Shown: positions 1 to 64,000 of the stretch, piece after piece | Position numbering within the stretch: position 1 is the first letter of the stretch | Layout: the number at the start of each line of letters is the position of its first letter | Assembly (NCBI RefSeq): GCF_001651805.1 | Contig: NZ_CP015839.1 | Span: forward strand, 4,030,001 to 4,094,000 | Reading direction: 5' to 3' | Origin: Marinobacterium aestuarii | GTDB taxonomy: Bacteria > Pseudomonadota > Gammaproteobacteria > Pseudomonadales > Balneatricaceae | DNA length: 64,000 nt | Made by a program: the position numbers and the translations under genes | The notes under the pieces: generated by a model | Database searches by the model: none | What the model was told of the DNA's origin: nothing | Seen by the model: the letters and a program-made list of their open reading frames with translations, nothing else

Positions 1-139
1 GATCACCCACTGCCAGACTCACCGCCGTTCCGGCCTCACCTATCTGGTGGCCAGGCACCTGGGGTTTGAGCAGGTGCGCTGCTACGACGGTTCCTGGTTC
101 GAGTGGGGCAACCGCGACGACACACCCACAGAATCCTGA
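1..139 (+). CDS. Thiosulfate/mercaptopyruvate sulfurtransferase, C-terminal end
   Basis: Frame 2 is open from the window edge to a TGA at 137-139. It encodes the end of a rhodanese-fold enzyme: a CQTHRRSG stretch, which matches the active-site loop of SseA/RhdA-type sulfurtransferases (the Cys carries the persulfide), followed by a YDGSWFEWGN stretch typical of their C-terminus. Only about 45 residues are visible. The gene lies just upstream of psd in the same orientation, so the two may be co-transcribed. The family call is from motif recognition; the exact donor (thiosulfate or 3-mercaptopyruvate) cannot be told. Confidence 0.8.
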   Translation, partial: ITHCQTHRRSGLTYLVARHLGFEQVRCYDGSWFEWGNRDDTPTES

Positions 140-168
140 GATTTCATCCCTATAAGGACGTTTCAACG

Positions 169-1059
169 TTGAAAGACAAGCTGTTTATCCTGCTGCAACA
201 CCTGTTGCCCCAGCATCTGCTGTCACGCCTCACCGGCGCCCTGGCGGAATGCCGCACACCCTGGATCAAGAACACCTTTATCGGCTGGTTCGCCAAGCGC
301 TACGGCGTCAACATGCAGGAAGCACAGATTGAAGACCTGCGCGCCTACCCCAATTTCAACGCCTTCTTCACCCGCGCACTCAAGCCCGACGCCCGCGTGC
401 TGGACACAAGCCCCGGCGGCATCATCAGCCCGGCCGACGGTGCTGTCAGCCAGCTGGGCTCCATTGACCATGGCCGAATTTTCCAGGCAAAGGGACGCGG
501 CTATGGCCTCAGCACCCTGCTTGGCGGCGACTTGGCGATGGCCGAGCCCTTTAAAAATGGCCAGTTCGCCACCATCTATTTAGCACCCAAGGATTATCAC
601 CGGGTTCATATGCCCATCGCCGGCACCCTGCGTGAAACCCTGTATATCCCGGGGGATCTGTACTCGGTGAACCAGACCACGGCGGCCAATGTTGACCAGC
701 TGTTTGCCCGCAACGAACGTCTGGTGGCGATTTTTGATACCGAGGCAGGCCCCATGGCCATGATTCTGGTGGGCGCCATGGTCGTCGCCGGCATCGAGAC
801 CGTCTGGGCAGGTCAGGTGGCACCGGTACTGAAGACGCCGCTGCATACCCGCTTCAATGCTCAGCCTGCGGCCAATATCCACCTTGAGCAGGGTGCCGAG
901 ATGGGCCGTTTCAAACTGGGCTCCACGGTGATACTGCTGTTTGGCCCAGAGGCCATGCAGTGGAGCCAGGGGCTTGCCGCCGAGCACGCGCTGCGTCTTG
1001 GCCAGCAGATCGGCAGCCAGAGCGCGCCTGAACAACAAGAGACCGAAACCGATGAGTGA
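169..1059 (+). CDS. psd: Phosphatidylserine decarboxylase proenzyme
   Basis: Pyruvoyl-dependent inner-membrane enzyme that converts phosphatidylserine to phosphatidylethanolamine. About 296 residues, close to the E. coli length. Visible signatures are PADG, the DYHRVHMP catalytic His region, and LGST at about residues 250-253, the autocleavage site whose Ser becomes the pyruvoyl group. I place the start at TTG 169 because AAGGA lies about 10 nt upstream and the N-terminus then matches the family. A GTG at 103 would add 22 residues that overlap the preceding sulfurtransferase. The stop overlaps the next gene's start, suggesting coupling. Confidence 0.95.
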   Translation: MKDKLFILLQHLLPQHLLSRLTGALAECRTPWIKNTFIGWFAKRYGVNMQEAQIEDLRAYPNFNAFFTRALKPDARVLDTSPGGIISPADGAVSQLGSIDHGRIFQAKGRGYGLSTLLGGDLAMAEPFKNGQFATIYLAPKDYHRVHMPIAGTLRETLYIPGDLYSVNQTTAANVDQLFARNERLVAIFDTEAGPMAMILVGAMVVAGIETVWAGQVAPVLKTPLHTRFNAQPAANIHLEQGAEMGRFKLGSTVILLFGPEAMQWSQGLAAEHALRLGQQIGSQSAPEQQETETDE

Positions 1060-2083
1060 ATGGCTGGATAAAATTCGCGCCCTGGGCGCAACCCTCAACG
1101 ACAGCGGTGATCGTATCCTGCATGTCGCCGACCGGGAATCAGATACAAGACTCACTCCCCTGGTACACCAGGGCGTATTCAGCGTGCTGGGCCCCGATGC
1201 CGAAAAATTCCTGCAGGGCCAGCTCAGCTGCGACCTGAAGGATGTCAGCACCCTGGGCAGCCGTCTGGGTGCCCACTGCAACATCAAGGGCCATATGCAC
1301 AGTCTGGTGCGCGTGATGCGTGCACCGGACGGCTTCTGGCTGCGCGGTCAGCGTGAGCTGCTGCCAAACACCCAGACGCTGCTGAAGAAATACATGGTGT
1401 TTTCCAAGGCCCAGGCCACTGATCTGAGTGATGACCTGGTCGGGCTTGGCTGCAGCGGCCCGGGCGCCGCCGTGCTGGTAGAGAAGGTACTGGGCCAGGT
1501 GCCGAGCGAAGTCGATGGCGTCTATGCCAGTGAAGGCATCCTGGCGGTGCGCGTGCCCGGCAAGCGCTTTGAAATCTGGCTGCCAAAAGACAAGGCACTG
1601 GCGCTGCTGCCGGAGCTGATTGAATTCGCCCCGCTGGGCACTACCGATCGCTGGGAGCTGGACGAAATTCGCGCCGCCATTCCGGATCTGCGCGCCGAAA
1701 CCGTTGAAGGCTTTATCCCCCAGATGACCAACCTGCAGGCCCTGCACGGTGTCAGCTTTACCAAGGGCTGCTATACCGGGCAGGAAATCGTTACCCGCCT
1801 GCAGCACCGCGGCCAGCTCAAGCGCCCAATGTACAGAGCCTGCGTGCAGTGCGACAGCCGCCCTGTGCCAGGCACAATGCTGTACAGCGCCGACAAGGAC
1901 AATGTCGGCAAGGTCGTGCTGGCAGCGCCCGCCGCTGAGGGTGAGTTCGAACTGCTGGCCGTGATCGTGAAGGATCTGGCCGAGAGCACGCCCATTCTGC
2001 TCGGCAGTCAGAGCGGCCCTGCCCTGACGCTGCAGGATCTGCCCTATGAGCTCGACCCCGAGCTGTTTCAAAGCAAGCGTTAA
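1052..2083 (+). CDS. ygfZ: tRNA-modifying protein YgfZ (folate-binding, GcvT-like)
   Basis: 343 residues. The KGCYTGQE signature near residue 230 is diagnostic of YgfZ, a folate-binding GcvT-fold protein that supports Fe-S enzymes such as MiaB; its Cys is the key residue. The start is taken at ATG 1052, which overlaps the psd stop by 8 nt; a start at 941 would lie deep inside psd. The arrangement suggests translational coupling with psd. A hairpin follows the stop codon. Confidence 0.92.
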   Translation: MSEWLDKIRALGATLNDSGDRILHVADRESDTRLTPLVHQGVFSVLGPDAEKFLQGQLSCDLKDVSTLGSRLGAHCNIKGHMHSLVRVMRAPDGFWLRGQRELLPNTQTLLKKYMVFSKAQATDLSDDLVGLGCSGPGAAVLVEKVLGQVPSEVDGVYASEGILAVRVPGKRFEIWLPKDKALALLPELIEFAPLGTTDRWELDEIRAAIPDLRAETVEGFIPQMTNLQALHGVSFTKGCYTGQEIVTRLQHRGQLKRPMYRACVQCDSRPVPGTMLYSADKDNVGKVVLAAPAAEGEFELLAVIVKDLAESTPILLGSQSGPALTLQDLPYELDPELFQSKR

Positions 2084-2091
2084 AGCTCCTG

Positions 2092-2125
2092 CCGGATCAG
2101 GACGCCACAGAGCGCCCTGATCCGG
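2092..2125 (+). terminator. Hairpin after ygfZ
   Basis: A perfect 10-bp stem (CCGGATCAGG at 2092-2101 with CCTGATCCGG at 2116-2125) lies 8 nt past the ygfZ stop. The following TTGCTGC is only weakly T-rich, so this may be a 3' stabilising hairpin or a weak intrinsic terminator. Confidence 0.5.
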
Positions 2126-2453
2126 TTGCTGCTACCTGACCCATCCCCGCTCTCTCTTTCTGCATCTCGAATACCGATCACCCGACCAAGCTCCCGTTGC
2201 TCTTTCTGCGGCCTCACACTCCTGGCATCAACTTCAGTAATACCCCGGCAGTAACGCCAACACCCAGGCCTGCAAAGCACGCCGCTCAAGCAAAGCCCGC
2301 TTACCGCCGTGCGGCAATCCCGTCATGACAGGGAAGGCATTACCCTCTCACTTGATGACTAATTCACACCTTTCTTATTACAAAACATCGACATAGCTTA
2401 AATCAGGCAAACATAAGTGAATTAAATTCATCCTTCTAGTTAATAGTTGTCGT
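2126..2453. other. Gene-free spacer
   Basis: No convincing coding signal on either strand. The left half is GC-rich; from about 2340 it becomes AT-rich, leading into the promoter of the small gene at 2521. Confidence 0.5.
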
Positions 2454-2482
2454 TTGTTGCAGTGCGGCATAACACCTATTAT
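2454..2482 (+). promoter_or_regulatory. Putative sigma-70 promoter for the 70-aa gene
   Basis: TTGTTG at 2454-2459 and TATTAT at 2477-2482 are separated by 17 bp, about 40 nt upstream of the ATG at 2521. The -35 box matches only in its first half, so the call is tentative. Confidence 0.35.
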
Positions 2483-2520
2483 GGCTCCATACACAGACGC
2501 ACTATTACCGGAGAGACACC

Positions 2521-2733
2521 ATGAGCCGCGATATCGAAAACCCAAGCCTGGTTGAACTGCTGGATCGCCTTGACCTGTCCAGCATGAGCGAAACCGAAGT
2601 CATTCGCATGCGTGCCGAAGCCGCCCGCGCCGAATACATCTCCGAAGCTCTGCACAAGCTGTTCGGCAAGGTCAAATCACTGTTTTGCGCCTGCAAAACC
2701 ACTACTACCACTGCGGACGTTAGCCACGCTTAA
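2521..2733 (+). CDS. Small acidic/basic hypothetical protein, 70 aa
   Basis: Unrecognised. ATG follows GGAGAG at 2510-2515, a good ribosome-binding site. The protein has a charged helical N-terminal half (residues about 5-45) with an ARAEYISEALHKLFGK segment, then a CAC pair and a run of five Thr near the C-terminus. It is monocistronic, with its own AT-rich upstream region, and is followed by a convergent gene. The helix-basic-tail layout recalls small DUF1127-like proteins but I do not claim that family. Confidence 0.65.
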   Translation: MSRDIENPSLVELLDRLDLSSMSETEVIRMRAEAARAEYISEALHKLFGKVKSLFCACKTTTTTADVSHA

Positions 2734-2805
2734 TCAGGCGCTGGCTAGCCCCCTGGCGTACTTTACTACGCCAAAACACAGAACAAGCTGCTTTTCAGCA
2801 CTCGC

Positions 2806-3630
2806 TTAAAAGCCCAGCAGCTGCCGTGGCGTCTGCCACAGCACACGATGCCGATCGTCGGTATCCGGAATCAGCTCTTCAAGCAGTTTCAGTAACAGCC
2901 CGTAGTCCATGCGCTCAGGCGCACGCAGGAAGGGCCAGTCCGAGCCCCAGATACAGGCATCCGGCGTAAAGGCCTGCAGCAACGCCTGTACAAAAGGCCT
3001 GGTGTCATCCCAGGGATAGCTCTGACGCGAAAACTTGGCCTGCCCCGACAGCTTAACGAAACAGCGCCCCGTATCTGTCAGCGAAAGTAACGCCTGAAAC
3101 CCTGGCTGATTCAGCCCCAATTCCGGCACCGGTCGTCCACAATGATCGATCAGGATGCGTACGCGGGACGCAAGCAACAATGGCGCCAGCTCCAACAGCT
3201 GATCTCCCTCCACCTGTACCTGCACAAACAGATCGAGTTCTGCGAGCATCTGCAGCAGTGCTGTGGTATCGAGATAATGCGCGACACTGTGATAGGTAGC
3301 ATTAAACGCCACCCCTGCGATCCCCGCCGCCTTTAGCCTTTCAAGCTCTGCCCGACTCACCTGATTAGGCACCACCGCAATACCACGGCAACCCCCATTG
3401 CTGCGTGCAATCGCATCCAGCAGACAGCGGTTATCTTCGTTGTAGCCGGAATTGGGCCCCACAATCAGCGCATGCCTGACACCATAGACCTCGCGTACAG
3501 CAGCAAACTGCGCGGCGGTGCCAATCTCGTGGCCGCTGGGGCTATAGGGGGTATCGGTGCCATAGGCAAAGCCCGCCGGATCCAGAATATGGTTATGGCA
3601 GTCGATCTTGGGCTGGTCGAAAATACTCAT
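2806..3630 (-). CDS. Amidohydrolase-2 family TIM-barrel hydrolase
   Basis: 274 residues of the metal-dependent hydrolase family PF04909, which includes 2-pyrone-4,6-dicarboxylate lactonase and related sugar-lactone hydrolases. The signatures are DCHNHI at the N-terminus (first-strand HxH), IDHCGRP in the middle, and GSDWPF near the C-terminus (metal- or base-binding Asp). The start at 3630 has GAGG about 8 nt upstream; a longer reading frame to 3672 lacks a site. It sits 57 bp downstream of the squalene-synthase-like gene on the same strand. The substrate is not deducible. Confidence 0.85.
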   Translation of the reverse strand: MSIFDQPKIDCHNHILDPAGFAYGTDTPYSPSGHEIGTAAQFAAVREVYGVRHALIVGPNSGYNEDNRCLLDAIARSNGGCRGIAVVPNQVSRAELERLKAAGIAGVAFNATYHSVAHYLDTTALLQMLAELDLFVQVQVEGDQLLELAPLLLASRVRILIDHCGRPVPELGLNQPGFQALLSLTDTGRCFVKLSGQAKFSRQSYPWDDTRPFVQALLQAFTPDACIWGSDWPFLRAPERMDYGLLLKLLEELIPDTDDRHRVLWQTPRQLLGF

Positions 3631-3687
3631 GGGCAGCACCTCAGGACAAAGGGGAAAGTGAAGTACGTCCAATTGCGCTGCCAGGCA

Positions 3688-4680
3688 CTAGGCACCCAGA
3701 TACTTGCGCAGGAAGGCGACGTTACGTCTGAAATAAGCGTCCAGAATGAAGTCAAAACGTGAAAACGCCATCACGAAGAAAAAGATAAAGCGCACGCGCT
3801 TGCGTGAAATTTTTACCTTCTGTCGATGCCCCTGGCTGCTGCGGTCCTGGTTGATCTGCTTCAGGGTCGCCACTGCGAAGAACAGCGGCAACAGGCAAAA
3901 ACCCCGCACCGAGCGCTCCTTCCGCGGGATGTAGCGCACGTATTCGAATGAATCGACGATGTAACCCAGGCAGCGCCGGGACATTTCCCGCAGCGGCTTC
4001 TGGGCATCAGCGCCATCATGTACACAGGAATCGGGCCAGAAAACGATGCCGCGCTCATTGTCGGTGGAGTAGTCGTTAATGATATTGACGTACTGCAGCG
4101 CCAGGCCGAAGGCCACGGCATTTTTCTGCAGCTGTACCAGCGCAGCCGGGGGAATATCCATCTCTTCGGAAAAAACCGCCGTCAGCAGTTCACCCACAAC
4201 ACCGGCGACGTAATAGCAGTAATCATCCAGCTGACTGAAGTCCTCGATCGACTCCCGTCGCCCTTCCAGCTTGTTACAGTACAGCAGCATGCCATCGGCC
4301 ATGATGACCACATGCTTGCTGATAATGTCGCGAATTTTTTGCGGGAAGACCGAAAACTGTGCCAGTACGGTGTGAAAATTGAGCGCGAGCTCCTGCTCGT
4401 CATCGCTGCTATCGAGTGTTGCAACAAAATCGCACCAAGCCGCCACAGGTGCGCCCTGGCTCAGACCATCCTTGAACAGTACAAAACCCTGCGCCTTCGC
4501 ATCCACCGACAAACCCGGATCATCTTCGATGGTATCGGCGATGCGGCACAGCAGATAGGCCACGCAGACGTAATCCCGGATGGGGTTGCGCAGCGCCACC
4601 GTATTGACGTAAAAGCTGCGCGAAACCTTGCGCAGGGACTCGTAGCAAAAGTCTTGCGCCGGCAAATTATTATTTGTCAT
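3688..4680 (-). CDS. Squalene/phytoene synthase-like prenyltransferase
   Basis: 330 residues of the trans-isoprenyl diphosphate head-to-head synthase fold. The first Asp-rich motif DTIEDD lies near residue 70 and the second, NDYSTD, near residue 203; these bind Mg-diphosphate. SRSFY near residue 22 is also typical. The family condenses two farnesyl or geranylgeranyl diphosphates to squalene or phytoene. There are no neighbouring hopanoid or carotenoid genes in this window, so the product is unknown. The hydrophobic, basic C-terminus suggests membrane contact. Confidence 0.85.
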   Translation of the reverse strand: MTNNNLPAQDFCYESLRKVSRSFYVNTVALRNPIRDYVCVAYLLCRIADTIEDDPGLSVDAKAQGFVLFKDGLSQGAPVAAWCDFVATLDSSDDEQELALNFHTVLAQFSVFPQKIRDIISKHVVIMADGMLLYCNKLEGRRESIEDFSQLDDYCYYVAGVVGELLTAVFSEEMDIPPAALVQLQKNAVAFGLALQYVNIINDYSTDNERGIVFWPDSCVHDGADAQKPLREMSRRCLGYIVDSFEYVRYIPRKERSVRGFCLLPLFFAVATLKQINQDRSSQGHRQKVKISRKRVRFIFFFVMAFSRFDFILDAYFRRNVAFLRKYLGA

Positions 4681-4923
4681 ATAAAAACAGGGTTACCTAC
4701 TGGTCGGCGATGGCTGCGGCGGATTTGGGTGCCTGATCAGCCTGTATCGGCACTAAGCCCAGGCTGCTGTTTGGCACTCAAATACATCCATACAGGCCGT
4801 CCGAGTCTACCTGCTTCAACTATTACTGTCCAAGCACAGCCACGCTGATGGGGCGCGCAAAGGCCCACAGGCTGGCAAAAAACACAGTTGTTTATCATGT
4901 ACTTAGAGGAAATTTCTGCTGGC

Positions 4924-5238
4924 CTAGAAGATCCAGGCCAGCATAAGCCAGATGATCACAAAGAAGCTGGCAAAGCCCGCCAGCATAAACTGAATTTCAC
5001 CGATAAAACCATCACCGGCGGCAATGGCAAATACCACCATCAGGGCGATGGTGACAAAGAAGGAAATAACCGCCGCATCCTTGAGGCCCAGACCCGGCTC
5101 CAGGCTGACGCGGCTGATCTCCGCCAGTTGGGGCAGCAGCAATACTGCCGCCCCCAGCAACAGGACCAACAGCACGACAATCGCGATAGCGAGCGTGCGG
5201 GCCTCGCGTTTGTCCTTTGAATCCGTATCCCCTGCCAT
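4924..5238 (-). CDS. Small three-TM membrane protein
   Basis: 104 residues. A charged N-terminus (DTDSKDKREAR) precedes three hydrophobic segments at about residues 15-36, 55-75 and 82-103. No family recognised. The stop is 5 bp from the start region of nothing upstream, but the gene is directly downstream of the bacterial PH-domain gene (5244-5618) on the same strand with a 5-bp gap, so the two probably form an operon and may act together in the membrane. Confidence 0.7.
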   Translation of the reverse strand: MAGDTDSKDKREARTLAIAIVVLLVLLLGAAVLLLPQLAEISRVSLEPGLGLKDAAVISFFVTIALMVVFAIAAGDGFIGEIQFMLAGFASFFVIIWLMLAWIF

Positions 5239-5243
5239 AGATA

Positions 5244-5618
5244 TCAGGCGTCCTGGCGTTCTTTGATCAGTTCACGCAAACGGTGCGGATCCGGCAGGCC
5301 GGCCACTTCCATTTCGGCTTCGTCGCCGGCGGTGTAGATAGCGATCTTGCCAACACCGAAGATACGGTTGAAGAAAGATTGATAAACATTCACCGTACGC
5401 ACACTGCTCAGCGAAAGCTCGGTGCGATCCTTGCTCAACAGACCACGTTCCAGCACCAGATCATCACCCACCAGTTCGAGCTGGGTGGATTTGCACTTGA
5501 GGTACCAGGCCAGCAGAATAATGATGCCAACCCCGACCGGGATCAGCAGTATCGACAACAGAAAGCCCAGCGGATTGTTTTTGAACATCGCCGGATGTTC
5601 TGAATACTTGACGTCCAT
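5244..5618 (-). CDS. Bacterial PH domain membrane protein (bPH_2)
   Basis: 124 residues. A hydrophobic segment at about residues 15-40 is followed by a YdbS/bPH_2-like beta domain (LVLERGLLSKDRTELSLSSV) of PF03703 type. Start chosen at 5618, where the protein begins MDVKYSEHP as in relatives; the reading frame stays open to 5861 but the added sequence is not protein-like. It forms a pair with the following three-TM protein. Function in this family is poorly known (membrane or envelope association). Confidence 0.78.
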   Translation of the reverse strand: MDVKYSEHPAMFKNNPLGFLLSILLIPVGVGIIILLAWYLKCKSTQLELVGDDLVLERGLLSKDRTELSLSSVRTVNVYQSFFNRIFGVGKIAIYTAGDEAEMEVAGLPDPHRLRELIKERQDA

Positions 5619-5726
5619 CAGGTCTCTTTCCCCGTTACAGCGATCAGGCCCTGTGCCCAATCGTATGCGCAGCTTCGCAGATGCATTGCCGCGAATCAAC
5701 GCTCGGCGAGTGATCCCGCCGAGCTC

Positions 5727-5758
5727 GCAGCCTGTCGGGCTTAACACTGATCTACTAC
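5727..5758 (+). repeat. Dispersed CCTGTCGG-TTAAC-GATCTACT repeat, copy A
   Basis: The segment CAGCCTGTCGGGCTTAACAC continues into TGATCTACT. Closely related copies occur at 12720-12749 and 60549-60603. The copy at 60 kb forms a full palindrome, so this is probably half of a REP-like unit. Confidence 0.55.
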
Positions 5759-5847
5759 GACCGGCCAAGCACGACAGAATACTAGGCGCCGATTGTCCGT
5801 TTTGCCCCATGAACCTGCCATTAATCGACGGTGAAAAGCAGGAACAA

Positions 5848-5875
5848 GGTTCAAGGTTCAAGGTTCAAGGTTCAA
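5848..5875. repeat. Tandem heptamer (GGTTCAA)x4
   Basis: Four exact copies of GGTTCAA between two convergent-end regions of minus-strand genes. Other heptad-period arrays occur at 41775, 47344 and, as 14-mers, 48604. Confidence 0.85.
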
Positions 5876-5894
5876 GGGCAATGCTAAACGGGGC

Positions 5895-6314
5895 TTAACG
5901 CAAACCCGTCGCCGGTGCCTGGCCGTTATTTTCACTGACCTGATCGTTCAGGGTCCAGAAATCGTAGATCACACCAATGAGCAGCAGGCCGCCGGTGAGC
6001 AGGTAAAGCAGGCCGCTGAGCCATTTACCCATGTAAAAACGGTGCGCGCCGAAGATGCCGAGGAAGGTCAGCAGAATCCAGGCGATGTTGTAGTTGGTAT
6101 CGCCCTCGCGGTAACGAATATCGGCGCTGCGATCCATGGAGGGAATCAGAAACAGGTCCACGATCCAGCCGATCAGGAACAGCCCCAGGGTAAAGAAATA
6201 CAGGGTACCGCTGACCGGACGCCCGAAATAGAAGCGATGCGCGCCCATAAACCCCAAAATCCAGAGTATGTAACCCATCAGTTTGCTATGACTATTGGTT
6301 GAAATTGCACTCAC
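5895..6314 (-). CDS. Double TM2-domain membrane protein
   Basis: 139 residues containing two TM2 units (PF05154): GFMGAHRFYFGR at about residues 21-32 with its hydrophobic hairpin, and GIFGAHRFYMGK at about 85-96 with a second hairpin. Each unit is two TM helices joined by a short turn. The duplication within one small protein is the usual form in Proteobacteria. Function unknown. Confidence 0.85.
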   Translation of the reverse strand: MSAISTNSHSKLMGYILWILGFMGAHRFYFGRPVSGTLYFFTLGLFLIGWIVDLFLIPSMDRSADIRYREGDTNYNIAWILLTFLGIFGAHRFYMGKWLSGLLYLLTGGLLLIGVIYDFWTLNDQVSENNGQAPATGLR

Positions 6315-6469
6315 TCTGTTATTCCTGCTGGCTCGTTATATGAAGCAGGGATGCTTCATCATTGGCCGCAGGCCAATGCGAACGCCAGAAAAACCAGCAT
6401 GTCCGCGTACCTGCGCCCGTTTTTATGGCGTGACGGACAAATAGGGAGGGAACCTATTTGTCCACAAGG

Positions 6470-7831
6470 CTAAAGAAGTCCATAGCGCTCTATTTTCTTC
6501 AGCAAGCCCTGGCGAGACAACCCCAGCGTGACCGCCGCATGGGTACGGTTGTCGTCATGGCGACGCAGAGCCGCACGAATCAGGCGAATCTCCAGCGCCC
6601 TCACCTGTTCATCCAGCGGAGCATCCGAAGCCGGCTGCGCAGCTCCCACTTGCTGTACGCCCGGGTGCAGCAGGGCAACATCCTCCAGCGTAACCCGCCC
6701 ACCACGGCTCAGGGCACAGATGCTCTCCAGTGTATTGCGCAGTTCCCGCACATTACCGGGCCAGGGCCTGTGGATAAGCCAGTCGAGCACGGCGGGATCA
6801 AGCAACAGCGCCGTGGCGCCTGAGTCACTGGCCTGCTGCTGCAGGAAATGACGCACCAGCAGGGGCACATCCTCGGCGCGCTCCCCCAGAGGCCGCGTTT
6901 CGATGGTGACGCCCTTGATGCGGTAGTAAAGATCCTCGCGAAAATCCCCCTTCAATACCCGCTCGGGCAGGTTGGCATTGGTGGCCGAGATCACCCGCAC
7001 ATTAATCTGCTGCTGGCTGCGCCCGCCCACCGGATAGAAGGTCCCCTCCTGCAGTACCCGCAACAGCTTCACCTGCATGGGCAGCGGCATTTCGCCGATT
7101 TCATCCAGAAACAGGGTGCCGCCATCGGCCAGCTTCAGCAGGCCATCGCGATCCCGGTCCGCCCCGGTAAAGGCACCGCGCACATGGCCGAACAGTTCGC
7201 TTTCGAGCAGGTCCGCCGGAATGGCACCGCAGTGTACCGAGATAAATGGAGCGCTCGCCCGCAGGCTCAGATCATGCAGCGCACGGGAGATGACCTCCTT
7301 GCCAGTACCTGAGGGCCCGGTGACCAGCACCCTGGCATCGGTGGGGGCGATGCGTTCCACCAGCACCCGTATCGCCGCCATGGACGCCGAGCTGCCAATC
7401 AACCGGGCCAGCGGCGTGGCTTCGCGCGGCGCCTGCTTGAGCTGCTGCAGTTCGCGGCTGAGCTGGTGCTTGGTCACCGCTCGTTTGACCACCACCGCCA
7501 GCATGTCCGGATCCAGCGGCTTGGCGAGAAAATCCCAGGCACCCTGCTGAATGGCCTCCAGCGCCAGGGTTCGGTCGGCATGGCCGGTCATGATGATCAC
7601 AGGCCGGTCGGCAAACTCCGGCAAGGCCGCCAGGGTATGGGCCGGATCAAACTGCGGTGGCAGCGACAGATCCAGCAGCAGCAGATCCGGATCAAACGAC
7701 TGCAGCTGCAGCCGCGCATCCTCCAGGCTGGCGCCGCCGCGCACCTCGTAGCCGCTGTTGCTCAGCCACTGCTCGCACAGTGAGCGAAAAGCCGGCTCAT
7801 CGTCTATCAGCAGGATACGGGGCTTGCTCAT
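6470..7831 (-). CDS. NtrC-family sigma-54 response regulator
   Basis: 453 residues. Receiver domain residues 1-120 with Asp10, Asp11, phospho-acceptor Asp54 and Lys104; AAA+ domain about 145-375 with Walker A GPSGTGKE at 172-179, the sigma-54-contacting GAFTGA at 219-224 and Walker B TLFLDEIGE; Fis-type HTH at the C-terminus. This is an enhancer-binding activator that remodels sigma-54 polymerase. It overlaps its sensor kinase by 4 bp (ATGA), and the divergent bd oxidase operon has a near-consensus sigma-54 promoter at 9833-9849. I infer that operon is its target. Confidence 0.95.
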   Translation of the reverse strand: MSKPRILLIDDEPAFRSLCEQWLSNSGYEVRGGASLEDARLQLQSFDPDLLLLDLSLPPQFDPAHTLAALPEFADRPVIIMTGHADRTLALEAIQQGAWDFLAKPLDPDMLAVVVKRAVTKHQLSRELQQLKQAPREATPLARLIGSSASMAAIRVLVERIAPTDARVLVTGPSGTGKEVISRALHDLSLRASAPFISVHCGAIPADLLESELFGHVRGAFTGADRDRDGLLKLADGGTLFLDEIGEMPLPMQVKLLRVLQEGTFYPVGGRSQQQINVRVISATNANLPERVLKGDFREDLYYRIKGVTIETRPLGERAEDVPLLVRHFLQQQASDSGATALLLDPAVLDWLIHRPWPGNVRELRNTLESICALSRGGRVTLEDVALLHPGVQQVGAAQPASDAPLDEQVRALEIRLIRAALRRHDDNRTHAAVTLGLSRQGLLKKIERYGLL

Positions 7832-9720
7832 GATGTCAGATCCTGTATTGGGTTCGGCTCAAAGGCCAGCTCAAAGGTTACCGGCCAGCCCAGGTCATCC
7901 CGCAGTGCCACATGACCGCCGTGCGTATCCATGATCCTGCGCACTATGGCCAGCCCCAGACCGCTGCCACCGGCACGCCGACTGACAAAGGGATGGAACA
8001 GGGTCGCATGAAGACTAGCGTCAATCGCCGGGCCATTGTTGTGAATACGCACATAACCGCCATCGGCATCGTACTCGACCCTGATAAGACTGCCGGGCTG
8101 ATTGCGCACAAAGCTCAGGGCATTTTCGATCAGGTTGGTGAAGACCTGCTGCAGGCGATGGGGGTCGGCGGACAGCATCAGCCCCGGCGGTATCTCGCTT
8201 TCAAAGCGGGTCTGCTGCCAGTCGAACAGCGGCGCCAGGCTGTCCAGCAGCGCCTGCAACTGTACCGGTTGGCGGTGCAGCTCCAGCCGGCCGGAATAGA
8301 GCAGCAGATCCGAGATCTGGCGATCGGCGCGCGCAAGTTGAGTCTGAATAAGACTGCGCCGCTCCGCCGGCAAGTCCGCCGTGGCCATGGAGATCACATT
8401 CAGGGGGTTGCGCAGTTCGTGGGCCATGACCGCCGACAGACTGCCCAGCTCCACCAGGTGTTCGCTGGCCAGGCGGCGGCGCTCAGCCTCCGCCAGCTGC
8501 AAGGAGCGCTCCAGCAGGCCGCAGCTGGTCGACAACAGAGAACCGAATACCTCGCCGGTCAGGCGCAAGCCGGGCTTGAGATCCTCCCAGCCCTGCAGAC
8601 GAAAACGCCAGCCCCGCGCCTGATGCTGACACAGAATACTCAGCTCACCTTCGCAGCGCAGCGGTGCGCCTGTCCCCTCGTGCTGTAGCTGGATATGCAC
8701 CGGCTGGCGTACCTGGGCCGAAATCAGCTCAGCGGCACGGGCCTGCAGCCCCTGCCAGCTATCCTCGGCCTTGAGCCGGCTCAGCCAGCGCTCCAGCAGG
8801 GCTTCATCCAGCCGCATGCCGGGGTAAATCAGCAGCCCCGACAGGGTTGTCAACGGGCCTCGCAGCAAGAGCGCCACGGCCACCGCCAGCAAGGCGCAGA
8901 TCCACAACTGCCACAGGGGTACGGCGGCAAGCTGCACCAGACCAAAGTGCCGCGCCAGCACACCCAGCAGCGCCATCAGTACCAGCAGCACCGCCATCAG
9001 CACCAGCCAGAGCAAGGTGCGTTTGGCGAAGTCATTGGCTTCCAGAATCTGATAGCGCACCACGCCATAGACCAGCAGCACCACGTAGCTGGGCAGCAGC
9101 AGCATGGGATAGGGGTACCAGTCGAACCCAAGGGAGGGAAAGATAAAACTGGTGGCCAGCAGCAGGCCCCAGGCGCCGGCGGCAAACATCGCCACTATGG
9201 AGCGGCGCAGGTTGCCCTGGTGTACGCTCAGGCCCCACACCAGCACCAGATGTGCCAGTATCCCCACCACCACCGTATAGGCGATATTGAACCAGCCCAG
9301 CCCGCGGAATACGAAGAAATCGACGAAAGGCCCGAGCGCCACCACTGTGCCGCCGGGGCCATCCCAGCTGAGCAGTATGACCGCCACACTGGTGGCATAA
9401 ATAGCGACTATATGGCGACTCAGCCAGAGCAGCCAGGCCGGCACCCGGGGCCTTTCCGGGCGCACGAAACGCAGCGCAAAGTGCAGAAAGAAGGTCGGCA
9501 TCAGCGGGTTGGCCAAGATCAGCAGCACCCCGGCATCATGCCAGCCCTGCTGGATGGCGATATGACCCCCGCACCAGAGCGCCATCATCAGACCAAAGCC
9601 CGCCAGCGCCTGCAGGCTGCGCCTTTTACGGGCCTGCAGCAGCAGCCAGCCCGATACCACCAGGGCGCAGCCGCTGGTGACCAGCATCATCAGTTCAAAC
9701 GCGATTACCCAGCTCATCAA
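7828..9720 (-). CDS. Membrane sensor histidine kinase
   Basis: 630 residues. The N-terminal 300 or so residues carry about seven to nine hydrophobic segments (7TM-type input domain), followed by a linker region and a kinase core: H-box AVMAHELRNPLN, N-box NLIENALSF, and G2 box GSGLGLAIVRRI near the C-terminus. It phosphorylates the adjoining NtrC-type regulator, with which it is translationally coupled. It is divergent from the bd oxidase genes. A respiratory, quinone or redox signal sensed in the membrane is plausible but not shown. Confidence 0.92.
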   Translation of the reverse strand: MMSWVIAFELMMLVTSGCALVVSGWLLLQARKRRSLQALAGFGLMMALWCGGHIAIQQGWHDAGVLLILANPLMPTFFLHFALRFVRPERPRVPAWLLWLSRHIVAIYATSVAVILLSWDGPGGTVVALGPFVDFFVFRGLGWFNIAYTVVVGILAHLVLVWGLSVHQGNLRRSIVAMFAAGAWGLLLATSFIFPSLGFDWYPYPMLLLPSYVVLLVYGVVRYQILEANDFAKRTLLWLVLMAVLLVLMALLGVLARHFGLVQLAAVPLWQLWICALLAVAVALLLRGPLTTLSGLLIYPGMRLDEALLERWLSRLKAEDSWQGLQARAAELISAQVRQPVHIQLQHEGTGAPLRCEGELSILCQHQARGWRFRLQGWEDLKPGLRLTGEVFGSLLSTSCGLLERSLQLAEAERRRLASEHLVELGSLSAVMAHELRNPLNVISMATADLPAERRSLIQTQLARADRQISDLLLYSGRLELHRQPVQLQALLDSLAPLFDWQQTRFESEIPPGLMLSADPHRLQQVFTNLIENALSFVRNQPGSLIRVEYDADGGYVRIHNNGPAIDASLHATLFHPFVSRRAGGSGLGLAIVRRIMDTHGGHVALRDDLGWPVTFELAFEPNPIQDLTS

Positions 9721-9796
9721 CCGTCAACACCGTTTACAGGTAAAGGACACATACTGTCTACAAGGTTTACACTTGCGGGCAATATTCGCCCCTCGA

Positions 9797-9810
9797 TTGA
9801 CCGAAATCAA
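9797..9810 (+). promoter_or_regulatory. FNR/ANR-like box
   Basis: TTGACCGAAATCAA matches TTGAT-N4-ATCAA in nine of ten informative positions. It lies about 100 bp upstream of the first small gene of the oxidase operon, and could serve either that operon or the divergent kinase. Confidence 0.6.
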
Positions 9811-9832
9811 GGCATTTTCAGCCATTTAGGTG

Positions 9833-9849
9833 TTGGCACGCCTCCTGCA
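9833..9849 (+). promoter_or_regulatory. Sigma-54 promoter of the bd oxidase operon
   Basis: TTGGCACGCCTCCTGCA fits the consensus YTGGCACG-N4-TTGCW with one mismatch (CTGC for TTGC). The invariant GG (9835-9836) and GC (9847-9848) are exactly 12 nt apart. It points toward the oxidase genes, predicting a transcript start near 9860 and a 5' leader of about 45 nt before the ATG at 9904. Confidence 0.75.
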
Positions 9850-9903
9850 TAGACACACCCATAGGAATAATAGCGACCACCCCTCACTGACGGAGATACA
9901 CCC

Positions 9904-10023
9904 ATGAACCTGCCCGCCCTGATGTCCGAGTTTCTGATGTTCGCCGCCGTCCTCGGCATCGCCTGTGCGCCGGCCGTCATGCAGCATCTGCGCACGCGTG
10001 CGGGGCGCAGCCATGGAGCTTGA
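9904..10023 (+). CDS. 39-aa hydrophobic leader gene of the bd oxidase operon
   Basis: A short frame starting at ATG 9904 behind GGAG (8-nt spacing), ending at TGA 10021-10023 and overlapping the oxidase subunit I start by 11 nt. The product is a single predicted TM helix (about residues 8-28, SEFLMFAAVLGIACAPAVMQ) with a basic tail. The good ribosome-binding site and overlap suggest it is translated and coupled to subunit I. It could be a small oxidase subunit, as CydX is for E. coli, but CydX sits downstream of cydB, so homology is not assumed. Confidence 0.6.
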   Translation: MNLPALMSEFLMFAAVLGIACAPAVMQHLRTRAGRSHGA

Positions 10024-11419
10024 TGCCGCCCTGCTGTCGCGGCTGCAGTTCGCGTTCACCATCAGCTTTCACATCCTGTTCCCGTCCGTGACCATTGGTC
10101 TGGCGACCTTTATCGCCATCTGGGAAGGGCTCTGGCTGAAAACCCGCAATCCGGTGTATCTGCAGCTGGCCAAGTTCTGGATCAAGCCCTTTGCCATTAC
10201 CTTTGGCATGGGCGTGGTCTCGGGGATAGTGCTGTCCTACGAGTTCGGTACCAACTTCTCCGAGTTCTCCCGTATTGTCGGCCCGGTGCTGGGCCCGCTG
10301 ATGGCCTACGAAGTACTGACCGCCTTCTTCCTTGAAGCCGGTTTTCTGGGCGTCATGCTGTTCGGCTGGCAGCGGGTCAGCGAAAAGCTGCATTTCTTTG
10401 CCACCTGCGTGGTGGCACTGGGCACCTGGATTTCGGCCTTCTGGATTATCGCCGCCAACTCCTGGATGCAGACCCCGGCGGGCTATGAAATCGTCGATGG
10501 CGTCTTTCATGCCGCCAACTGGACGGAGGTGATCTTCAACCCCTCCATGCCCTACCGTTTGACCCATATGCTGCTGGCCGCCCTGATCACCGGCACCTTT
10601 GTGGTGGCCGGCGTTAGCGCCTTCTATCTGCTGAAGCGCCAGTACCAGCCCATGGCCCGCAAGGGCTTTTCCATGGCGCTCTGGTTCGCCCTGGTACTGA
10701 CCCCGCTGCAGGCCTTCGTCGGCGACATGCACGGCCTGAATGTGAAAGAGCACCAGCCCATCAAGCTGGCGGCGATGGAAGGTATCTGGCCCGCAACCGA
10801 AACCGGCGCACCCTTGCTGCTGTTTGCCCTGCCCAGCAAGACAGACGAAGAGAACCACTTTGAGATCGCCATACCCAAGCTTGCCAGCCTGATCCTGACC
10901 CACGAACTGGACGGCGAATTGCAGGGACTCAAATCCGTGCCGCCGGAAGATCGCCCGCCCGTGGCCGTGGTGTTCTTCAGCTTCCGCATCATGGTGGGCC
11001 TGGGTGTGCTGATGATCGCCGTGGCACTCTACGGCCTCTGGCTGCGTCGCGGGGATCGTCTCTACAGCTCGCCGCTGCTGCTGCGGACCTGCATCCTGCT
11101 GACACCCGCCGGTGTGCTGGCAACCCTCGCCGGCTGGTATGTGGTGGAGGTCGGTCGTCAGCCCTGGCTGGTGCATGGCCTGGTGCGCACCATGGAGGTA
11201 GTGTCGCCACTGCCGGCGGAACGGGTACTGTTTTCCCTCAGCCTGTTTGTGATCACCTATACCCTGCTGCTGGGCGTATACCTGTATTTCATGCGCAAGC
11301 TGATCCGCAAGGGGCCGCCGGACTTCGCCTCCCTGCCGGAACAGCTGATTGGCACTCATGCCCCGGGCTATGCCCTGGCCTGGGTCAAACAGCTTGATGC
11401 TCACGAGAAGGTGCACTGA
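10013..11419 (+). CDS. cioA: Cytochrome bd-type quinol oxidase subunit I (CioA-like)
   Basis: 468 residues. Heme-ligand regions are visible: [10 protein letters not shown] near the N-terminus (His for b595/d), MPYRLTHM (His for b558) and the conserved VGRQPW segment. The length, shorter than E. coli CydA, indicates the short Q-loop seen in cyanide-insensitive CioA enzymes. It oxidises ubiquinol and reduces O2 to water in the inner membrane. Start at ATG 10013 gives the family-typical N-terminus. The stop overlaps the next start (TGATG). Expression is probably sigma-54 dependent given the upstream promoter. Confidence 0.93.
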
Positions 11420-12414
11420 TGGAACTGGCTTTTTTCTACTTCCTGCTGCTGGGCTTTGCCATCCTCATGTACGTGGTGCTGGATGGCTTCGACCTCGGGT
11501 TGGGTATCCTGTACCCCTGGTTTGATGACGAGTCCCAGCGCGATCACATGATGCGCTCCATCTCCCACGTCTGGGACGGTAACGAAACCTGGCTGGTGTT
11601 CGGCGGCGTCATACTGTTCGCCGCCTTTCCGCTGGCCTACGCCACCATACTCTCGACCCTCTATGTGCCCATCATGATCATGCTGATCGCGCTGATCTTT
11701 CGCGGTGTGGCCTTTGAGTACCGTTTCAAGGCGCACCGCTCCAAGCCCTGGTGGGACAAGGCGTTTGCCATTGGCTCCACCGTGGCGGCCTTTTGTCAGG
11801 GCCTGATGCTGGGCGCGCTGGTACAGGGCGTGGATGCCAATGCCATCGACAGCTCGAGCCTGAACTGGCTGTCTCCCTTCGCGGTGCTCACCGCCTTTTC
11901 GGTCATGGCCGGCTACGCCCTGCTGGCCAGCTGCTACCTGGCGATGAAAAGTCGCGGCGAGATACGCGACAGAGCAGCGCGCCTCGGCCGTCGTCTGGTG
12001 GTCGCCGTACTGGTTGCCATGGCACTGGTCAGCCTCTGGACCCTGGTGGAAGCGCCTGAAATCCGCGCCCGCTGGTTCGATGGTTACCACCTGCTGCTGC
12101 TCAGCCCGCTGTCACTGCTGAGCCTGGGTGCCGGCTGGTTGCTGTTCCATGACCTGGGGGATACGCAGCATGAGCAGCGACCCTTCTTTCTCGCGGTCGC
12201 CCTGTTCGTACTGGGATTTGCCGGGCTTGTGGTGGGGCTATTCCCCTACCTGGTGCCACGCCAGCTGACCTTTATGCAGGCCCAGGCGCCGGTATCCAGC
12301 CTCGAGTTCCTGCTGCCGGGCGTACTGATCTTCGTACCCCTGATCTGCGCCTATACCTTCTGGGGCTACCGCATTTTCAGCGGCAAGGTAGAGGATTTCG
12401 AGGAAGGCTATTAA
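11419..12414 (+). CDS. cioB: Cytochrome bd-type quinol oxidase subunit II (CioB-like)
   Basis: 331 residues, with about nine hydrophobic segments. The N-terminal YVVLDGFDLGLGIL and the following DGNETWLVFGG are characteristic of CydB/CioB. It pairs with subunit I and binds no known catalytic heme ligand itself. Start overlaps the subunit I stop by 1 nt. A strong intrinsic terminator follows about 45 nt later. Confidence 0.93.
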   Translation: MELAFFYFLLLGFAILMYVVLDGFDLGLGILYPWFDDESQRDHMMRSISHVWDGNETWLVFGGVILFAAFPLAYATILSTLYVPIMIMLIALIFRGVAFEYRFKAHRSKPWWDKAFAIGSTVAAFCQGLMLGALVQGVDANAIDSSSLNWLSPFAVLTAFSVMAGYALLASCYLAMKSRGEIRDRAARLGRRLVVAVLVAMALVSLWTLVEAPEIRARWFDGYHLLLLSPLSLLSLGAGWLLFHDLGDTQHEQRPFFLAVALFVLGFAGLVVGLFPYLVPRQLTFMQAQAPVSSLEFLLPGVLIFVPLICAYTFWGYRIFSGKVEDFEEGY

Positions 12415-12457
12415 GCCGTATTCACGGTTTGCACCCTGGCTTGTCTTTGTTAAGCAC

Positions 12458-12494
12458 CCGTCAGCGCCATTACGCCTGGGCTGACGGTTTTTTT
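12458..12494 (+). terminator. Intrinsic terminator after cioB
   Basis: Stem CCGTCAGC (12458-12465) and GCTGACGG (12480-12487) followed by seven T residues. This closes the oxidase operon. Confidence 0.88.
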
Positions 12495-12538
12495 AAACAA
12501 ACAGTTTTGGAATAGACAGCAAAAAAGGTCCATCACCC

Positions 12539-12718
12539 ATGAGCATCCCTGCTAACACCTCAACGAACACTGCAAGCAATACCCCGGATCCGCAGCCGAC
12601 CCACGGCCAACAGCCAGCGTCAGGCTGGCGTGGTTTTGCCCTGTGCTACGGCGCAGGCCTGGCGCTGCTGCTGGTGACCACCGGCGCCCTCAAGTTTGCC
12701 TTCGCAACTCTGGGCTAA
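12539..12718 (+). CDS. 59-aa single-TM protein downstream of the oxidase
   Basis: ATG 12539 follows an AAAAAAGG stretch; TAA at 12716-12718. The first 30 residues are Pro/Asn/Thr-rich and soluble; the rest (GWRGFALCYGAGLALLLVTT onward) is one hydrophobic helix. The layout resembles the tiny DUF2474-type proteins found beside cio operons, but the sequence match is unproven. It lies beyond the operon terminator, so it would be made by readthrough or from its own promoter. Confidence 0.55.
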   Translation: MSIPANTSTNTASNTPDPQPTHGQQPASGWRGFALCYGAGLALLLVTTGALKFAFATLG

Positions 12719-12719
12719 G

Positions 12720-12749
12720 CAGCCGGTCGGACTTAACACTGATCTACTC
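12720..12749 (+). repeat. Dispersed CCTGTCGG-TTAAC-GATCTACT repeat, copy B
   Basis: CAGCCGGTCGGACTTAACAC followed by TGATCTACT, one base from the 5.7-kb copy over most of its length. It begins right at the stop codon of the 59-aa gene. Confidence 0.55.
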
Positions 12750-12909
12750 GGGTATCCTGCTTCGCCCTAGCTCCTGCATCCATGCCATAGTGCACAAAAG
12801 CCGAAGGCAGCCAGGCCCCATGCTCTCTCGCCACCGTTTGGCCACACCTGCGCCTGAACTTCCTGCGGCAAGATCCCCTGTTCACACTGCTTTCCGGCAG
12901 CGAAGTCGT

Positions 12910-12924
12910 TATAATTATGTATTC
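12910..12924. promoter_or_regulatory. ATAATTAT motif upstream of GntR-1
   Basis: TATAATTATGTATT contains the self-complementary octamer ATAATTAT, about 90 bp upstream of the GntR gene at 13008. The same octamer occurs in promoters at 41573, 46957 and 47708. It could be an operator for the FCD-type GntR paralogues, or simply a -10-like AT-rich element. Confidence 0.4.
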
Positions 12925-13007
12925 CTGATACTGGCTGACAGCGTAAACTGCGCTGCCCGATACTGCGGCCCCTGGCAGGCCACAGGCCAAAACAAGAGAC
13001 GGCTGAC

Positions 13008-13697
13008 ATGACCACGAGCAACCTGCCCCGCAAGAAAACGTCGATGAAACGACGCTCGCTGCATGAGGAAATTTCCGATCATCTGCGTTCGATGATTATC
13101 GAAGGCGAGTTGCCCGAAGGCGAACGTATCGACGAAAGCGCCCTTTGTGAACAGCTGGAAATCTCCCGCACCCCGCTGCGCGAAGCCCTCAAGGTATTGC
13201 ACTCCGAAGGCCTGGTCTCGATTGAGCCCAACCGTGGCGCCCGCGTGGCGGTACTGACACCTGAAGAATTTGCCGAGCTGTTCGAGCTGATCGGCGGGCT
13301 TGAGCGCATGGCAGCGGAACTGGCGGCAAGCCGCGCCAGCGACAGCGAACTGAAAAAGCTGGCACAGATGCAGATCCGCCTGGAGTCTCTGTACAGCGCA
13401 GGCGATCGCCACAACTACTTCGAGCTCAACCAAGACATTCATCGCATGATCATTGCGATGTCCCGCAACAGCACCCTTACCAGCCTGCATGAACAGCTGC
13501 TGATGCGCGCCAGCCGCGGCCGTTACATGGCGATAGGCACTGAAGATCGCTGGGAGGAATCGGTACAGGAACACCAGGCACTGCTTGACGCATTGCAGGC
13601 AAAAGACAGCGTGCAAGCCGGCGAGATTATGCTGGAACACGTGCGCCACACCGGCGACTGCGCGGTGAATGCACTGAAACTCAGAAAGGCTGTCTAA
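13008..13697 (+). CDS. GntR-family regulator, FCD subfamily (GntR-1)
   Basis: 229 residues. The winged HTH at about residues 18-80 includes SRTPLREALKVLHSEGLV, the GntR recognition helix. The C-terminal FCD all-helical ligand domain retains metal-ligand type residues (LNQDIHRMI and QEHQALLDAL). It is close to the second FCD regulator at 47880, sharing long stretches in both domains, so the two probably arose by duplication and may bind related sites. Target unknown; no catabolic gene adjoins it here. Confidence 0.9.
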   Translation: MTTSNLPRKKTSMKRRSLHEEISDHLRSMIIEGELPEGERIDESALCEQLEISRTPLREALKVLHSEGLVSIEPNRGARVAVLTPEEFAELFELIGGLERMAAELAASRASDSELKKLAQMQIRLESLYSAGDRHNYFELNQDIHRMIIAMSRNSTLTSLHEQLLMRASRGRYMAIGTEDRWEESVQEHQALLDALQAKDSVQAGEIMLEHVRHTGDCAVNALKLRKAV

Positions 13698-13795
13698 CCG
13701 TCCCGTCGTATCAAAGTTTAAAGCGTCGCGGGCTCTTCCAGCCAGAGCCCCGGCACCGCCCTATGCCCGCTCTGGCGCTGAAACAACGCGGGCTT

Positions 13796-14032
13796 TTAAC
13801 CTTCAGCGCCTGCGCCTTTAGCAGTACCCTCTTCAGTACCCGCATCTTCAGCACCGTTTTCAGCACCGGTATCCTGCGACACTTCAGCCAGTGCAGCAGC
13901 TTCCGCCGCCTGCGCCTTTTCACGCTCGGCCTTGGAGATATAACGCGGCCTGTGATGGCTTGGGTTCTCCCTCAGGTTGGCCTTCTTGGCCTTTTTACCG
14001 AGGATCTGGTTGATTTTTTTGCGTCGGTTCAT
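13796..14032 (-). CDS. DUF2986 small basic protein
   Basis: 78 residues. The N-terminus MNRRKKINQILGKKAKKAN and the following RPRYISKAEREK are the DUF2986 signature found in marine gammaproteobacteria. The C-terminal half is Ala/Glu-rich and low in complexity. I start at 14032, since relatives begin with this MNRRKK stretch; the frame extends to 14098 but that part is not conserved in type. Function unknown. Confidence 0.8.
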   Translation of the reverse strand: MNRRKKINQILGKKAKKANLRENPSHHRPRYISKAEREKAQAAEAAALAEVSQDTGAENGAEDAGTEEGTAKGAGAEG

Positions 14033-14244
14033 GGGGCGCCAGCAATGTAAGTAGAAAGAGACGGCAATGTAAGAGCTGGCGACCCAATATACAAGCAAAG
14101 GTCACGCAAACTTTGCGCAGGCCCGGTCTCGCAACCTCGTATTGCAACCTCAGATCCCCTTCCAGGGTCCCCCGCACACCTATACTTTGAACGGGTGCTT
14201 TCGCTGTACCCACGTATACAAAAACAACCCTAAAGGTGACTACC

Positions 14245-14775
14245 ATGTACAGCAAGCTCACACGTACCTGTGCCTGCCTCGGCCTGCTCGGATGCAGCCT
14301 GGCGCTGGCAGACGAAAAGGCCGACATGATTGCCAGCGCCCAAAGCGCAGGCCCGCCCGCCGTAACCGCAAACGCCACCATCAAGGCAGCCGATGGCACT
14401 CTATTGCGCCAAGGCTCCAACAACTATACCTGCTACCCGCAACAGGAAATGACCGGCCCCATGTGCAACGAACCCGTATGGGATTCCATGATGGGCGCCA
14501 TGATGGGCAAACAGGATTTCAAGCCCGACAGCCTCAGCGTGTCCTACATGCTGGCCGGCGAAGGAACGGCCGCCGGCGTAAGCAACAGCGATCCCTATGC
14601 GACGGATCCCGCCAGCAGTGACGACTGGGTAAAGGAAGGGCCGCACCTGATGATAGCTGTACCCGATCCCGCCATGCTGGAGGGCATATCAACAAACCCG
14701 GCTGACCCTGTCTATGTAATGTGGAAAGGCACCCCCTACGCCCACATCATGATCAAGGTTGCAGCCGGCAACTAA
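14245..14775 (+). CDS. Secreted or periplasmic protein of unknown function
   Basis: 176 residues from ATG 14245, chosen because AAAGGTG precedes it. An N-terminal signal sequence (Arg, then CACLGLLGCSLALA) is followed by a mature region with two Cys (YTCYPQQEMTGPMC) near residue 70 and Met-rich DSMMGAMMG. The C-terminal WKGTPYAHIMIKV strand suggests a small beta domain. I do not recognise the family. The LLGC could instead be a lipobox, making it a lipoprotein. A hairpin lies about 40 nt past the stop. Confidence 0.8.
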   Translation: MYSKLTRTCACLGLLGCSLALADEKADMIASAQSAGPPAVTANATIKAADGTLLRQGSNNYTCYPQQEMTGPMCNEPVWDSMMGAMMGKQDFKPDSLSVSYMLAGEGTAAGVSNSDPYATDPASSDDWVKEGPHLMIAVPDPAMLEGISTNPADPVYVMWKGTPYAHIMIKVAAGN

Positions 14776-14811
14776 GCAGACAGCTAACAAGCAGTTAAGC
14801 CTTTGCAAGGC

Positions 14812-14837
14812 AGACAAGGCAGGCACCGGCCTTGTCT
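14812..14837 (+). terminator. Hairpin after the secreted-protein gene
   Basis: AGACAAGGC (14812-14820) pairs with GCCTTGTCT (14829-14837) and is followed by TCTTGCT, a modest T-rich tail. Confidence 0.5.
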
Positions 14838-14934
14838 TCTTGCTCCCCCTTGTTGCCCTCACAGCAGACGCCTGCCGGCAGACTGGTTACTTATTTCAAC
14901 TGCCAACTATTTCACTTGCCATACACTTCAATAC

Positions 14935-14958
14935 TTGCATATATTATGAAATATGCAA
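14935..14958. promoter_or_regulatory. Operator of the BigR-type regulator
   Basis: Inverted repeat TTGCATAT (14935-14942), 8-bp spacer, ATATGCAA (14951-14958). Its AT-rich palindromic form and position, overlapping the regulator's first codon, fit autorepression as known for BigR. Confidence 0.75.
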
Positions 14959-15261
14959 ATTACTCAGATGGAACACACCGCCGACCGCGTCGCCGGACTT
15001 TTGAAATTGCTGTCAACGCGACAGCGACTCATGACGCTCTGTCACCTGGTGGAGGGCGAAAAGTCCGTGGGGGCGCTCTGTGATGCCGTGGGCATGAAGC
15101 CACCGGCCATGTCGCAACAGCTGGCCATACTGCGCCGCGAGGGTGCCATTGCGGCACGCAGGGATGGCCAAACCATCTACTACAGCATCGTCGACGAAGA
15201 CGTCAGGCAAATCATGGCCTTTCTCTACAGCACCTTTTGCCAGGATAAAACAGGAGCCTGA
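14953..15261 (+). CDS. ArsR-family persulfide-responsive repressor, BigR/SqrR type
   Basis: 102 residues with a winged HTH (MKPPAMSQQLAILRREG). Two Cys, one in SVGALCDAVG and one in YSTFCQD near the C-terminus, match the Cys pair that forms a di-/trisulfide bond in BigR and SqrR. It heads an operon with two YeeE/YedE half-transporters and a persulfide dioxygenase, the classic BigR arrangement. The start is ambiguous: ATG 14953 overlaps the operator; ATG 14968 (MEHTAD) would give 97 residues. Confidence 0.88.
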   Translation: MQITQMEHTADRVAGLLKLLSTRQRLMTLCHLVEGEKSVGALCDAVGMKPPAMSQQLAILRREGAIAARRDGQTIYYSIVDEDVRQIMAFLYSTFCQDKTGA

Positions 15262-15264
15262 CCC

Positions 15265-15684
15265 ATGCATGACTATATCGCCGCCTCTATAGGCGGCATC
15301 CTGATCGGCGCCGCCGCCCTGCTCCTGATGGCCAGCCACGGCAAGATTATGGGCATCAGTGGCATTGTCAGCCGCTTGCTGCCTCCGCTGGCCATCGACT
15401 GGCAATGGCGCCTAGCTTTTGTCGCTGGCATTATCGCCGCGCCTCTGGCCTGGCGCGCAGCGTCCGGCACCATGCCGGCCATAGAGATCAGCGCCAGCAC
15501 CCCCATGCTGATCATCGCCGGCGCCATCGTTGGCCTGGGTACGACCCTGGGCAATGGCTGTACCTCCGGCCATGGCGTCTGCGGGGTTTCACGCCTGTCT
15601 AAACGCTCACTGGTTGCAACGGGACTCTTTATGGCCAGCGCCATTGTGACCGTCGCCATCAACACACAGCTTCTGGGGAATTAA
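15265..15684 (+). CDS. YeeE/YedE half-transporter 1 (PmpA-like)
   Basis: 139 residues, four hydrophobic segments. The GNGCTSGHGVCGVSRLS motif carries the conserved Cys of the YeeE/YedE sulfur transporter family, members of which move thiosulfate or sulfur-containing ions. It starts 3 nt after the regulator stop and is 3 nt from the second half gene, so all are one operon. Probably forms a heterodimer with the next product. Confidence 0.88.
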   Translation: MHDYIAASIGGILIGAAALLLMASHGKIMGISGIVSRLLPPLAIDWQWRLAFVAGIIAAPLAWRAASGTMPAIEISASTPMLIIAGAIVGLGTTLGNGCTSGHGVCGVSRLSKRSLVATGLFMASAIVTVAINTQLLGN

Positions 15685-15687
15685 GTC

Positions 15688-16098
15688 ATGCGCCTATTAA
15701 TGGTCTTCCTCACAGGAGCGCTCTTTAGCGCCGGCCTGATGATCTCCGGCATGATCAACCCGGCCAAGGTGATCGGCTTTCTGGATGTTTTCGGCGACTG
15801 GGATCCGTCTCTGGCCTTTGTTATGGCCTTCGCCGTGCTTGTTTATGCCATCGGCCTGCGCTTTGTCCTTAAGCGCCCAAAACCCCTGTTCGAAGCCAGC
15901 TTCTCCCTGCCAAAGGGGTCCGTGATTGACCGCAAGCTCGTTGGCGGCGCCATCCTGTTCGGTATCGGCTGGGGACTGGTCGGCTTGTGCCCAGGCCCTG
16001 CCATCGCGGCACTTGGCGCAGCCCCCGGGCAGGCTGCAATTTTCGTCGTCGCCATGCTGGCCGGCATGCTTGCCACCCGCATGCTGCAGCGCTCCTGA
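15688..16098 (+). CDS. YeeE/YedE half-transporter 2 (PmpB-like)
   Basis: 136 residues, about four hydrophobic segments. The GLVGLCPGPAI motif is the second-half signature of YeeE/YedE transporters, with its single conserved Cys. In E. coli YeeE the two halves are fused; here they are separate, as in bigR operons of other Proteobacteria. Confidence 0.87.
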   Translation: MRLLMVFLTGALFSAGLMISGMINPAKVIGFLDVFGDWDPSLAFVMAFAVLVYAIGLRFVLKRPKPLFEASFSLPKGSVIDRKLVGGAILFGIGWGLVGLCPGPAIAALGAAPGQAAIFVVAMLAGMLATRMLQRS

Positions 16099-16168
16099 GA
16101 CCCAAGGCCTGAAGCCTGCGATCTGCTAGCTACTGCGGAACCCACTCGATTTACAAAAGGATGTTCCC

Positions 16169-17035
16169 GTGAAAAAGCCTGATATCACTTCCTTTTTTGA
16201 TGAAGCCACCAACAATGTCAGCCACATAGTCACGGACCCGGACAGCCGCAGCTGCGCGATTATTGACTCGTTGCTGGATTATGACGCCGCCTCTGGCCGT
16301 ACCTCGACGGCCTCCGCCGACAGGCTGATCGCACATGTGAAAGCCCAGGGTCTGACAACCCAGTGGATTATCGACACCCATGTACACGCCGACCACCTGT
16401 CTGCGGCCCATTACCTGAAGACCCAGCTGGGCGGGCGCACCGGTATTGGCGAGCAGATCACCCAGGTGCAGAAGATATTCGCCAAACTGTTTAACGCTGA
16501 AGCCGCCTTTCGTACCGACGGCAGCCAGTTTGATCACCTCTTCAGGGATGGCGAGAACTACAGGGTCGGCTCACTTGAGGCCAGGGCCCTGCATACGCCT
16601 GGGCATACACCGGCCTGCATGACCCATGTTATCGCCGATGCAGCCTTCGTCGGCGACACCCTCTTTATGCCCGACTATGGCACCGCCAGAGCAGACTTCC
16701 CCGGCGGCGACGCCCAGGCGCTGTACCGCTCCATCCAGAAAGTCTTTGCGCTGCCGCCAGACACCCGCATCTTCCTGAACCACGATTACCTGCCTGATGG
16801 GCGCAACAGCATTTGCTGGGAAAGCACCGTCGCGGAGCAAAGGCGCAGCAACATCCACGTTCATAAGGGCATCAGCGAAGCTGACTTCGTGCAGATGCGT
16901 AATGCCCGTGACAAGACGCTGCCCACGCCAAAGCTTATGGTCCCCTCGGTACAGATCAATATCCGCGCCGGGGCCTTTCCAGCGCCGGAGGACAACGGTG
17001 TCAGTTACATAAAGGTCCCCGTCAATCTGCTCTAA
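16169..17035 (+). CDS. Persulfide dioxygenase-like metallo-beta-lactamase fold protein (Blh/ETHE1 type)
   Basis: 288 residues. Metal-binding motif THVHADHLSAAHY (HxHxDH), HTPGHTPACMTHV, and GDTLFMPDYGTARADFPGG are family hallmarks. The enzyme oxidises glutathione persulfide to sulfite and glutathione with Fe(II). It is the third component of the BigR operon. There is no rhodanese domain fused to it. A 70-nt gap with AAAGGATG precedes ATG 16169. Confidence 0.9.
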   Translation: MKKPDITSFFDEATNNVSHIVTDPDSRSCAIIDSLLDYDAASGRTSTASADRLIAHVKAQGLTTQWIIDTHVHADHLSAAHYLKTQLGGRTGIGEQITQVQKIFAKLFNAEAAFRTDGSQFDHLFRDGENYRVGSLEARALHTPGHTPACMTHVIADAAFVGDTLFMPDYGTARADFPGGDAQALYRSIQKVFALPPDTRIFLNHDYLPDGRNSICWESTVAEQRRSNIHVHKGISEADFVQMRNARDKTLPTPKLMVPSVQINIRAGAFPAPEDNGVSYIKVPVNLL

Positions 17036-17099
17036 GCCCTGCAGCCGCGCATCGGGCATAATGACGCCACTTCATTGAGCCTTTAACGGCGGATTCGGC

Positions 17100-18263
17100 A
17101 TGCGCGCGAGCTGGGATATTTTTTGCAGCGTTATCGACAATTTCGGTGATATCGGTGTTACCTGGCGCCTGGCGCGGCAACTGGTGGCCGAGCACGACCA
17201 GAGCGTGCGTCTGTGGATCGATGATCTGCAGAGCTTCTGTCGCCTGTGTCCCGAGGCGAACGACCAGGATGCGCTGCAGCTTCACCAGGGCGTAGTAGTG
17301 CAGCACTGGGTGCATGGCTCTGCTCCATTGAGGTGCGCACCGCAGAGCCTTTCTCCGGTAAAAGCTGCGGATGTGGTGATCGAGGCGTTTGGCTGCCAGC
17401 TGCCCGAGGACTATATAGAAGCCATGGTGCAGCGTACCCGCCCCTCGCTCTGGCTGAATTTGGAATACCTCAGCGCCGAAGACTGGGTCGCCGGCTGTCA
17501 TGGCCTGCCCTCACTCCAGCCCCGCGGACTGCAAAAATACTTCTTCTTTCCAGGCTTCACGCAGGGTACCGGTGGGCTTCTGCGTGAAGCCAGGCTGATT
17601 GAACAGCGCCGGCGCTTTCAGCAGAGCCCGGTCGCGCGCCAGCACTTTTTAAATACACTGGGTGTCTTCCCGCAAAATAATAGCCGCCTGGTGTCGCTTT
17701 TCTCTTATGAAAACAAAAGCCTGTTCAGCTGGCTGGATACTCTGGCTGCCGCGACCCAAGCCAGCCACCTGCTGGTGCCCCAGGGTCGAATTGTTGCTGA
17801 ACTGCAAGAATGGCTCGGCGTAAAACAATTATCGGAAAAGGATCAACACCAACGGGGGGCTTTAAAAGTGCAGCTGCTGCCCTTTTTAAGCCAGCCGGAT
17901 TACGACCGCCTGCTCTGGAGCTGTGATTTAAATGTAGTGCGCGGCGAAGATTCCTTTATTCGCGCCCAGTGGGCGGCAAAACCGCTGCTCTGGCATATTT
18001 ATCCACAGCAGGAAAACGCCCATATGGAAAAGCTTGATGCCTTCCTGAAAATTTACTGCCAGGGCTTGAGCCAGGCCACAGGCAGCGCGCTGCAGGCTCA
18101 GTGGCACGCCTGGAACAGCGGCCAGAACATGGCGCAAAGCGAACAGGCATTACGGCAAGTCTGGCCGGAACTGGAGGCCCATAGCGATGCCTGGTGTACT
18201 CAGCTAAGTAGCCAGATAAATATTTCCACGGCCCTAGTGCAGTTTTTTCGAAAATGGCTATGA
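17100..18263 (+). CDS. earP: EF-P arginine rhamnosyltransferase
   Basis: 387 residues of the EarP GT-B glycosyltransferase family. The N-terminal DNFGDIGVTWRLARQL contains the catalytic Asp region (Asp13/Asp17 type) and RGEDSFIRAQWA in the C-terminal half binds dTDP-rhamnose. It attaches rhamnose to Arg32 of EF-P, needed for relief of polyproline stalling. The efp gene follows 46 nt later on the same strand, the usual pairing. Confidence 0.95.
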   Translation: MRASWDIFCSVIDNFGDIGVTWRLARQLVAEHDQSVRLWIDDLQSFCRLCPEANDQDALQLHQGVVVQHWVHGSAPLRCAPQSLSPVKAADVVIEAFGCQLPEDYIEAMVQRTRPSLWLNLEYLSAEDWVAGCHGLPSLQPRGLQKYFFFPGFTQGTGGLLREARLIEQRRRFQQSPVARQHFLNTLGVFPQNNSRLVSLFSYENKSLFSWLDTLAAATQASHLLVPQGRIVAELQEWLGVKQLSEKDQHQRGALKVQLLPFLSQPDYDRLLWSCDLNVVRGEDSFIRAQWAAKPLLWHIYPQQENAHMEKLDAFLKIYCQGLSQATGSALQAQWHAWNSGQNMAQSEQALRQVWPELEAHSDAWCTQLSSQINISTALVQFFRKWL

Positions 18264-18309
18264 TGCGGCTTCTTGAATTATCTCCACCTCCATTGTCCTG
18301 GACATTCCC

Positions 18310-18882
18310 ATGAAAACCGCACAAGAAATGAAACCCAATAGTGTGGCTCTGATCGACAGCCAGCCCTGGCTGATACAAAAGGCCGAATTCACAAAATCGG
18401 GTCGTAACAGCGCCATTGTAAAAATGAAGCTGAAAAACCTGCTGACCGGCTCGTCCACCGAGACCGTGTACAAGGCAGACGACAAAATGGAGCAGGTAAT
18501 ACTCGATCGCGTCGACGTAACCTACTCCTACTCCAGCGATTCGGTTTATGTCTTTATGGACGAAGACTACAACCAGTACGAACTCAATGCCGAAGACCTG
18601 GAAACTGTGCTGCCCTTTATCGTTGAAGGCATGACCGACATCTGCGCCGCCGTCTTCTTTGAAGGCAAGGTCATTTCCGTCGACCTGCCCACCAACATAG
18701 TGCGCCAGCTCACCTACACCGAAGGCTCCGCCCGTGGCGACACCTCAGGCAAAGTGATGAAAGTCGCCCGCCTCGCCAACGGCACCGAAATCAAGGTCGC
18801 GGACTTCTGCGACACCGACGACTGGATCGAAATCGACACCCGTACCGGCGAATACAAGTCCCGCGCCAAAGCACCCGCCTGA
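18310..18882 (+). CDS. efp: Elongation factor P, Arg32 type
   Basis: 190 residues, three beta-barrel domains as usual for EF-P. The tip of domain I reads TKSGRNSA with Arg at position 32, the residue rhamnosylated by EarP, rather than the Lys that is lysylated in E. coli. It prevents ribosome stalling at polyproline. Followed by a strong terminator. Confidence 0.97.
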
Positions 18883-18906
18883 TACACAGTACGTTTTATA
18901 CACACA

Positions 18907-18933
18907 AGCCCGGCCATGATGCCGGGCTTTTTT
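18907..18933 (+). terminator. Intrinsic terminator after efp
   Basis: AGCCCGGC (18907-18914) and GCCGGGCT (18921-18928), 6-nt loop, followed by T residues to 18933. Confidence 0.92.
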
Positions 18934-18981
18934 ATGCATCGCGGTTTGGCGGGAATGGTGGAACCGCTGCGCTACCCGCCG

Positions 18982-19851
18982 TTAAATCCACTTCTCTGCT
19001 TCGGCTATCACGGTTTTGGCGCGGTTGGGGATTGGCTTTTTACGGTGATAACACAGGTAGAGGGTTTCATTTACCGGGTTGACGAGCGGGTGCACCCTAA
19101 TCTGCTCGGGCTTTTGGAAAGCATCCACCGCGTGCGCTGGCAGCACGGTAAAGCCCAGCCCCAGGCATACCGGCTCCAGGATCAGGTTGATCTGATTTGA
19201 AAAACCGCTCTGGCGGAACTGCTCGGTGTGCTGAAATTCCGGGTAGTTGGCGCCCAGCAGCAAAGCGGCGTGATGGGCGCCATCGGGATGGTCAATAAAC
19301 CCCAGCGCCAGCAATGCATCCCAGCTGGGCACCTCTACCTCGGCGGGGGTTACCAGCAACAGGGCTTCGCGCCCAACGGCGGTACTGCTGACTTCCCCCA
19401 GGGAGGATGGCCGCGTCATAAAGCCGATATGCACCTCAAAACCGGCGATGGCCGTTTCAACGCCGGAATTGGGCCCGAAGCGATAATCGATGGATAGCCC
19501 AGGGTGGCGGCGCTGCAACTCAAGCAAATGGGGATAGAGCTTGAGCCCCACACTGCCCGGCGATATAAGCTTTACCAGCCCCTCGTGCGCGGAATCGGCA
19601 CAGACCAGCTCTTCCAGATCGGACAGCGAACGAATAATGCTGCGGCCTTCATGATAGAGCCGCGCCCCTTCGTCGGTCAGGGTGAACTGCTTGCCCTGAC
19701 GCAGCAGCAGCGGGCGCCCCAGCTGCTCTTCGAGCTTGCGCACATGCTGGCTCACGCCCGACTGCGTCATGTGCAGCTGATCGGCCGTACGGGTGAAATG
19801 CCCGACCTCAACCAGCCGGCAGAAACTGTTAAGCCAGACAGGATTAATCAT
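18982..19851 (-). CDS. LysR-family transcriptional regulator
   Basis: 289 residues. N-terminal winged HTH (FTRTADQLHMTQSGVSQHVRKLEEQ) followed by a periplasmic-binding-like effector domain. It is divergent from the VOC-family gene at 19944 and the 92-bp interval holds a short palindrome, so it probably controls that gene and itself. The effector is unknown. Confidence 0.92.
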   Translation of the reverse strand: MINPVWLNSFCRLVEVGHFTRTADQLHMTQSGVSQHVRKLEEQLGRPLLLRQGKQFTLTDEGARLYHEGRSIIRSLSDLEELVCADSAHEGLVKLISPGSVGLKLYPHLLELQRRHPGLSIDYRFGPNSGVETAIAGFEVHIGFMTRPSSLGEVSSTAVGREALLLVTPAEVEVPSWDALLALGFIDHPDGAHHAALLLGANYPEFQHTEQFRQSGFSNQINLILEPVCLGLGFTVLPAHAVDAFQKPEQIRVHPLVNPVNETLYLCYHRKKPIPNRAKTVIAEAEKWI

Positions 19852-19866
19852 TACATAAAATACTCA

Positions 19867-19879
19867 AACTATAATAGTT
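19867..19879. promoter_or_regulatory. Putative LysR operator
   Basis: AACTATAATAGTT, a 13-bp palindrome centred in the LysR/VOC intergenic region, of the T-N11-A class typical of LysR sites. Confidence 0.5.
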
Positions 19880-19943
19880 GATAATTTTACATAATCAATC
19901 GGTATTTGTAACCTGTGCTGGAACTCAAAACAGGAAGCACCCC

Positions 19944-20444
19944 ATGAGTAATGTTTACCCGCGCAATTTCTCCCATATAGGCATATCCGTACCGGACCTC
20001 GAAAAAGCCGTCGAGTTTTATACCCAGGTGATGGGCTGGTATCTGATTATGAAACCCACCGAAATCGTTGAAGACAACAGTCCCATCGGTGAGATGTGTA
20101 CCGATGTGTTCGGCAGCAACTGGGACAGATTCCGTATCGCCCACCTTTCAACCGGTGATCGCATAGGCGTGGAGCTGTTCGAATTCAAGGGTCAGGTTAA
20201 CCCTGAAAACAATTTTGAATACTGGAAGACCGGCATATTCCACTTCTGCGTGCAGGACCCGAACGTCGAAGAACTGGCCGAGCGCATCGTCGCCGCCGGC
20301 GGCAAAAAGCGCATGGAAAAACCGCGCTACTACTACCCCGGCGAAAAGCCCTACCGCATGATCTATATGGAAGACCCGTTTGGAAACATTCTGGAAATCT
20401 ACAGCCACAGCTATGAACTGATTTACGGCGCCGGCGCCTATTAA
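19944..20444 (+). CDS. VOC (glyoxalase/dioxygenase superfamily) protein
   Basis: 166 residues with two beta-alpha-beta-beta-beta modules. Metal ligands are suggested by FSHIGISV (His), GIFHFCV (His) and GNILEIYSH (Glu), as in extradiol dioxygenases and methylmalonyl-CoA epimerase-type enzymes. Start at ATG 19944, preceded by CAGGAAG. The frame extends back to 19878 without a ribosome-binding site. Substrate is unknown; the divergent LysR suggests an inducible catabolic or detoxification role. Confidence 0.85.
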   Translation: MSNVYPRNFSHIGISVPDLEKAVEFYTQVMGWYLIMKPTEIVEDNSPIGEMCTDVFGSNWDRFRIAHLSTGDRIGVELFEFKGQVNPENNFEYWKTGIFHFCVQDPNVEELAERIVAAGGKKRMEKPRYYYPGEKPYRMIYMEDPFGNILEIYSHSYELIYGAGAY

Positions 20445-20509
20445 TCAGATAGCGGGTTGATTATGACGATCGACCAGATGAAGCAGGCATGCAGCACGCA
20501 AGCCTGCTA

Positions 20510-21607
20510 TTAACCCGGCGGATAAATACATCGATCATGCGGCATACCGAATGTGTCCTGCCCGGAAATAGGTTTTTACCCGTTCTGGCCGACGTTGCAA
20601 TGTGAGCATGCACGATCGAGTGCGTTTCTTCAGGTCGTCAATCGAACGAACCGCCGGACCGCTGTGCACCATGTTCTTCAAATCGCAGTTCAAGTATTCA
20701 TCCGGGTTCAGTTCAGGCGAGTACGCGGGCAAAAAGAACACTTCCAGATAGCGCTTCACGGGCTTCTTTGCGAGCCAGCGCTTCACTATCTTGGCATGGT
20801 GGACGCGCAGGTTATCCAGAATCAGAAACACTTTGCCGGGCGTAGATTCGATCAGTGCCCGAAGAAATTTGATCAGAACCTTGGCGTTCATCATCGATTC
20901 GTACAGCATGAAACGCACGGTCCCCTGGTTGGTGATCGCCGAGATCATATTCAGTGATACGCGCTTGGCCGGCAGTGGCTGCACGGGCGTTTTGCCGATC
21001 GGAGCATAGCTACGGCCATGCTGGGTTGTATTCTTGATCCCGGTTTCATCACCCCAGAAAATCTGCGCGTTCTCTGCTTTGGCGCGCGCCTTGATTTGCG
21101 GATACTCCTCTTTTAGCCAAGCATCGACCCGGGCCGGGTTCTGTTCCCAGGCTTTCTTTAGCGGCTTCTGCGGCGAGAAGCCCCAGCGCTTGAGGTAGTC
21201 TCCCAGAGTCCGAACCGGAATGTCGATCCCCCAGAATTGCTTGATTAGCTGAGCGATAGCACGCCGCGTCCAGAGCGCAAAACCCAGTTTGTACTGATCC
21301 GGCATCTGGTCTTTAACCGCCTCAATGACACGCTGCTCCTGCGCCTCGGTCAGGCGACGCGGTTTGTTCTTGGGGCCCCGTTTTTGTACTGTCAAGGCCG
21401 CCTTGCCGCCGGCTTCATAACGCTGGTACCAGCGTCCAACAGTATCGGGGTGAACATTGAGCAGCTGCCCGATTTCACGGAAAGTTTTGCCTTTCAAACG
21501 GAGTCGAATGGCTTGCTGCCTGAGAAGTTCCTGTTGCTCTGTGCTGAGCTTGCGTGCGTCGGTATTCATGCGCACATTATATCAGACCTAAATTGCCGCC
21601 GGGTTAA
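20510..21607 (-). mobile_element. IS630-family insertion sequence
   Basis: About 1.1 kb. Terminal inverted repeats TTAACCCGGCGG at 20510-20521 and CCGCCGGGTTAA at 21596-21607. The TA dinucleotide at each end (20511-20512, 21605-21606) is consistent with IS630 target duplication of TA. It carries one intact transposase gene and sits at the left border of the accessory region. Confidence 0.88.
20535..21575 (-). CDS. IS630-family transposase
   Basis: 346 residues. N-terminal HTH (FREIGQLLNVHPDTVGRWYQRY), then a DDE catalytic domain: WGDETG (first Asp), LILDNLRVHH (second Asp) and SPELNPDEYLNCD (third acid). It is full length with no frameshift, so the element may be active. Start is ATG 21575 or 21569 (MNTDARK). 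Confidence 0.93.
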   Translation of the reverse strand: MRMNTDARKLSTEQQELLRQQAIRLRLKGKTFREIGQLLNVHPDTVGRWYQRYEAGGKAALTVQKRGPKNKPRRLTEAQEQRVIEAVKDQMPDQYKLGFALWTRRAIAQLIKQFWGIDIPVRTLGDYLKRWGFSPQKPLKKAWEQNPARVDAWLKEEYPQIKARAKAENAQIFWGDETGIKNTTQHGRSYAPIGKTPVQPLPAKRVSLNMISAITNQGTVRFMLYESMMNAKVLIKFLRALIESTPGKVFLILDNLRVHHAKIVKRWLAKKPVKRYLEVFFLPAYSPELNPDEYLNCDLKNMVHSGPAVRSIDDLKKRTRSCMLTLQRRPERVKTYFRAGHIRYAA

Positions 21608-22469
21608 TAACCCATTACCAATAACGACTCACCAATCACCCGCACCAACATCCATCAGCCGAACAGGCGACAGACAGGCCAAACGCGAACCGCGGCAGGA
21701 CAGACAGCGGCGCCGATGACGCTAGCAGCTAGCGTCAAAGAAGGCACACCGAAGAAGACTCAGAGGTACAGCTGCACGGAGGTAGCGCCTTTCAGCGAAC
21801 CAGCATCATGCCAAACGTAATAAGAGTGGCACCGTAAATAAGCTTTTCCACGAGTTCGATATCCAGGTGAAATGGGTGCTGCATGTGTGCCATGAGGCCT
21901 TTTAGTCCTGTCGGTTAGAGTTAAATTTAAGAAGGTCGGAGCTACGAACTGGGGCGGCATATGCCGTCTGGAGCGAGGCGTGTCACGACTTGAGGCGCGC
22001 GATTATAGAGTTTTTGTGCAGTGCGTCAATAGCCAAAAACAGAAATAGTTGCAAAGAGCGCAAAAATATTCTAGCCAGGGAAAAAACCTCTTTTTGCCCT
22101 CGTTTTCGAAGCAATTTCCGTACCCCTTCTGGCCCCTTCCCAGGCGTAATTTTCGCCCGTCAGTCAGGCCCACCGACGCGGTCTGAAGTGGCGAAAACGG
22201 TCGGTCCGGTGCCTGCAAAGCTGGCCCCTGCCGGAGTTAAAATCTCTCCGTTGCAGCTAGCCGCCCTGCCCCGCAAACGCCGGCACATCCGACGGTTCGC
22301 TGTTGCACCTTCTATCAGGGTCAAGAGTGGGGTACGGTTCACCCACATAGGTAACAGTTCAGTTCAACAACATGGGTAACACTTGGCGGGCTTGGTCGGT
22401 TGGTCTGTGAACAAAGACTGGTGGGAAGGGCCGCATAGCAGCGGTGCAGCCGGGTGTATCGAAGCGGTT
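21608..22469. other. Gene-poor spacer with a possible small ORF
   Basis: No long coding frame. It contains the candidate 33-aa frame at 21792-21893, an AT-rich stretch around 22000-22110, and near 22345-22385 two GTAACA copies (CATAGGTAACAGTT, CATGGGTAACACTT) that could be a decayed insertion-sequence end. Confidence 0.45.
21792..21893 (-). CDS. Possible 33-aa membrane miniprotein
   Basis: ATG at 21893 after AAAAGGCCTC, stop at 21792-21794. The peptide has a polar amphipathic start (HPFHLDIELVEKL) and a hydrophobic end (IYGATLITFGMMLV). Codon use resembles host genes. It stands alone between the IS630 element and the foldback repeats. It could be chance; no family recognised. Confidence 0.35.
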   Translation of the reverse strand: MAHMQHPFHLDIELVEKLIYGATLITFGMMLVR

Positions 22470-22714
22470 TGATTGTCCGGATTGCGCCTTGCTGGCGCGT
22501 TACTTTCTTTGCACGCGCAAAGAAAGTAACCAAAGAAAGGCGCCCCCGATGAAGCCTTTTCGCTGCGCTCTGACATCATTGTACGGGCGCAGCTAACGGC
22601 ACATCCTGTGCCTAATCTGCGGCTCGACAGTCCCTGTCTCCGCCCCTGCGGGCCTGATCGTACAATGACGCCAGTGCTCGCCGGCTTCATAAGGGGGATG
22701 AAAGCCGTTCTGAT
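22470..22714 (+). repeat. Foldback repeat R1
   Basis: About 245 bp, homologous to R2 (22935-23196) and, inverted, R3 (30361-30617). Elements in order: a 14-bp perfect hairpin (22499-22512 with 22517-22530); outer stem ATGAAGCC 22549-22556 with GGCTTCAT 22683-22690; middle stem TCATTGTACG 22576-22585 with CGTACAATGA 22659-22668; inner hairpin GGCACA-TCC-TGTGCC 22598-22612; conserved CGGCTCGACAGTCCCTGTCT; 3' end AGCCGTTCTGAT. Short frames on it are not protein-like. Confidence 0.85.
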
Positions 22715-22934
22715 AGTTTGAGTGATCTAATGAAACTTGCGCAGCCTGATTCCCTGCGAAAGCTTCGCGATGGCCGTAGAAGTCGCGCCCCGCGACGAAG
22801 CATTTTCGCTACGCTCTGGCACCTTGCTGCCGGCGTATTGTCGGCAAGCATCGTTGTGCTCGATGCGCTCAAGGGGATGACGTTAAATGGTGATTTGGCG
22901 GCTACCTGAATGATTATCGATACAAAGGTCGATA
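22715..22934. other. Spacer between foldback repeats R1 and R2
   Basis: 220 bp with no supported gene. It contains a GC-rich inverted stretch (TTGCTGCCGGCGTATTGTCGGCAAG class) that may be remnant repeat DNA. Confidence 0.4.
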
Positions 22935-23196
22935 TGTGGTTTTGGTGAAGTGCGTATTTCGCCTCCCGGCGACCTACTTTCCTTGTTATGCGACAAGGAA
23001 AGTAGGCAAAGGAAGCGCACCACCCATCAGCCGGCCTACGGCTTCACTGCGCGCCGGAACTTTGCTCCGGACGCAGCTAAGAGGACATCCATGTCCTCAA
23101 TCTGCGGCTCGACAGTCCCTGTCTCGCCCCTCTGGGTCTGATCGGAGCAAAATCCCGGTGCTCGTCGGCTGCTGAGGGGGATGAGAGCCGTTCTGA
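22935..23196 (+). repeat. Foldback repeat R2
   Basis: Same architecture as R1 with different paired bases: 14-bp hairpin CCTACTTTCCTTGT 22973-22986 with its complement 22993-23006; outer stem CAGCCG 23028-23033 with CGGCTG 23166-23171; middle stem TTTGCTCCG 23061-23069 with CGGAGCAAA 23143-23151; inner hairpin GAGGACAT-CC-ATGTCCTC 23081-23098; the shared CGACAGTCCCTGTC block; 3' end AGCCGTTCTGAT. Confidence 0.85.
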
Positions 23197-23850
23197 TATT
23201 TGGTCGCCAGGCGATACTAACGCCTGTACAGCCGGCAGCCCCTGTTGTAACTTCAATGAGTCCGTCACCATTTGGTAAGTACCCAGTAGACGGTCAGCAG
23301 GCATCGCAGCGGATGCGCCCTGCCACAAAACACCGCCGCGTCGCGCAACAAGAACCCCGCGCCCGGCATACATGGTAAAGCACCACCACAATCGTCAGCT
23401 GAGCACGGAAGCCAGGCTGGGTGATCATTCTCATTCACCCCACTCCCCCTCTTCTACACTCCCTGACCCGCGCCCAGCGCCTCTCGTATTCCGTCACAGG
23501 ACGGGCGGTAGCGTGGTTTTTCGACTTGATGGTGATTCGTGAATCGAGATCTGTTGTGGTAAAAAGCAAAAGACAAGACCCTGCACCTCGGATAAACAGC
23601 CTTGGAGGCCAGTATCCTGGTGTGTGACTAAAAATTTGCGGATACTTATTTTAAATCATGAAGTTACAAGGCATAGTAAAAAAGTGGATATGAGGCTTGG
23701 TGATCGTTTTGTAAGATTCAGGTCGATTGAGCAGATGGCCTCAATGGCTCATGTTGCCTAGCTTTGAGCCCGTTTTTGACGAAAAACCATCAGGGAATAC
23801 TGCCCTCGGGCAAATCGGCCTCCGAGGCTACGATACAAATGTTAAATTTA
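23197..23850. other. Left flank of the cassette array, no integrase
   Basis: 650 bp without a supported gene. At 23565-23590 there is an inverted relative (CAAAAGACAAGACCCTGC) of the GGTCAGGTCTT-CCTTTTG blocks found at 30194 and 30310 on the other side of the array. AGGGAATACTG occurs at about 23792 and again at about 23853, just before the first cassette gene. GTTAAAT at 23839-23845 could be a degraded core site. Confidence 0.45.
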
Positions 23851-23862
23851 TAAGGGAATACT

Positions 23863-24315
23863 GTGCCAACTAAGCTGCAAATGGAAGCTCTATATAACAG
23901 AGCAAAAGAAATGGCTATACACTCGCCTCAGATCGGATCAAAGCTAGCAGGAAACTGTACAACTATCAGTTATGGGATGTTAGGTGAAGCTCGGAAGCTT
24001 TTAGGGAATGATGTGAGGTTGGTCATAGGTTGGTTTCACTTTCAGGGGCAACCTCGTTTCTTTTTTTCGGATAAGACACTTAAATCGTGGATAAAAGGCG
24101 AGAAAAAGGAAAAGTACAATATTCATTGTTGGCTAGCCAAAGGTAATAAAATAATTGATTTAACTTTGGTAGATACTATCAAAGAAATTGATTCTAGCAT
24201 GATTGATGGTAATTTGAGTTATGTTGATTCTGATATAGCAAACCAGATTGGTATTAAATATAAAGAAAAGATGTCGGGTGATGAAGTCTTATTTAAAATA
24301 GGCTTGGCGCGATAA
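23863..24315 (+). CDS. Cassette gene 1: putative Cys-His-Asp thiol-fold protein
   Basis: 150 residues, GTG start at 23863 behind AAGGGA. Unrecognised family. Visible features are GNCTTISYG near residue 30, YNIHCWLAKG near residue 88 and IIDLTLVD near residue 99. The order Cys ... His ... Asp in a helix-then-strand context resembles papain- or transglutaminase-like thiol enzymes, where a Cys heads a helix and His and Asp lie on strands. This is inference from spacing only. attC1 begins at the stop. Confidence 0.72.
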   Translation: MPTKLQMEALYNRAKEMAIHSPQIGSKLAGNCTTISYGMLGEARKLLGNDVRLVIGWFHFQGQPRFFFSDKTLKSWIKGEKKEKYNIHCWLAKGNKIIDLTLVDTIKEIDSSMIDGNLSYVDSDIANQIGIKYKEKMSGDEVLFKIGLAR

Positions 24316-24316
24316 A

Positions 24317-24414
24317 ATTTAACAAGTTGCTTAAACGGAAAAAACAGCTGGCTTTTGTTCGTTCCTCACTAATTATAGCCAGCTATTTTATTGCCGCTTA
24401 GCAAAGCGTTATGT
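24317..24414 (+). repeat. attC1
   Basis: ATTTAAC at 24317-24323 and GTTATGT at 24408-24414, with arms TTGCTTAAACGG and CCGCTTAGCAA. The next gene's ATG (24411) lies inside the 3' core site. Confidence 0.85.
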
Positions 24415-24722
24415 GTACTCTTGAGAATATGGATATAGATAGCACTGAAAGCGAAATTGTCGGGGAATGGATTGAGCAGTCGGCTGGTAAGGTCGTTGCG
24501 AACCATTCGTGTGAGCGTATAGATTGGCTTGTAAAATATGCACTAAAGGAAATCTCCGTTAACGGAGATAGCTGGGAGATTCTGTATCAAAATCCAAAAG
24601 ATGGTGCGTACTGGGAAATGAGTTATCCCTCTAGTCATATGCATGGTGGCGGCCCTCCAAAGTTATCTAAACTTTCGAGCGCACTGGCAAAGGAAAAATA
24701 TGGCGCAAGTAGCAACACATAA
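24411..24722 (+). CDS. Cassette gene 2: Imm27-type immunity protein
   Basis: 103 residues. ESEIVGEWIEQSAGKVVAN, the ERIDWLVK stretch and the C-terminal PSSHMHGGGPPKL match Imm27 immunity proteins, which neutralise toxins of polymorphic or contact-dependent systems. No toxin partner is in the window, so it is an orphan immunity gene, a common cassette cargo. It starts inside the 3' core of attC1; an alternative ATG is at 24429 (MDIDST). Confidence 0.82.
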   Translation: MCTLENMDIDSTESEIVGEWIEQSAGKVVANHSCERIDWLVKYALKEISVNGDSWEILYQNPKDGAYWEMSYPSSHMHGGGPPKLSKLSSALAKEKYGASSNT

Positions 24723-24791
24723 CAAGGCGGTCAATGTCGCCTACGGCTGGACAAAGTGCTGCGCACTTTGCCCATTACCTTGTCGTTAGAG
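24717..24791 (+). repeat. attC2
   Basis: ACATAAC 24717-24723 and GTTAGAG 24785-24791; arms AAGGCGGTCAATG and CATTACCTTGTC; 75 bp. Confidence 0.85.
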
Positions 24792-24814
24792 CGGTGAGTC
24801 AGGGAGAGCAAAGA

Positions 24815-25498
24815 GTGAACGTTTTATTTTGGCTCGGAATAGCATTCACTTTAGTTGCGCCACTTTTAATTGGCATACATTTCGATGACCAATCGACAAG
24901 CTGGGTAGCGGCACTATGTGGAGCGTTCGCAACCTTTATGGCTAAGATCGGCGATTTGGCGGAGCTTTCGCTTGGACCAGTGAAAGCAAAAATGAAGGAG
25001 CAAATCGAAAGGGCGGCGGCAACAATTGATCAACTAAGACAGGTTGCCACCACTACATCTGAAGCTACTCTCACTGACCTCATGGCAGGCAGCTTTATGG
25101 GTGGAATGTCGCTAAAAAAGCGACTGGAACTTCACGACAACATCATTGAGGCGTTGAGGGAGATTGGTGCAACTGAGGCCCAACTAGCGCTCGCAGAGAA
25201 AGACTGGAAGAAAGGTATATCGGTAATCTACCAGCGTGCAATACGAGATGCTGTCGAAGAAAGGCCAGAGCCCAGCAAAATTAATGTAAATGCATCTGAT
25301 GAGCAAAAGAAGGCAGGAAAGGAAATAAATGACCTGATGAATTTTGAAAGTTGGGAGTGTCCTTCTCCAAACCAAATAAGGTCAGTATTGAGGAAGTATC
25401 AGATTGAATCGGCGTCGGCTGATAAATGGATATCCGATTACGAGTTCTTTCTAGAAAGTAATGTTATCAGGGATAGAAAAATCTTTGAGCAGGTATAG
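24815..25498 (+). CDS. Cassette gene 3: two-TM membrane protein, unknown
   Basis: 227 residues from GTG 24815, which follows AGGGAGA. The open frame back to 24734 runs through attC2 and is not used. Two TM helices (about residues 2-20 and 32-50) anchor a mostly helical cytoplasmic region with heptad-like KAKMKEQIERAAATIDQLRQ, then a C-terminal domain with ISVIYQRAIRD. Unrecognised. A helical anchored protein of this type could be an effector or sensor; nothing here decides. Confidence 0.75.
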   Translation: MNVLFWLGIAFTLVAPLLIGIHFDDQSTSWVAALCGAFATFMAKIGDLAELSLGPVKAKMKEQIERAAATIDQLRQVATTTSEATLTDLMAGSFMGGMSLKKRLELHDNIIEALREIGATEAQLALAEKDWKKGISVIYQRAIRDAVEERPEPSKINVNASDEQKKAGKEINDLMNFESWECPSPNQIRSVLRKYQIESASADKWISDYEFFLESNVIRDRKIFEQV

Positions 25499-25558
25499 CT
25501 CTAACAAGAAAAGTCAGGGCGACGCCAGAAAGCGGCGCGCCTGCTTTTGGCGTTAAGG
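25499..25558 (+). repeat. attC3
   Basis: CTCTAAC 25499-25505 and GTTAAGG 25552-25558; arms AAGAAAAGTCAGG and CCTGCTTTTGG; 60 bp, the shortest class of attC. Confidence 0.85.
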
Positions 25559-25920
25559 TGCAAAAGCGAATGAGCATCGAAGTGGCATCAATGCCGAGAT
25601 ATGAAAAAGTCCAAATGATATTGGGTTTTGTTTTTGGATTAATGCTTCTTGCTTATGGCATTTACGCTTTAATGTTTGCGAGCTGTACTGTTGTGGGGCG
25701 CGGGAATCCACCAATGGGAACATTTGTGACTTTCCAGGGGTTAGAGGCAAGGTTGCTAAGTACAATTTATTTGGGTTCCGGTTTATGGCTAATTGCTGGT
25801 ACCGTTCTCAGAAAAATTAATAAAGGTGTTGGTATCAAGCAGCTTTCATGGCTTGGGGCAATCACATTGCTGTTTGGCATGCTTTCATTGGTGCTCATCC
25901 TATGTCTGCCACTGTTCTAG
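25558..25920 (+). CDS. Cassette gene 4: three-TM membrane protein
   Basis: 120 residues if begun at GTG 25558; ATG 25570 (MSIEVAS) or ATG 25591 are alternatives. Three hydrophobic segments at about residues 20-42, 68-86 and 95-118, with a polar loop GRGNPPMGTF. No family recognised. The gene fills the cassette between attC3 and attC4. Confidence 0.68.
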   Translation: MQKRMSIEVASMPRYEKVQMILGFVFGLMLLAYGIYALMFASCTVVGRGNPPMGTFVTFQGLEARLLSTIYLGSGLWLIAGTVLRKINKGVGIKQLSWLGAITLLFGMLSLVLILCLPLF

Positions 25921-25929
25921 CTCCGGGCA

Positions 25930-26017
25930 CCTTAACAAGCGCATGTTGTTCGCCCCTGCGGGGCTGGGACCTCCGTTCCGCTGCGCTTCACTACGGCCCC
26001 AAATGCGGGCGTTATAC
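25930..26017 (+). repeat. attC4
   Basis: CCTTAAC 25930-25936 and GTTATAC 26011-26017; arms AAGCGCATGTTG and CAAATGCGGG; 88 bp. Confidence 0.85.
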
Positions 26018-26035
26018 ATCATAAGGAGAGTTTCT

Positions 26036-27517
26036 TTGGAATTTGAGGAATATTACAAATCACTAGGTTTAGAGACTTACCCTTTTTCGGTCTATACAGC
26101 AGAATCGGAAACGGAGAAAGGTGATAGCATCTATAAAAAGCCTCAAAACTACTCTGTAATTGATGAAGGAATTAAGAGTAGCTCAATAATTATCTCCGGC
26201 GAGAGAGGAACTGGTAAAACTGCACTGAATCTAGATATAAGCCGGAGAAAGAAAACTGTAGGAACCCTGCTAGTAAAAATCGAAGAATTTTCAAAATTAG
26301 AAGAGAGCTATACTCCTGAACGATTATATGAATTTTTAATAGAATCTATTGCTGGTGAATTCTTTCACGCAATGAGCTTTAATCCAGCTAGCCTCTGGAA
26401 ATATAATAAGGATGAGCGGATAGATCTGTCGATGTATCTTCATCGATTTGTTAAATCCTCTACAAAAGCACAATTAACTGAGCAGATTAAAAAAATACAA
26501 AATGGGCTACTTAAACGTACGGCTATAGGTCTGTATAACACTACACGAGTTGCACTTAATTATGGGCTAAAAGCAGCAACTAAAGTTGCTAGTGATGCAC
26601 TTACTAAACATTTTTCAGCATTGCCTGAGTTCGACTCAGGAGATTCAGAGTATTTTAAGAAGTTAGAATCAGAAGTAGATGAGAGTTTTACAGATGAGGA
26701 ACGGAGCTTTTTTTATTTAAGCAAACTGTGCTCTCTGATAAGAAAGTCCAAGATATCAGAAATTGTAGTAATAATTGATAAACTTGATGAAGATCCTAGA
26801 TTTAAAAATGATTCAGAATCAATTTCTAATTACTTAGAAGGTATTGCTTCCAACAATAAGGTTATGGTTAATGACTTATTCAAAGTAGTACTTTTTGTTT
26901 GGTCAACTCCATTTAATTCAATAAAGTCAAATGTAAGAACACAAAAGTTAATATTTCAGCCGCTTTCATGGACCCCAGAAGCGCTGAAAGAAGCGACTGG
27001 GAAAAGGCTTTCTGCGTTTTCTAATAAAAAAGTGAATCATATCGAAGAACTATTTTCACCTGATGGAGTTGAGGTTCTTAACGATCTTGTTGCTATGAGC
27101 AATGAGAACCCTCGCGATCTATGGCACTTAATTGACAAATCAATAAAATCCCAATACGAAATAGATCACTCAAGCAAAATATCTAGCCAAGCGGTGAGCA
27201 TCGGTATTAGGGATTTCGTTCAACAATTTAATTACTACGAGTACTATCCAAGGAAAGCGAAAGCCCGCGCGGATTCTATGGATGTGTACTCGTATATAAA
27301 ACATCTTATGAAGTTGGACTCGGATAGATTTACCAAAAACAAGTTGAACGAGATGGCCAAGACAGGCGGCTCTACCAACAACTATGTAGTTGCCATGGAA
27401 AATATGGGGCTAATAAAGAAAACTGGAGATAAATCTAGCCAAGGCGGCGTGATTTATATGATTAAAGACCCAAAAGTCCAATACGCACAAGAAAATGGCA
27501 TCGAAGTAGGTAGCTGA
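26036..27517 (+). CDS. Cassette gene 5: P-loop ATPase (Sll1717/KAP-like)
   Basis: 493 residues from TTG 26036, chosen because AAGGAG at 26023-26028 has 7-nt spacing and the upstream frame runs through attC4. Walker A is SGERGTGKTAL near residue 55, Walker B-like VVIIDKLDED near residue 240. The C-terminal 150 residues look like a winged-helix region. This resembles the Sll1717-family P-loop ATPases of unknown role, often in variable genome regions. It is exceptionally long for a cassette. Confidence 0.78.
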   Translation: MEFEEYYKSLGLETYPFSVYTAESETEKGDSIYKKPQNYSVIDEGIKSSSIIISGERGTGKTALNLDISRRKKTVGTLLVKIEEFSKLEESYTPERLYEFLIESIAGEFFHAMSFNPASLWKYNKDERIDLSMYLHRFVKSSTKAQLTEQIKKIQNGLLKRTAIGLYNTTRVALNYGLKAATKVASDALTKHFSALPEFDSGDSEYFKKLESEVDESFTDEERSFFYLSKLCSLIRKSKISEIVVIIDKLDEDPRFKNDSESISNYLEGIASNNKVMVNDLFKVVLFVWSTPFNSIKSNVRTQKLIFQPLSWTPEALKEATGKRLSAFSNKKVNHIEELFSPDGVEVLNDLVAMSNENPRDLWHLIDKSIKSQYEIDHSSKISSQAVSIGIRDFVQQFNYYEYYPRKAKARADSMDVYSYIKHLMKLDSDRFTKNKLNEMAKTGGSTNNYVVAMENMGLIKKTGDKSSQGGVIYMIKDPKVQYAQENGIEVGS

Positions 27518-27518
27518 T

Positions 27519-27608
27519 GTATAACAAGAGCAACCAGTATGCTCCCTTCGGTCGCGGGACGCCCAAAACGCTGCGCTTATTTGGCCGCCCCTGTTGCTGG
27601 CGTTAGGT
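27519..27608 (+). repeat. attC5
   Basis: GTATAAC 27519-27525 and GTTAGGT 27602-27608; arms AAGAGCAACCAG and CCCTGTTGCTGG; 90 bp. Confidence 0.85.
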
Positions 27609-27615
27609 GTAAATA

Positions 27616-28473
27616 ATGTCAGACGATAATTCCACATCATTAGTTAACCTTGGTGAGCTTTCTAAGCCTGCCAATACATTAATTGAAAAGGTCTCATCAG
27701 CAATTGGTGGTGTATTTGAACCTTGGCAAATAAAACGTATTGCAAAAGCAGAGGCAGAAGCAAATTTGATTAAAGCAGAATCAGAGATACAAATTACTGA
27801 CCTGCATCGCAGAGCTATGCACCGCTTTGTCGAAGAAGAAGCTAATCGCCAAGAAAATATGGAGGAAATCACCAAAAAATCTATTCCTCTCCTTGAGGAA
27901 CAATCTGATCCTGCAAAAATGGAAGACGATTGGGTCACAAACTTCTTTGATAAGTCTAGGATTGTTTCTGATGAAGATATGCAGGCTTTATGGGCTAATG
28001 TTCTTGCAGGCGAAGCAAACAAGCCAGGCTCATTTTCTAGAAGGACTGTTAACCTACTCAGTGACCTTGATAAAAGAGATGCTGAGCTTTTTCAGACTTT
28101 ATGCAGGTTCGGCTGGGCTGTTGGAAATTTCACCCCTTTAATCTTTGATAGCCAAGCCCCAATCTATAATAACTTAGGGATTAATTTTAATAGCTTATCT
28201 CATTTGGATAGCTTAGGGCTCATTCAGTTTAATTCACTTGCGGGATTTAGTAGGACAGGGTTACCAAAAAGTTTTGCGGTGACGTATTGCGGACAACCTT
28301 TGCAATTGGTAATAAAAGAAGGCCAAGAAAACCAGATATCTATTGGACAAATTCTGCTTACCCAGGCAGGGCAGGAGCTCGCTCAAATCGTTAAAGTTCC
28401 CGGTGTTCAAGGTTTCTATGACTACGTAAAAGAACAGTGGAAATCGCATGCTCCGAGTGAAAAAAGCACCTAA
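27616..28473 (+). CDS. Cassette gene 6: DUF2806 protein
   Basis: 285 residues. The central DDWVTNFFDKSRIVSDEDMQALWANVLAGE followed by PGSFSRRTVNLLS is the DUF2806 signature (key: DW..nFFD, DedMQ.LWa..LAGE). The N-terminal 90 residues are helical and charged. DUF2806 proteins are uncharacterised and sit in variable regions; a role in phage or stress response is speculation. Stop overlaps attC6. Confidence 0.82.
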   Translation: MSDDNSTSLVNLGELSKPANTLIEKVSSAIGGVFEPWQIKRIAKAEAEANLIKAESEIQITDLHRRAMHRFVEEEANRQENMEEITKKSIPLLEEQSDPAKMEDDWVTNFFDKSRIVSDEDMQALWANVLAGEANKPGSFSRRTVNLLSDLDKRDAELFQTLCRFGWAVGNFTPLIFDSQAPIYNNLGINFNSLSHLDSLGLIQFNSLAGFSRTGLPKSFAVTYCGQPLQLVIKEGQENQISIGQILLTQAGQELAQIVKVPGVQGFYDYVKEQWKSHAPSEKST

Positions 28474-28539
28474 CAAATTGCTGCACGCGGAAAAGTTACT
28501 CGCTGCGCTCCCAACTTTCCGGTGAGCAAAGCGTTAAGC
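28468..28539 (+). repeat. attC6
   Basis: ACCTAAC 28468-28474 and GTTAAGC 28533-28539, both perfect consensus matches; arms AAATTGCTGCACG and GGTGAGCAAAGC; 72 bp. Confidence 0.9.
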
Positions 28540-28570
28540 GTCAATAGCCACATCACTAAAGGAGATAGAT

Positions 28571-28762
28571 ATGGCAACCTGGGATGAGTATGACCTTGAA
28601 GAAGAAGAGTGCCCGAGTTGTGGTGCTCTGTATTCCGTACGATACAAAGAGTTACCGTTGAAAGACAAAGATAGTTTTCATTGCCAGTGCGGCGAACTAA
28701 TGCGCTCTTGGAAGGAAACAGGAATGTATATGTATACACTTATACAGAACGGAGAGTCCTAA
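28571..28762 (+). CDS. Cassette gene 7a: zinc-ribbon small protein
   Basis: 63 residues behind AAAGGAG. CPSCG at about residue 15 and CQCGE at about residue 38 form a four-Cys zinc-ribbon-like site. Its stop directly abuts the next ATG, so 7a and 7b are a two-gene cassette, translated together. No known family. Confidence 0.72.
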   Translation: MATWDEYDLEEEECPSCGALYSVRYKELPLKDKDSFHCQCGELMRSWKETGMYMYTLIQNGES

Positions 28763-28948
28763 ATGAACGAGGAAATTTCCGTCGAATATCAAGGAAAAAT
28801 ATACACTGCTGAGTATTCTGTAATCGGTGACGAACTTACGGTCTATTTACCAGATGGTTCAACGAGAAGCACATTCCTTACGGGTGGCCTAAAACCTGAA
28901 ACTGCGGCTGCAACTCATATCAAATCTTATGCAAAGCAAAACACTTAA
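28763..28948 (+). CDS. Cassette gene 7b: small beta-rich protein
   Basis: 61 residues. Predicted strands VEYQGKIYTAEYSVIGDEL and ELTVYLPDGS suggest a small beta sheet. It starts one base after the 7a stop. Two genes in one cassette, adjacent and small, resemble toxin-antitoxin or regulator pairs, but neither product matches a toxin family I know. Confidence 0.68.
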   Translation: MNEEISVEYQGKIYTAEYSVIGDELTVYLPDGSTRSTFLTGGLKPETAAATHIKSYAKQNT

Positions 28949-29032
28949 CAAAGCCGTCAACGTTCAGCCCAACTGCGTTGGGCTCGGACCTTCGCTGCTA
29001 CGCAGCTTCGGCCCGTTACGGCGGCGTTATGA
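28943..29032 (+). repeat. attC7
   Basis: ACTTAAC 28943-28949 and GTTATGA 29026-29032; arms AAAGCCGTCAACG and CGTTACGGCGG; 90 bp. Confidence 0.88.
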
Positions 29033-29053
29033 GTAATAAGTATCGAGGAAATA

Positions 29054-29443
29054 ATGATCACTGGTAGCTGTCTTTGCGGGAATGTGAAATACGAGATATC
29101 GGGTAAGGTAGGTGACATAGTTCACTGTCATTGTGTTACTTGCCGGAAAGCGCATGGTTCAGCATTTTCTAGTGTCGCAGCTGTAAATGAGGCTGAGTTC
29201 AAGCTAATTGGAAGTAAAAACCTAAAATCTTTCGAGTCTTCCAAAGGTAAAAAGCGCTACTTCTGCTCTAACTGTGGCACCCAAATATATGCAAAGAGAG
29301 ATAATGCTCAGTATATAATATTGCGGTTGGGCTCTCTAGATGATGACCCAATGTCTAGTGAAAAGAATCATATATGGGTTTCTCAGAAAGCAAGTTGGTA
29401 TTCAATAACGAATAACTTACCTGCGTATCTAGAATTTGAATAA
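29054..29443 (+). CDS. Cassette gene 8: GFA/CENP-V family zinc protein
   Basis: 129 residues. GSCLCGNVKYE, VHCHCVTCRK and RYFCSNCGTQ give the Cys-rich zinc-binding pattern of the GFA family, formerly annotated as glutathione-dependent formaldehyde-activating enzymes. GFA proteins are very common cassette cargo; a physiological substrate is not established for most. AGGAAATA precedes the ATG. Confidence 0.88.
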   Translation: MITGSCLCGNVKYEISGKVGDIVHCHCVTCRKAHGSAFSSVAAVNEAEFKLIGSKNLKSFESSKGKKRYFCSNCGTQIYAKRDNAQYIILRLGSLDDDPMSSEKNHIWVSQKASWYSITNNLPAYLEFE

Positions 29444-29446
29444 AAC

Positions 29447-29555
29447 TCATAACAAGGCACTGTTGTCGAAAAACTTCGTTTTTCTGGCCCCGGGGCTACG
29501 CGCATTTTTGTGCTCTTGGCTGGGCAGAATAAGCTCAGACCGAAAGGTGTTATTT
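29447..29555 (+). repeat. attC8, degraded
   Basis: TCATAAC at 29447-29453 is a good 5' core but the 3' side has only GTTATTT at 29549-29555 with poor arm pairing. It may be a decayed or fused attC. Confidence 0.5.
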
Positions 29556-29617
29556 AAGTTCGCATAATTACGAAGCAGTACACTAAATTGGTTAAAGGCT
29601 ATGAATGAGAAACTAAA
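29556..29617. other. ORF-less cassette
   Basis: Between the degraded attC8 and attC9 there is only about 60 bp with no usable gene (the ATG at 29601 gives 14 codons running into attC9). Confidence 0.5.
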
Positions 29618-29676
29618 ACATAACAAATCGAGCCAAGGGACGTAGCAAAGCTGCGCCCCTGCTTGAGGCGTTAAAG
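29618..29676 (+). repeat. attC9
   Basis: ACATAAC 29618-29624 and GTTAAAG 29670-29676; arms AAATCGAGCCAAGG and CCTGCTTGAGG; 59 bp. Confidence 0.85.
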
Positions 29677-29691
29677 CCACAGGTAGGTTTC

Positions 29692-29988
29692 ATGAAATTA
29701 TTCCTTTTCGTTATGACTTTTTTGTTTTCAGCCAGTCTCTGGGCGAATGATTCTTGGCCCGAAGGTTCCAAAAGATCATATATAGATCGGTGCGCCCAAA
29801 GCATGCAGTCTCAAGGACTACCAGGATCTATGGCACGGTCGTACTGTACGTGTCTTGCAAATGGAATGGAGTCAGAGTTTGGAATGCGGGAGTACGACGC
29901 GATGATGAAGGCCCAGCCAAACCCCAATGGAAGCTCTGTAGATCGACGACTTTATGGGGTTGTATCCGTGTGTGGGAAAAAGCTTTAA
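29692..29988 (+). CDS. Cassette gene 9: periplasmic Cys-rich small protein
   Basis: 98 residues with a signal peptide (residues 1-18, MKLFLFVMTFLFSASLWA). The mature part has four Cys: one at SYIDRCAQ, two at SYCTC and one at VVSVCG, suggesting two disulfides and a compact helical domain. This form is typical of small exported cassette proteins of unknown role. Confidence 0.75.
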   Translation: MKLFLFVMTFLFSASLWANDSWPEGSKRSYIDRCAQSMQSQGLPGSMARSYCTCLANGMESEFGMREYDAMMKAQPNPNGSSVDRRLYGVVSVCGKKL

Positions 29989-30083
29989 CAAGTCGCTGTA
30001 GTGCGCGGCCGATGGCCGCCGGACGCCCTTTTCATTGCGGCTTCGCCTCCATTACAGGGGCGCCGCTAAGCTCAGCGTTAAAC
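29983..30083 (+). repeat. attC10
   Basis: CTTTAAC 29983-29989 and GTTAAAC 30077-30083; arms AAGTCGCTG and CGCTAAGCTCAG; 101 bp. Confidence 0.85.
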
Positions 30084-30099
30084 ATACAAGGAGGGTTCG

Positions 30100-30192
30100 G
30101 TGCTAAATCAAATCTATAAGTGTCTCTTCCTTTTAGTGGTTATATTTGGTGGCTATAAATTTTATGAAGTTATTTTTGAGGCAAGGTCATAG
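30100..30192 (+). CDS. Cassette gene 10: 30-aa single-TM miniprotein
   Basis: GTG 30100 behind AAGGAGGG, one of the strongest ribosome-binding sites in the window, with TAG at 30190-30192. The peptide is one TM helix (CLFLLVVIFGGYKFY). No attC follows, so this is a truncated last cassette. It could also be a membrane toxin-like miniprotein; its tiny size prevents family calls. Confidence 0.6.
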   Translation: MLNQIYKCLFLLVVIFGGYKFYEVIFEARS

Positions 30193-30193
30193 G

Positions 30194-30331
30194 CGGGGTC
30201 AGGTCTTTCCTTTTGCCCCTTTCCTATCAAATAGTGCCTTCGTAAAGCTTAGTTCGCTTTAATATATATCCAGAAAAAAGCCAGGAAGCCGGCAAGCACA
30301 CGGGACGCAGGGGGCAGGTCTTGCCTTTTGA
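30194..30331 (+). repeat. Paired GGTCAGGTCTT-CCTTTTG blocks
   Basis: GGTCAGGTCTTTCCTTTTG near 30198 and GGCAGGTCTTGCCTTTTG near 30313, about 115 bp apart in the same direction, with an inverted relative at 23565-23590. Such blocks often border REP-associated (IS200-like) elements; no transposase remains. Confidence 0.5.
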
Positions 30332-30360
30332 CTCATTAAGTAGTTCTGGCGCCGAAACCT

Positions 30361-30617
30361 CAGAACGGCTCCCACCCCTTATGAAGCCGGCGAGCACTGG
30401 GGTCATTTTTCGAATTGGCCCGAAGGGGCGAGACAGGGACTGTCGAGCCGCAGATTAGGAACAGGATGTTCCGTTAGCTGCGCCCTAAAAATGGCCTCAG
30501 AGCGCAGCGAAAAGGCTTCATCGGGGCGCGTTTCCTTTGCCTACTTTCCTTGTCGCGTAACAAGGAAAGTAGGTCGCCGAGAGGCGAAATACAGACTCAA
30601 TCAAAACCACTAACCGA
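30361..30617 (-). repeat. Foldback repeat R3 (inverted relative to R1/R2)
   Basis: Same architecture as R1/R2 but on the other strand: 14-bp hairpin 30540-30553 with 30560-30573; outer stem 30381-30388 with 30514-30521; middle stem GGTCATTTTT 30401-30410 with AAAAATGGCC 30487-30496 (one wobble); inner hairpin GGAACA-GGA-TGTTCC 30458-30472. It closes the cassette region on the right, adjacent to the IS3-type element. Confidence 0.85.
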
Positions 30618-30709
30618 CCCGTTTAGCACCCAAGCCCCCGGTGTCAGGGTAGTTGTCGCCTGATCAGTTTCACCTAAATCAAAGCACCGGGGACGGAAAG
30701 AGTCATGCG

Positions 30710-31210
30710 ATGCGACGTTATTCACCCGAGCGTAAAGAAGCGCTGCTGAAGAAGCTTTTGCCGCCCCACAATATGTCTGTGGCCGAGCTCGCCCGCCAGG
30801 AAGGCATCTCCGATGTAACCCTGTATGCTTGGCGAAAACAGGCCAAAGCGGGAGGTGCTGCGGTGCCCGGAGATCAAAAGTTAACGGATAACTGGTCAGC
30901 TGAATCCAAGCTGGCGGTGGTGATTGAGACCGCCGCGCTGTCTGAAATCGAGCTGAGCGAATACTGCCGCAGTAAAGGGTTGTATCCCCAACAGGTCAAA
31001 GCGTGGCGTGACGCCTGTCTGTCGGGTCAGCAGACGGCCAAGGCCCAACGTCAGCTCGATCGCGAACAGGCCAAGGCCGACAAGAAACGTATCCGCGAAC
31101 TGGAGCGTGAACTCAGACGCAAGGACAAGGCACTGGCCGAGGCGGCCGCGATCCTGGTGCTGCGAAAAAAGCTCAATGCCTACTGGGGGGACGACAGCGA
31201 GGACAGCTAA
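30710..31210 (+). CDS. IS3-type transposase OrfA (HTH subunit)
   Basis: 166 residues from ATG 30710. Two HTH-like segments (MSVAELARQEGISDVTLYAWRK and a second near ELSEYCRSKGLYPQQVKAWR) and a C-terminal coiled-coil (KRIRELERELRRKDKALAEA). It binds the element ends. Translation can slip into the orfB frame at A-AAA-AAG, giving the fused transposase. Confidence 0.9.
   Translation: MRRYSPERKEALLKKLLPPHNMSVAELARQEGISDVTLYAWRKQAKAGGAAVPGDQKLTDNWSAESKLAVVIETAALSEIELSEYCRSKGLYPQQVKAWRDACLSGQQTAKAQRQLDREQAKADKKRIRELERELRRKDKALAEAAAILVLRKKLNAYWGDDSEDS
31165..31171 (+). promoter_or_regulatory. -1 programmed frameshift site A-AAA-AAG
   Basis: The heptamer A AAA AAG is in phase with orfA (AAA at 31166, AAG at 31169). 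After a -1 slip the reading frame is open through 31216 and into orfB at 31258 without a stop. Confidence 0.8.
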
Positions 31211-31257
31211 CGGCGCTGTCGGTCCGGCAGGACTATGTCGCTTGGATTGCTGAAGCC

Positions 31258-32262
31258 ATGGCCGCCGGCGCCCGAAAACAAGTCGCCTGCAAGGAACTGG
31301 CGATTAGTCTGCGCTCGCTGCAACGCTGGACACAGGAAGGCGCGCCGAAAGCCGATGGTCGCACGACCACGCCGCGGCCCACGCCGGCGAATGCCCTGAC
31401 TGATGCTGAACGCGAGACGATCTTGCAGCTCTGCAACAGCACGGAATACGCGCATCTTCCACCGAGCCAGATCGTGCCCCGGCTGGCCGATCAGGGCCGT
31501 TATCTCGCATCTGAAAGCAGCTTTTATCGGGTGCTGCATGCCGCCGATCAGCAGCATCGCCGGGGCCGCGTTCAGCGCCCGAAAAGGCATCCGGCACCCA
31601 CGACGCACGCTGCGAACGGGCCGAACCAGCTTTGGTCTTGGGACATCACGTATTTACCCTCGCCGGTGCGGGGCCAGTATTACTATCTGTATCTGATCGA
31701 GGACCTTTACAGTCGCAAGGGCGTGGGTTGGGAGGTGCATGAACAGGAATGCGGCGATAAGGCCGCAGCTCTGCTGCAACGCAGCGTGCTCAGCGAGCAG
31801 TGCCTGCATCAGCCGCTGGTACTGCACTCGGATAACGGCGCGCCGATGAAGTCCGTCACACTGCTAAGCAAAATGTACGACCTGGGGATCACACCGTCGC
31901 GTGGGCGACCGCGGGTCAGCAATGACAACGCCTTCTCGGAGTCGTTGTTCAGAACGCTGAAATACTGCCCGCAGTGGCCACATAATGGCTTCACCAGCCT
32001 AGATGAGGCACGGGCCTGGGTGAGAGACTTCATACGCTGGTACAACCACGAACATCGTCATAGTCGCATCCGCTTCGTCACGCCGGCCGAACGGCATCGT
32101 GGACAGGATCATGAAGTGTTGGCTCGGCGAGATGCGCTGTACCAGCAAGCCCGTTCTGAACGACCGGAACGCTGGTCAGGCAACACGCGTAACTGGCAGC
32201 CGGTTGGGATGGTGATGCTCAACCCGGAGAAGCAGGAAACGACTCAGAATAAGGCTGCATAA
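31258..32262 (+). CDS. IS3-type transposase OrfB (catalytic, DDE)
   Basis: 334 residues from ATG 31258, or a longer fused OrfAB through the slip site. The rve integrase core: WSWDITYLP (first Asp), LHSDNGAPM (second Asp), and FSESLFRTLKY (Glu). The C-terminal region contains WYNHEHRHSRIRF, an IS3-family hallmark. The gene is intact. Confidence 0.92.
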   Translation: MAAGARKQVACKELAISLRSLQRWTQEGAPKADGRTTTPRPTPANALTDAERETILQLCNSTEYAHLPPSQIVPRLADQGRYLASESSFYRVLHAADQQHRRGRVQRPKRHPAPTTHAANGPNQLWSWDITYLPSPVRGQYYYLYLIEDLYSRKGVGWEVHEQECGDKAAALLQRSVLSEQCLHQPLVLHSDNGAPMKSVTLLSKMYDLGITPSRGRPRVSNDNAFSESLFRTLKYCPQWPHNGFTSLDEARAWVRDFIRWYNHEHRHSRIRFVTPAERHRGQDHEVLARRDALYQQARSERPERWSGNTRNWQPVGMVMLNPEKQETTQNKAA

Positions 32263-32320
32263 CAGAATGGTCTGCGCGACAACTACGTTGACAAACACCG
32301 CAAGCTTCCAACAACCGCCA

Positions 32321-32716
32321 TTAAACTGGAAAACTCACCTTCGCCTCCCCCACGCCCTCAAACCGCCCCACCACCTCAGCCCCAGGCTCCACAAACACCA
32401 TCACCGTCCAGTGCACCAGGTGCATCGGATCACCCACCGAATGGGCGCCTTCACCGCGCACCAGCACTTCACCATTCACCACCAGCTCACCGGCAAGCTT
32501 GGCCGGGTCCAGCCCGCGCCAGTCCTGCACGCTACTGCCAATAATCAGTGCCGCATTGATCTGGTTATCCGCCAGCTTCCATAGTTCGGCGCAGGTCTGC
32601 CACTGTTTGATGCGCGTATCCACCACCTCGATGGCGACATAAACGCCCTCAATGGCGGCGACCACCTCATCGACGCTATAGGCCTGGCCCTGGGTTGTCT
32701 GGCATGATGACGTCAC
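32321..32716 (-). pseudogene. Degraded hydratase/FAH-fold copy
   Basis: C-terminal half of a paralogue of the hydratase at 34513. The alignment runs EGVYVAIEVVDTR, ELWKLADNQINAALI and GEGAHSVGDPMHLV. Relative to the intact copy it lacks about 23 residues (NHLTGRNGGLKQGDLVTTG region) in frame between WT and VMVFVE, and it has no N-terminal half; homology stops near 32690. Therefore non-functional. The IS3-type element ends 28 bp downstream. Confidence 0.85.
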
Positions 32717-32890
32717 TAAAAGCGGGGATTATCGGGCGAGGTCGCTAACTGCGCGCGGGTGATGGCTGTCGGGGGAGTGTGGAAAAGGCGGTATCCTGAC
32801 CGGAACAACGGATCTTGCCATCGCACATCAGTACACGGGCGTAGTGATGCCTCTTTCCCGGCCCATCAGGCAGGGAAAGAGGCCGCAGAT
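32717..32890. terminator. Spacer with hairpin downstream of the amidase
   Basis: A stem GCCTCTTTCCC (32849-32859) with GGGAAAGAGGC (32873-32883) lies just past the amidase stop. There is no T tract, so it is either a weak terminator or an mRNA 3' end. Confidence 0.4.
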
Positions 32891-34303
32891 TTACGATTTT
32901 TCTGCGTATTCAGGAAATTTGTTAAACCAGGGGCTCTGTTTCTCAAACTGTGCGGCGACTTCAAACAGCATTTGATCGTCTCCGAAATCCCCCACCAGCT
33001 GAAAGCCGATCGGCAGGCCGCTTTTCGAGTGCGCTGTCGGCAAGTTGATCGACGGGTGACCGCAGGCATTGACCCAGCCGGTATAGACGGCATGGCCCCG
33101 GCGACCGACGGGCTGGCCATCGATGACATCCGGGAAGGGTATGTTAGCCGGCCATGGTAGCGCGGCGGCCGTCGGCGTCATGATGATATCGATATTTTCA
33201 AAGGCAACCCCGACCTGGGCACGGAACTTGTCGAGAGTTTCAATAACATCGACAAACTGCGCGGACGTCGTTGCTGCCCCTTCTGCGGCCAGTTCCAGGT
33301 AGCGTTCAGAGACCAGCTCAGGCGCATTCGGATGCAAGTCAAAGATGTAGGAAATACCGACCGCGCCCACCTTGGGCCACGCGGCCATGACGTCCGTCAG
33401 ATCAAAAGGTAGCTCACCGCGGACGACCTCATGCCCAAGACCGGACAGGATCTCGACAGCCTCATTGACGCTGGCAGCGACTTCCGGATCCAGTGGGGAA
33501 TCGCCAAATCGCTCAACATAGAGTATGTTCAGTTTTTCTTTAGGCGCGTTCCGTGAAGTCACATTGCTGGACCGTCTGTCGAGCCGTGACGGCCCTGCCA
33601 TGGCGTCGAAGACCAGCTTGGCATCGGCTACCGTCCGGCCAAACGGGCCACAGACTTCCATGTCCAGCAGAATCTTCGGAAAGCCATCACTGCGAGCCAC
33701 ACTGCCGATCGAAGGCTTGAAACCCACCAGGCCCGTGTGGGAAGCCGGACGTCGTATGGAACCGCCACCATCGGTACCAATGGCAATCGGGACCAAGCCG
33801 GCTGCCACCGAGGCAACGGCCCCGCCGCTTGAGCCTCCGGGCGTTAATTCAAGGTTCCATGGATTGCGGGTAACACCGTGAATCGGATTGTCGGTGTACT
33901 CGGCCAGGGTAAACTCAGGCACATTGGTTTTACCGAGAATAATAGCGCCGGCCTCTCTTAACCGCGCCACGGGTAACTCATCCTTTTCAGGTACAAAATC
34001 TTTAAACAGCCTGGTGCCCCAGCAAGCCTTCACACCCTTGACCAGGATATGGTCCTTGACGGTCAGAGGAATACCTTCCAGCTGGCTGCGCGCCTGACCT
34101 GAACGCAAGCGTTGTTCGCTATCCAGTGCCGCGGCCCGCGCACCGGCATAATCTATCTCGATAATGGCATTGATAGCGGGATTGACTCGCTCAATGCGCT
34201 CAAGAGTCGCCTCCAGCAGTTCGACAGGCGATAACTCACCGGACGTGAGAAGTTTGCTCAACTCGAGTGCCGTGAGTGACCACAATTTAGATTTATTGGT
34301 CAT
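32891..34303 (-). CDS. Amidase signature enzyme (amidase A)
   Basis: 470 residues. The Ser-cis-Ser-Lys triad is visible: VKDHIL (Lys) and TPGGSSGGAVASV (cis-Ser and Ser nucleophile). The GGG and GTDGGGSIRRPASHTG blocks are family-typical. It hydrolyses an amide to acid and ammonia; the substrate is unknown. Start at 34303 with GGAGATCAAATA upstream. Terminal gene of the hydantoinase-TRAP operon. Near its end, KSGLPIGFQLVGDF is the region repeated in the amidase remnant at 35313. Confidence 0.9.
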   Translation of the reverse strand: MTNKSKLWSLTALELSKLLTSGELSPVELLEATLERIERVNPAINAIIEIDYAGARAAALDSEQRLRSGQARSQLEGIPLTVKDHILVKGVKACWGTRLFKDFVPEKDELPVARLREAGAIILGKTNVPEFTLAEYTDNPIHGVTRNPWNLELTPGGSSGGAVASVAAGLVPIAIGTDGGGSIRRPASHTGLVGFKPSIGSVARSDGFPKILLDMEVCGPFGRTVADAKLVFDAMAGPSRLDRRSSNVTSRNAPKEKLNILYVERFGDSPLDPEVAASVNEAVEILSGLGHEVVRGELPFDLTDVMAAWPKVGAVGISYIFDLHPNAPELVSERYLELAAEGAATTSAQFVDVIETLDKFRAQVGVAFENIDIIMTPTAAALPWPANIPFPDVIDGQPVGRRGHAVYTGWVNACGHPSINLPTAHSKSGLPIGFQLVGDFGDDQMLFEVAAQFEKQSPWFNKFPEYAEKS

Positions 34304-34512
34304 TATTTGATCTCCAATAAAGGTTTTTATTGGCTGTAGGTGGAGAAATACAGCGCCATTTTCGAGCAATGGTTCGATCTGCCGGTGGACTTGTCTGCAC
34401 GCTGCCGAAGTATTCAGGAAAAACCGCTTTTTCAACCAGCCCTGTCAGAAAAGTTTTTATAGCTTTAGTCTTTAAAGCGTTATATGGGCAGCTTAGCAGC
34501 CGGCAGAAAACC

Positions 34513-35286
34513 TCAAACCGGAAACGACACCCTCGCCTCCCCCACTCCCTCAAACCGTCCTACCACCTCGGCGCCGGGCTCCACAAACACCATCCCCGTC
34601 CAGGTACCCGTTGTCACCAGGTCGCCCTGTTTCAGGCCGCCATTGCGGCCGGTCAGGTGGTTTGCCGTCCAGTTCACCAGGTGCATGGGATCACCCACCG
34701 AATGGGCGCCTTCACCGCGCACCAGCACTTTTCCATCGACGATCAGCTCACCGGCAAGCTTCGCCGGATCCAGCGTGCGCCAGTCCTGGGTGCCATTGCC
34801 AACGATGAGCGCGGCATTGATCTGATTGTCGGCCAGTTTCCACATTTCGGCGCAGGTTTCCCAGGTTTTCAGGCGGGTATCCACCACCTCTACCACCACG
34901 TAGACGCCTTCGATAGCGGCGGCGACTTCGTCAGCGCTGTAGGGCTGTTCCCGCTGTGGCAGGTCCTGGTTGAAACGATACGCCAGTTCCACCTCGATAC
35001 CGATCATGTGCAGGCTGCTGGCCGGGATCTTTGTCGGTGAATCGCTAACCACCGACTGGAAGATGGGGGCAGCGTAGGGTTCGGTGTCCAGATTGGGAGC
35101 GCCAACCTTCCAGGTGCTGATCGGCTGACTGCAGCGGGCCTTGGCCACAATCGCCTGAATGGCATAGGCATCCTGCTTACTCTGGGGCGTCAGTGCATCC
35201 GGCAGCTGTTCGATCTGCTGTCCGCTGCTGTACGCCTGCAACAATAGATCGGCGGCCTGTTCCACTTGGGACTGGGTGAGCGACAT
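34513..35286 (-). CDS. 2-keto-4-pentenoate hydratase / FAH-fold family enzyme
   Basis: 257 residues of the MhpD/fumarylacetoacetase-like fold. GIEVELAYRF and EGVYVVVEVVDTR, with ELWKL/EMWKLADN and GEGAHSVGDP, are characteristic of hydratases and 4-oxalocrotonate decarboxylases that bind Mg and a 2-keto acid. In this operon it would act on a keto acid made downstream of the transaminase. The degraded second copy is at 32321. Confidence 0.82.
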   Translation of the reverse strand: MSLTQSQVEQAADLLLQAYSSGQQIEQLPDALTPQSKQDAYAIQAIVAKARCSQPISTWKVGAPNLDTEPYAAPIFQSVVSDSPTKIPASSLHMIGIEVELAYRFNQDLPQREQPYSADEVAAAIEGVYVVVEVVDTRLKTWETCAEMWKLADNQINAALIVGNGTQDWRTLDPAKLAGELIVDGKVLVRGEGAHSVGDPMHLVNWTANHLTGRNGGLKQGDLVTTGTWTGMVFVEPGAEVVGRFEGVGEARVSFPV

Positions 35287-35312
35287 AAGGGCATCCTTTT
35301 TAGATGAGAGGT

Positions 35313-35463
35313 TTAGAAAGCGGTTTGCCCGCGCTCCGCTGCCGGCACTGCCGGCCAGCTGAGCGCGGGCAATAGGGTTGGCGGCCGCGCAAGATCGCGC
35401 AGTGCCCGCCCCTGGCCATACCTGCCCACCCGCTGAAAGCCGATGGGCAGTCCACTGTCTGAC
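35313..35463 (-). pseudogene. Amidase C-terminal remnant
   Basis: Reads DSGLPIGFQRVGRYGQGRAL... on the minus strand, ending at TAA (35313-35315). This is the amidase-family C-terminal block, here cut off from any N-terminal part and fused to the dctM stop region. It implies an ancestral amidase that has been deleted. Confidence 0.75.
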
Positions 35464-35464
35464 T

Positions 35465-36766
35465 CTAGGAGGGCGACAGCATCAGATTAGGCAACCAGAG
35501 CGCGATCTGCGGGAAGATCATCAGCGCCACAGTAAAGCCAACCATTATCAGCATATACGGCAGTACGCCCCACATAACTTCATTAATATTGCCACCATCC
35601 TTGCGTACGCTCTGGACCACGAAGAGGTTCATGCCCACCGGTGGCGTGATCATGCCCAGCTCGCACATCAGCACGATAAAGACACCGAACCAGATCGGGT
35701 CCACGCCCATGGCCATCATGATGGGATAGGTAATGGGAATGGTCACCACCTGCATGGAGAGCACATCCATAAACATGCCCAGGCACAGGTAGAACAGGAT
35801 CAGCACCAGCAGGAGCCCGGTAGTGGACAACCCGAAGGACACCACCCAGGCGGTAAGATCATCCACCACGCCCGTCAGGCTGATGGTGAGGTTAAGAATA
35901 AAGGCTGCTGTGATGATCAGCAGAATCATGCCGGTGATTCGAGCCGTCTGCACGAAACAGTTCTGGAAAAACTCCAGGTTAAGCCGACCGGACTTCCAGC
36001 CAAAGAAGAGTGCTGCCATCACGCCCAGGGCTGCGGACTCGGTGGCCGTGGCTATACCTAAATAGATGCTGCCCATGACGATGCCAAAGATCACCGCGGG
36101 CGGAATCAGGTTGACCGACAGGCGCATCTTGTCCTGCAGTGATACCTTTTCCTCACGTTTGCCTTCCGGACCCCAGTTGGTCACGGCGATATAGCACATG
36201 AACAGCAGACTCAGCGTGATACCCGGTATCAGACCTGCCATAAACAGCTTGCCGATGGAGTTGTTGGTCAGGGAGCCGTAGATCAGCATGTTAACGCTGG
36301 GCGGAATCAGAATGCCCAGAGTACCGCCGGCGGCCAGACTGCCCAGCGCCTGTTTCATCGAATACTTGCGCTCCCCCAGAGTCGGGAGCGCCACGGTACC
36401 GATGGTGGCCGCTGTGGCCACCGACGAGCCCGAGGTGGCGGCAAAAAGCGCGCAGCAACCAATATTGGTGTGGATCAGCCCGCCCGGCAGGCGCCCCAGC
36501 CAGGCCGCCATGGCCACGTACATGCGATCGGCGATGCCACTGCGAAGCATCAGCTCACCCAGCAGTACAAACAACGGAATGGCGGTAAGAATATTCTCGT
36601 TGTGCACACTCCAGATGACAGCCCCGGTGGACTCCAGGAAAGGCCAGCCAAACACGATGCCGCCACCGATCATGCCGACCATCGCCATGGTCACGGCGAT
36701 GGGCAGGCCCATTAACAACATGCCAAGCATGGCAAAAAAGGTCAAAAATACGATGGATAAACTCAT
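35465..36766 (-). CDS. dctM: TRAP transporter large permease, DctM type (set A)
   Basis: 433 residues and about 12 hydrophobic segments; the GSSVATAATIGTVALP and PSVNMLIYGS repeats are typical of DctM. It forms the Na+-coupled channel with the DctQ subunit (overlap by 4 nt) and takes ligand from the periplasmic binding protein at 37529. Confidence 0.9.
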   Translation of the reverse strand: MSLSIVFLTFFAMLGMLLMGLPIAVTMAMVGMIGGGIVFGWPFLESTGAVIWSVHNENILTAIPLFVLLGELMLRSGIADRMYVAMAAWLGRLPGGLIHTNIGCCALFAATSGSSVATAATIGTVALPTLGERKYSMKQALGSLAAGGTLGILIPPSVNMLIYGSLTNNSIGKLFMAGLIPGITLSLLFMCYIAVTNWGPEGKREEKVSLQDKMRLSVNLIPPAVIFGIVMGSIYLGIATATESAALGVMAALFFGWKSGRLNLEFFQNCFVQTARITGMILLIITAAFILNLTISLTGVVDDLTAWVVSFGLSTTGLLLVLILFYLCLGMFMDVLSMQVVTIPITYPIMMAMGVDPIWFGVFIVLMCELGMITPPVGMNLFVVQSVRKDGGNINEVMWGVLPYMLIMVGFTVALMIFPQIALWLPNLMLSPS

Positions 36767-37410
36767 TTCACAGCCCCCGTGTGGGCGTTTTTGGTAACAA
36801 CCGACTCGGCATCCGGGTGGGTTGTCTGTGCCTGCGCTTCCTCTTGTGCATGGGAGCGATGCTCAAAGTCTTCCAGCTCTTCCTTCACTTCTTCGGACAC
36901 ACCCTTGGGGTGGAACTCGATATTCAGAGTATCGACATCGCCCTTGAAGTACAGCCAGCTGGCCCGCAGTGCAAAGCCGGTGGACACCAGTGCAAAGGTG
37001 AAAATACTTACAAACCAGACACCCTGCGGATAAATCAGGGGGGTGGCCCAGGGCGTGGCCGCCGTGCTGCCATACGACTGGGTTTCACCGATCACCTTGA
37101 AGGTGGTCCAGCAAAGGACGGCAGAAAATACGGCCATCAGGACCGACGACAACCAGTTGAGAAAAGACTGCAGCTTGATTGGCAGCAGCTCATGGAACAG
37201 GTCAATACGAATATGGGTACGGCCCAGCAGCGCCAGGGAAAACGCCAGAGTTCCGCCGATGGCCAGAGCATAGCCACCGAGCTCGTCGGCGCCCTGCAAG
37301 GACATGCTGAAAAACTTACGCAGAACCGTTTCGACCGAAACCAGCACTGACAGCAGCAGGAACACCGCCCCGAACAGCATGCTGGCAATCGTCTCTATAC
37401 GTTTCATCAA
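36763..37410 (-). CDS. dctQ: TRAP transporter small permease, DctQ type (set A)
   Basis: 215 residues with four TM helices; the C-terminal 55 residues are charged (EEVKEELEDFEHRSHAQEEA) and longer than most DctQ proteins. It joins DctM (4-nt overlap) to the binding protein. An attenuator-like hairpin separates it from dctP. Confidence 0.85.
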   Translation of the reverse strand: MMKRIETIASMLFGAVFLLLSVLVSVETVLRKFFSMSLQGADELGGYALAIGGTLAFSLALLGRTHIRIDLFHELLPIKLQSFLNWLSSVLMAVFSAVLCWTTFKVIGETQSYGSTAATPWATPLIYPQGVWFVSIFTFALVSTGFALRASWLYFKGDVDTLNIEFHPKGVSEEVKEELEDFEHRSHAQEEAQAQTTHPDAESVVTKNAHTGAVK

Positions 37411-37475
37411 GACACCTCATTCACAGAAAATTGCGCGTGCAATGTCTGTATTCAAGCCATTAAGGCTTTAAAGTT

Positions 37476-37517
37476 GGAAAAACGGGCAGGAGATGACGGC
37501 TGCCACCTCTGCCCGTT
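37476..37517 (-). terminator. Attenuator-like terminator between dctP and dctQM (set A)
   Basis: On the minus strand AACGGGCAG ... CTGCCCGTT followed by a T5 run, just after the dctP stop. It would make the binding protein more abundant than the permeases, as in many TRAP operons. Confidence 0.75.
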
Positions 37518-37528
37518 CGGTCGGTCTG

Positions 37529-38566
37529 TTAGAATCCTACGGACTCGCCAAGTACCTTTTTCCAGTCAGCCGAGCACTGTGCATTGGTCTTGTCGCAAAC
37601 TTCCGACCAGGTTGGGAAGGAAACTTCCTTCACACCGTTGCTCAGCAGCGCCTTGTCGCTGTCACTGACCTGAACACCGACCAACTTGTAGCTGGTACCA
37701 GTGTCACACGGAGTAGCACCCACGTTGCAGCGTCCGGCATCGTCGAACAGCTCTTCGGAGTAGGTCCAGATATCATCCACCAGGGTATCGAACGCGCCCT
37801 GCAGCGTAACCTGCTGCTCAGGCGTGAACTTGTTCCAGGTATCGAGGTTGACACCGTAGCCATTGAGCGCCATCTGGAAGGCCAGCGGCAGCACATGGGT
37901 GGTCACTTCCGGCCAGCCGGCGGAGTTGGCGGAGCTCGGGCCAGTGATGGCACAGTCCACTACGCCCAGCGCGAGGCTCTGGTGCACGTCGCCAAAGCCG
38001 AGCGGCACCGGAATGCCACCCACGGATTCGACGAACTGCGCCAGGTTCTGGTCATAGACCCGCACCTTCAAGCCCTTCACATCACTCAGGCTGGCAATGG
38101 GGTGATTGCAGAACAGAACCTGAGGGCCGAAGGGCCATACGCCCAGCAGCTTGGTGTTGAAGCGTTCCTGCAGACGCGCATCCACTACCTTGCTGTACTT
38201 GTCGGCCACAATGCGACCGGACTTGTAGTCCGGGCTCAGGCCTACCAGATCGAGACCCAGGATAGTGGGCTCGTCACGGGACACCTGGGACAGGCGCAGC
38301 GATACCAGATCGAACATGCCGGATTTCAGTACCCGCAGTTCTTCCACATCCTTGATGCCGGTGGTGTCCAGCGGCTTGTAGTTCACCTCGAGAGGCAGAC
38401 CGGTTTTTTCCTGCAGGGTTTCAAAGAACGGCTGCTCCACGTTTTTCTGGATAAGACCGGTAGCCAGGGGCTGACCCACAACCCTCAGTTTCACCGTCTC
38501 TTCTGCCATCGCAGGTGCGCTTATAACACAGGCACCCAGTACTGCGGCCAGTAAGGTTTTTTTCAT
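37529..38566 (-). CDS. dctP: TRAP periplasmic binding protein, DctP family (set A)
   Basis: 345 residues with a signal peptide (MKKTLLAAVLGACVISAPAMA, cleavage after about 21). The mature domain includes GLKVRVYD, the Arg strand that binds carboxylate, and TGPSSANSAGWPE. It has four Cys in two pairs near the C-terminus (CNVGATPC and CDKTNAQC), uncommon for DctP, suggesting stabilising disulfides. RBS AAGGAG precedes the ATG. Confidence 0.9.
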   Translation of the reverse strand: MKKTLLAAVLGACVISAPAMAEETVKLRVVGQPLATGLIQKNVEQPFFETLQEKTGLPLEVNYKPLDTTGIKDVEELRVLKSGMFDLVSLRLSQVSRDEPTILGLDLVGLSPDYKSGRIVADKYSKVVDARLQERFNTKLLGVWPFGPQVLFCNHPIASLSDVKGLKVRVYDQNLAQFVESVGGIPVPLGFGDVHQSLALGVVDCAITGPSSANSAGWPEVTTHVLPLAFQMALNGYGVNLDTWNKFTPEQQVTLQGAFDTLVDDIWTYSEELFDDAGRCNVGATPCDTGTSYKLVGVQVSDSDKALLSNGVKEVSFPTWSEVCDKTNAQCSADWKKVLGESVGF

Positions 38567-38699
38567 GACAATGACTCCTTATTTTTATAATCGAGCTCTC
38601 AGGACAAGGGCCTGCAAGCTGCTCCGCGGAATGCGGTCGAGCATTTCGTCTTGAATGACGAAGGGTGGGCGTGGGCGCCAGCGCCCACGTCCGTATACA

Positions 38700-39905
38700 T
38701 CAGGCGACCCGCTGCTGCTGGCTGCGCTGCCCGCTTGCGGCCACCTCGGCCAGATAATCCAGCGCCGCCTGTACACCACCCTTGTTATGGGCAATGCCGG
38801 CCGTACTCAGCCCCATCTCGACGCCCGCCAGGGTGCCGATCAGGGTCAGATCGTTGAAGTCACCCAGGTGGCCAATGCGGAACACCCGGTCCTGCAGCTT
38901 GTTCAGACCGGTGCCGAGCGACATGTCGAAGTGTTCCAGAATCACCGCCCGCAGCCGGTCGGCACTCTCGCCTTCGGGCATCAGTACGGCGGTGAGCACA
39001 TTACTGTGTTCGGAGGGCACCAGGCTCAGGACTTCCAGCCCCCAGGCGCGCACTGCCCGGCGGGTGGCTTCGCTGTAGCGGGCATGACGGGCAAAGACGT
39101 TATCCAGCCCCTCTTCCAGCAGCATGGCGATGGCTTCCTTCAGGCCGTACAGCAGGTTGGTGGCCGGCGAATAGGGGAAGTAGCCTCGGGCGTTGTGCTG
39201 CAGCATTTCGTCCCAGCCCCAGTAGGAGCGCGGCAGACCGGCCGTTCTGGAGGCTTGCAGCGCCTTGGCGCTGATAGTGTTAAAGCTCAGCCCCGGCGGC
39301 ATCATCAGGCCTTTCTGGGAACAGGTGATGGCGACATCCACGCCCCATTCATCGGTACGAAAATCCACCGAGCCCAGCCCGGAAATGGTATCCACCAGCA
39401 GCAGCGCCGGATGGCCAGCGGCATCAATGGCACGGCGCACCGCCGCCACATCGCTGGTCACGCCGGTGGAGGTTTCGTGGTGTACCACGCACACCGCCTT
39501 GATGCGGTGATCGCTGTCGGCGCTCAGGCGCTGCTGTACCGCCTGGGGGTCAACCCCATGGCGCCAGTCGCCGCCGATAAACTCGGCATCCAGCCCCAGC
39601 TTCGCCGCCATGCCGTGCCACAGGGTGGCGAACTGGCCGGTTTCGCACATCAGTACCCGGTCACCGGCGCTGAGGGTGTTCACCAGCGCCGCTTCCCAGG
39701 CTCCAGTGCCTGAAGCCGGATAGATCACCACCGGGTTCTCGGTTTTGAAGATCTGTTTCATCCCGGCCAGCACCGTTTTGCCGAGCTCGGCAAATTCCGG
39801 CCCGCGATGATCCATGGTGGGTTTGTCCATCGCCCGCAGAATGCGATCCGGCACATTGCTGGGGCCCGGTATCTGCAAAAAGTGGCGGCCACTTCGGTAA
39901 GTCAT
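38700..39905 (-). CDS. Class V aminotransferase (glyoxylate-type, BhcA/SgaA-like)
   Basis: 401 residues. PGPSNVPDRILRAMDKPT at the N-terminus, HHETSTGVTSD, LLVDTISGLGS and SQKGLMMPPGL, whose Lys would bind PLP. The MSLGTGL...GHLGDFND block is shared by serine-glyoxylate, aspartate-glyoxylate (BhcA) and ureidoglycine-glyoxylate aminotransferases. Between the hydantoinase and TRAP genes it may transaminate a keto acid produced during ring or ureide breakdown. Confidence 0.85.
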   Translation of the reverse strand: MTYRSGRHFLQIPGPSNVPDRILRAMDKPTMDHRGPEFAELGKTVLAGMKQIFKTENPVVIYPASGTGAWEAALVNTLSAGDRVLMCETGQFATLWHGMAAKLGLDAEFIGGDWRHGVDPQAVQQRLSADSDHRIKAVCVVHHETSTGVTSDVAAVRRAIDAAGHPALLLVDTISGLGSVDFRTDEWGVDVAITCSQKGLMMPPGLSFNTISAKALQASRTAGLPRSYWGWDEMLQHNARGYFPYSPATNLLYGLKEAIAMLLEEGLDNVFARHARYSEATRRAVRAWGLEVLSLVPSEHSNVLTAVLMPEGESADRLRAVILEHFDMSLGTGLNKLQDRVFRIGHLGDFNDLTLIGTLAGVEMGLSTAGIAHNKGGVQAALDYLAEVAASGQRSQQQRVA

Positions 39906-39997
39906 TCGCGATCTCCTTGTTGTTATTTAAAACGCTCGATGACAAGTTGGCACAGGCGCGGGCACAGGCCCGGCCAGCAGGTATAGATGAAACAGCG

Positions 39998-41458
39998 CTA
40001 TCGCACCCGCGGCTTGGCCATTTCAGGCCGACCGCAGTGCAGGAAGCGCCCCCGGCCCACCGCATCGCTGGGTACGCCCTGACCCCAGACCACTTCGCCC
40101 CGGGACAGGGTGGTCTCGGGCCAGCCGGTAATCTGCATGCCCTCGTAGGGGGTGTAATCCACGTCGTGGTGCAGCTGCTCGTTGCGGATGGTCACTTCAC
40201 GCTGCGCATCCCAGATCACCAGGTCGGCGTCGGCCCCCACGGCAATGCTGCCCTTTTGCGGATAGAGGCCGTAGAGCTTGGCCGGGTTGGTGGAGGTGAG
40301 TTCGACAAAGCGGTTGATGCTGATGCGCCCCTTGCCCACGCCTTCTGAAAACAGCAGCGGCAGGCGCGTTTCCAGCCCCGGAATACCGTTGGGGATATAG
40401 TGGAAATCTACTTCCTTGCCGCCCGGCTTCTTGCCCAGCGGATCCTCGTAATTGAAGGGCGCGTGGTCGGACGAAAATATCGTGAAGAGACCATCGCTAA
40501 GCCCGTCCCAGATCACCTGCTGGTTGGCCTTGTCCCGAGGCGGCGGGCTGCAGACGCACTTGGCGCCTTCATAGCCATCGATGCCCAGGTCTTCGGCGGT
40601 AAGAAACAGGTACTGCGGGCAGGTTTCGGCAAAGACGCTCAGCCCCTGACCCCGCGCCCAGCGGATCTGCTCCACGGCTTCTGCACCTGAGACATGCACG
40701 ATCAGAATCGGCACATCCACCAGCTCCGCATAGGCGATAACGCGGTGCGCCGCTTCCCGTTCCACCAGCATGGGGCGGGCGGCGGCGTGATAGCGTGGCT
40801 CGGTATGACCGGCCGCCAGCAGGCGCTTGGTCAGCCAGCTGATGCAGTCGGAGTTTTCGGCGTGAATCATGGCCATGGCGCCTTCGTTGCGCGCCACGCT
40901 GAGTACATCGATGATCTGGCCGTCATCGAGTTTCAGGTCGTCGTAGGTCATGTAGATCTTGAACGAGCTGCAACCCTCGCGGATCAGCTGTGGCAGCTCT
41001 TCCTTGAGCACCTTCTCGGTGGGGTCGGTAACGATCAGGTGAAAGGCGTAGTCCACCAGTGCCTTGCCCTCGGCGCGGCGGTGATAGTCCTCCACCGCGG
41101 CACGCAGCGACTGGCCTTTTTCCTGGGCCGCAAAGGGAATCAGGGTGGTGGTGCCGCCACAGGCGGCGGAGCGGGTGCCGCTGGTAAAGTCGTCCGCCAT
41201 CTTCATGCCTTCCGGCATCGGCTGATCCAGGTGACAGTGGGCATCCACGCCGCCTGGCAGCACCAGCTTGCCGCTGGCATCGATCTCTTCATGCCCGGCG
41301 GCCAGGTTTTCACCCAGGGCGACAATGCGCCCATCCCGGATACCGATGTCGCAGTAGGAAGTATCGGCGGCGGTCACAACCTGGCCGTTGCGGATTACCA
41401 GATCAAACTGGGGCTGGGACTGTGAAGATGAAGCGTCAGTTGCAGGGAACTCAGACAT
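39998..41458 (-). CDS. D-hydantoinase/dihydropyrimidinase
   Basis: 486 residues of the cyclic amidohydrolase family. VDAHCHLDQPM (HxH zinc ligands), SSFKIYMTYDD (the carbamylated Lys), MIHAEN, VHVSGAEA (His) and SSDHAPFN (Asp) are all present. It opens cyclic ureides such as dihydropyrimidines or 5-substituted hydantoins to N-carbamoyl amino acids. A carbamoylase is not obvious nearby; amidases might substitute. Start 41458, RBS AGAGGAA. First gene of the operon, with AT-rich motif at 41573 upstream. Confidence 0.92.
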   Translation of the reverse strand: MSEFPATDASSSQSQPQFDLVIRNGQVVTAADTSYCDIGIRDGRIVALGENLAAGHEEIDASGKLVLPGGVDAHCHLDQPMPEGMKMADDFTSGTRSAACGGTTTLIPFAAQEKGQSLRAAVEDYHRRAEGKALVDYAFHLIVTDPTEKVLKEELPQLIREGCSSFKIYMTYDDLKLDDGQIIDVLSVARNEGAMAMIHAENSDCISWLTKRLLAAGHTEPRYHAAARPMLVEREAAHRVIAYAELVDVPILIVHVSGAEAVEQIRWARGQGLSVFAETCPQYLFLTAEDLGIDGYEGAKCVCSPPPRDKANQQVIWDGLSDGLFTIFSSDHAPFNYEDPLGKKPGGKEVDFHYIPNGIPGLETRLPLLFSEGVGKGRISINRFVELTSTNPAKLYGLYPQKGSIAVGADADLVIWDAQREVTIRNEQLHHDVDYTPYEGMQITGWPETTLSRGEVVWGQGVPSDAVGRGRFLHCGRPEMAKPRVR

Positions 41459-41572
41459 GGTGATTCCTCTCTCGAAGGCGGCTATCCGGCCCGCCTCTGC
41501 TAGCAACAGCCAGAGGCTCTGGCGCCGGACCCGCTTCCCGTTCGTTAAGCGTTAAAACTATCCTACCTCCGA

Positions 41573-41584
41573 TATAATTATGAA
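41573..41584. promoter_or_regulatory. ATAATTATGAAT motif upstream of the hydantoinase operon
   Basis: ATAATTAT at 41573-41580 followed by GAAT, about 115 bp upstream of the hydantoinase start. Same motif at 46957 and 47708. Confidence 0.5.
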
Positions 41585-41883
41585 TGCAATATATTTTATT
41601 CCGCATAAAGATAGCGGTAACAATCAAACCAACAGACTGATTTAAAAGAATATTTACCGATTTAAGTGTGGTTTTTCGGCGTATCAATACGGAAAAACAT
41701 GTCCCTCTTCCGGCTATTTTCAGGGTAAGACCGGGCCGAATGCACATGACGCATCACCAATGCTATGACCAATGACGAATCACGAATCACGAATCAGAAG
41801 ACAGCAGAACGCTCTGCAGCACCGCAATGCACAGAGTCTCAGGAAACAGCCAGAAAGAAGGGTCAGCAGAAACTGACCCGAAA
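41585..41883. other. AT-rich spacer between hydantoinase operon and SBF-like gene
   Basis: No gene found. It contains the heptamer array below and otherwise simple AT-rich DNA. Confidence 0.5.
41775..41795. repeat. Tandem heptamer (ACGAATC)x3
   Basis: Three exact copies; nearly the same heptamer on the other strand (CATTCGT/TATTCGT) is repeated four times at 47344-47371. Confidence 0.85.
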
Positions 41884-42810
41884 TCAGCGCCGCAGCCGTG
41901 GCGCCAACAGGGAATCAAACAGCAGTTGCAGCAAGTGAAACAGAATACAGCTGATCACCGCCACGCCAGTGGAGGATCCCAGCCCCACCAGCACAGACAC
42001 CGCCACGGGCAATGTCTTCTGTGAGGCCGTCAGCATCAGGGCGCTGCGCTCGGCGGCCTGAAGACTCAGCAACCGTGCCGCCAGCATGCTCAGCAGCAAC
42101 AGCAGGCCATGCAGCACAAACGCCAGCACCGCGATGCCGGCCAGTGCCAGCAGGGATAATTGATAGAGCGAGGCCTCGCTGGCGGACAGGGTGATCCAGA
42201 CAGTCGCTATTACGCTGACCGTCGGTACCACCCCGAGCCAGGGCGCCTGTATCAGAGCGCCCAGCAGGGGTCGCAGCAGCAGCCCCAGCACAAAGGGCAG
42301 CAGCACGATTTGCAGCAGCTTGAACAGCAGCGGCCAGGGCGACAGCTCGATGGAGCTGCCCACCAGGGTGCTGAGCAGCAGTGGAATCGTCAGTATGCCA
42401 AGAAAGTTCAGCCCCAGGGTCAGGAAGAGCGCCCAGATCGCCTTGCCACCGGCGACCCGGGTCAGCACTATGCAGGACGACAGGGTCGGCGGCACCAGCG
42501 CCATCACCAGCAGACCCAGGCCAAGGCTTGCATCCACCCCGCTGCCCCGCACAATAAACCAACCCAGCAGCGGCGACAGCAGCAGGCTGATCAGAGCTGC
42601 GGCGACAAAAGTAGCGCCAAAGCGCGGCTCGGGCCGCAGGCCCGAGAGCCTGGTTTGCATGCCATTGATCAGGAAGATCAGCGCCACCAGCAGCGCCGGC
42701 AGGCCCAGCTGATTGAGCGCAACGCCAGGCCCCGGCAACAACAGTGCCGCCACTATGGCCAGGCATAACCCCAGCGGCAAAAACCAGACCATGACAAAGC
42801 TCCTTGGCAC
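41884..42810 (-). CDS. SBF-like (bile acid:Na+ symporter family) transporter
   Basis: 308 residues, nine to ten TM helices. The motifs LIFLINGMQTRLSGL, LVMALVPPTLSSCIVLTRVAGG and LMLTASQKTLPVAVSVLVG are typical of the SBF-like (PF13593) branch of BASS transporters, of which family members carry small organic anions. It is not clearly part of the flanking operons. Confidence 0.82.
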   Translation of the reverse strand: MPRSFVMVWFLPLGLCLAIVAALLLPGPGVALNQLGLPALLVALIFLINGMQTRLSGLRPEPRFGATFVAAALISLLLSPLLGWFIVRGSGVDASLGLGLLVMALVPPTLSSCIVLTRVAGGKAIWALFLTLGLNFLGILTIPLLLSTLVGSSIELSPWPLLFKLLQIVLLPFVLGLLLRPLLGALIQAPWLGVVPTVSVIATVWITLSASEASLYQLSLLALAGIAVLAFVLHGLLLLLSMLAARLLSLQAAERSALMLTASQKTLPVAVSVLVGLGSSTGVAVISCILFHLLQLLFDSLLAPRLRR

Positions 42811-42869
42811 CAGCAGGATGGGGGAAGCCGCACAGGCATTCTTGCCTGATCAGCTGCGCCGGAGTGTAA

Positions 42870-43165
42870 GGCGGTGTCACCCATCAGGGAAGTACCGGAC
42901 AGCAAGCGCCGCCCTAATCCGATGATGGGCGCCAAAGCGTAGGACGCGGTGCAACCGCTCGCCAGGGGTGCACCCATCAACGGCCGGCGCCAAGGTGGCG
43001 CGGCGGTGCAACCCATCAGGAAGTATCAGACAATACCAGCCGCCCGAAACCCATGATGGGTTAGGTGGCGTACCGGCCTCGCAGTATCTGTCTAATGTCC
43101 GATAAGTTACGCCACTGCACCCATGCTACCCATCTGTTAATGCGGTGAAACCCATCATGGCAAGC
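42870..43165. repeat. GGTG-ACCCATC repeat region
   Basis: Multiple imperfect copies of CACCCATCA/CCCATGATGGGT units (for example GGTGTCACCCATCAGGGAAG near 42873 and GGTGCAACCCATCAGGAAG near 43006) separated by 60-130 bp, plus CGATGATGGGCG. Typical of dispersed intergenic repeats; no gene in this stretch. Confidence 0.65.
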
Positions 43166-43168
43166 GGC

Positions 43169-43900
43169 TCAATCAACCTCGCTAAAGAGTGACCCCCAGC
43201 CCTTGATGCGACGGGTATCGGCACCGGCCAGCTTCATGCCCTTCCACAGGCCAGTAGCAATACTGTCGTAGATCGGAATCTGCAGCTCCTTTTCAAGCGC
43301 AGCCGCTACGCGGGGGCCGCGCAGGTTGGTGCAGAAGATGGTGATGGCATCAGGCTTCTGTTCGGCCGCCACGGCCCGCACCATATCGGCAATGGTTTCC
43401 TCGCTGTACTCGGAGAAGGAAAAATTGCCCTTGTCCCCCAGATGACGCTCGGCGATGCAGTTGAAGCCCGCCTCGCGGTAGTTGGCGATGATTTTTTCCT
43501 GCACATCCTCCAGATAGGGCGTCACCAGGGCGAAGTTCTTCACCCGGGTCTTGTGGAAGATCTCGTTCAGCGCCAGCACCGAAGTACAGGCGGGGATGCC
43601 GGTTTCGGCCTGCAGCACTTCACAGAGTGCTTCGTCATCCCCAAAGCCGCGCCAGCCCGACGAGGTGCCGCTCCAGGTAATGGACTGCACCCGCGCATCG
43701 GCCAGCAGGCGGGCCGAGCGCAGAAAAGGCTCGTTGTCGAACTGGCTCAGGGCCTGATCGCGCAGGGAAATTTCAGTGACCTTGAGACGGCCAAAATGGG
43801 CGCTGACATCCGGCACGCCGTGCAGCATCTCGGCGGTCAAGGGTTCCAGCACTGTATTGGACGAGGGCGTCAGCACACCCAGCAAGGTACGTTGGTTCAT
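43169..43900 (-). CDS. Maleate isomerase / arylmalonate decarboxylase-like protein
   Basis: 243 residues of the Asp/Glu racemase superfamily. TPSSNTVLEPLT opens the protein, as in maleate isomerases. The second-half Cys is kept (TIFCTNLRG) but the first-half position reads WSGTSSGW, with no Cys. Two-Cys enzymes isomerise or racemise; single-Cys members such as arylmalonate decarboxylase decarboxylate. Adjacent TRAP genes suggest uptake of a dicarboxylate. Length fits the family. Confidence 0.82.
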   Translation of the reverse strand: MNQRTLLGVLTPSSNTVLEPLTAEMLHGVPDVSAHFGRLKVTEISLRDQALSQFDNEPFLRSARLLADARVQSITWSGTSSGWRGFGDDEALCEVLQAETGIPACTSVLALNEIFHKTRVKNFALVTPYLEDVQEKIIANYREAGFNCIAERHLGDKGNFSFSEYSEETIADMVRAVAAEQKPDAITIFCTNLRGPRVAAALEKELQIPIYDSIATGLWKGMKLAGADTRRIKGWGSLFSEVD

Positions 43901-43982
43901 CGTTATTGTCCTTCTTCTTTATATAGTCAGCCTGGAACGCCCGCGGGCGCTCCGGGATCAGTGTCATTAAGCAGCCGTGGGG

Positions 43983-45263
43983 TTAATAGCCGAGGGCCCT
44001 GGGCAGCGCGGTAACGATATCGGGGAAGATCCAGCACAGCCCCAGCACCAGATACTGCAGCACGATAAAGGGCCAGACCGATTTCAGCAGTTCACCGATG
44101 GAGATCTTGGAAATACCGCACATCACGAACAGCAGCACGCCCACAGGCGGTGTCATCATGCCCACCACCAGATTCATCACGAACAGGAAGCCGAAGTAGA
44201 GCGGATCTATGCCATAGGCCAGTGCTATGGGGGCAAAGAGCGGTGCCAGCATGATGTAGGCCGCGTTCGATTCCAGGAACATCCCCACCACCAGCAGCAT
44301 GCCCATGACCAGCGCCAGGAATACCATCGGATCGGCGGTAAAGCCCTGAATAAACTGCGACAGATGCAGCGGCAGCAGATCCAGCGTGAAGACGAAGGTT
44401 ACCGGCTTGGCGAAGGCAATCAGCGCGCCCACCACCGCAGATGTCAGGGCGGCGCGGAACATGCAGCCCGGAATGGCGGCGATTTTCAGCTTACGGGTCA
44501 CGAACAGGCCCACCAGAAGCGAGTAGATCACGGCGATGGCCGCACCCTCGGTGGCGGTGAAAACCCCGCCGACGATACCGCCGATCACCAGCACCGGCAT
44601 CAGCAGAATAACCCCGGCACGGCGGCTCTGTAGCAGCACATTGCGCCAGCAGAAGGGCTCGCCGGTGGGCTCATAGCCACTGCGGTACGACATCCAGGTC
44701 GCCAGACCCATCATGCCCACGGTCAGCAGAATGCCCGGCACCACACCTGCCATAAAGAGCCCGCCCACCGAAACGCTGGAGCCGGCCATCAGGGCATAAA
44801 CGATCATGGCGGCACTGGGCGGAATGATAGGCCCCAGGTTCGATGCCGAGGCCACCACGGCGGAGCCGAAACCATTGTCGTAGTGCTTGCGCAGGGACGG
44901 CATCATGGTGGTGCCCAGCGCACTGGCACCGGCCACGGCAGCTCCCGTGACCGAGGCCAGACCGAGCCCGGACAGAATGGTCACATGGGCCAGCCCGCCC
45001 TGCACCCGCCCCACCACGGCGTTGGCGAAGTCGATCACGCGCTGCATGATCTGGCCGCCCACCATAAATTCGCCCGCCAGCATAAACAGCGGAATCGCCA
45101 TCAGCGGGAAGGAATTGACCGCGTGCATCATGCTTTGCGGCATCAGTGCCAGATCGATATCACCGAAAACAAAGGCGCCGAGCGCCGAGAAACCCAGCGC
45201 AAAGGCCAGCGGCATGCCCAGCAGCGCCAGCACGAAGAATATGCCAATGGATACAACAACCAT
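43983..45263 (-). CDS. dctM: TRAP transporter large permease, DctM type (set B)
   Basis: 426 residues, 12 hydrophobic segments. GTTMMPSLRKHYDNGFGSA and PPSAAMIVYAL are characteristic DctM segments. It overlaps its DctQ partner by TAATG. Confidence 0.9.
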   Translation of the reverse strand: MVVVSIGIFFVLALLGMPLAFALGFSALGAFVFGDIDLALMPQSMMHAVNSFPLMAIPLFMLAGEFMVGGQIMQRVIDFANAVVGRVQGGLAHVTILSGLGLASVTGAAVAGASALGTTMMPSLRKHYDNGFGSAVVASASNLGPIIPPSAAMIVYALMAGSSVSVGGLFMAGVVPGILLTVGMMGLATWMSYRSGYEPTGEPFCWRNVLLQSRRAGVILLMPVLVIGGIVGGVFTATEGAAIAVIYSLLVGLFVTRKLKIAAIPGCMFRAALTSAVVGALIAFAKPVTFVFTLDLLPLHLSQFIQGFTADPMVFLALVMGMLLVVGMFLESNAAYIMLAPLFAPIALAYGIDPLYFGFLFVMNLVVGMMTPPVGVLLFVMCGISKISIGELLKSVWPFIVLQYLVLGLCWIFPDIVTALPRALGY

Positions 45264-45808
45264 TATTCATCCCCCCAGACATGGGTGCCCTGCCAGACCA
45301 GAAACGCCAGATGCAAAAAGGCGTGGGCCATGGAGATAATCACCGCCACATAGAAGGCCGAAACGCTGAGTTCCACCGTGGGCATCATCTCGCCCCAGGC
45401 TTCCCGGGCCACCAGCACCGCCTGCCACAGCACCAGCAGCATCAAGCCGCCGCTGAACGCCAGCATCAGCCGCATCAGGCCTTCGCGGATGCGCGAACCA
45501 AACTGGTTGATAAGGATATCGATACCGACGTGAATGCCTTTCTTGATGCCGTGGGGCAAGGCCAGAAAGATCGACCAGACAAAGGCCAGGCGCGACATTT
45601 CATCGGCCCAGTCCAGCGAGTCACCAAAGAAGTAGCGCAGCACCACTTGGGCCGTTACCAGCCCCGTCATCAGGGTCATCGTCAGGGCAATGAGCCCGTA
45701 CGACAGCCCGTCGGCGGCCTTGAGCATCTGCTGATAGCGCCGGACCAGCGGGGAGACCGCTACGGCCTCCTCCGCCACCGGGGCTCCGTCAAGAACCCGG
45801 TCCGTCAT
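45263..45808 (-). CDS. dctQ: TRAP transporter small permease, DctQ type (set B)
   Basis: 181 residues with four TM helices; FVWSIFLALPHGIKKGIHVGIDIL is a DctQ-typical loop. Joined to dctP and dctM by 1-nt TAATG overlaps at both ends. Confidence 0.85.
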   Translation of the reverse strand: MTDRVLDGAPVAEEAVAVSPLVRRYQQMLKAADGLSYGLIALTMTLMTGLVTAQVVLRYFFGDSLDWADEMSRLAFVWSIFLALPHGIKKGIHVGIDILINQFGSRIREGLMRLMLAFSGGLMLLVLWQAVLVAREAWGEMMPTVELSVSAFYVAVIISMAHAFLHLAFLVWQGTHVWGDE

Positions 45809-46842
45809 TACTGCACTTCCGCCAGTACGGCATCAATCACATCAGAGCCGATACGTTCCTTCAGCGCCTCGATCACAGGTGCAGTACGCTCACGCATCTG
45901 CTGACGCAGCTCGGGGGAAACCTGAACCAGCTCCATATTGGACGCCACCAGTTTGTCCCGCGCGGCGCTATCCTCTTCAGCTGCCTTGGCCCGCTGCCAG
46001 GCAACGGCTTCGCCCATGGTATCGCGCAGGGCCTGCTGTTCCGCCGGATCGAGCTTGTCAAACTTGCGCTTGTTGGCCACTACCACGATAAAGTCGAAGA
46101 AATGCGAGGTATCGGTCAGATAGGTCTGTACCTCGTTAAACTTCTGGGTCTCGATCACGCTGTAGGGGTTTTCCTGGCCATCGATCACGCCCTGCTGCAG
46201 CGCTGAGTAGACCTCGTTGATGCCCATTGAAACCGGGCTTGCGCCCAAAGCGCGGAAGGTAGAGAGGTGGGTTTCGTTGGGCTGCAGGCGAATCTTGAGA
46301 CCTTCGAAATCCGCCAGGGTGCGGATCGGATGCTGGCTGTTGGTAACCTGGCGCGACCCCAGTTCCATAAAGCCCAGGGCGACAAAGCCCTTGTCCGCCA
46401 GTTTTTCGTTCAGCAGGGTCCCCACAGGGCCATCCACCACCTTGAAGGCTTCGTCACGGTTGGCGTAGACAAAGGGCAGGCTCACCGCTTCCAGTTCCGG
46501 CACTATGCGTGACAGGTAGGAGGCGCCCACCCAGGTCATTTCCAGCACGCCGGAGCGCACCTGATCGATATTCTCCTTGGCGCCGCCCAGCTGCATGGCC
46601 GGGAAGACGTCCACGGTCAGCGCCCCCTTGGAGACTTCCGGCAGGCGCGCCTTGAACTGCTCCATCGCCACACTGCTGGAATGGGTGCTGGCAAAGTTGC
46701 CCGCCAAACGCAGGTTTTTTTCCGCCATGGCGCTGGCCGAGAACAGCGTTGCCGCCACCAGCCCGGTCGCCAATGTCGTGCGGACACAGGCCCGTGCCAG
46801 GTTATCCAGTCGGGATGGCGCCTTGTTATTGTTTCGCATCAT
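45808..46842 (-). CDS. dctP: TRAP periplasmic binding protein, DctP family (set B)
   Basis: 344 residues with an Arg-rich signal region (residues 1-40, ending ASAMAEK). Mature features are FEGLKIRLQPNET (carboxylate-binding Arg strand), GQENPYSVIET and the family-conserved loop around NEVYSALQQGVIDGQE. Upstream lie two ATAATTAT-type motifs (46957 and 46972). Either ATG 46842 or 46839 can serve. Confidence 0.9.
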   Translation of the reverse strand: MMRNNNKAPSRLDNLARACVRTTLATGLVAATLFSASAMAEKNLRLAGNFASTHSSSVAMEQFKARLPEVSKGALTVDVFPAMQLGGAKENIDQVRSGVLEMTWVGASYLSRIVPELEAVSLPFVYANRDEAFKVVDGPVGTLLNEKLADKGFVALGFMELGSRQVTNSQHPIRTLADFEGLKIRLQPNETHLSTFRALGASPVSMGINEVYSALQQGVIDGQENPYSVIETQKFNEVQTYLTDTSHFFDFIVVVANKRKFDKLDPAEQQALRDTMGEAVAWQRAKAAEEDSAARDKLVASNMELVQVSPELRQQMRERTAPVIEALKERIGSDVIDAVLAEVQ

Positions 46843-46956
46843 GTTTCCTCTTGGTTTCCAGCCTATTGCCGCCGATCTTACCGGTCAGAATCCCCCTTCA
46901 CTTGCTGGGCTCAGGGGGCTCACTGGCCGGATCAATCAGCAGCCACTCTTAAAAAT

Positions 46957-46981
46957 ATAATTATGAATTTCTAATTATGAA
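46957..46981. promoter_or_regulatory. Two ATAATTATGAA-type motifs upstream of set B dctP
   Basis: ATAATTATGAAT at 46957-46968 and TAATTATGAA at 46972-46981, head to tail, about 115-140 bp upstream of dctP. The GntR-2 gene lies divergently, so this could be its operator. Confidence 0.55.
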
Positions 46982-47237
46982 CAATATATACACCAGAGAT
47001 TTAGAGATGACAAGCCGCCATGCGCTTTTGCGCCGCCTCTCTTTTGCCTGCGCGGCTGGCCTCCTTCGCGGTACTTTTCAGCAACATCCGTGCCTCAACG
47101 AATGCGGCTGCGCGCTGGCTGTTGTTATTTGTTATTTGTAATTTGTAGCGAGCATCAGTGTTCTTTTGAGCTGTGCTCCACAGCGGAGCGCTGCGGATGT
47201 CGGAAGGAACCTGCGAACCCCCGGGTACCAAGTAGGT

Positions 47238-47290
47238 CCAGCTGAGTTCGAGCGGGCGATCCAGCTGAGTTCGAGCGGGCGATCCAGCTG
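47238..47290. repeat. 23-bp tandem duplication
   Basis: CCAGCTGAGTTCGAGCGGGC plus GAT occurs at 47238-47260 and 47261-47283, followed by a partial third copy. Confidence 0.85.
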
Positions 47291-47343
47291 TGCCCACGTC
47301 TATGGGTCACATCAACCGCTGAGCAGGAGGTTAAAGAAGCCGT

Positions 47344-47371
47344 CATTCGTTATTCGTCATTCGTCATTCGT
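47344..47371. repeat. Tandem heptamers (C/T)ATTCGT x4
   Basis: CATTCGT, TATTCGT, CATTCGT, CATTCGT in direct succession. Confidence 0.85.
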
Positions 47372-47707
47372 AGCTAGCATCAGACTTTGCACCTTTGAAC
47401 TGTGCTCCACAGCGACGCTGCGGATGTCGGAATTCGCTACGCTCATTACCAACCTACAGGGTTCAGCTTATAACCTGTCTGCCCACTTTTCGGGGCCAGA
47501 TCCCTTCTTCCCTCGTTCACGATCTGCACCAGAAATGAGCACAGAGGCAAGCACAAAGAATAGAATATATTAATAATTCAATATTTTTAATTCCCATATT
47601 ATTTTCAAGCTATTGTTATTAAACAATAAAAAACCATAAAAGCGGTGGGCGCACCCCATTGAAGCACAGACAGATTGACCTGCCCCTAAGGCATCACTAG
47701 AATCAAC

Positions 47708-47719
47708 ATAATTATGAAT
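47708..47719. promoter_or_regulatory. ATAATTATGAAT motif upstream of GntR-2
   Basis: ATAATTATGAAT about 160 bp upstream of the GntR-2 start, the same 12-mer as at 41573 and 46957. Confidence 0.5.
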
Positions 47720-47879
47720 TAAATATTGTCAGTCATGGTTTCGAGGCGGCGCAGCAACAGATTTTCGCCGCTGGCAAGCCCCAGAGCAGGCTGACAGGAA
47801 CCGAAAGAGCCCGTTTTCAGGCGCTTTGCCGCCTTTGACCGCGGCCGGTCCGCGCGTCACAGAACAGAGGAAGATAGGC

Positions 47880-48569
47880 ATGAATCAAAGCGTCCGGCTC
47901 ACACACAGCGTCCGGCGGCGCCTGCTGCACGAGGATGTTGCCGAACATCTGCGGACCATGATCACCGAGGAAACCCTGGCCGAAGGCAGCCGGGTGGATG
48001 AGGTGGAGCTGTGTGCCCTGCTGGATATTTCCCGCACGCCGCTGCGCGAAGCGCTCAAGGTGCTGCAAAGCGAAGGCCTGATCAGCATCGAACCCCACCG
48101 GGGTGCCCGCGTTACTGCAGTAAGCGAAGCCGAACTCAGCGAGCTGTTTGATGTTCTCAGCGGGCTGGAACGCCTGGCCGCAGAGCTGACCACCCAGCGT
48201 GCCAGCGATGCAGAACTTGACACCTTCAGGCTGCTGAATCTGGAGATGGAAGCGCACTACCGTGCCCGCGACCCCCGCGCCTACTTCGCCCTTAACCTGC
48301 AGGTACACCAGCAGGTGATAGACCTGTCGGGCAACCGCCAGTTACAGCGAGTACACAGCCTGATTAGCGGCCGTACCCGCCGCGGGCGCTACTTCTCCAC
48401 CCTGTCGGACGCCCACTGGGATGAATCGGTGCAGGAACACCGGGCGCTGGTCGAGGCACTGCTGGCCCGGGATGGTCTGCGCGCCGGCCGCATTCTGTTT
48501 GACCACGTCAACAAGACCGGCGATACCATCCGCAGCATGATGCAGCACCCTGAAACGGCCCGGGCCTGA
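47880..48569 (+). CDS. GntR-family regulator, FCD subfamily (GntR-2)
   Basis: 229 residues, same length as GntR-1 (13008) and clearly paralogous: SRTPLREALKVLQSEGLISIEPHRGARV in the HTH wing and QEHRALVEALLARD in the FCD domain. Start at ATG 47880 behind AGAGGAAG. It lies divergently from TRAP set B and has the ATAATTAT motif upstream on both sides, so it is the likely regulator of set B. Confidence 0.9.
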   Translation: MNQSVRLTHSVRRRLLHEDVAEHLRTMITEETLAEGSRVDEVELCALLDISRTPLREALKVLQSEGLISIEPHRGARVTAVSEAELSELFDVLSGLERLAAELTTQRASDAELDTFRLLNLEMEAHYRARDPRAYFALNLQVHQQVIDLSGNRQLQRVHSLISGRTRRGRYFSTLSDAHWDESVQEHRALVEALLARDGLRAGRILFDHVNKTGDTIRSMMQHPETARA

Positions 48570-48603
48570 CAGTCGCCAAGGAGCCAGCCGGAAGCTGGAA
48601 GCT

Positions 48604-48645
48604 TAGAGCTGAAGGCTTAAAGCTGAAGGCTTAGAGCTGAAAGCT
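48604..48645. repeat. 14-bp tandem repeat x3
   Basis: TAGAGCTGAAGGCT, TAAAGCTGAAGGCT, TAGAGCTGAAAGCT in succession. Confidence 0.85.
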
Positions 48646-48675
48646 AAGCGCGTAGCGCTTCGGGTTCAGATACGC

Positions 48676-48712
48676 AAAAAAATGCCGCAGGCACAGGCCT
48701 GCGGCATTTTGC
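48676..48712. terminator. Bidirectional intrinsic terminator
   Basis: A-rich start, AATGCCGCAGGC, 4-nt loop, GCCTGCGGCATT then TTTTGC, just past GntR-2. The A-rich 5' side makes it usable in both directions. Confidence 0.85.
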
Positions 48713-48856
48713 TGTTTATGACCAGAAATCCAGCCTATCCCGCCTATCCCGCCTATCCAGAGTCGGAGGGATTGCCTGAAGTACCAGCCGTGTTTATCAG
48801 TTCACAACACAGGCTCAAGGCTGAAAATATCGCCAGGCCGGCTGCTGAGACTGCGT

Positions 48857-49720
48857 TCAGGCGCTGACCACAGAGGCGCGCTCGGCAAAGTAGCGCTGGG
48901 CGTTATCCAGATCTGCCCGCGGTGCCAGCATGGCAAACTCGAACTCGCGCAGCGCGGTGCCGCTGCGTGCACGCAGGACCCAATCGGGGTTGGCCAGTGC
49001 CGCCTGGCCTATAGCGCCAAAGATCGCCGCAGCAGCTGCCTCCCCCTCTGGCCAGAGGTGCTGATCGTCGTTTACTTTCTTCTGTGAAATACGTACGCCA
49101 ATCACGAAGTCTGCGCTTGTCGCCGCGCGCACCGCAGCGATAACCTCAAGGATCAGGCGCACACGATTTTGTGGGGTGCCGCCATAGCCATCGGTACGCT
49201 CATTGCTGCCGGCCGACAGAAACTGATCCAGCAGGTAGCCATTGGCGCCATGGACCTCAACACCATCAAAGCCCGCAGCCTGCGCCCGCTGTGCAGCGCC
49301 CGCAAAACCCGCAATAGCAGCATCGATATCGGACTGGGTCATTGCCCTGGGGATTGCATAGCCACCCTCGCCATCGTAGAAGCCCATCTGCTGTCCCCGG
49401 GGCTTAACCGCCGAAGGGCCCGCCGTGTCGGTATTAAAGCCATTGAACTGTGACAGGGCACCGGCATGCATCAGCTGTGCAATGCTGCGGGCGCCAGCGG
49501 CATGCAGCGCCTGGTTAAGCGGCGCCCAGCTTTCAGCCTGTGCCTGGCAGGTCAGCCCCGGCTGGCCCTGGTAACCCTGGCTGTAGACCCGGTCCGTATA
49601 AAGGCCCTCGGTAATGATCAGACCAAAACCTCCTTCGGCAAAGCCAAGGTAGTAGTCGATCATCTGGGGGGTGACCAGGCCATCGGCGCCGGCGCTAACG
49701 CGGGTCATGGGGGCAAGATC
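48857..49720 (-). pseudogene. Old Yellow Enzyme family oxidoreductase, twice truncated
   Basis: The frame begins at the conserved APMTRVSA region, so the N-terminal strand and FMN-proximal start are missing. HGANGYLLDQFLSAGSNER and VIGVRISQKKVND are intact, then AAAIFGAIG is joined directly to QAALANPDW; normally about 60-70 residues, including the phosphate-binding segment, lie between. It cannot be a working enzyme. Its 5' end coincides with the LysR fragment. Confidence 0.85.
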
Positions 49721-50326
49721 AGAATCAGCATGCCCATGTCGTGGGGACTGAGCCATTTCACCGGCATGGCGACACGCTTTATGCAGCAGTATCCCGATAT
49801 TGAGCTGGATGCCCAGCTGGGGGATGAGTTCGTCAGTGTGCAGGAGGAGCGCTACGATCTGGTGCTGCGCCTGGCCAGCGAACTGGCCGACAGCTCACTT
49901 ATCTGCCAGCGGCTGGCGACTTACCAGCATATTGCCTGCGCGGCGCCGGCCTATATCGAACGCCACGGCCAGCCCGCGACACCAACAGACATTGCCCGGC
50001 ACCGGTGCCTGGTCTTCTGCCGCGGGACCCAGATCTCGCCCTGGCGCTTTAACAGCGGCCAGGTTGTTTATCCGCCAATACGCATGCAATCAAACAACAG
50101 CCTGCTGCTGCGTGAGGCATTAGTGGCCGGTGAAGGCATTGCCCTGATTCCCGAATTTCTGGTGACCGAGGACATAAAGCTCGGCCGGCTCGTCCCGGTA
50201 TTGAGGGAGCACCAGAGCCCACCGCTGCATCTCTATGCGCTGATGGTGAAAATGCCCCACCGGCCTTACCCGCTGCAGCTGTTTCGCCAGTTCCTGCGCC
50301 AGCAGCTCAGCCACTCTCCTCGCTAA
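49709..50326 (+). pseudogene. LysR-family regulator, N-terminal HTH lost
   Basis: The frame has only the effector domain, from GGKIRISMPMSWGLSHF onward to the C-terminus (about 205 residues). The HTH and start codon are missing. It is head-to-head with the OYE remnant, and the two share the same 12 bp at the junction, indicating a deletion that removed both 5' ends and the intergenic promoter. Confidence 0.82.
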
Positions 50327-50346
50327 CGCAGCTATTTTTACGGGCT

Positions 50347-51576
50347 TCAGGCGGACATAAAATCGTTCCAGCGGCGTACCAGATAATTGTGCTCGTCCAT
50401 CACCGAATTCCAGACCGCCACGCGACTCATGCGATTTTCGTAGCTGCCGCCATCGCGCACTTCCCCCTGGCGAATCATGCGCTCGCCATCAGGCCCGCAC
50501 AGATCCTCAGATGCGGGCAGGCCCTGGTACCAGTAGGCCCATTCGGCATCCGTCAGCTGTAGCCTGGCCCGGTCAGGATTTGATATGTAGTAGCCCTGGC
50601 GGGCAATCACGGCGCCGGCCCAGCCCGACATCCACCAGTTCATGTACTCATAGGCGGCGTCCAGTACCCGGCCACGGGCATGGGTGGATATCGCCATGCC
50701 GCCGTACCAGGCACGATAGCCCTCTTTGGGTGCCGCACTCTTGACGTCTATGCCTTTCTTTCTCAGCTCGCCAAAGGCGGGTGACCAAAGGCTCTCGATA
50801 CCCACATTCCCCAGCGCCATCTGCTCGGCCGCCTGGCCGTAGTTACCCCAAAAGGCCTTGAAGTGGCCCAGCCGTTTGCGCTTGATAAGAATGTCGATCA
50901 GGGTATCGATCTCTTCGACCGAGAGGTTGCCGATATCGCTGAACTCGGCCAGCCCGGCGGCCTGAACCGCCAGTGCCGCATCAATCGCGCCAATGGCACT
51001 GTCGTTCTGCAAGCCCACCTTGCCACGCCAGCGTTCATCCAGCAGCCATGCCCAGCTTTCCTCCTCCTGCGCCATGCCCCTGGGCAAACGGTCAAGCCGG
51101 TAGCCGAAACTGTCGGCGTTATGGGTGACCGGCAACATGCTGATGCGTTCGCTCGGGCGCGCCCCCAGGCTCCCGTCCGGCTGCACGAACAACCGTTGCG
51201 CCGGCGTCCCGCCAAGCCCCATGTTGGTGCCGGCAAGCAATCGACCGGTTTTGGGCAGGCTGTTGATCTCGTCCCAGTACAGGATACGGCGGGTGTCGAT
51301 CGGCTGGATGGCGCGGGCCGGCCAGACAAAGTCGATGTTGTGGAACCACTGGTCATAGACATCGAAGGAATCCGGCGACATCACGCCCACGCGCTGGGCT
51401 GCGACGCCATCCAGAATTTTGAATTCTATCTTGATGCCCAGGTCCTGTCGGGCCTGCTGCCGGATCTGCTCCAGCAGGGTCACCGATGTCCCCAGAATGC
51501 GTAGCGTTACAGTACTGCGCTTAATGGCAGGCGCTCTGGGTTCAGAGGCCGCTGGCATTAAGTCTGTTGTTGTCAT
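50347..51576 (-). CDS. Periplasmic-binding-fold solute-binding protein without visible signal peptide
   Basis: 409 residues resembling spermidine/putrescine-type binding proteins: VTLRILGTSVTLLEQIR, WAWLLDERWRGKVGLQND, and YRAWYGGMAIST. The start at 51576 puts the first beta strand at about residue 22 with no hydrophobic signal segment before it; the upstream frame (to 51672) supplies no better one. No ABC permease is adjacent. Either a cytoplasmic derivative or a protein exported by an unrecognised route. It lies 11 bp from the GTPase gene. Confidence 0.78.
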   Translation of the reverse strand: MTTTDLMPAASEPRAPAIKRSTVTLRILGTSVTLLEQIRQQARQDLGIKIEFKILDGVAAQRVGVMSPDSFDVYDQWFHNIDFVWPARAIQPIDTRRILYWDEINSLPKTGRLLAGTNMGLGGTPAQRLFVQPDGSLGARPSERISMLPVTHNADSFGYRLDRLPRGMAQEEESWAWLLDERWRGKVGLQNDSAIGAIDAALAVQAAGLAEFSDIGNLSVEEIDTLIDILIKRKRLGHFKAFWGNYGQAAEQMALGNVGIESLWSPAFGELRKKGIDVKSAAPKEGYRAWYGGMAISTHARGRVLDAAYEYMNWWMSGWAGAVIARQGYYISNPDRARLQLTDAEWAYWYQGLPASEDLCGPDGERMIRQGEVRDGGSYENRMSRVAVWNSVMDEHNYLVRRWNDFMSA

Positions 51577-51587
51577 TGGAAAACGTC

Positions 51588-52598
51588 CTATAGCCGCAGG
51601 CCCTGCACAAAAATCGAAAATGATTGCTCTATGGTACGCGCATCCAGCTCCCGGGTAATAAACACCAGGCATGAACGCCGCTTATCGTCGGGCCACTTGG
51701 GCAGGTGAACCGGTGCATGCACCAGATGCTGCACGCCCTGAATGGCCACAGGCGCCGCAAATCCCGCAATATTCAGCAGACCTTTAACCCGCAGGATATT
51801 TCGGCCGTGCCTATTGAGCAACAGCGAAAGCCAGAGACCAAAGGCGGTCCAGTCGATCTGCTGTCCAAACTCCAGGCAGAATGACTGCGTCTGGCCCAGA
51901 TGGCTGCCCACAGCTTTGGCCGCCCCGTTAACCGCCGGCGCCAAGCGCACAGACATCGGGCCATCGGTGGCCTGGGTGAGCGGCAGTATCTCGTCTATCG
52001 GCAATGCCTGCTCAGTCGCCAGAGTGACAGGCGCCAGCGGGTTCAGCGCCGACAGCTGTGCCAGTACCTGCTGCACCTCGCCCTCGGGCAGCAAATCTGT
52101 TTTGGTCAGTATCAAACGGTCTGCAGCACTGAGCTGCTCAATCCACACAGGCTCAGCGCTGTGCGTCGCCAGTGCATTCAGGGCATCGATCACCGTGACA
52201 ATCCCGCCCAGCCTGAAGTGATGCCGGATTACGGGGTCCGCCGCCAGGGTCGCAACAATGGGCGCCGGTTCAGCCAGCCCCGTTGTCTCCAGCACGACAC
52301 GCTTGAAGGCAGGGATTTCACCGCGCTGGCGGCGAGAGAACAGATCACGCAGGGCATCCACCAGCTCGCCGCGCACGGTACAGCAGACACAGCCACTTTT
52401 GAGCAGCACCGTATTGGGCGCAATTTCACCCAGCAGCAGATGATCCAGCCCCACCTCGCCAAACTCGTTCACCAGTACCGCGGTGTCACCAAATTCCTCG
52501 CTGGCCAGCAGCCGTGTCAGCAGCGTGGTTTTGCCACTGCCCAGAAAACCGGTGACAACATGCACCGGTATGACATCAAAATCCGTGACCCCGGTCAT
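51588..52598 (-). CDS. COG0523/CobW-family metallochaperone GTPase
   Basis: 336 residues. Walker A GFLGSGKTTLL near residue 20, the SGCVCCTVRGEL metal-binding CxCC near residue 70, and TKTDLL for base binding. The C-terminal CobW_C domain ends with RELDARTIEQSF. COG0523 GTPases deliver metals to apo-enzymes; here the imide hydrolase or amidase may be clients. ATGA overlap with the upstream CxxC gene. Confidence 0.9.
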   Translation of the reverse strand: MTGVTDFDVIPVHVVTGFLGSGKTTLLTRLLASEEFGDTAVLVNEFGEVGLDHLLLGEIAPNTVLLKSGCVCCTVRGELVDALRDLFSRRQRGEIPAFKRVVLETTGLAEPAPIVATLAADPVIRHHFRLGGIVTVIDALNALATHSAEPVWIEQLSAADRLILTKTDLLPEGEVQQVLAQLSALNPLAPVTLATEQALPIDEILPLTQATDGPMSVRLAPAVNGAAKAVGSHLGQTQSFCLEFGQQIDWTAFGLWLSLLLNRHGRNILRVKGLLNIAGFAAPVAIQGVQHLVHAPVHLPKWPDDKRRSCLVFITRELDARTIEQSFSIFVQGLRL

Positions 52599-52912
52599 GC
52601 CGATGCAGCCTGCTGCACATGCCTGAGCAACGCCGGATCCAGCGGGTCCAGACGAACACTGGACAGCGTATCGGCCAGTTGCCACAGCGCTCCAAGATCC
52701 GAGACCATTTCCTGCTTGCCCGTCGCGCTGCAAAGGACGTAAGACGCGCCCTGAAAGTCTTCCAGCTTGAGGCGGGAGAAACTCAGAATCCGGTTGGCCT
52801 GGGCAATACGGCGAAACCGTTCTCGCCGCCGATACGCAGGATCCGGAGCTACCGCCGTCTTATCAACCGTCCAGTGTTCCTCAATGCCAAAAGTGCCGCA
52901 TAATCCGCACAT
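52595..52912 (-). CDS. Small CxxC protein coupled to the COG0523 GTPase
   Basis: 105 residues. MCGLCGTFGIEEHWT begins with a CxxC and a His nearby. The rest is helical and charged (RRRERFRRIAQANRIL) with a C-terminal GLWQL-type segment. Its stop overlaps the GTPase start by ATGA, so the two are translated together. I do not recognise a characterised family. It could be a metal donor/acceptor or activator partner. Confidence 0.75.
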   Translation of the reverse strand: MCGLCGTFGIEEHWTVDKTAVAPDPAYRRRERFRRIAQANRILSFSRLKLEDFQGASYVLCSATGKQEMVSDLGALWQLADTLSSVRLDPLDPALLRHVQQAASA

Positions 52913-52996
52913 AGATACCTCCACTCATCATGAAAGGGCGTGATGCCGAGCACATCACGCCTCCACCTGCGGCAATGTAAGCCGCCGGGCTAATGC

Positions 52997-53878
52997 TCAG
53001 ACATTGCGGGGCTGGCGTTTTTTGAAGTCATCCGCAATTTCATCGAAGGTACAAAAGCGCACACCCTCATGGGACTGGATATATTCAATCAGGCGTTCCA
53101 GCATCATCAGCACCTGGGGCCGGCCCGACACATCCGGGTGTATCGTCATGGTGAAGGCCGCGTAGTCGTTCTCCCGGTATACCCAGTCGAACTGGTCGCG
53201 CCACATGCTTTCAACATCCCGTGGATTGACAAAGCCATGGCTGTTGGGCGCTTTCTTGATGAACATCATCGGCGGCAGATCATCGAGGTACCAGTTGGCG
53301 GGGATCTCGATCAGGTCTGTTTCCTCACCCCGTTGCAGCGGTTTCATCCACTCGAGGGGATGTTTGGAGTAGTCGATCTTGGTCCAGGAGTCGCCCACCC
53401 GTACGTAGTAGGGATGGAAGTCGTTGTGCATAAGGCTGTGATCGTATTTGATGCCCCGCTCCAGCAACAGCTCATTGGTCACCGGGCTGAACTCCCACCA
53501 GGGCGCGACATAACCGGTCGGGCGCTTGCCGCTCAATTCCGTCACCAGCTCAATGCTGCGATCCAGAATCGCTTCTTCCTGTTCCCGCGTCATGGCAATG
53601 GGGTTTTCGTGACTGTAGCCATGCAGGCCGATCTCATGACCTGCGGCGGCCACGGCCTTCATCTGTTCGGGAAAGGTCTCAATCGAGTGACCCGGGATAA
53701 ACCAGGTCGTCTTGAGGTTATAGCGCTCGAACAGCTTGAGCAGTCGCGGGCTACCCACTTCGCCGGCGAAAAGACCGCGGGAGATATCGTCGGGGGAGTC
53801 TTCACCACCGTAGGAGCCGAGCCAGCCTGCGACAGCATCAACATCCACCCCAAAAGCGCAGAGAATTTCCTTAGCCAT
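52997..53878 (-). CDS. Polysaccharide-deacetylase-fold hydrolase, HpPgdA/cyclic imide hydrolase type
   Basis: 293 residues. [20 protein letters not shown] and [18 protein letters not shown] strongly recall Helicobacter HP0310 (PgdA), and 293 aa is also the length of Pseudomonas cyclic imide hydrolase. Metal ligands: Asp in VDVDA and HGYSHE (H-x3-H). Without a signal peptide it should act in the cytoplasm, which fits imide opening better than peptidoglycan. RBS GAGGAAA precedes ATG 53878. Confidence 0.85.
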
Positions 53879-53879
53879 T

Positions 53880-55271
53880 TTATTTTCCTCGAGATTCATT
53901 ATTAAGTGCGCGCTCAACACCCAGCGCCATGCGAATTAACCGATCATCCTCACCGGTCGGTAGAGATATCTGCATACTGCTGTGCTGGCCGTCGGCATCA
54001 GTACCGGTGGGCAGCGCAAAAGTGGGCAGATCGAGATAGCTGCCAATCATGGTCAGACGCAATGTCGCCAGATTGACCCGTGCAAATACATCGGCGCTGG
54101 CTTGCAGTGGCGCCAGCAAAGGCGCGGTATGGGCCACCGTCGGTAACAGCAGCGCCGCCCCGTCCAGTTCCGCCGCCAGCTGTTGCTGCAGCCGAATACG
54201 CTGCTGATAAAGTGACACCACCGCCTCCACCGGCATCGAAGCCGCCGCCAGCAGGCGGGCTCTAACCCGGGGGTCCAGCAACGCGGCCTTGTCGCTCTGT
54301 AACAGTAGCCGATGCTCGGTGTAGGCTTCAGCGGCCCCCAGCCAGCCGGCACTGGCGATCAGGTCCCGCACCATAGCCACCGACTGCAGCCGGCGTCGCT
54401 GCACAATGAAACCCTGCTGCTGCAACTGCGCCACTGCTTTTTCCAGGTTGTCCCGCACCGCAGGCGCCACGCCAGGCTCACCCAGAACCGTCTCGTCCAG
54501 AACCGTCTCATCCAGAACAATGCGGCAGGCGCCGGGCAAGGCCGGCTCAGGCAGATCACCCGCCCGGCCGGACATGCAGGCTTCAAACAGCACACAGTCC
54601 TGCACCGTTCTGGCGATAGGCCCCAGGCTGTCCAGGGTTTGGGACAACGCAAAGACACCCGCTCGACTGTGCCGGGCGGATGAGGTTTTAAATCCCACCA
54701 GCCCATTGAATGCGGCCGGGATCCGTATCGAGCCTGCGGTATCGGTGGCCACCCCAATGGCCGCGCAACCGGTCGCCACGGCCACGGCTGAACCTGAAGA
54801 CGAGCCCCCCGGTATGCGGGGGGCGCTGGCATCATGGGGGTTGAGCGGCGTACCGAAGTGGGGGTTGAGCCCCAGCCCCGAATAGGCCAGCTCAGTCAGG
54901 TTGGTTTTGCCCATTGAAACAACCCCCGCCCCCGCGGCTTGGCGTACCACAGTGGCGTCGGCAGGGGCCGGTTCTGCCTCGGCGAAAATCCGCGACCCTG
55001 CGGTGGTGATGGAGCCGCGTATATCGAACAGGTCTTTCCAGGCCACGGGCACACCATCCAGAGGCCCCAGACGGCATCCAGCGCGGGCCCTGAGTCGTGC
55101 AGCTTCAGCTTCGGCACGGGCCCTGTCGGCTGTGAGCGATATAAAGACACCGGATGACTCCCGCGCCCGCTGCAAACAGCACTCCAGCAGATCCACCGGA
55201 TCAAGCTGCAGCGCGGCAATGGAAAGCCCCAGCGCCAGGGCAGAAGGATATTCAGGCAATTGTTGCGTCAT
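53880..55271 (-). CDS. Amidase signature enzyme (amidase B)
   Basis: 463 residues. [11 protein letters not shown] (Lys), [14 protein letters not shown] (cis-Ser/Ser) and [18 protein letters not shown] are visible. Placed between the imide hydrolase and the NCS1 permease, it could cleave the half-amide left by imide opening. ATG 55271. An ETVLDETVL near-duplicate (nt 54483-54520, two copies of 15 bp) is a coding expansion. The stop is adjacent to the imide hydrolase start. Confidence 0.88.
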
Positions 55272-55365
55272 GGTCCTGGCTCCTGGGTAAGTGGAAATGC
55301 GTAAACCGCACAAAGTGGTAGCCGGGGAGGCAGATCCCGCCCCGGGTTAATGGCGTCAGGAAAGA

Positions 55366-56883
55366 TCAAGCATCCGCTTTCCCGGCCGTCGCTGTCGCAG
55401 TCTCACCCGGGGGCCGGCGTACAAACTCGCCATTGCCTTCATGCACCCAGTCCAGACCCACCGAGGTGGCCAGGTAGTTGTCGCTGAAACCGGAGTCGAT
55501 CTCGGCCTGGGGGTACCTGGGCAGAATCCAGATTTTCATCAGAATCAGGTAAATGACAAAGGCAGCACCGAATCCAACAACATAGGCATAGGTCAGAAAG
55601 TAGAGCGCCAGCCCGCCACCCAGAATCCAGGCGATCATGGCCGCCGGGTTCACACCCGCCATAAAGCGGTATTGACCGTCCGCGCTATACAGCGCGGGAA
55701 CATTCAGTCGACGTCTGCGAACAACGTAGTAATCCGCAACTATGATGCCGCCCACCGCTGACAGCAGCGCACCGTAGTAACCCAGGAAGGTGAACAGGTT
55801 ATCCAGAATCAGCCAGGGCATGGCCAGGGTTCCGATGATGCCGGCCAGCACAATGCCGTAGGCATAGGACAGGCGCGGAGCCGCTGCGTTAACAAAGGTC
55901 AGCGCGGCCGGAATCAGGTTGGCTGAGTTGTTGGTCGACCACTGCGCCAGGATGACCATGACCAGCAGTACGATCAGGCTGGCCCCCTGGCCCTGCTGCT
56001 GAATAACCGTCACCGGGTTCCAGTCACCCGCCGCAATAAAGGAGGCGGCGCCAATGAGCGCAATCCAGGCCTGTGTAAAGGGCAGTGCAATAAACTGGGC
56101 CACGAACACATTGCGGTTACGGCGCATAAAGCTGCGGGCGCCACTTTGGGTGCGCAGATAGCGGGTCAGGTTCGGAATATCAACGGCCAGCGCCGACCAG
56201 AAAGACATATTGGCGATAAAGAGTGCCAGCACAGAGACTTGCCCGGTGCCCTGGAAGGTCCAGATATTCAGCCCCTGGGCCACAGCAAGGTTATCCAGCA
56301 TAAAATACATCCACACCGAAATGCCGATAATGGCTGGCGCGGCAATACTGGCCAGCACCTCAACAGCCCGGATACCCATTGCCGTATTGATGACCTGCAC
56401 AATCGCGAAGGCGGCATACCAGACAAACCAGTTATTGAAGCCTGTCAGGTACTCAACGATGCCATTCAGCGCCAGGGCCCCCAGGTACGTCTGAATACCA
56501 AACCAGAGCGCAGCAACAATACCGCGGGACACCGCCGGCAGATGGGTGCCAAAAACACCAAAGGGCGCCCTCAGGTACACAGCAAACGACAGCCCGTGTT
56601 CGGTGCCAATATCTGCCGTCAGGGTCATTACGATGCCCAGCGCCATATTGGCGAGCAGGATAGTGATGATCACGGTACTGAGCGGCAGGCCCGAGACCCC
56701 GCCGGCCCCGAGCTGAAAGGTGGCGATGATTACCGCCATGCCAACCCACATCGCAATAAACCCAAAGAAACCTATGGTTCTTTGGTCAAACCGGACGGGA
56801 AGTATCGACTTCTCGAGCAGGTGGCTTTTGCCTTCGGCCGCCAGGTCCGGACTTTGCCCGATTACATTAGTTACGCCAGTCAT
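55366..56883 (-). CDS. NCS1-family nucleobase/hydantoin/imide permease
   Basis: 505 residues, about 12 TM. IGFFGFIAMWVGMAVIIATFQLGAG, SFWSALAVDIPNLTRYLR and TFLGYYGALLSAVGGIIVADYYVVRRR are NCS1 hallmarks. Family members carry purines, allantoin, cytosine or hydantoins in symport with Na+ or H+. It heads the imide cluster; RBS GGAGAAAG. The divergent 520-bp region holds a 36-bp palindrome. Confidence 0.9.
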   Translation of the reverse strand: MTGVTNVIGQSPDLAAEGKSHLLEKSILPVRFDQRTIGFFGFIAMWVGMAVIIATFQLGAGGVSGLPLSTVIITILLANMALGIVMTLTADIGTEHGLSFAVYLRAPFGVFGTHLPAVSRGIVAALWFGIQTYLGALALNGIVEYLTGFNNWFVWYAAFAIVQVINTAMGIRAVEVLASIAAPAIIGISVWMYFMLDNLAVAQGLNIWTFQGTGQVSVLALFIANMSFWSALAVDIPNLTRYLRTQSGARSFMRRNRNVFVAQFIALPFTQAWIALIGAASFIAAGDWNPVTVIQQQGQGASLIVLLVMVILAQWSTNNSANLIPAALTFVNAAAPRLSYAYGIVLAGIIGTLAMPWLILDNLFTFLGYYGALLSAVGGIIVADYYVVRRRRLNVPALYSADGQYRFMAGVNPAAMIAWILGGGLALYFLTYAYVVGFGAAFVIYLILMKIWILPRYPQAEIDSGFSDNYLATSVGLDWVHEGNGEFVRRPPGETATATAGKADA

Positions 56884-57405
56884 AACACTTTCTCCGCGTT
56901 GTAATTGTTATTGCTTCTACCCTCAAGCTCTCTTGCCGGGACCGGAACAGGCGTCGCACAGCGGGACAAGACAAGCAGATACCAACAAACCTAATATAAA
57001 CGTACATTGAATTCAACATACGTTTATATGATCATGAAAATACATCAGGCTTCCAGCCGGCACCGCCCTCAAGTGAGCAACCGCCGTCAGACCCGTCAAT
57101 CACCCAAAGTACGGCCCGCATCCGCCATAAGCCGGTCATCCGCCAGCCAGACCCCAGACAGAGTCCTTGCTGGCTGGGGTTGAAGAACATTCATCCATCC
57201 ATCCTGGTGCCCAAGCCGTGAAGTCCGCAACGCCGACCTGTACACTGCACGGGTTAGCGGCCCCGGGGCATAGAACCCCGACCTCGCCGGCGAGAAAGCA
57301 ACAGGCTTAGACGCATCCGTCAGCGGCTAAAAGCCGACACAAATAATGTCTTTTTTATGTAATGACCGTAAAAAATAAAATTCAGCGCGACGGGGACAGG
57401 ACCCA
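56884..57405. other. Divergent promoter region of imide cluster and double-HTH regulator
   Basis: About 520 bp with the palindrome at 56994-57029. The rest has no gene; an AT-rich block (57340-57400) precedes the regulator's start. Confidence 0.6.
56994..57029. promoter_or_regulatory. 36-bp palindromic operator
   Basis: Outer arms ATATAAACGTA (56994-57004) and TACGTTTATAT (57019-57029), inner TTGAATTCAA (57007-57016) on the same centre, 32 of 36 bases symmetric. It is about 110 bp upstream of the NCS1 permease and fits a large operator for a dimer of a two-HTH regulator. Confidence 0.75.
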
Positions 57406-58434
57406 ATGGCCCATAGCAGGCGAGAAGACGATATGAAAAAGCCAGACAAGGACGGCTCCACCCGCCCCCGCTACATGACAATCCGGGACAGCCTGCGCAC
57501 GTCCCTGAATCAGGGGCGCATTACGCCTGGCCTGGTCTTGCTTGAAGAGCCCATCGCCCAGGTATTCGGCACCAGCCGCGCACCGGTTAGGCGCGCGCTC
57601 GAGCTGCTGCACGACGAAGGACTCATATGCCGGTTTGAAGGCCGAGGCTATCTTGCGACCCGGCAAGACGCGCCTGTGGAGCCTGTGCGCCTCACCCTGT
57701 CGGAGACATCCCTGGGGCTGGATCAGGCAACAACGGCCGTCGATACCCGCCCGTCTGCAGATCGTATTTTTGCCCAGGTCGAAGAGGCCGTCGCAACCTG
57801 TATCGCCTTCGGCCATTTCCGGATATATGAAACCGAGCTTAGCGAACACTTTGGTGTCAGCCGCACCATTGCCCGCGAAGTTTTGAGCCGGCTCAGAGAC
57901 CGCGGATTGATAGAAAAAAACCCGCATTCAAACTGGGTAGCAGGCCCGCTGACCGCCAGAGCCGTGGCAGAGGATTACGCCATACGCGCCCTGCTGGAGC
58001 CCGCGGCACTGAAGGAATCAGCACCCTACCTGGATCACGACACGCTCCTGGCCATGCGTGAAAGACTCGAACGCCTGATGGCAGGCCCTCAAGCACCCAC
58101 AACCAGCGCCATCGCCCTAATCGAGGCAGACCTGCATGAGCGCTGCCTTGAGCACGCCAAAAATCGCAAGGCAGCTGCCATCATTCGCCAAAGCCAGTTA
58201 CCCATAATGGTGAACCGAATTTTTTTCAATACCCTGGGTGCCACCTGCCAGGAGCCCATCTTCATGGAACACAAACTGGTGCTGGATCACCTGCTGCACA
58301 ATGCCATAGACGCCGCAGCAGCAAGCCTGGAGGCCCACCTCAGGTCCGCTGCTGAGCGCACCAAACGCCGCCTAAAAGTGCTGTCGGTCTTTCCCGAACC
58401 GGATTTACCGCGTTACCTGGTCCGCATTGCCTGA
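57406..58434 (+). CDS. GntR/FCD regulator with two tandem winged HTH domains (GntR-3)
   Basis: 342 residues; ordinary FCD regulators are about 230. First HTH about residues 22-85 (PVRRALELLHDEGLI, RGYLATR) and second about 118-185 (LSEHFGVSRTIAREVLSRLRDRGLI) each match the GntR wHTH; then an FCD-like helical domain. ATG 57406 or ATG 57433 (MKKPDKDG). It faces the imide cluster with the 36-bp palindrome between and probably represses it until a substrate-derived ligand binds. Confidence 0.88.
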   Translation: MAHSRREDDMKKPDKDGSTRPRYMTIRDSLRTSLNQGRITPGLVLLEEPIAQVFGTSRAPVRRALELLHDEGLICRFEGRGYLATRQDAPVEPVRLTLSETSLGLDQATTAVDTRPSADRIFAQVEEAVATCIAFGHFRIYETELSEHFGVSRTIAREVLSRLRDRGLIEKNPHSNWVAGPLTARAVAEDYAIRALLEPAALKESAPYLDHDTLLAMRERLERLMAGPQAPTTSAIALIEADLHERCLEHAKNRKAAAIIRQSQLPIMVNRIFFNTLGATCQEPIFMEHKLVLDHLLHNAIDAAAASLEAHLRSAAERTKRRLKVLSVFPEPDLPRYLVRIA

Positions 58435-58502
58435 CAGGCGACAACATCAACAAGCCGGATACACTGAAGCCCATCGCCCAGCTTTGCTGCAGCCAAACGA
58501 AG

Positions 58503-58530
58503 AACGCCCCCGGCCAGAACCGGGGGCGTT
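58503..58530. terminator. Bidirectional terminator between GntR-3 and TRAP set C
   Basis: AACGCCCCCGG (58503-58513) and CCGGGGGCGTT (58520-58530), 6-nt loop, between convergent genes. Confidence 0.8.
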
Positions 58531-58569
58531 GAGTGAAGCGCCCTTAACGATGGATTGGATTGCGCTCGG

Positions 58570-59868
58570 CTAACCGACCAGGGACGGCAACCACATGGAG
58601 ATGGGTTTAACGTAGGTCACCAGCAGTATCACGATCACCTCGCAGATAACAAAGGGTATCGCGAAGCGCGCCGCCGTGGCGAAGGGCACCTTGCCGAGCT
58701 GCGAGGCCAGGAAGAGCCCCACACCCACAGGCGGTGTCAGATGCGCCATGGACAGATTCACCGTCAGCACCGCACCGAAATGCACCAGATCAAAGCCAAT
58801 CGCCAGCAGAGTGGGCTTGAACAGCGGCACCAGCAGGTACATGGCGGCAATGGGCTCAAGGAAGGCCCCGGACACGATCAGCACCAGGTTGAAGAACAGC
58901 AGAATCAGAATGGCGTTACCGCCGCTGATATCCAGAATATAGTCGTTCAGCATGGTAGCCAGGCCCTGGGTCTGCATCACCCAGCCATAGACCGCCGAGG
59001 TCGCAATCAGCAGCACTATCACGCCTATGGTACGGCCGGACTCGAAGATCACATCGGGCAGCTGGGCAAAGGTAATCTGCTTGTACACAAAACGATCAAC
59101 CAGGAACAGATAGACCACGGCCACCGCCGCCGCTTCAGTCGCGGTGAAGATGCCGGTATAGATACCGCCCAGGATAATCACCGGCGCCATCAGGCCCCAG
59201 AAGGCATCCTTGAAGGCGGCAAAAAATGTCGCCAGGTTACGCTCCTCTACATCCGCGCCCTTGTAGCCCCGCTTCTTGGATATAAAGAGTACATAGCCGC
59301 CCAGGATCAGCAGCATGGTCAGGCCCGGCCCGACACCGGCGGCGAACAGTTTGGGGATCGAGGTTTCGGTAATAACGCCATAGATGATAAAGCCGATGCT
59401 CGGCGGTATGACCACGCCAAAGGTGCAGCCGGCGGCGACCACCGCCACGGCAAAACCACGGTCATAGCCGCGCTCCACCATGGGTCCGACCAGAAAGCTC
59501 AGCGCCGCCACTGTAGCGATGTTGGAGCCGGACATTGAGCCCAGCATAGCGCCTGTGACCAGCACCGTGAGTGCAAGACCGCCCGGCAAGGGCCCAAGCA
59601 TCATCTCGGCCAGGCGCACCAGCTTGATGGCGATGCCGGTACGGGTAATCAGGTTGCCGGCAATAATGAACAGCGGCGTTGCCAGCAACGGGAAGGAATC
59701 CAGCGAGCCGGAGAAGATATAGGGCACCACGCTCAGCGGCGCGATCTCAAACACCACAAAGGCCATCAGGCCAGCAAGGCCGATGGATACAAAAACAGGG
59801 ACGTTCAGGGCCAGAAAGCCGAAGAACACCATCAGGCCGATAATGGCCGGGTTAGTCAGTAACTGCAT
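58570..59868 (-). CDS. dctM: TRAP transporter large permease, DctM type (set C)
   Basis: 432 residues, 12 hydrophobic segments. GSNIATVAALSFLVGPMVERGYDRGF and PPSIGFIIYGVITETS are DctM-typical. It ends its operon; DctQ lies 146 bp upstream with no overlap. Confidence 0.9.
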   Translation of the reverse strand: MQLLTNPAIIGLMVFFGFLALNVPVFVSIGLAGLMAFVVFEIAPLSVVPYIFSGSLDSFPLLATPLFIIAGNLITRTGIAIKLVRLAEMMLGPLPGGLALTVLVTGAMLGSMSGSNIATVAALSFLVGPMVERGYDRGFAVAVVAAGCTFGVVIPPSIGFIIYGVITETSIPKLFAAGVGPGLTMLLILGGYVLFISKKRGYKGADVEERNLATFFAAFKDAFWGLMAPVIILGGIYTGIFTATEAAAVAVVYLFLVDRFVYKQITFAQLPDVIFESGRTIGVIVLLIATSAVYGWVMQTQGLATMLNDYILDISGGNAILILLFFNLVLIVSGAFLEPIAAMYLLVPLFKPTLLAIGFDLVHFGAVLTVNLSMAHLTPPVGVGLFLASQLGKVPFATAARFAIPFVICEVIVILLVTYVKPISMWLPSLVG

Positions 59869-60014
59869 AATTCAATCACTCGCAAGCTGCGGCTTGTCGG
59901 CTCTATTGTCCCTTCAACAGGATTAAAGAACCGGCCCGTGCAGACGCTCATCTAGACAACAGATCGGCTTGTCGATCCGATAGGATTCAAGAGCCAGCCC
60001 CTGCAGACAACACA

Positions 60015-60527
60015 TCATTCATGTTCATCCACAAACGGTTTGTCGACTCGGTAGGCGCCCAGAATAAGACCTTGAATCGTGCGCAGGAAGGCCAGCGAAA
60101 ACGCCATGAACATGCCGCCGTTGATTACCCAGACAGGGATGCCGGTGGTCATGCTGGACTGGCCGCTGGCCAGGGCCCGCAGGGTGGTGCCGTAACTGAG
60201 CCAGGCCAGAAAACCGATAAACACCAGCATGCAGATGCCGACAATGACCTCGGTCACGCGCTGCCAGGCCGGTGGCAGCTTGTCGACCAGCAGCGGAATG
60301 CCGCCATGCTGGCCGGTCTTGCAGGCCGCAGCGGCACCAAACAGGGCCCCCAACAGGAACATGTAGCGGGCCAGCTCCTCCGACCAGGCAATGGAGTAGT
60401 GGAAAAAGAAGCGCGACAGCACCCCCATGAAGATCAGCACGACAATAGACCCGCAGAGCGTGACGACCGTAAATTTTTCCAGCCTGTCGAGCCAGCTGGT
60501 AGCTTTTGCAGCGACATATTTCATCAT
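60015..60527 (-). CDS. dctQ: TRAP transporter small permease, DctQ type (set C)
   Basis: 170 residues, four TM helices, with the SIAWSEELARYMFLLGALFGAA segment near residue 55 typical of DctQ. Separated from dctP by 141 bp that hold a palindromic repeat. Confidence 0.85.
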   Translation of the reverse strand: MMKYVAAKATSWLDRLEKFTVVTLCGSIVVLIFMGVLSRFFFHYSIAWSEELARYMFLLGALFGAAAACKTGQHGGIPLLVDKLPPAWQRVTEVIVGICMLVFIGFLAWLSYGTTLRALASGQSSMTTGIPVWVINGGMFMAFSLAFLRTIQGLILGAYRVDKPFVDEHE

Positions 60528-60548
60528 CAGTCTCCAGTGGATGCGCCT

Positions 60549-60603
60549 AGCAGCCTGTCGGACTTAACGCTAATCTACTGCGGAAAAGCCGACAGGCTGC
60601 TAG
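60549..60603. repeat. Palindromic REP-like repeat, copy C
   Basis: TAGCAGCCTGTCGG ... CCGACAGGCTGCTA with the TTAAC-GATCTACT-like core inside. Related half-copies are at 5727 and 12720. It sits between dctP and dctQ, where it could act as an attenuator. Confidence 0.7.
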
Positions 60604-60668
60604 CCATACCGGAAGGAACGCAGCCTGATAGGCGGGCATTGCTCGCCTGTCGGGCTCAGCACGGCGCC

Positions 60669-61706
60669 TCAGTTAAGCGCCTGTACCTGCGCCTCGACTT
60701 CGCTAACCAGTTCAGCCCCAACCTTCTCCTTGAAGGTGGCATAGACAGGCGCCACCTTGGCCTTGAAGCCCGCCAGCGCCTCGGCGGACGGGGTATGGAT
60801 CTTGACGCCAGCCTCTTCCATCACCTTGGCCAGATCCGCCTCTTCGCTGGCGGCCACCTCACGCTGATAGATCATCGCATCCTTGGCGGCCTGGCCCACC
60901 AGCGTCTGGTCTTCGGCCGACAGACGGCTCCAGAACACATTGCTGGCCAGCATGCCGATGGCTTCGAAGGAATAATTCACCATGGCAATGTTCTTGCTGA
61001 CCTCATAGAAGCGCGATGAATAGATCAGCGGAATCGGAGAAATACCGCCATCGATGGCGCCGGCCTGGAGCGCGGTAAACACCTCGGCAAAGCTCATGGC
61101 CACCGGCACCGAGCCGATGGCAGACCAGGAGTCGAGGTACAGCTCCAATCCCGGCGTGCGGATCTTCACGCCGCTGATATCATCCACGGTCTCGATCGGG
61201 CCTGGGTTGGTATAGAGCTGAAAGAAGCTGCCGGACCCCCAGGCCAGGGTGCGAATCCCCTGGGATTCGAGTTTTGCCGAGAGCTTGTCGCCCACCGGGC
61301 CATCCATCACCGCCATGGCCGCATCCGTATCGGGGAAAATCCAGGGCATGGATACCACCACAAAGTCCGGATTCAGCTGGCTCAGCCAGGGGGTCGATTT
61401 CATGATGATATCGATGGCGCCGGCCTGGGCCATTTCCAGCTCCACGCGGTCGTTGCCACTGACCAGGGTACCGTTGGCATAGACTTCAACCTTGTGTTTG
61501 GCGCCGCTGCGCTCCTCAACCAGCTCCTTGAACTTGTTGGCCGCCTTCACCCAGTTGGACGAATCCGACACTGTGGTGCTCAGACGAATGGTCGCAGCGC
61601 TGGCGGAACCCGCGGCACAGAGAGCACCGGCGGTGATCACCGCCGCCGCCAGCAGGCTTTTCACACGAGACGGTTTAAAACCTGGCTGTTTCAGAGTTAC
61701 GTTCAT
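60669..61706 (-). CDS. dctP: TRAP periplasmic binding protein, DctP family (set C)
   Basis: 345 residues from ATG 61706 (RBS AGGAGT); the frame open to 61766 has no site. The signal is a long basic start then LLAAAVITAGALCAAGSASA. DISGVKIRTPGLELYLD carries the carboxylate Arg, and GAIDGGISPIPLIYSS follows. It supplies the set C permease; neighbouring amidase and racemase-like genes suggest an amino-acid-amide or ureide ligand. Confidence 0.9.
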   Translation of the reverse strand: MNVTLKQPGFKPSRVKSLLAAAVITAGALCAAGSASAATIRLSTTVSDSSNWVKAANKFKELVEERSGAKHKVEVYANGTLVSGNDRVELEMAQAGAIDIIMKSTPWLSQLNPDFVVVSMPWIFPDTDAAMAVMDGPVGDKLSAKLESQGIRTLAWGSGSFFQLYTNPGPIETVDDISGVKIRTPGLELYLDSWSAIGSVPVAMSFAEVFTALQAGAIDGGISPIPLIYSSRFYEVSKNIAMVNYSFEAIGMLASNVFWSRLSAEDQTLVGQAAKDAMIYQREVAASEEADLAKVMEEAGVKIHTPSAEALAGFKAKVAPVYATFKEKVGAELVSEVEAQVQALN

Positions 61707-61771
61707 GGTGTTACTCCTGTTGCGTTCAGTGTAGATGGCGCAGGCCATCGGGTTCTTCGTTAGCACTTACG

Positions 61772-63205
61772 TCAGCCGAAAGGCCATTTGGGCGCGGCTA
61801 AGGCATGGCCCAGCGCCGCTTCTATTAGGCTGCCAAGCGCCAGTGCTCTGGCATCCTGAAAACGTGGCACGATAATCTGCGCCCCCATCGGCAGGCCGTT
61901 GCTGGCCAGGCCACAGGGCACCGAAAGGGCGGCATGGAAACTGTGATTGATGATCGGCGTAAAGACCGCGTGACTGCGGGGCGATACCGCCTGGCCGTCA
62001 ATGGTTTTGGGGCCAAGCTCAGTAAAGGGCCAGGCGGTACAGGGCGTGGTGGGCGTAAGCACCGCATCGCAGTGCTCGAACAGCTGGGCCAGTGAGCGCT
62101 GCAGCTGCGCCCGGTCAAAATACGCCGCCGCCACCGCAGCCCCCGACAGCCCCATGCCCTGCTCTATCTGGGCACCTATATCAGCATCGAACTGATCGGG
62201 ATTCTGGCGCCACTGCTCACCGTAGAGCGCAGCGAGTCCAGCAAACTGCAAGGTGGCAAAGGCCGCTTCGCCGGCACCGGGCGGCCAGACAGGATCGCGT
62301 TCTTCCACGATGGCGCCGGCATCACGCAGCAGCACCGCCACCTGCTGTATCGCCGCCGCAACCTCCGGCTCTACCGGTACATCGAGCCCAAAGCGCGGGC
62401 TCAGGGCGATGCGCAGCCCCTTTACCGATACCAGAGCCGCCGCCGCGTTATAGGCAGGAAGACCGGCAGGCGCATCAGAATCCCTGGCATCAGCGCCGGC
62501 CAGCACCGGCAGCAGCAGGTTCAGATCCGCCACCGAGCGGCTCATCAGGCCGATGACACCATTGCCAAACAGCGGTTCCTGAAAACCCACCGGGTGCGCA
62601 ATCAGACCTGCCGAAGGCTTGAACCCCACCACGCCCGTATGGGAGGCCGGGCGGCGCGTGGAGCCACCGCCATCGGTACAGAGCGCGAAAGGCCCGAGGC
62701 CCGCCGCCACCGCCGCCGCCGCCCCGCCGGAAGAACCCCCAGGCGTCATATCGAGATTCCAGGGGTTACGGGTCGGACCGTAGAGTTTATTGGTGGTCAC
62801 GCCCTTGCAGGCAAATTCCGAGCTGTTGCTGTGACCGAGGATCAGCGCGCCGGCCCGACGCAGGCGTTCAACCGCCACGGCATCGGCAGGCGCCACAAAG
62901 CCGGCGAACAACCGGGAGCCCTGAGTGGCCTTTTGCCCCTGTACCCAGATAGTGTCCTTGACGCTAAAGGGCACACCGAGCAAGGGTGCTGGCTGCCCCG
63001 AGCGCTGCAATGCTTCAAGCGCTGGCAACTGGCTAAGGACCGCCTGGGCATCGAAACGAATCAGCGCATTTATCTGCGGGTTACGCTCGTTCACAGCTGC
63101 GATAAAGGCCTCGGCCACCTCAGCCAGGCTGAGCTCCCCCCGGGCGATGACCGCCGCAAGGCTCGCGGCATCCAGCGCTGGCAGACTCTGGGCAAGGTTA
63201 CTCAT
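61772..63205 (-). CDS. Amidase signature enzyme (amidase C)
   Basis: 477 residues. VPFSVKDTIWV (Lys), TPGGSSGGAAAAVAAGL (cis-Ser/Ser) and CTDGGGSTRRPASHTG. NGLPMGAQIIVPRF is the C-terminal block. Similar overall to amidase A. The start at 63205 overlaps the upstream racemase-like gene stop (TGATG). Confidence 0.9.
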   Translation of the reverse strand: MSNLAQSLPALDAASLAAVIARGELSLAEVAEAFIAAVNERNPQINALIRFDAQAVLSQLPALEALQRSGQPAPLLGVPFSVKDTIWVQGQKATQGSRLFAGFVAPADAVAVERLRRAGALILGHSNSSEFACKGVTTNKLYGPTRNPWNLDMTPGGSSGGAAAAVAAGLGPFALCTDGGGSTRRPASHTGVVGFKPSAGLIAHPVGFQEPLFGNGVIGLMSRSVADLNLLLPVLAGADARDSDAPAGLPAYNAAAALVSVKGLRIALSPRFGLDVPVEPEVAAAIQQVAVLLRDAGAIVEERDPVWPPGAGEAAFATLQFAGLAALYGEQWRQNPDQFDADIGAQIEQGMGLSGAAVAAAYFDRAQLQRSLAQLFEHCDAVLTPTTPCTAWPFTELGPKTIDGQAVSPRSHAVFTPIINHSFHAALSVPCGLASNGLPMGAQIIVPRFQDARALALGSLIEAALGHALAAPKWPFG

Positions 63206-63951
63206 CAGCTGCGGTGCTCGATGCGAGCGGCCAGGGCCGCACTGAGCCCCGTCGTGTCCTTGGCGCCGGGACGGCAATAGGTGCCGGTTTCCGGCGCTTT
63301 GAGATTGAGGCTAACCAGTGCCTCAATCTGCTTGATGGCCGCCGCGCAGCAATCAATCATCGGCACAGGAACGCGGTGGCGGATACGATCCGCCAGCCCC
63401 GACAGCGGTGCACCGGCCAGTACTATCACATCAGCACCGTTTTCCCGCACCGCCGCCAGCGCCAGTTCCGCCAGCAGGTCTTCCTTTTCATCCCGCACCG
63501 CCCCTATGGAATTGAACGGCTGATCCAGCATGCGGATGGCGCAGCAGCGATCCTGCAGCTGATTCCACTCGACACATTCCTGGTACCAGGCGCCCAGGGC
63601 GGTGGAAAAAGTCACTATGGCGAACTTTTTACCCAGCATGCAGGCGGTCAGCATGCCGGCCTCCGCCAGACCAACGATGGGGATATCGAACAGCTCCCGC
63701 GCCGCCCCCAGCCCAGGGTCTCCGAAGGCCGCCAGAATGGCACCGTCCACCTGATCATGTTGCTGCGCCAGAATCTCCAGCGCAGCGCTGGCGCCAATCA
63801 CCGCTTCAGCCCGGTTGGCGATATAGGGCACACCGAAGGCTCCGGTGGCAGGTACGATCTCGGTCCCCACTGCGGCATAGCGTGTTGCCACTTCAGTAAG
63901 CTGAGTGGTGAGAACTTCCGAGGTATTGGGGTTGAGCAAAAGGATTTTCAT
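63205..63951 (-). CDS. Hydantoin/Asp racemase-like protein lacking the catalytic Cys pair
   Basis: 248 residues of the Asp/Glu/hydantoin racemase family. MKILLLNPNTSEV opens it, and PATGAFGVPYI and GADVIVLAGAPLSGLAD follow. Hydantoin and allantoin racemases have Cys at the AxFGDPG and VLxCAG positions, but here both are Ala (LAAFGDPGL and VLAGAPLSG). The nearest Cys pair is MIDCCAAA at a different position. Either it has lost racemase activity or it uses other residues. RBS region truncated by the window end. Confidence 0.82.
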   Translation of the reverse strand: MKILLLNPNTSEVLTTQLTEVATRYAAVGTEIVPATGAFGVPYIANRAEAVIGASAALEILAQQHDQVDGAILAAFGDPGLGAARELFDIPIVGLAEAGMLTACMLGKKFAIVTFSTALGAWYQECVEWNQLQDRCCAIRMLDQPFNSIGAVRDEKEDLLAELALAAVRENGADVIVLAGAPLSGLADRIRHRVPVPMIDCCAAAIKQIEALVSLNLKAPETGTYCRPGAKDTTGLSAALAARIEHRS

Positions 63952-64000
63952 AGGCGCCCCTTTAGCGGGTGTTTTTCATGATACTGCCACCATATAATTC

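Follow-up and report, generated by a model that had tools for sequence, protein, structure and literature searches.

A dispersed family of structured repeats in Gammaproteobacteria with hairpins that resemble CsrA binding sites

Introduction

RNAs that sequester CsrA or RsmA are encoded by one or a few fixed genes. The repeats described here resemble such RNAs (CsrB, RsmX/Y/Z and RsmW) in having hairpin loops that contain GGA and come close to the CANGGANG motif. They differ in being scattered, with copy numbers that reach 50 or more, and in having a conserved pair of GGA hairpins in every copy. The nearest Rfam family is the TwoAYGGAY RNA (RF01731), whose model scores our repeats just under the cut-off (at best 42.6 and 39.0 bits in 20 diverse loci, against a gathering score of 43). 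It is likewise found in Gammaproteobacteria, has an outer stem that closes two GGA-loop hairpins (on the minus strand of our repeats) and is matched over the full length of the model; the matches, however, leave the leading hairpin of our repeats uncovered. CsrA binding has been proposed for TwoAYGGAY (PMC4333381), and the table entry that represents it in its own paper says nothing of mobility or pairing.

Among mobile repeats, bacterial MITEs are similarly non-coding, multi-copy, intergenic and missing from some relatives, whereas our unit has yielded no terminal repeat plus target duplication and the MITE that adjoins some of its copies is a separate element. REPs are short, simple hairpins. 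REP/BIME repeats with their RAYTs resemble our family in being dispersed intergenic hairpin repeats in inverted pairs and in the same taxa, but the family forms multibranched folds of ~300 nt and Y1 genes lie mostly elsewhere. Integron attC sites, like the family, are conserved in structure rather than sequence; unlike our repeats, in which no core-site boxes were seen by eye, they are shorter and end in such boxes. Among the intergenic repeats tabulated for Pseudomonas fluorescens, R200 (320 bp) and R26 (352 bp) would fit the family in size and copy number (PMC2718517).

The locus studied here lies in a 64,000-nt window of the Marinobacterium aestuarii chromosome, the whole stretch of DNA that was analysed. 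The initial annotation of this window described three fold-back repeats, R1, R2 and an inverted R3, around a cassette array.

Results

Copy number and distribution

A direct check of the sequence placed all three repeats where they had been described, and the middle stems and inner hairpins given for R1, R2 and R3 were all found (Table 1). Of the single-stranded blocks said to be shared, CGGCTCGACAGTCCCTGTCT is identical in the three copies, and the 3' block ends in AGCCGTTCTGAT in R1 and R2 but in AGCCGTTCTGAG in R3. Between R1 and R2 lies a diverged piece of another copy, which scores 17 bits against the core profile.

R1 to R3 are members of a large, dispersed and probably mobile repeat family with ~250–450 bp per repeat. 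This genome alone has at least 52 copies (47 places found by nhmmer and at least five further places found with a covariance model). Of the 369 Gammaproteobacteria genomes sampled, 38 contain the family, the host's own included. The distribution is multi-copy and patchy: genomes of 4–7 Mb from the order of P. fluorescens also carry members, and some relatives have no copy at the corresponding site. Bracketing of the cassette array is thus true at this locus but not specific to it, being one case of a genome-wide family. The array has its own attC-like sites between its genes, but we rejected the repeats as parts of the integron, since the copies are spread chromosome-wide.

A phage search, and a search of viral contigs with one pattern, gave no family match. 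Plasmid searches either matched just the leading hairpin over a short length or returned nothing. Applied to the plasmid-matched records, the covariance model found a full-length match in Aeromonas caviae; its match in Pseudoalteromonas was weaker, and the stretches from Burkholderia and Pasteurella gave no family match. In an Rfam scan of the whole window and of the stretch with the three copies, no family reached its gathering score, and the TwoAYGGAY model had no match in five Marinobacterium loci even at E 10. In 20 diverse loci, clan CL00106, to which RsmW belongs, gave seven matches at E up to 1 (four to TwoAYGGAY and three weak ones, each to a different copy, to RsmW), with a best E of 0.0017 and five values above 0.05; each of the seven falls within a copy of the family and on its minus strand. 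A literature search on the family or its motifs found no description.

Table 1. Positions of the repeats and their parts in the window
Feature	Position	Strand	Basis or remark
R1, full-length copy	22466..22714	- (proposed RNA strand)	sequence, family alignment, P1–P6 in minus-strand fold; plus-strand order: GGTTTGAT block, hairpin 0, leading hairpin and third strand, core P1–P6, AGCCGTTCTGAT tail
R1 hairpin 0 (GCGCCTTGCTGGCGC)	22484..22498	.	sequence
R1 leading hairpin (TTACTTTCTTTGC ... GCAAAGAAAGTAA)	22500..22529	.	sequence; also in other genera with third strand
R1 third strand (CCAAAGAAAG) and bases complementary to hairpin loop (GCGC)	22530..22544	.	
R1 core	22548..22696	-	pair counts; P3–P6 nested inside P1, P2
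R1 P1	22548-22556 with 22683-22696		
R1 P2	22577-22585 with 22659-22667		
R1 P4	22598..22612	-	minus strand reads GGCACAGGATGTGCC, loop CAGGATG
R1 P5	22626..22638	-	minus strand reads GACAGGGACTGTC; second GGA loop, without last G of CANGGANG
Divergent family fragment between R1 and R2	22788..22880 (end approximate)	.	core profile
R2, full-length copy of second subtype (CCACCCATCAGCCGG stem)	22935..23196	-	sequence, family alignment
R2 leading hairpin	22973-23006	.	
R2 third strand and loop complement	23007-23021	.	mirror type
R2 GGA hairpins P4 (23081-23098) and P5 (23111-23123)	23081..23123	-	
R3, inverted full-length copy	30361..30617	+ (proposed RNA strand)	sequence, family alignment
R3 leading hairpin (30540-30573) and third strand with loop complement (30525-30539)	30525..30573	.	
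R3 GGA hairpins P5 (30432-30444) and P4 (30458-30472)	30432..30472	+	

Fold and covariation

Selection for folding, proposed from the three copies, is strongly supported by many copies together with shuffled and slid controls. None of 200 dinucleotide shuffles folds as stably as the RNA of positions 22494–22714, the greater part of R1, whichever strand is taken (z = -7.27 for plus and -6.95 for minus). Three alignments were used: A1, with 34 copies of this genome; A3, with 36 copies, sharing seven rows with A1; and A4, with 63 distinct copies from other genera, fitted to a plus-strand model. Paired cells amount to 90.3% in A1 (80.9% when shuffled), with 144 two-sided changes against 42.6. The corresponding share in A4 is 87.4% against 59.1% in the control; 44 of its 48 pairs change on both sides, which places covariation well above background, and the covariation score is 0.607, compared with 0.148 for the control and at most 0.088 for slid versions. 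The leading hairpin covaries as well, as had been claimed. Fragments of a protein-coding element were rejected as the source of the repeats on the grounds of two-sided stem changes, inserts of many lengths and indels in the family alignments; furthermore, the two ORFs of at least 100 aa that overlap R1 and R2 (22364–22690 and 23077–23391, minus strand) have no Pfam or NCBIfam match at E 0.01.

The leading hairpin

The leading hairpin is followed by a third strand, a feature absent from the initial annotation and also found in other genera, and to judge from its sequence it looks like a triple-helix pseudoknot. Orientation was read from asymmetric tracts: 67 copies have recognisable tracts, of which 32 with a symmetric arm and 9 with a symmetric tail are uninformative, and the remaining 26 are all of mirror type, with no direct case. 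The tract of R1 is symmetric and therefore cannot itself tell mirror from direct. A longest-shared-string test was ambiguous, with mirror longer in 23, direct in 11 and a tie in 11 copies of A4, and direct longer in 17, mirror in 3 and a tie in 4 copies of A1. The hairpin loop is complementary to the downstream tail (4.22, where 300 swaps gave no more than 3.78), and this pairing varies between copies, joining TGCG with CGCA in R2 and CGCG with CGCG in R3.

GGA loops and the functional strand

Read on the strand opposite to the one described initially, the loops of both inner hairpins contain GGA in 59/63 copies of A4, 36/36 of A3 and 33/34 of A1. GGA loops of the CsrA type are maintained while their stems change, and the two hairpins resemble CsrA binding sites. 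The motif published for CsrA/RsmE is given as A/U-CANGGANG-U/A (PMC4353343). We scored it strictly, as CANGGANG or CAGGANG in a hairpin loop of the minus strand. By this measure it is present in A4 at P4 in 54/63 copies, at P5 in 54/63 and in both loops in 47/63; both loops carry it in 20/36 copies of A3. This genome has it at P4 in 33 of the 34 A1 copies; the P5 loop, however, reads CAGGGACTG in 31/34, which keeps GGA and misses the last motif base, and only 3/34 copies have the full motif in both loops. Because the P5 loops of A1 mostly miss the full motif, we hold the CsrA reading less firmly.

The functional strand is probably the minus strand of R1. At the P2 junction, whose columns were added only after the minus-strand fold had been seen, wobbles that read A-C on plus (G-U on minus) outnumber those that read G-T on plus by 43 to 1 (A1) and 24 to 2 (A3). 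The minus strand also has the lower folding energy in 24 versus 8 copies of A1 and 26 versus 10 of A3; flank controls gave 16/18 in A1 and 31/31 in A4. Wobbles over the hand structure alone show no strand preference in A1 (27/32) or A3 (51/56). The A4 junction, with 6 G-T and 4 A-C in 10 copies, was not usable for a strand call, and the A4 difference in folding energy is not significant (37 versus 26, p 0.18). The A4 wobbles point the other way (116 G-T and 46 A-C on the plus strand), 43 of the 116 G-T cells falling in three pairs, two of them loop-closing. Junction wobbles and folding energies thus favour the minus strand in Marinobacterium, whereas the wider alignment does not.

Paired arrangement and mobilisation

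Opposite-strand neighbours no more than 3 kb apart in other genomes face each other 3' to 3' in 28 of 31 cases, with 9 to 2,475 bp between the cores. Ten interiors exceed 400 bp; among nine examined, eight hold one small gene-like ORF or pieces and one holds metG, and half of the eight interior proteins searched have Pfam names (HEPN_AbiU2, T5orf172, DUF4760 and an ion channel). In-place inversion of the paired unit between related species was seen twice by eye (G181/G427 and G211/G321). The inverted arrangement is a rule in other genomes, but here most neighbours within 3 kb form clusters of one direction (14 same and 2 facing). With R1/R2 on one side of the integron cassettes and R3 on the other, this locus would represent a large case of such pairing.

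Two candidate mobilisers were rejected. Genes for Y1 (RAYT) proteins occur in 16/16 carriers but also in 5/14 control genomes, and family copies mostly do not lie beside them: 20 stretches around Y1 genes yielded two with a clear copy, one ~3.5 kb away and one within a copy-rich region, and one weak match (E 0.016). Reverse transcriptase (RVT_1) was found in only 7/16 carriers, a count that may be low where genomes are drafts. In relatives, the spacers are short and align poorly, being too diverged to give precise element ends. A TA duplication appeared in one comparison (c852103 versus L170) and concerns only an outer, separate MITE. Several copies bear the terminal sequences (TAGAGCAYTTTCA) of a distinct ~100-bp MITE, the modules flanking family copies are shuffled, and the same repeat unit occurs with other flanks, both in this genome and in other families.

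Discussion

We tentatively favour, with a probability of roughly 0.42, a mobile repeat that would encode a structured, CsrA-binding-like RNA on the strand opposite to the one first described. An RNA may be transcribed from the GGA strand of each copy, with a triple-helix pseudoknot stabilising one end, and its two adjacent GGA hairpins may be offered to a CsrA/RsmA dimer, resulting in titration or tethering. The paired unit would move and invert with the help of an enzyme supplied in trans. About fifty copies of one sponge would be unusual, which counts against CsrA titration.

It is possible, if somewhat doubtful, that the fold acts as DNA instead, forming the single-stranded or cruciform arms of a two-arm foldback element whose hairpins are read by a transposase or recombinase in trans, with the GGA/TCC loops as DNA–protein contacts. 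Here the strand evidence cuts both ways: the lack of a consistent wobble preference in the broad set A4 suits a DNA fold, whereas in Marinobacterium the 43-to-1 wobbles and the folding energies speak for an RNA strand. The loops, moreover, resemble a known RNA-binding motif. Although the 28-to-3 pairing, the small-gene interiors and the two inversions seen by eye would suit such an element, no linked recombinase was found (a clear copy in 2/20 Y1 stretches plus the weak one; RVT_1 in 7/16 carriers).

We regard it as distinctly unlikely that the repeats are passive passengers, the cargo of ordinary MITEs or insertion sequences spread by the transposases of these elements and by recombination, with the fold a relic of a former RNA. 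Pairing has been kept through near-total sequence change across the class, where drift would break stems, and the unit's occurrence with other flanks weighs against the points that speak for passengers, namely the TAGAGCAYTTTCA-ended MITE at several copies, the one TA duplication, the shuffled flank modules and the one-orientation clusters common in Marinobacterium. Bidirectional terminators or stabilisers of mRNA 3' ends that accumulate downstream of genes are very improbable: although 32/47 copies follow a same-strand ORF of at least 80 aa and only 5/47 lie in a divergent gap (two copies that lack an upstream ORF within their stretch being scored as opposite), no U-run was seen by eye after the hairpins, the copies in co-directional gaps are 16 in sense and 10 in antisense orientation (2 of the 10 uncertain) with no clear bias, and such a role requires neither conserved GGA loops nor a third strand.

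A mobile repeat encoding a CsrA-binding-like RNA could be part of a broader picture, which we consider rather unlikely: class-wide selfish RNA elements in which two structured RNAs, read divergently, would supply a mobile unit that picks up single cargo genes with its invertible ends. Both RNAs would combine a triple-helix pseudoknot with a pair of CsrA-binding hairpins, and copy number would tune a global post-transcriptional regulator. If the CsrA reading is right, a repeat common in Gammaproteobacteria would tie mobile DNA to the Csr/Rsm network, and regulator binding sites could be gained or lost by transposition. The leading hairpin would offer a natural candidate triple-helix pseudoknot with many variants that is easily tested, and the two-arm unit appears to flip and to carry small genes, some of defence type. 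Even without a link to Csr, the family, with its strong covariation and with no Rfam cut-off reached in the tested loci, deserves annotation; its copies produce spurious ORFs.

A dispersed repeat family in Marinobacterium and related genomes

The foldback repeats R1, R2 and inverted R3 around the integron cassette array are three among many copies, and the observation behind them is both real and larger than the initial annotation described. Direct reading bore out the positions of the three copies (see table) and agreed with the stems and shared blocks proposed for them, except at the end of R3, which reads AGCCGTTCTGAG. Across the window genome, a single 5.19 Mb contig with the window at 4,030,001-4,094,000, BLAST gave 75 matches, partial ones counted; profile searches of the loci examined recovered 47 copies, and a covariance-model search added five places, for a total of at least 52. 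The copies are spread over the whole chromosome and are often clustered in one orientation. Across the wider family, most copies read by eye share the order outer hairpin, GGTTTGATT-like block, GC-rich hairpin, leading hairpin and core, the last comprising helices P1-P6.

Repeat copies and neighbouring features
Feature	Location	Remarks
R1	window 22470-22714	
R2	window 22935-23196	
R3	window 30361-30617	inverted
Integron cassette array	window 23863-30100	attC-like sites between genes, e.g. 29990-30085; cassettes include Imm27, DUF2806 and GFA proteins
DDE_3-type transposase	window 20535-21575	left of repeats
rve-type transposase gene	window 30653-32262	right of R3
Free-standing MITE, about 100 bp	L114 1201-1620; L113 1430-1531	TAGAGCAYTTTCA ends; also adjoins several repeat copies

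Six further Marinobacterium genomes each hold from 2 up to at least 48 matches, and a scan of named genomes with one exact family pattern returned 24 stretches, all from M. sedimentorum, M. profundum and M. rhizophilum. Flank searches in the same six Marinobacterium genomes identified many orthologous sites. At ten of these, selected for clear gaps, 25 sequences from relatives have a spacer of 0-224 bases where the window genome has a copy; at one of the ten, an additional relative (L161) has the copy. In M. rhizophilum, eight matches in a single orientation lie within 3.1 kb (L075 679-3778). In a sample of the class, at least 38 of 369 genomes, own genome counted, had matches at E 1e-5 or better (model R2, seven candidates scored per genome). 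A phylum sample (model R3) gave 24 of 398, again with the own genome counted, and all 24 carriers belong to the same class or nearer. Among named records, Aeromonas caviae has a full-length match and Pseudoalteromonas a weaker one. Literature searches found no description of the family; the anonymous Pseudomonas fluorescens repeats R200 and R26 could be members.

Covariation and the likely RNA strand

The repeat fold is under selection, as first proposed from R1-R3 and now borne out by covariation against controls in sets of 34, 37 and 63 copies. For the 34 window-genome copies (A1, a plain MAFFT alignment), a hand-written structure was paired in 90.3% of cells versus 80.9% in shuffles and 31-42% in slid controls, with 144 two-sided changes versus 42.6 in shuffles. 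When 37 matches that also took in more distant genera were used, both sides had changed in 39 of 49 pairs. In 63 distinct class-sample copies (A4), the figure was 44 of 48, with a score of 0.607 versus 0.148; this alignment, like that of the 36-copy set A3, was fitted to the model and is biased towards it.

The RNA strand is likely, though not proven, to be the minus strand, opposite to the orientation in which the repeat was initially annotated. At a four-base junction between two core helices, the window genome has 43 A-C against 1 G-T on the plus strand, where A-C corresponds to G-U pairs on minus; the count in A3 is 24 to 2 in the same sense. The minimum-energy fold of R1 reproduces the comparative structure on the minus strand, whereas on plus a different pairing replaces P2 and P3. 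Minus is also lower in folding energy (24 versus 8 copies in A1, 26 versus 10 in A3), with flank controls even between strands (A1, A4), and each of the seven Rfam hits to clan CL00106 falls on the minus strand of a family copy. We grade this assignment no higher because other results are contrary or without preference: wobble counts over the hand structure alone show no preference (27 to 32 and 51 to 56), the plus-strand counts in A4 (G-T 116, A-C 46) speak against minus, and the strand energy difference in A4 is not significant.

A putative triple helix at the leading hairpin

Outside the core, a third strand follows the purine arm of the leading hairpin. It is the mirror image of the arm in 26 of 26 informative copies (22 distinct strings), drawn from 67 with recognisable tracts; an earlier, cruder test was ambiguous as to the mirror. 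The hairpin loop is complementary to the bases that follow the third strand: the longest loop-tail match averaged 4.22, versus at most 3.78 with tails swapped between copies (45 of 63 copies, those with a clear hairpin), and 4.25 versus at most 4.04 in the window genome (24 of 34). Compensatory loop/tail pairs occur, for example GCGTG/CACGC with GCACG/CGTGC, and CGCCC/GGGCG with TGCCC/GGGCA. Judged from sequence, loop pairing and mirror third strand together match the geometry predicted for a triple-helix pseudoknot. Read on minus, this third strand would be rich in U and C and run parallel to the purine arm, the usual arrangement in RNA triple helices. In L114 (about 1320-1500), two 5' modules of the repeat share a single leading hairpin in a head-to-head fusion, as recombination at the hairpin would produce.

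Paired copies and mobile elements

In other genomes, neighbours within 3 kb are arranged 3'-to-3' in 28 cases, 5'-to-5' in 3 (28 versus 3, p 4.6e-6) and in the same direction in 8, counted over 63 genomes with any copy (G000-G003 and G006 outside). The three 5'-to-5' pairs (L219, L326) come from G065 (one) and G220 (two). Same-direction neighbours dominate the window genome (14 versus 2 within 3 kb), and the 3'-to-3' rule therefore fails for Marinobacterium as a whole; R1/R2 and R3 flank the integron cassettes in the same sense as 3'-to-3' pairs. Core-to-core interiors fall into two size groups, 9-170 bp and 407-2,475 bp. Nine of the ten longer ones were read. Eight of these contain a single small ORF that looks like a gene, or fragments of it; the ninth contains metG, perhaps by chance since metG is a core gene. 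Pfam named four of the eight interior proteins searched (DUF4760, T5orf172, HEPN_AbiU2 and an ion channel). By eye, a unit is inverted at the same site between the related species G181 and G427, and another between G211 and G321, likewise related, where one arm is mostly lost.

Y1 transposases are present in 16 of 16 carriers, mostly away from the repeats, and no reverse transcriptases were found in 9 of the 16. In M. profundum, copies surround a stretch of about five kilobases that carries both a reverse transcriptase and a Y1 gene. Motifs GGGGTCAGGTCTT and GGGGCAGGTCTTG in the window (about 30196-30216 and 30305-30330) resemble motifs that G181 and G018 have beside Y1 (RAYT-like) genes. A separate MITE adjoins some copies and also occurs alone. 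Three loci (L005, L030, L034) show an optional insert of ~50 bases (ATGGCCATGGATGGCCGGTAGCC...TTTTCTGCT) in the 3' side of P1 and an optional CCTTCAAGGT stem; because both are common to otherwise dissimilar copies, they point to an exchange of modules. The repeats might alternatively be read as DNA ends, a reading that we rate somewhat below the RNA one.

GGA loops and a possible link to CsrA

On the minus strand, the loops of the inner hairpins P4 and P5 both carry GGA in 59 of 63 copies of A4, 36 of 36 of A3 and 33 of 34 of A1 (A1 and A3 have seven rows in common), while the stems beneath vary almost freely. The consensus given for Rsm sites is A/U-CANGGANG-U/A (PMC4353343). Counting CANGGANG or the one-base-shorter CAGGANG as a strict match, 47 of 63 copies from other genera have it in both loops. 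In the window genome it is present in the P4 loop of 33 of 34 copies; the P5 loop has CAGGGACTG in 31 of 34 copies, missing the last base of the motif.

The nearest known family is TwoAYGGAY, for which Rfam searches of 20 diverse loci gave 42.6, 39.0, 34.2 and 33.9 bits (cut-off 43), together with three weak matches to RsmW of the same clan. As the gathering score was missed and five Marinobacterium loci had no TwoAYGGAY match, we do not file the repeats there. A 2010 survey has TwoAYGGAY as a table entry only (PMC2864571), and a later paper proposes CsrA binding for it (PMC4333381). The repeats look as if they function in the way TwoAYGGAY does.

Our tentative main reading is that the repeats are a CsrA-binding-like RNA, with a probability of about 0.4, lowered because P5 misses the last motif base in the window genome. 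The CsrA-binding-like RNA and the DNA ends may both be true together.
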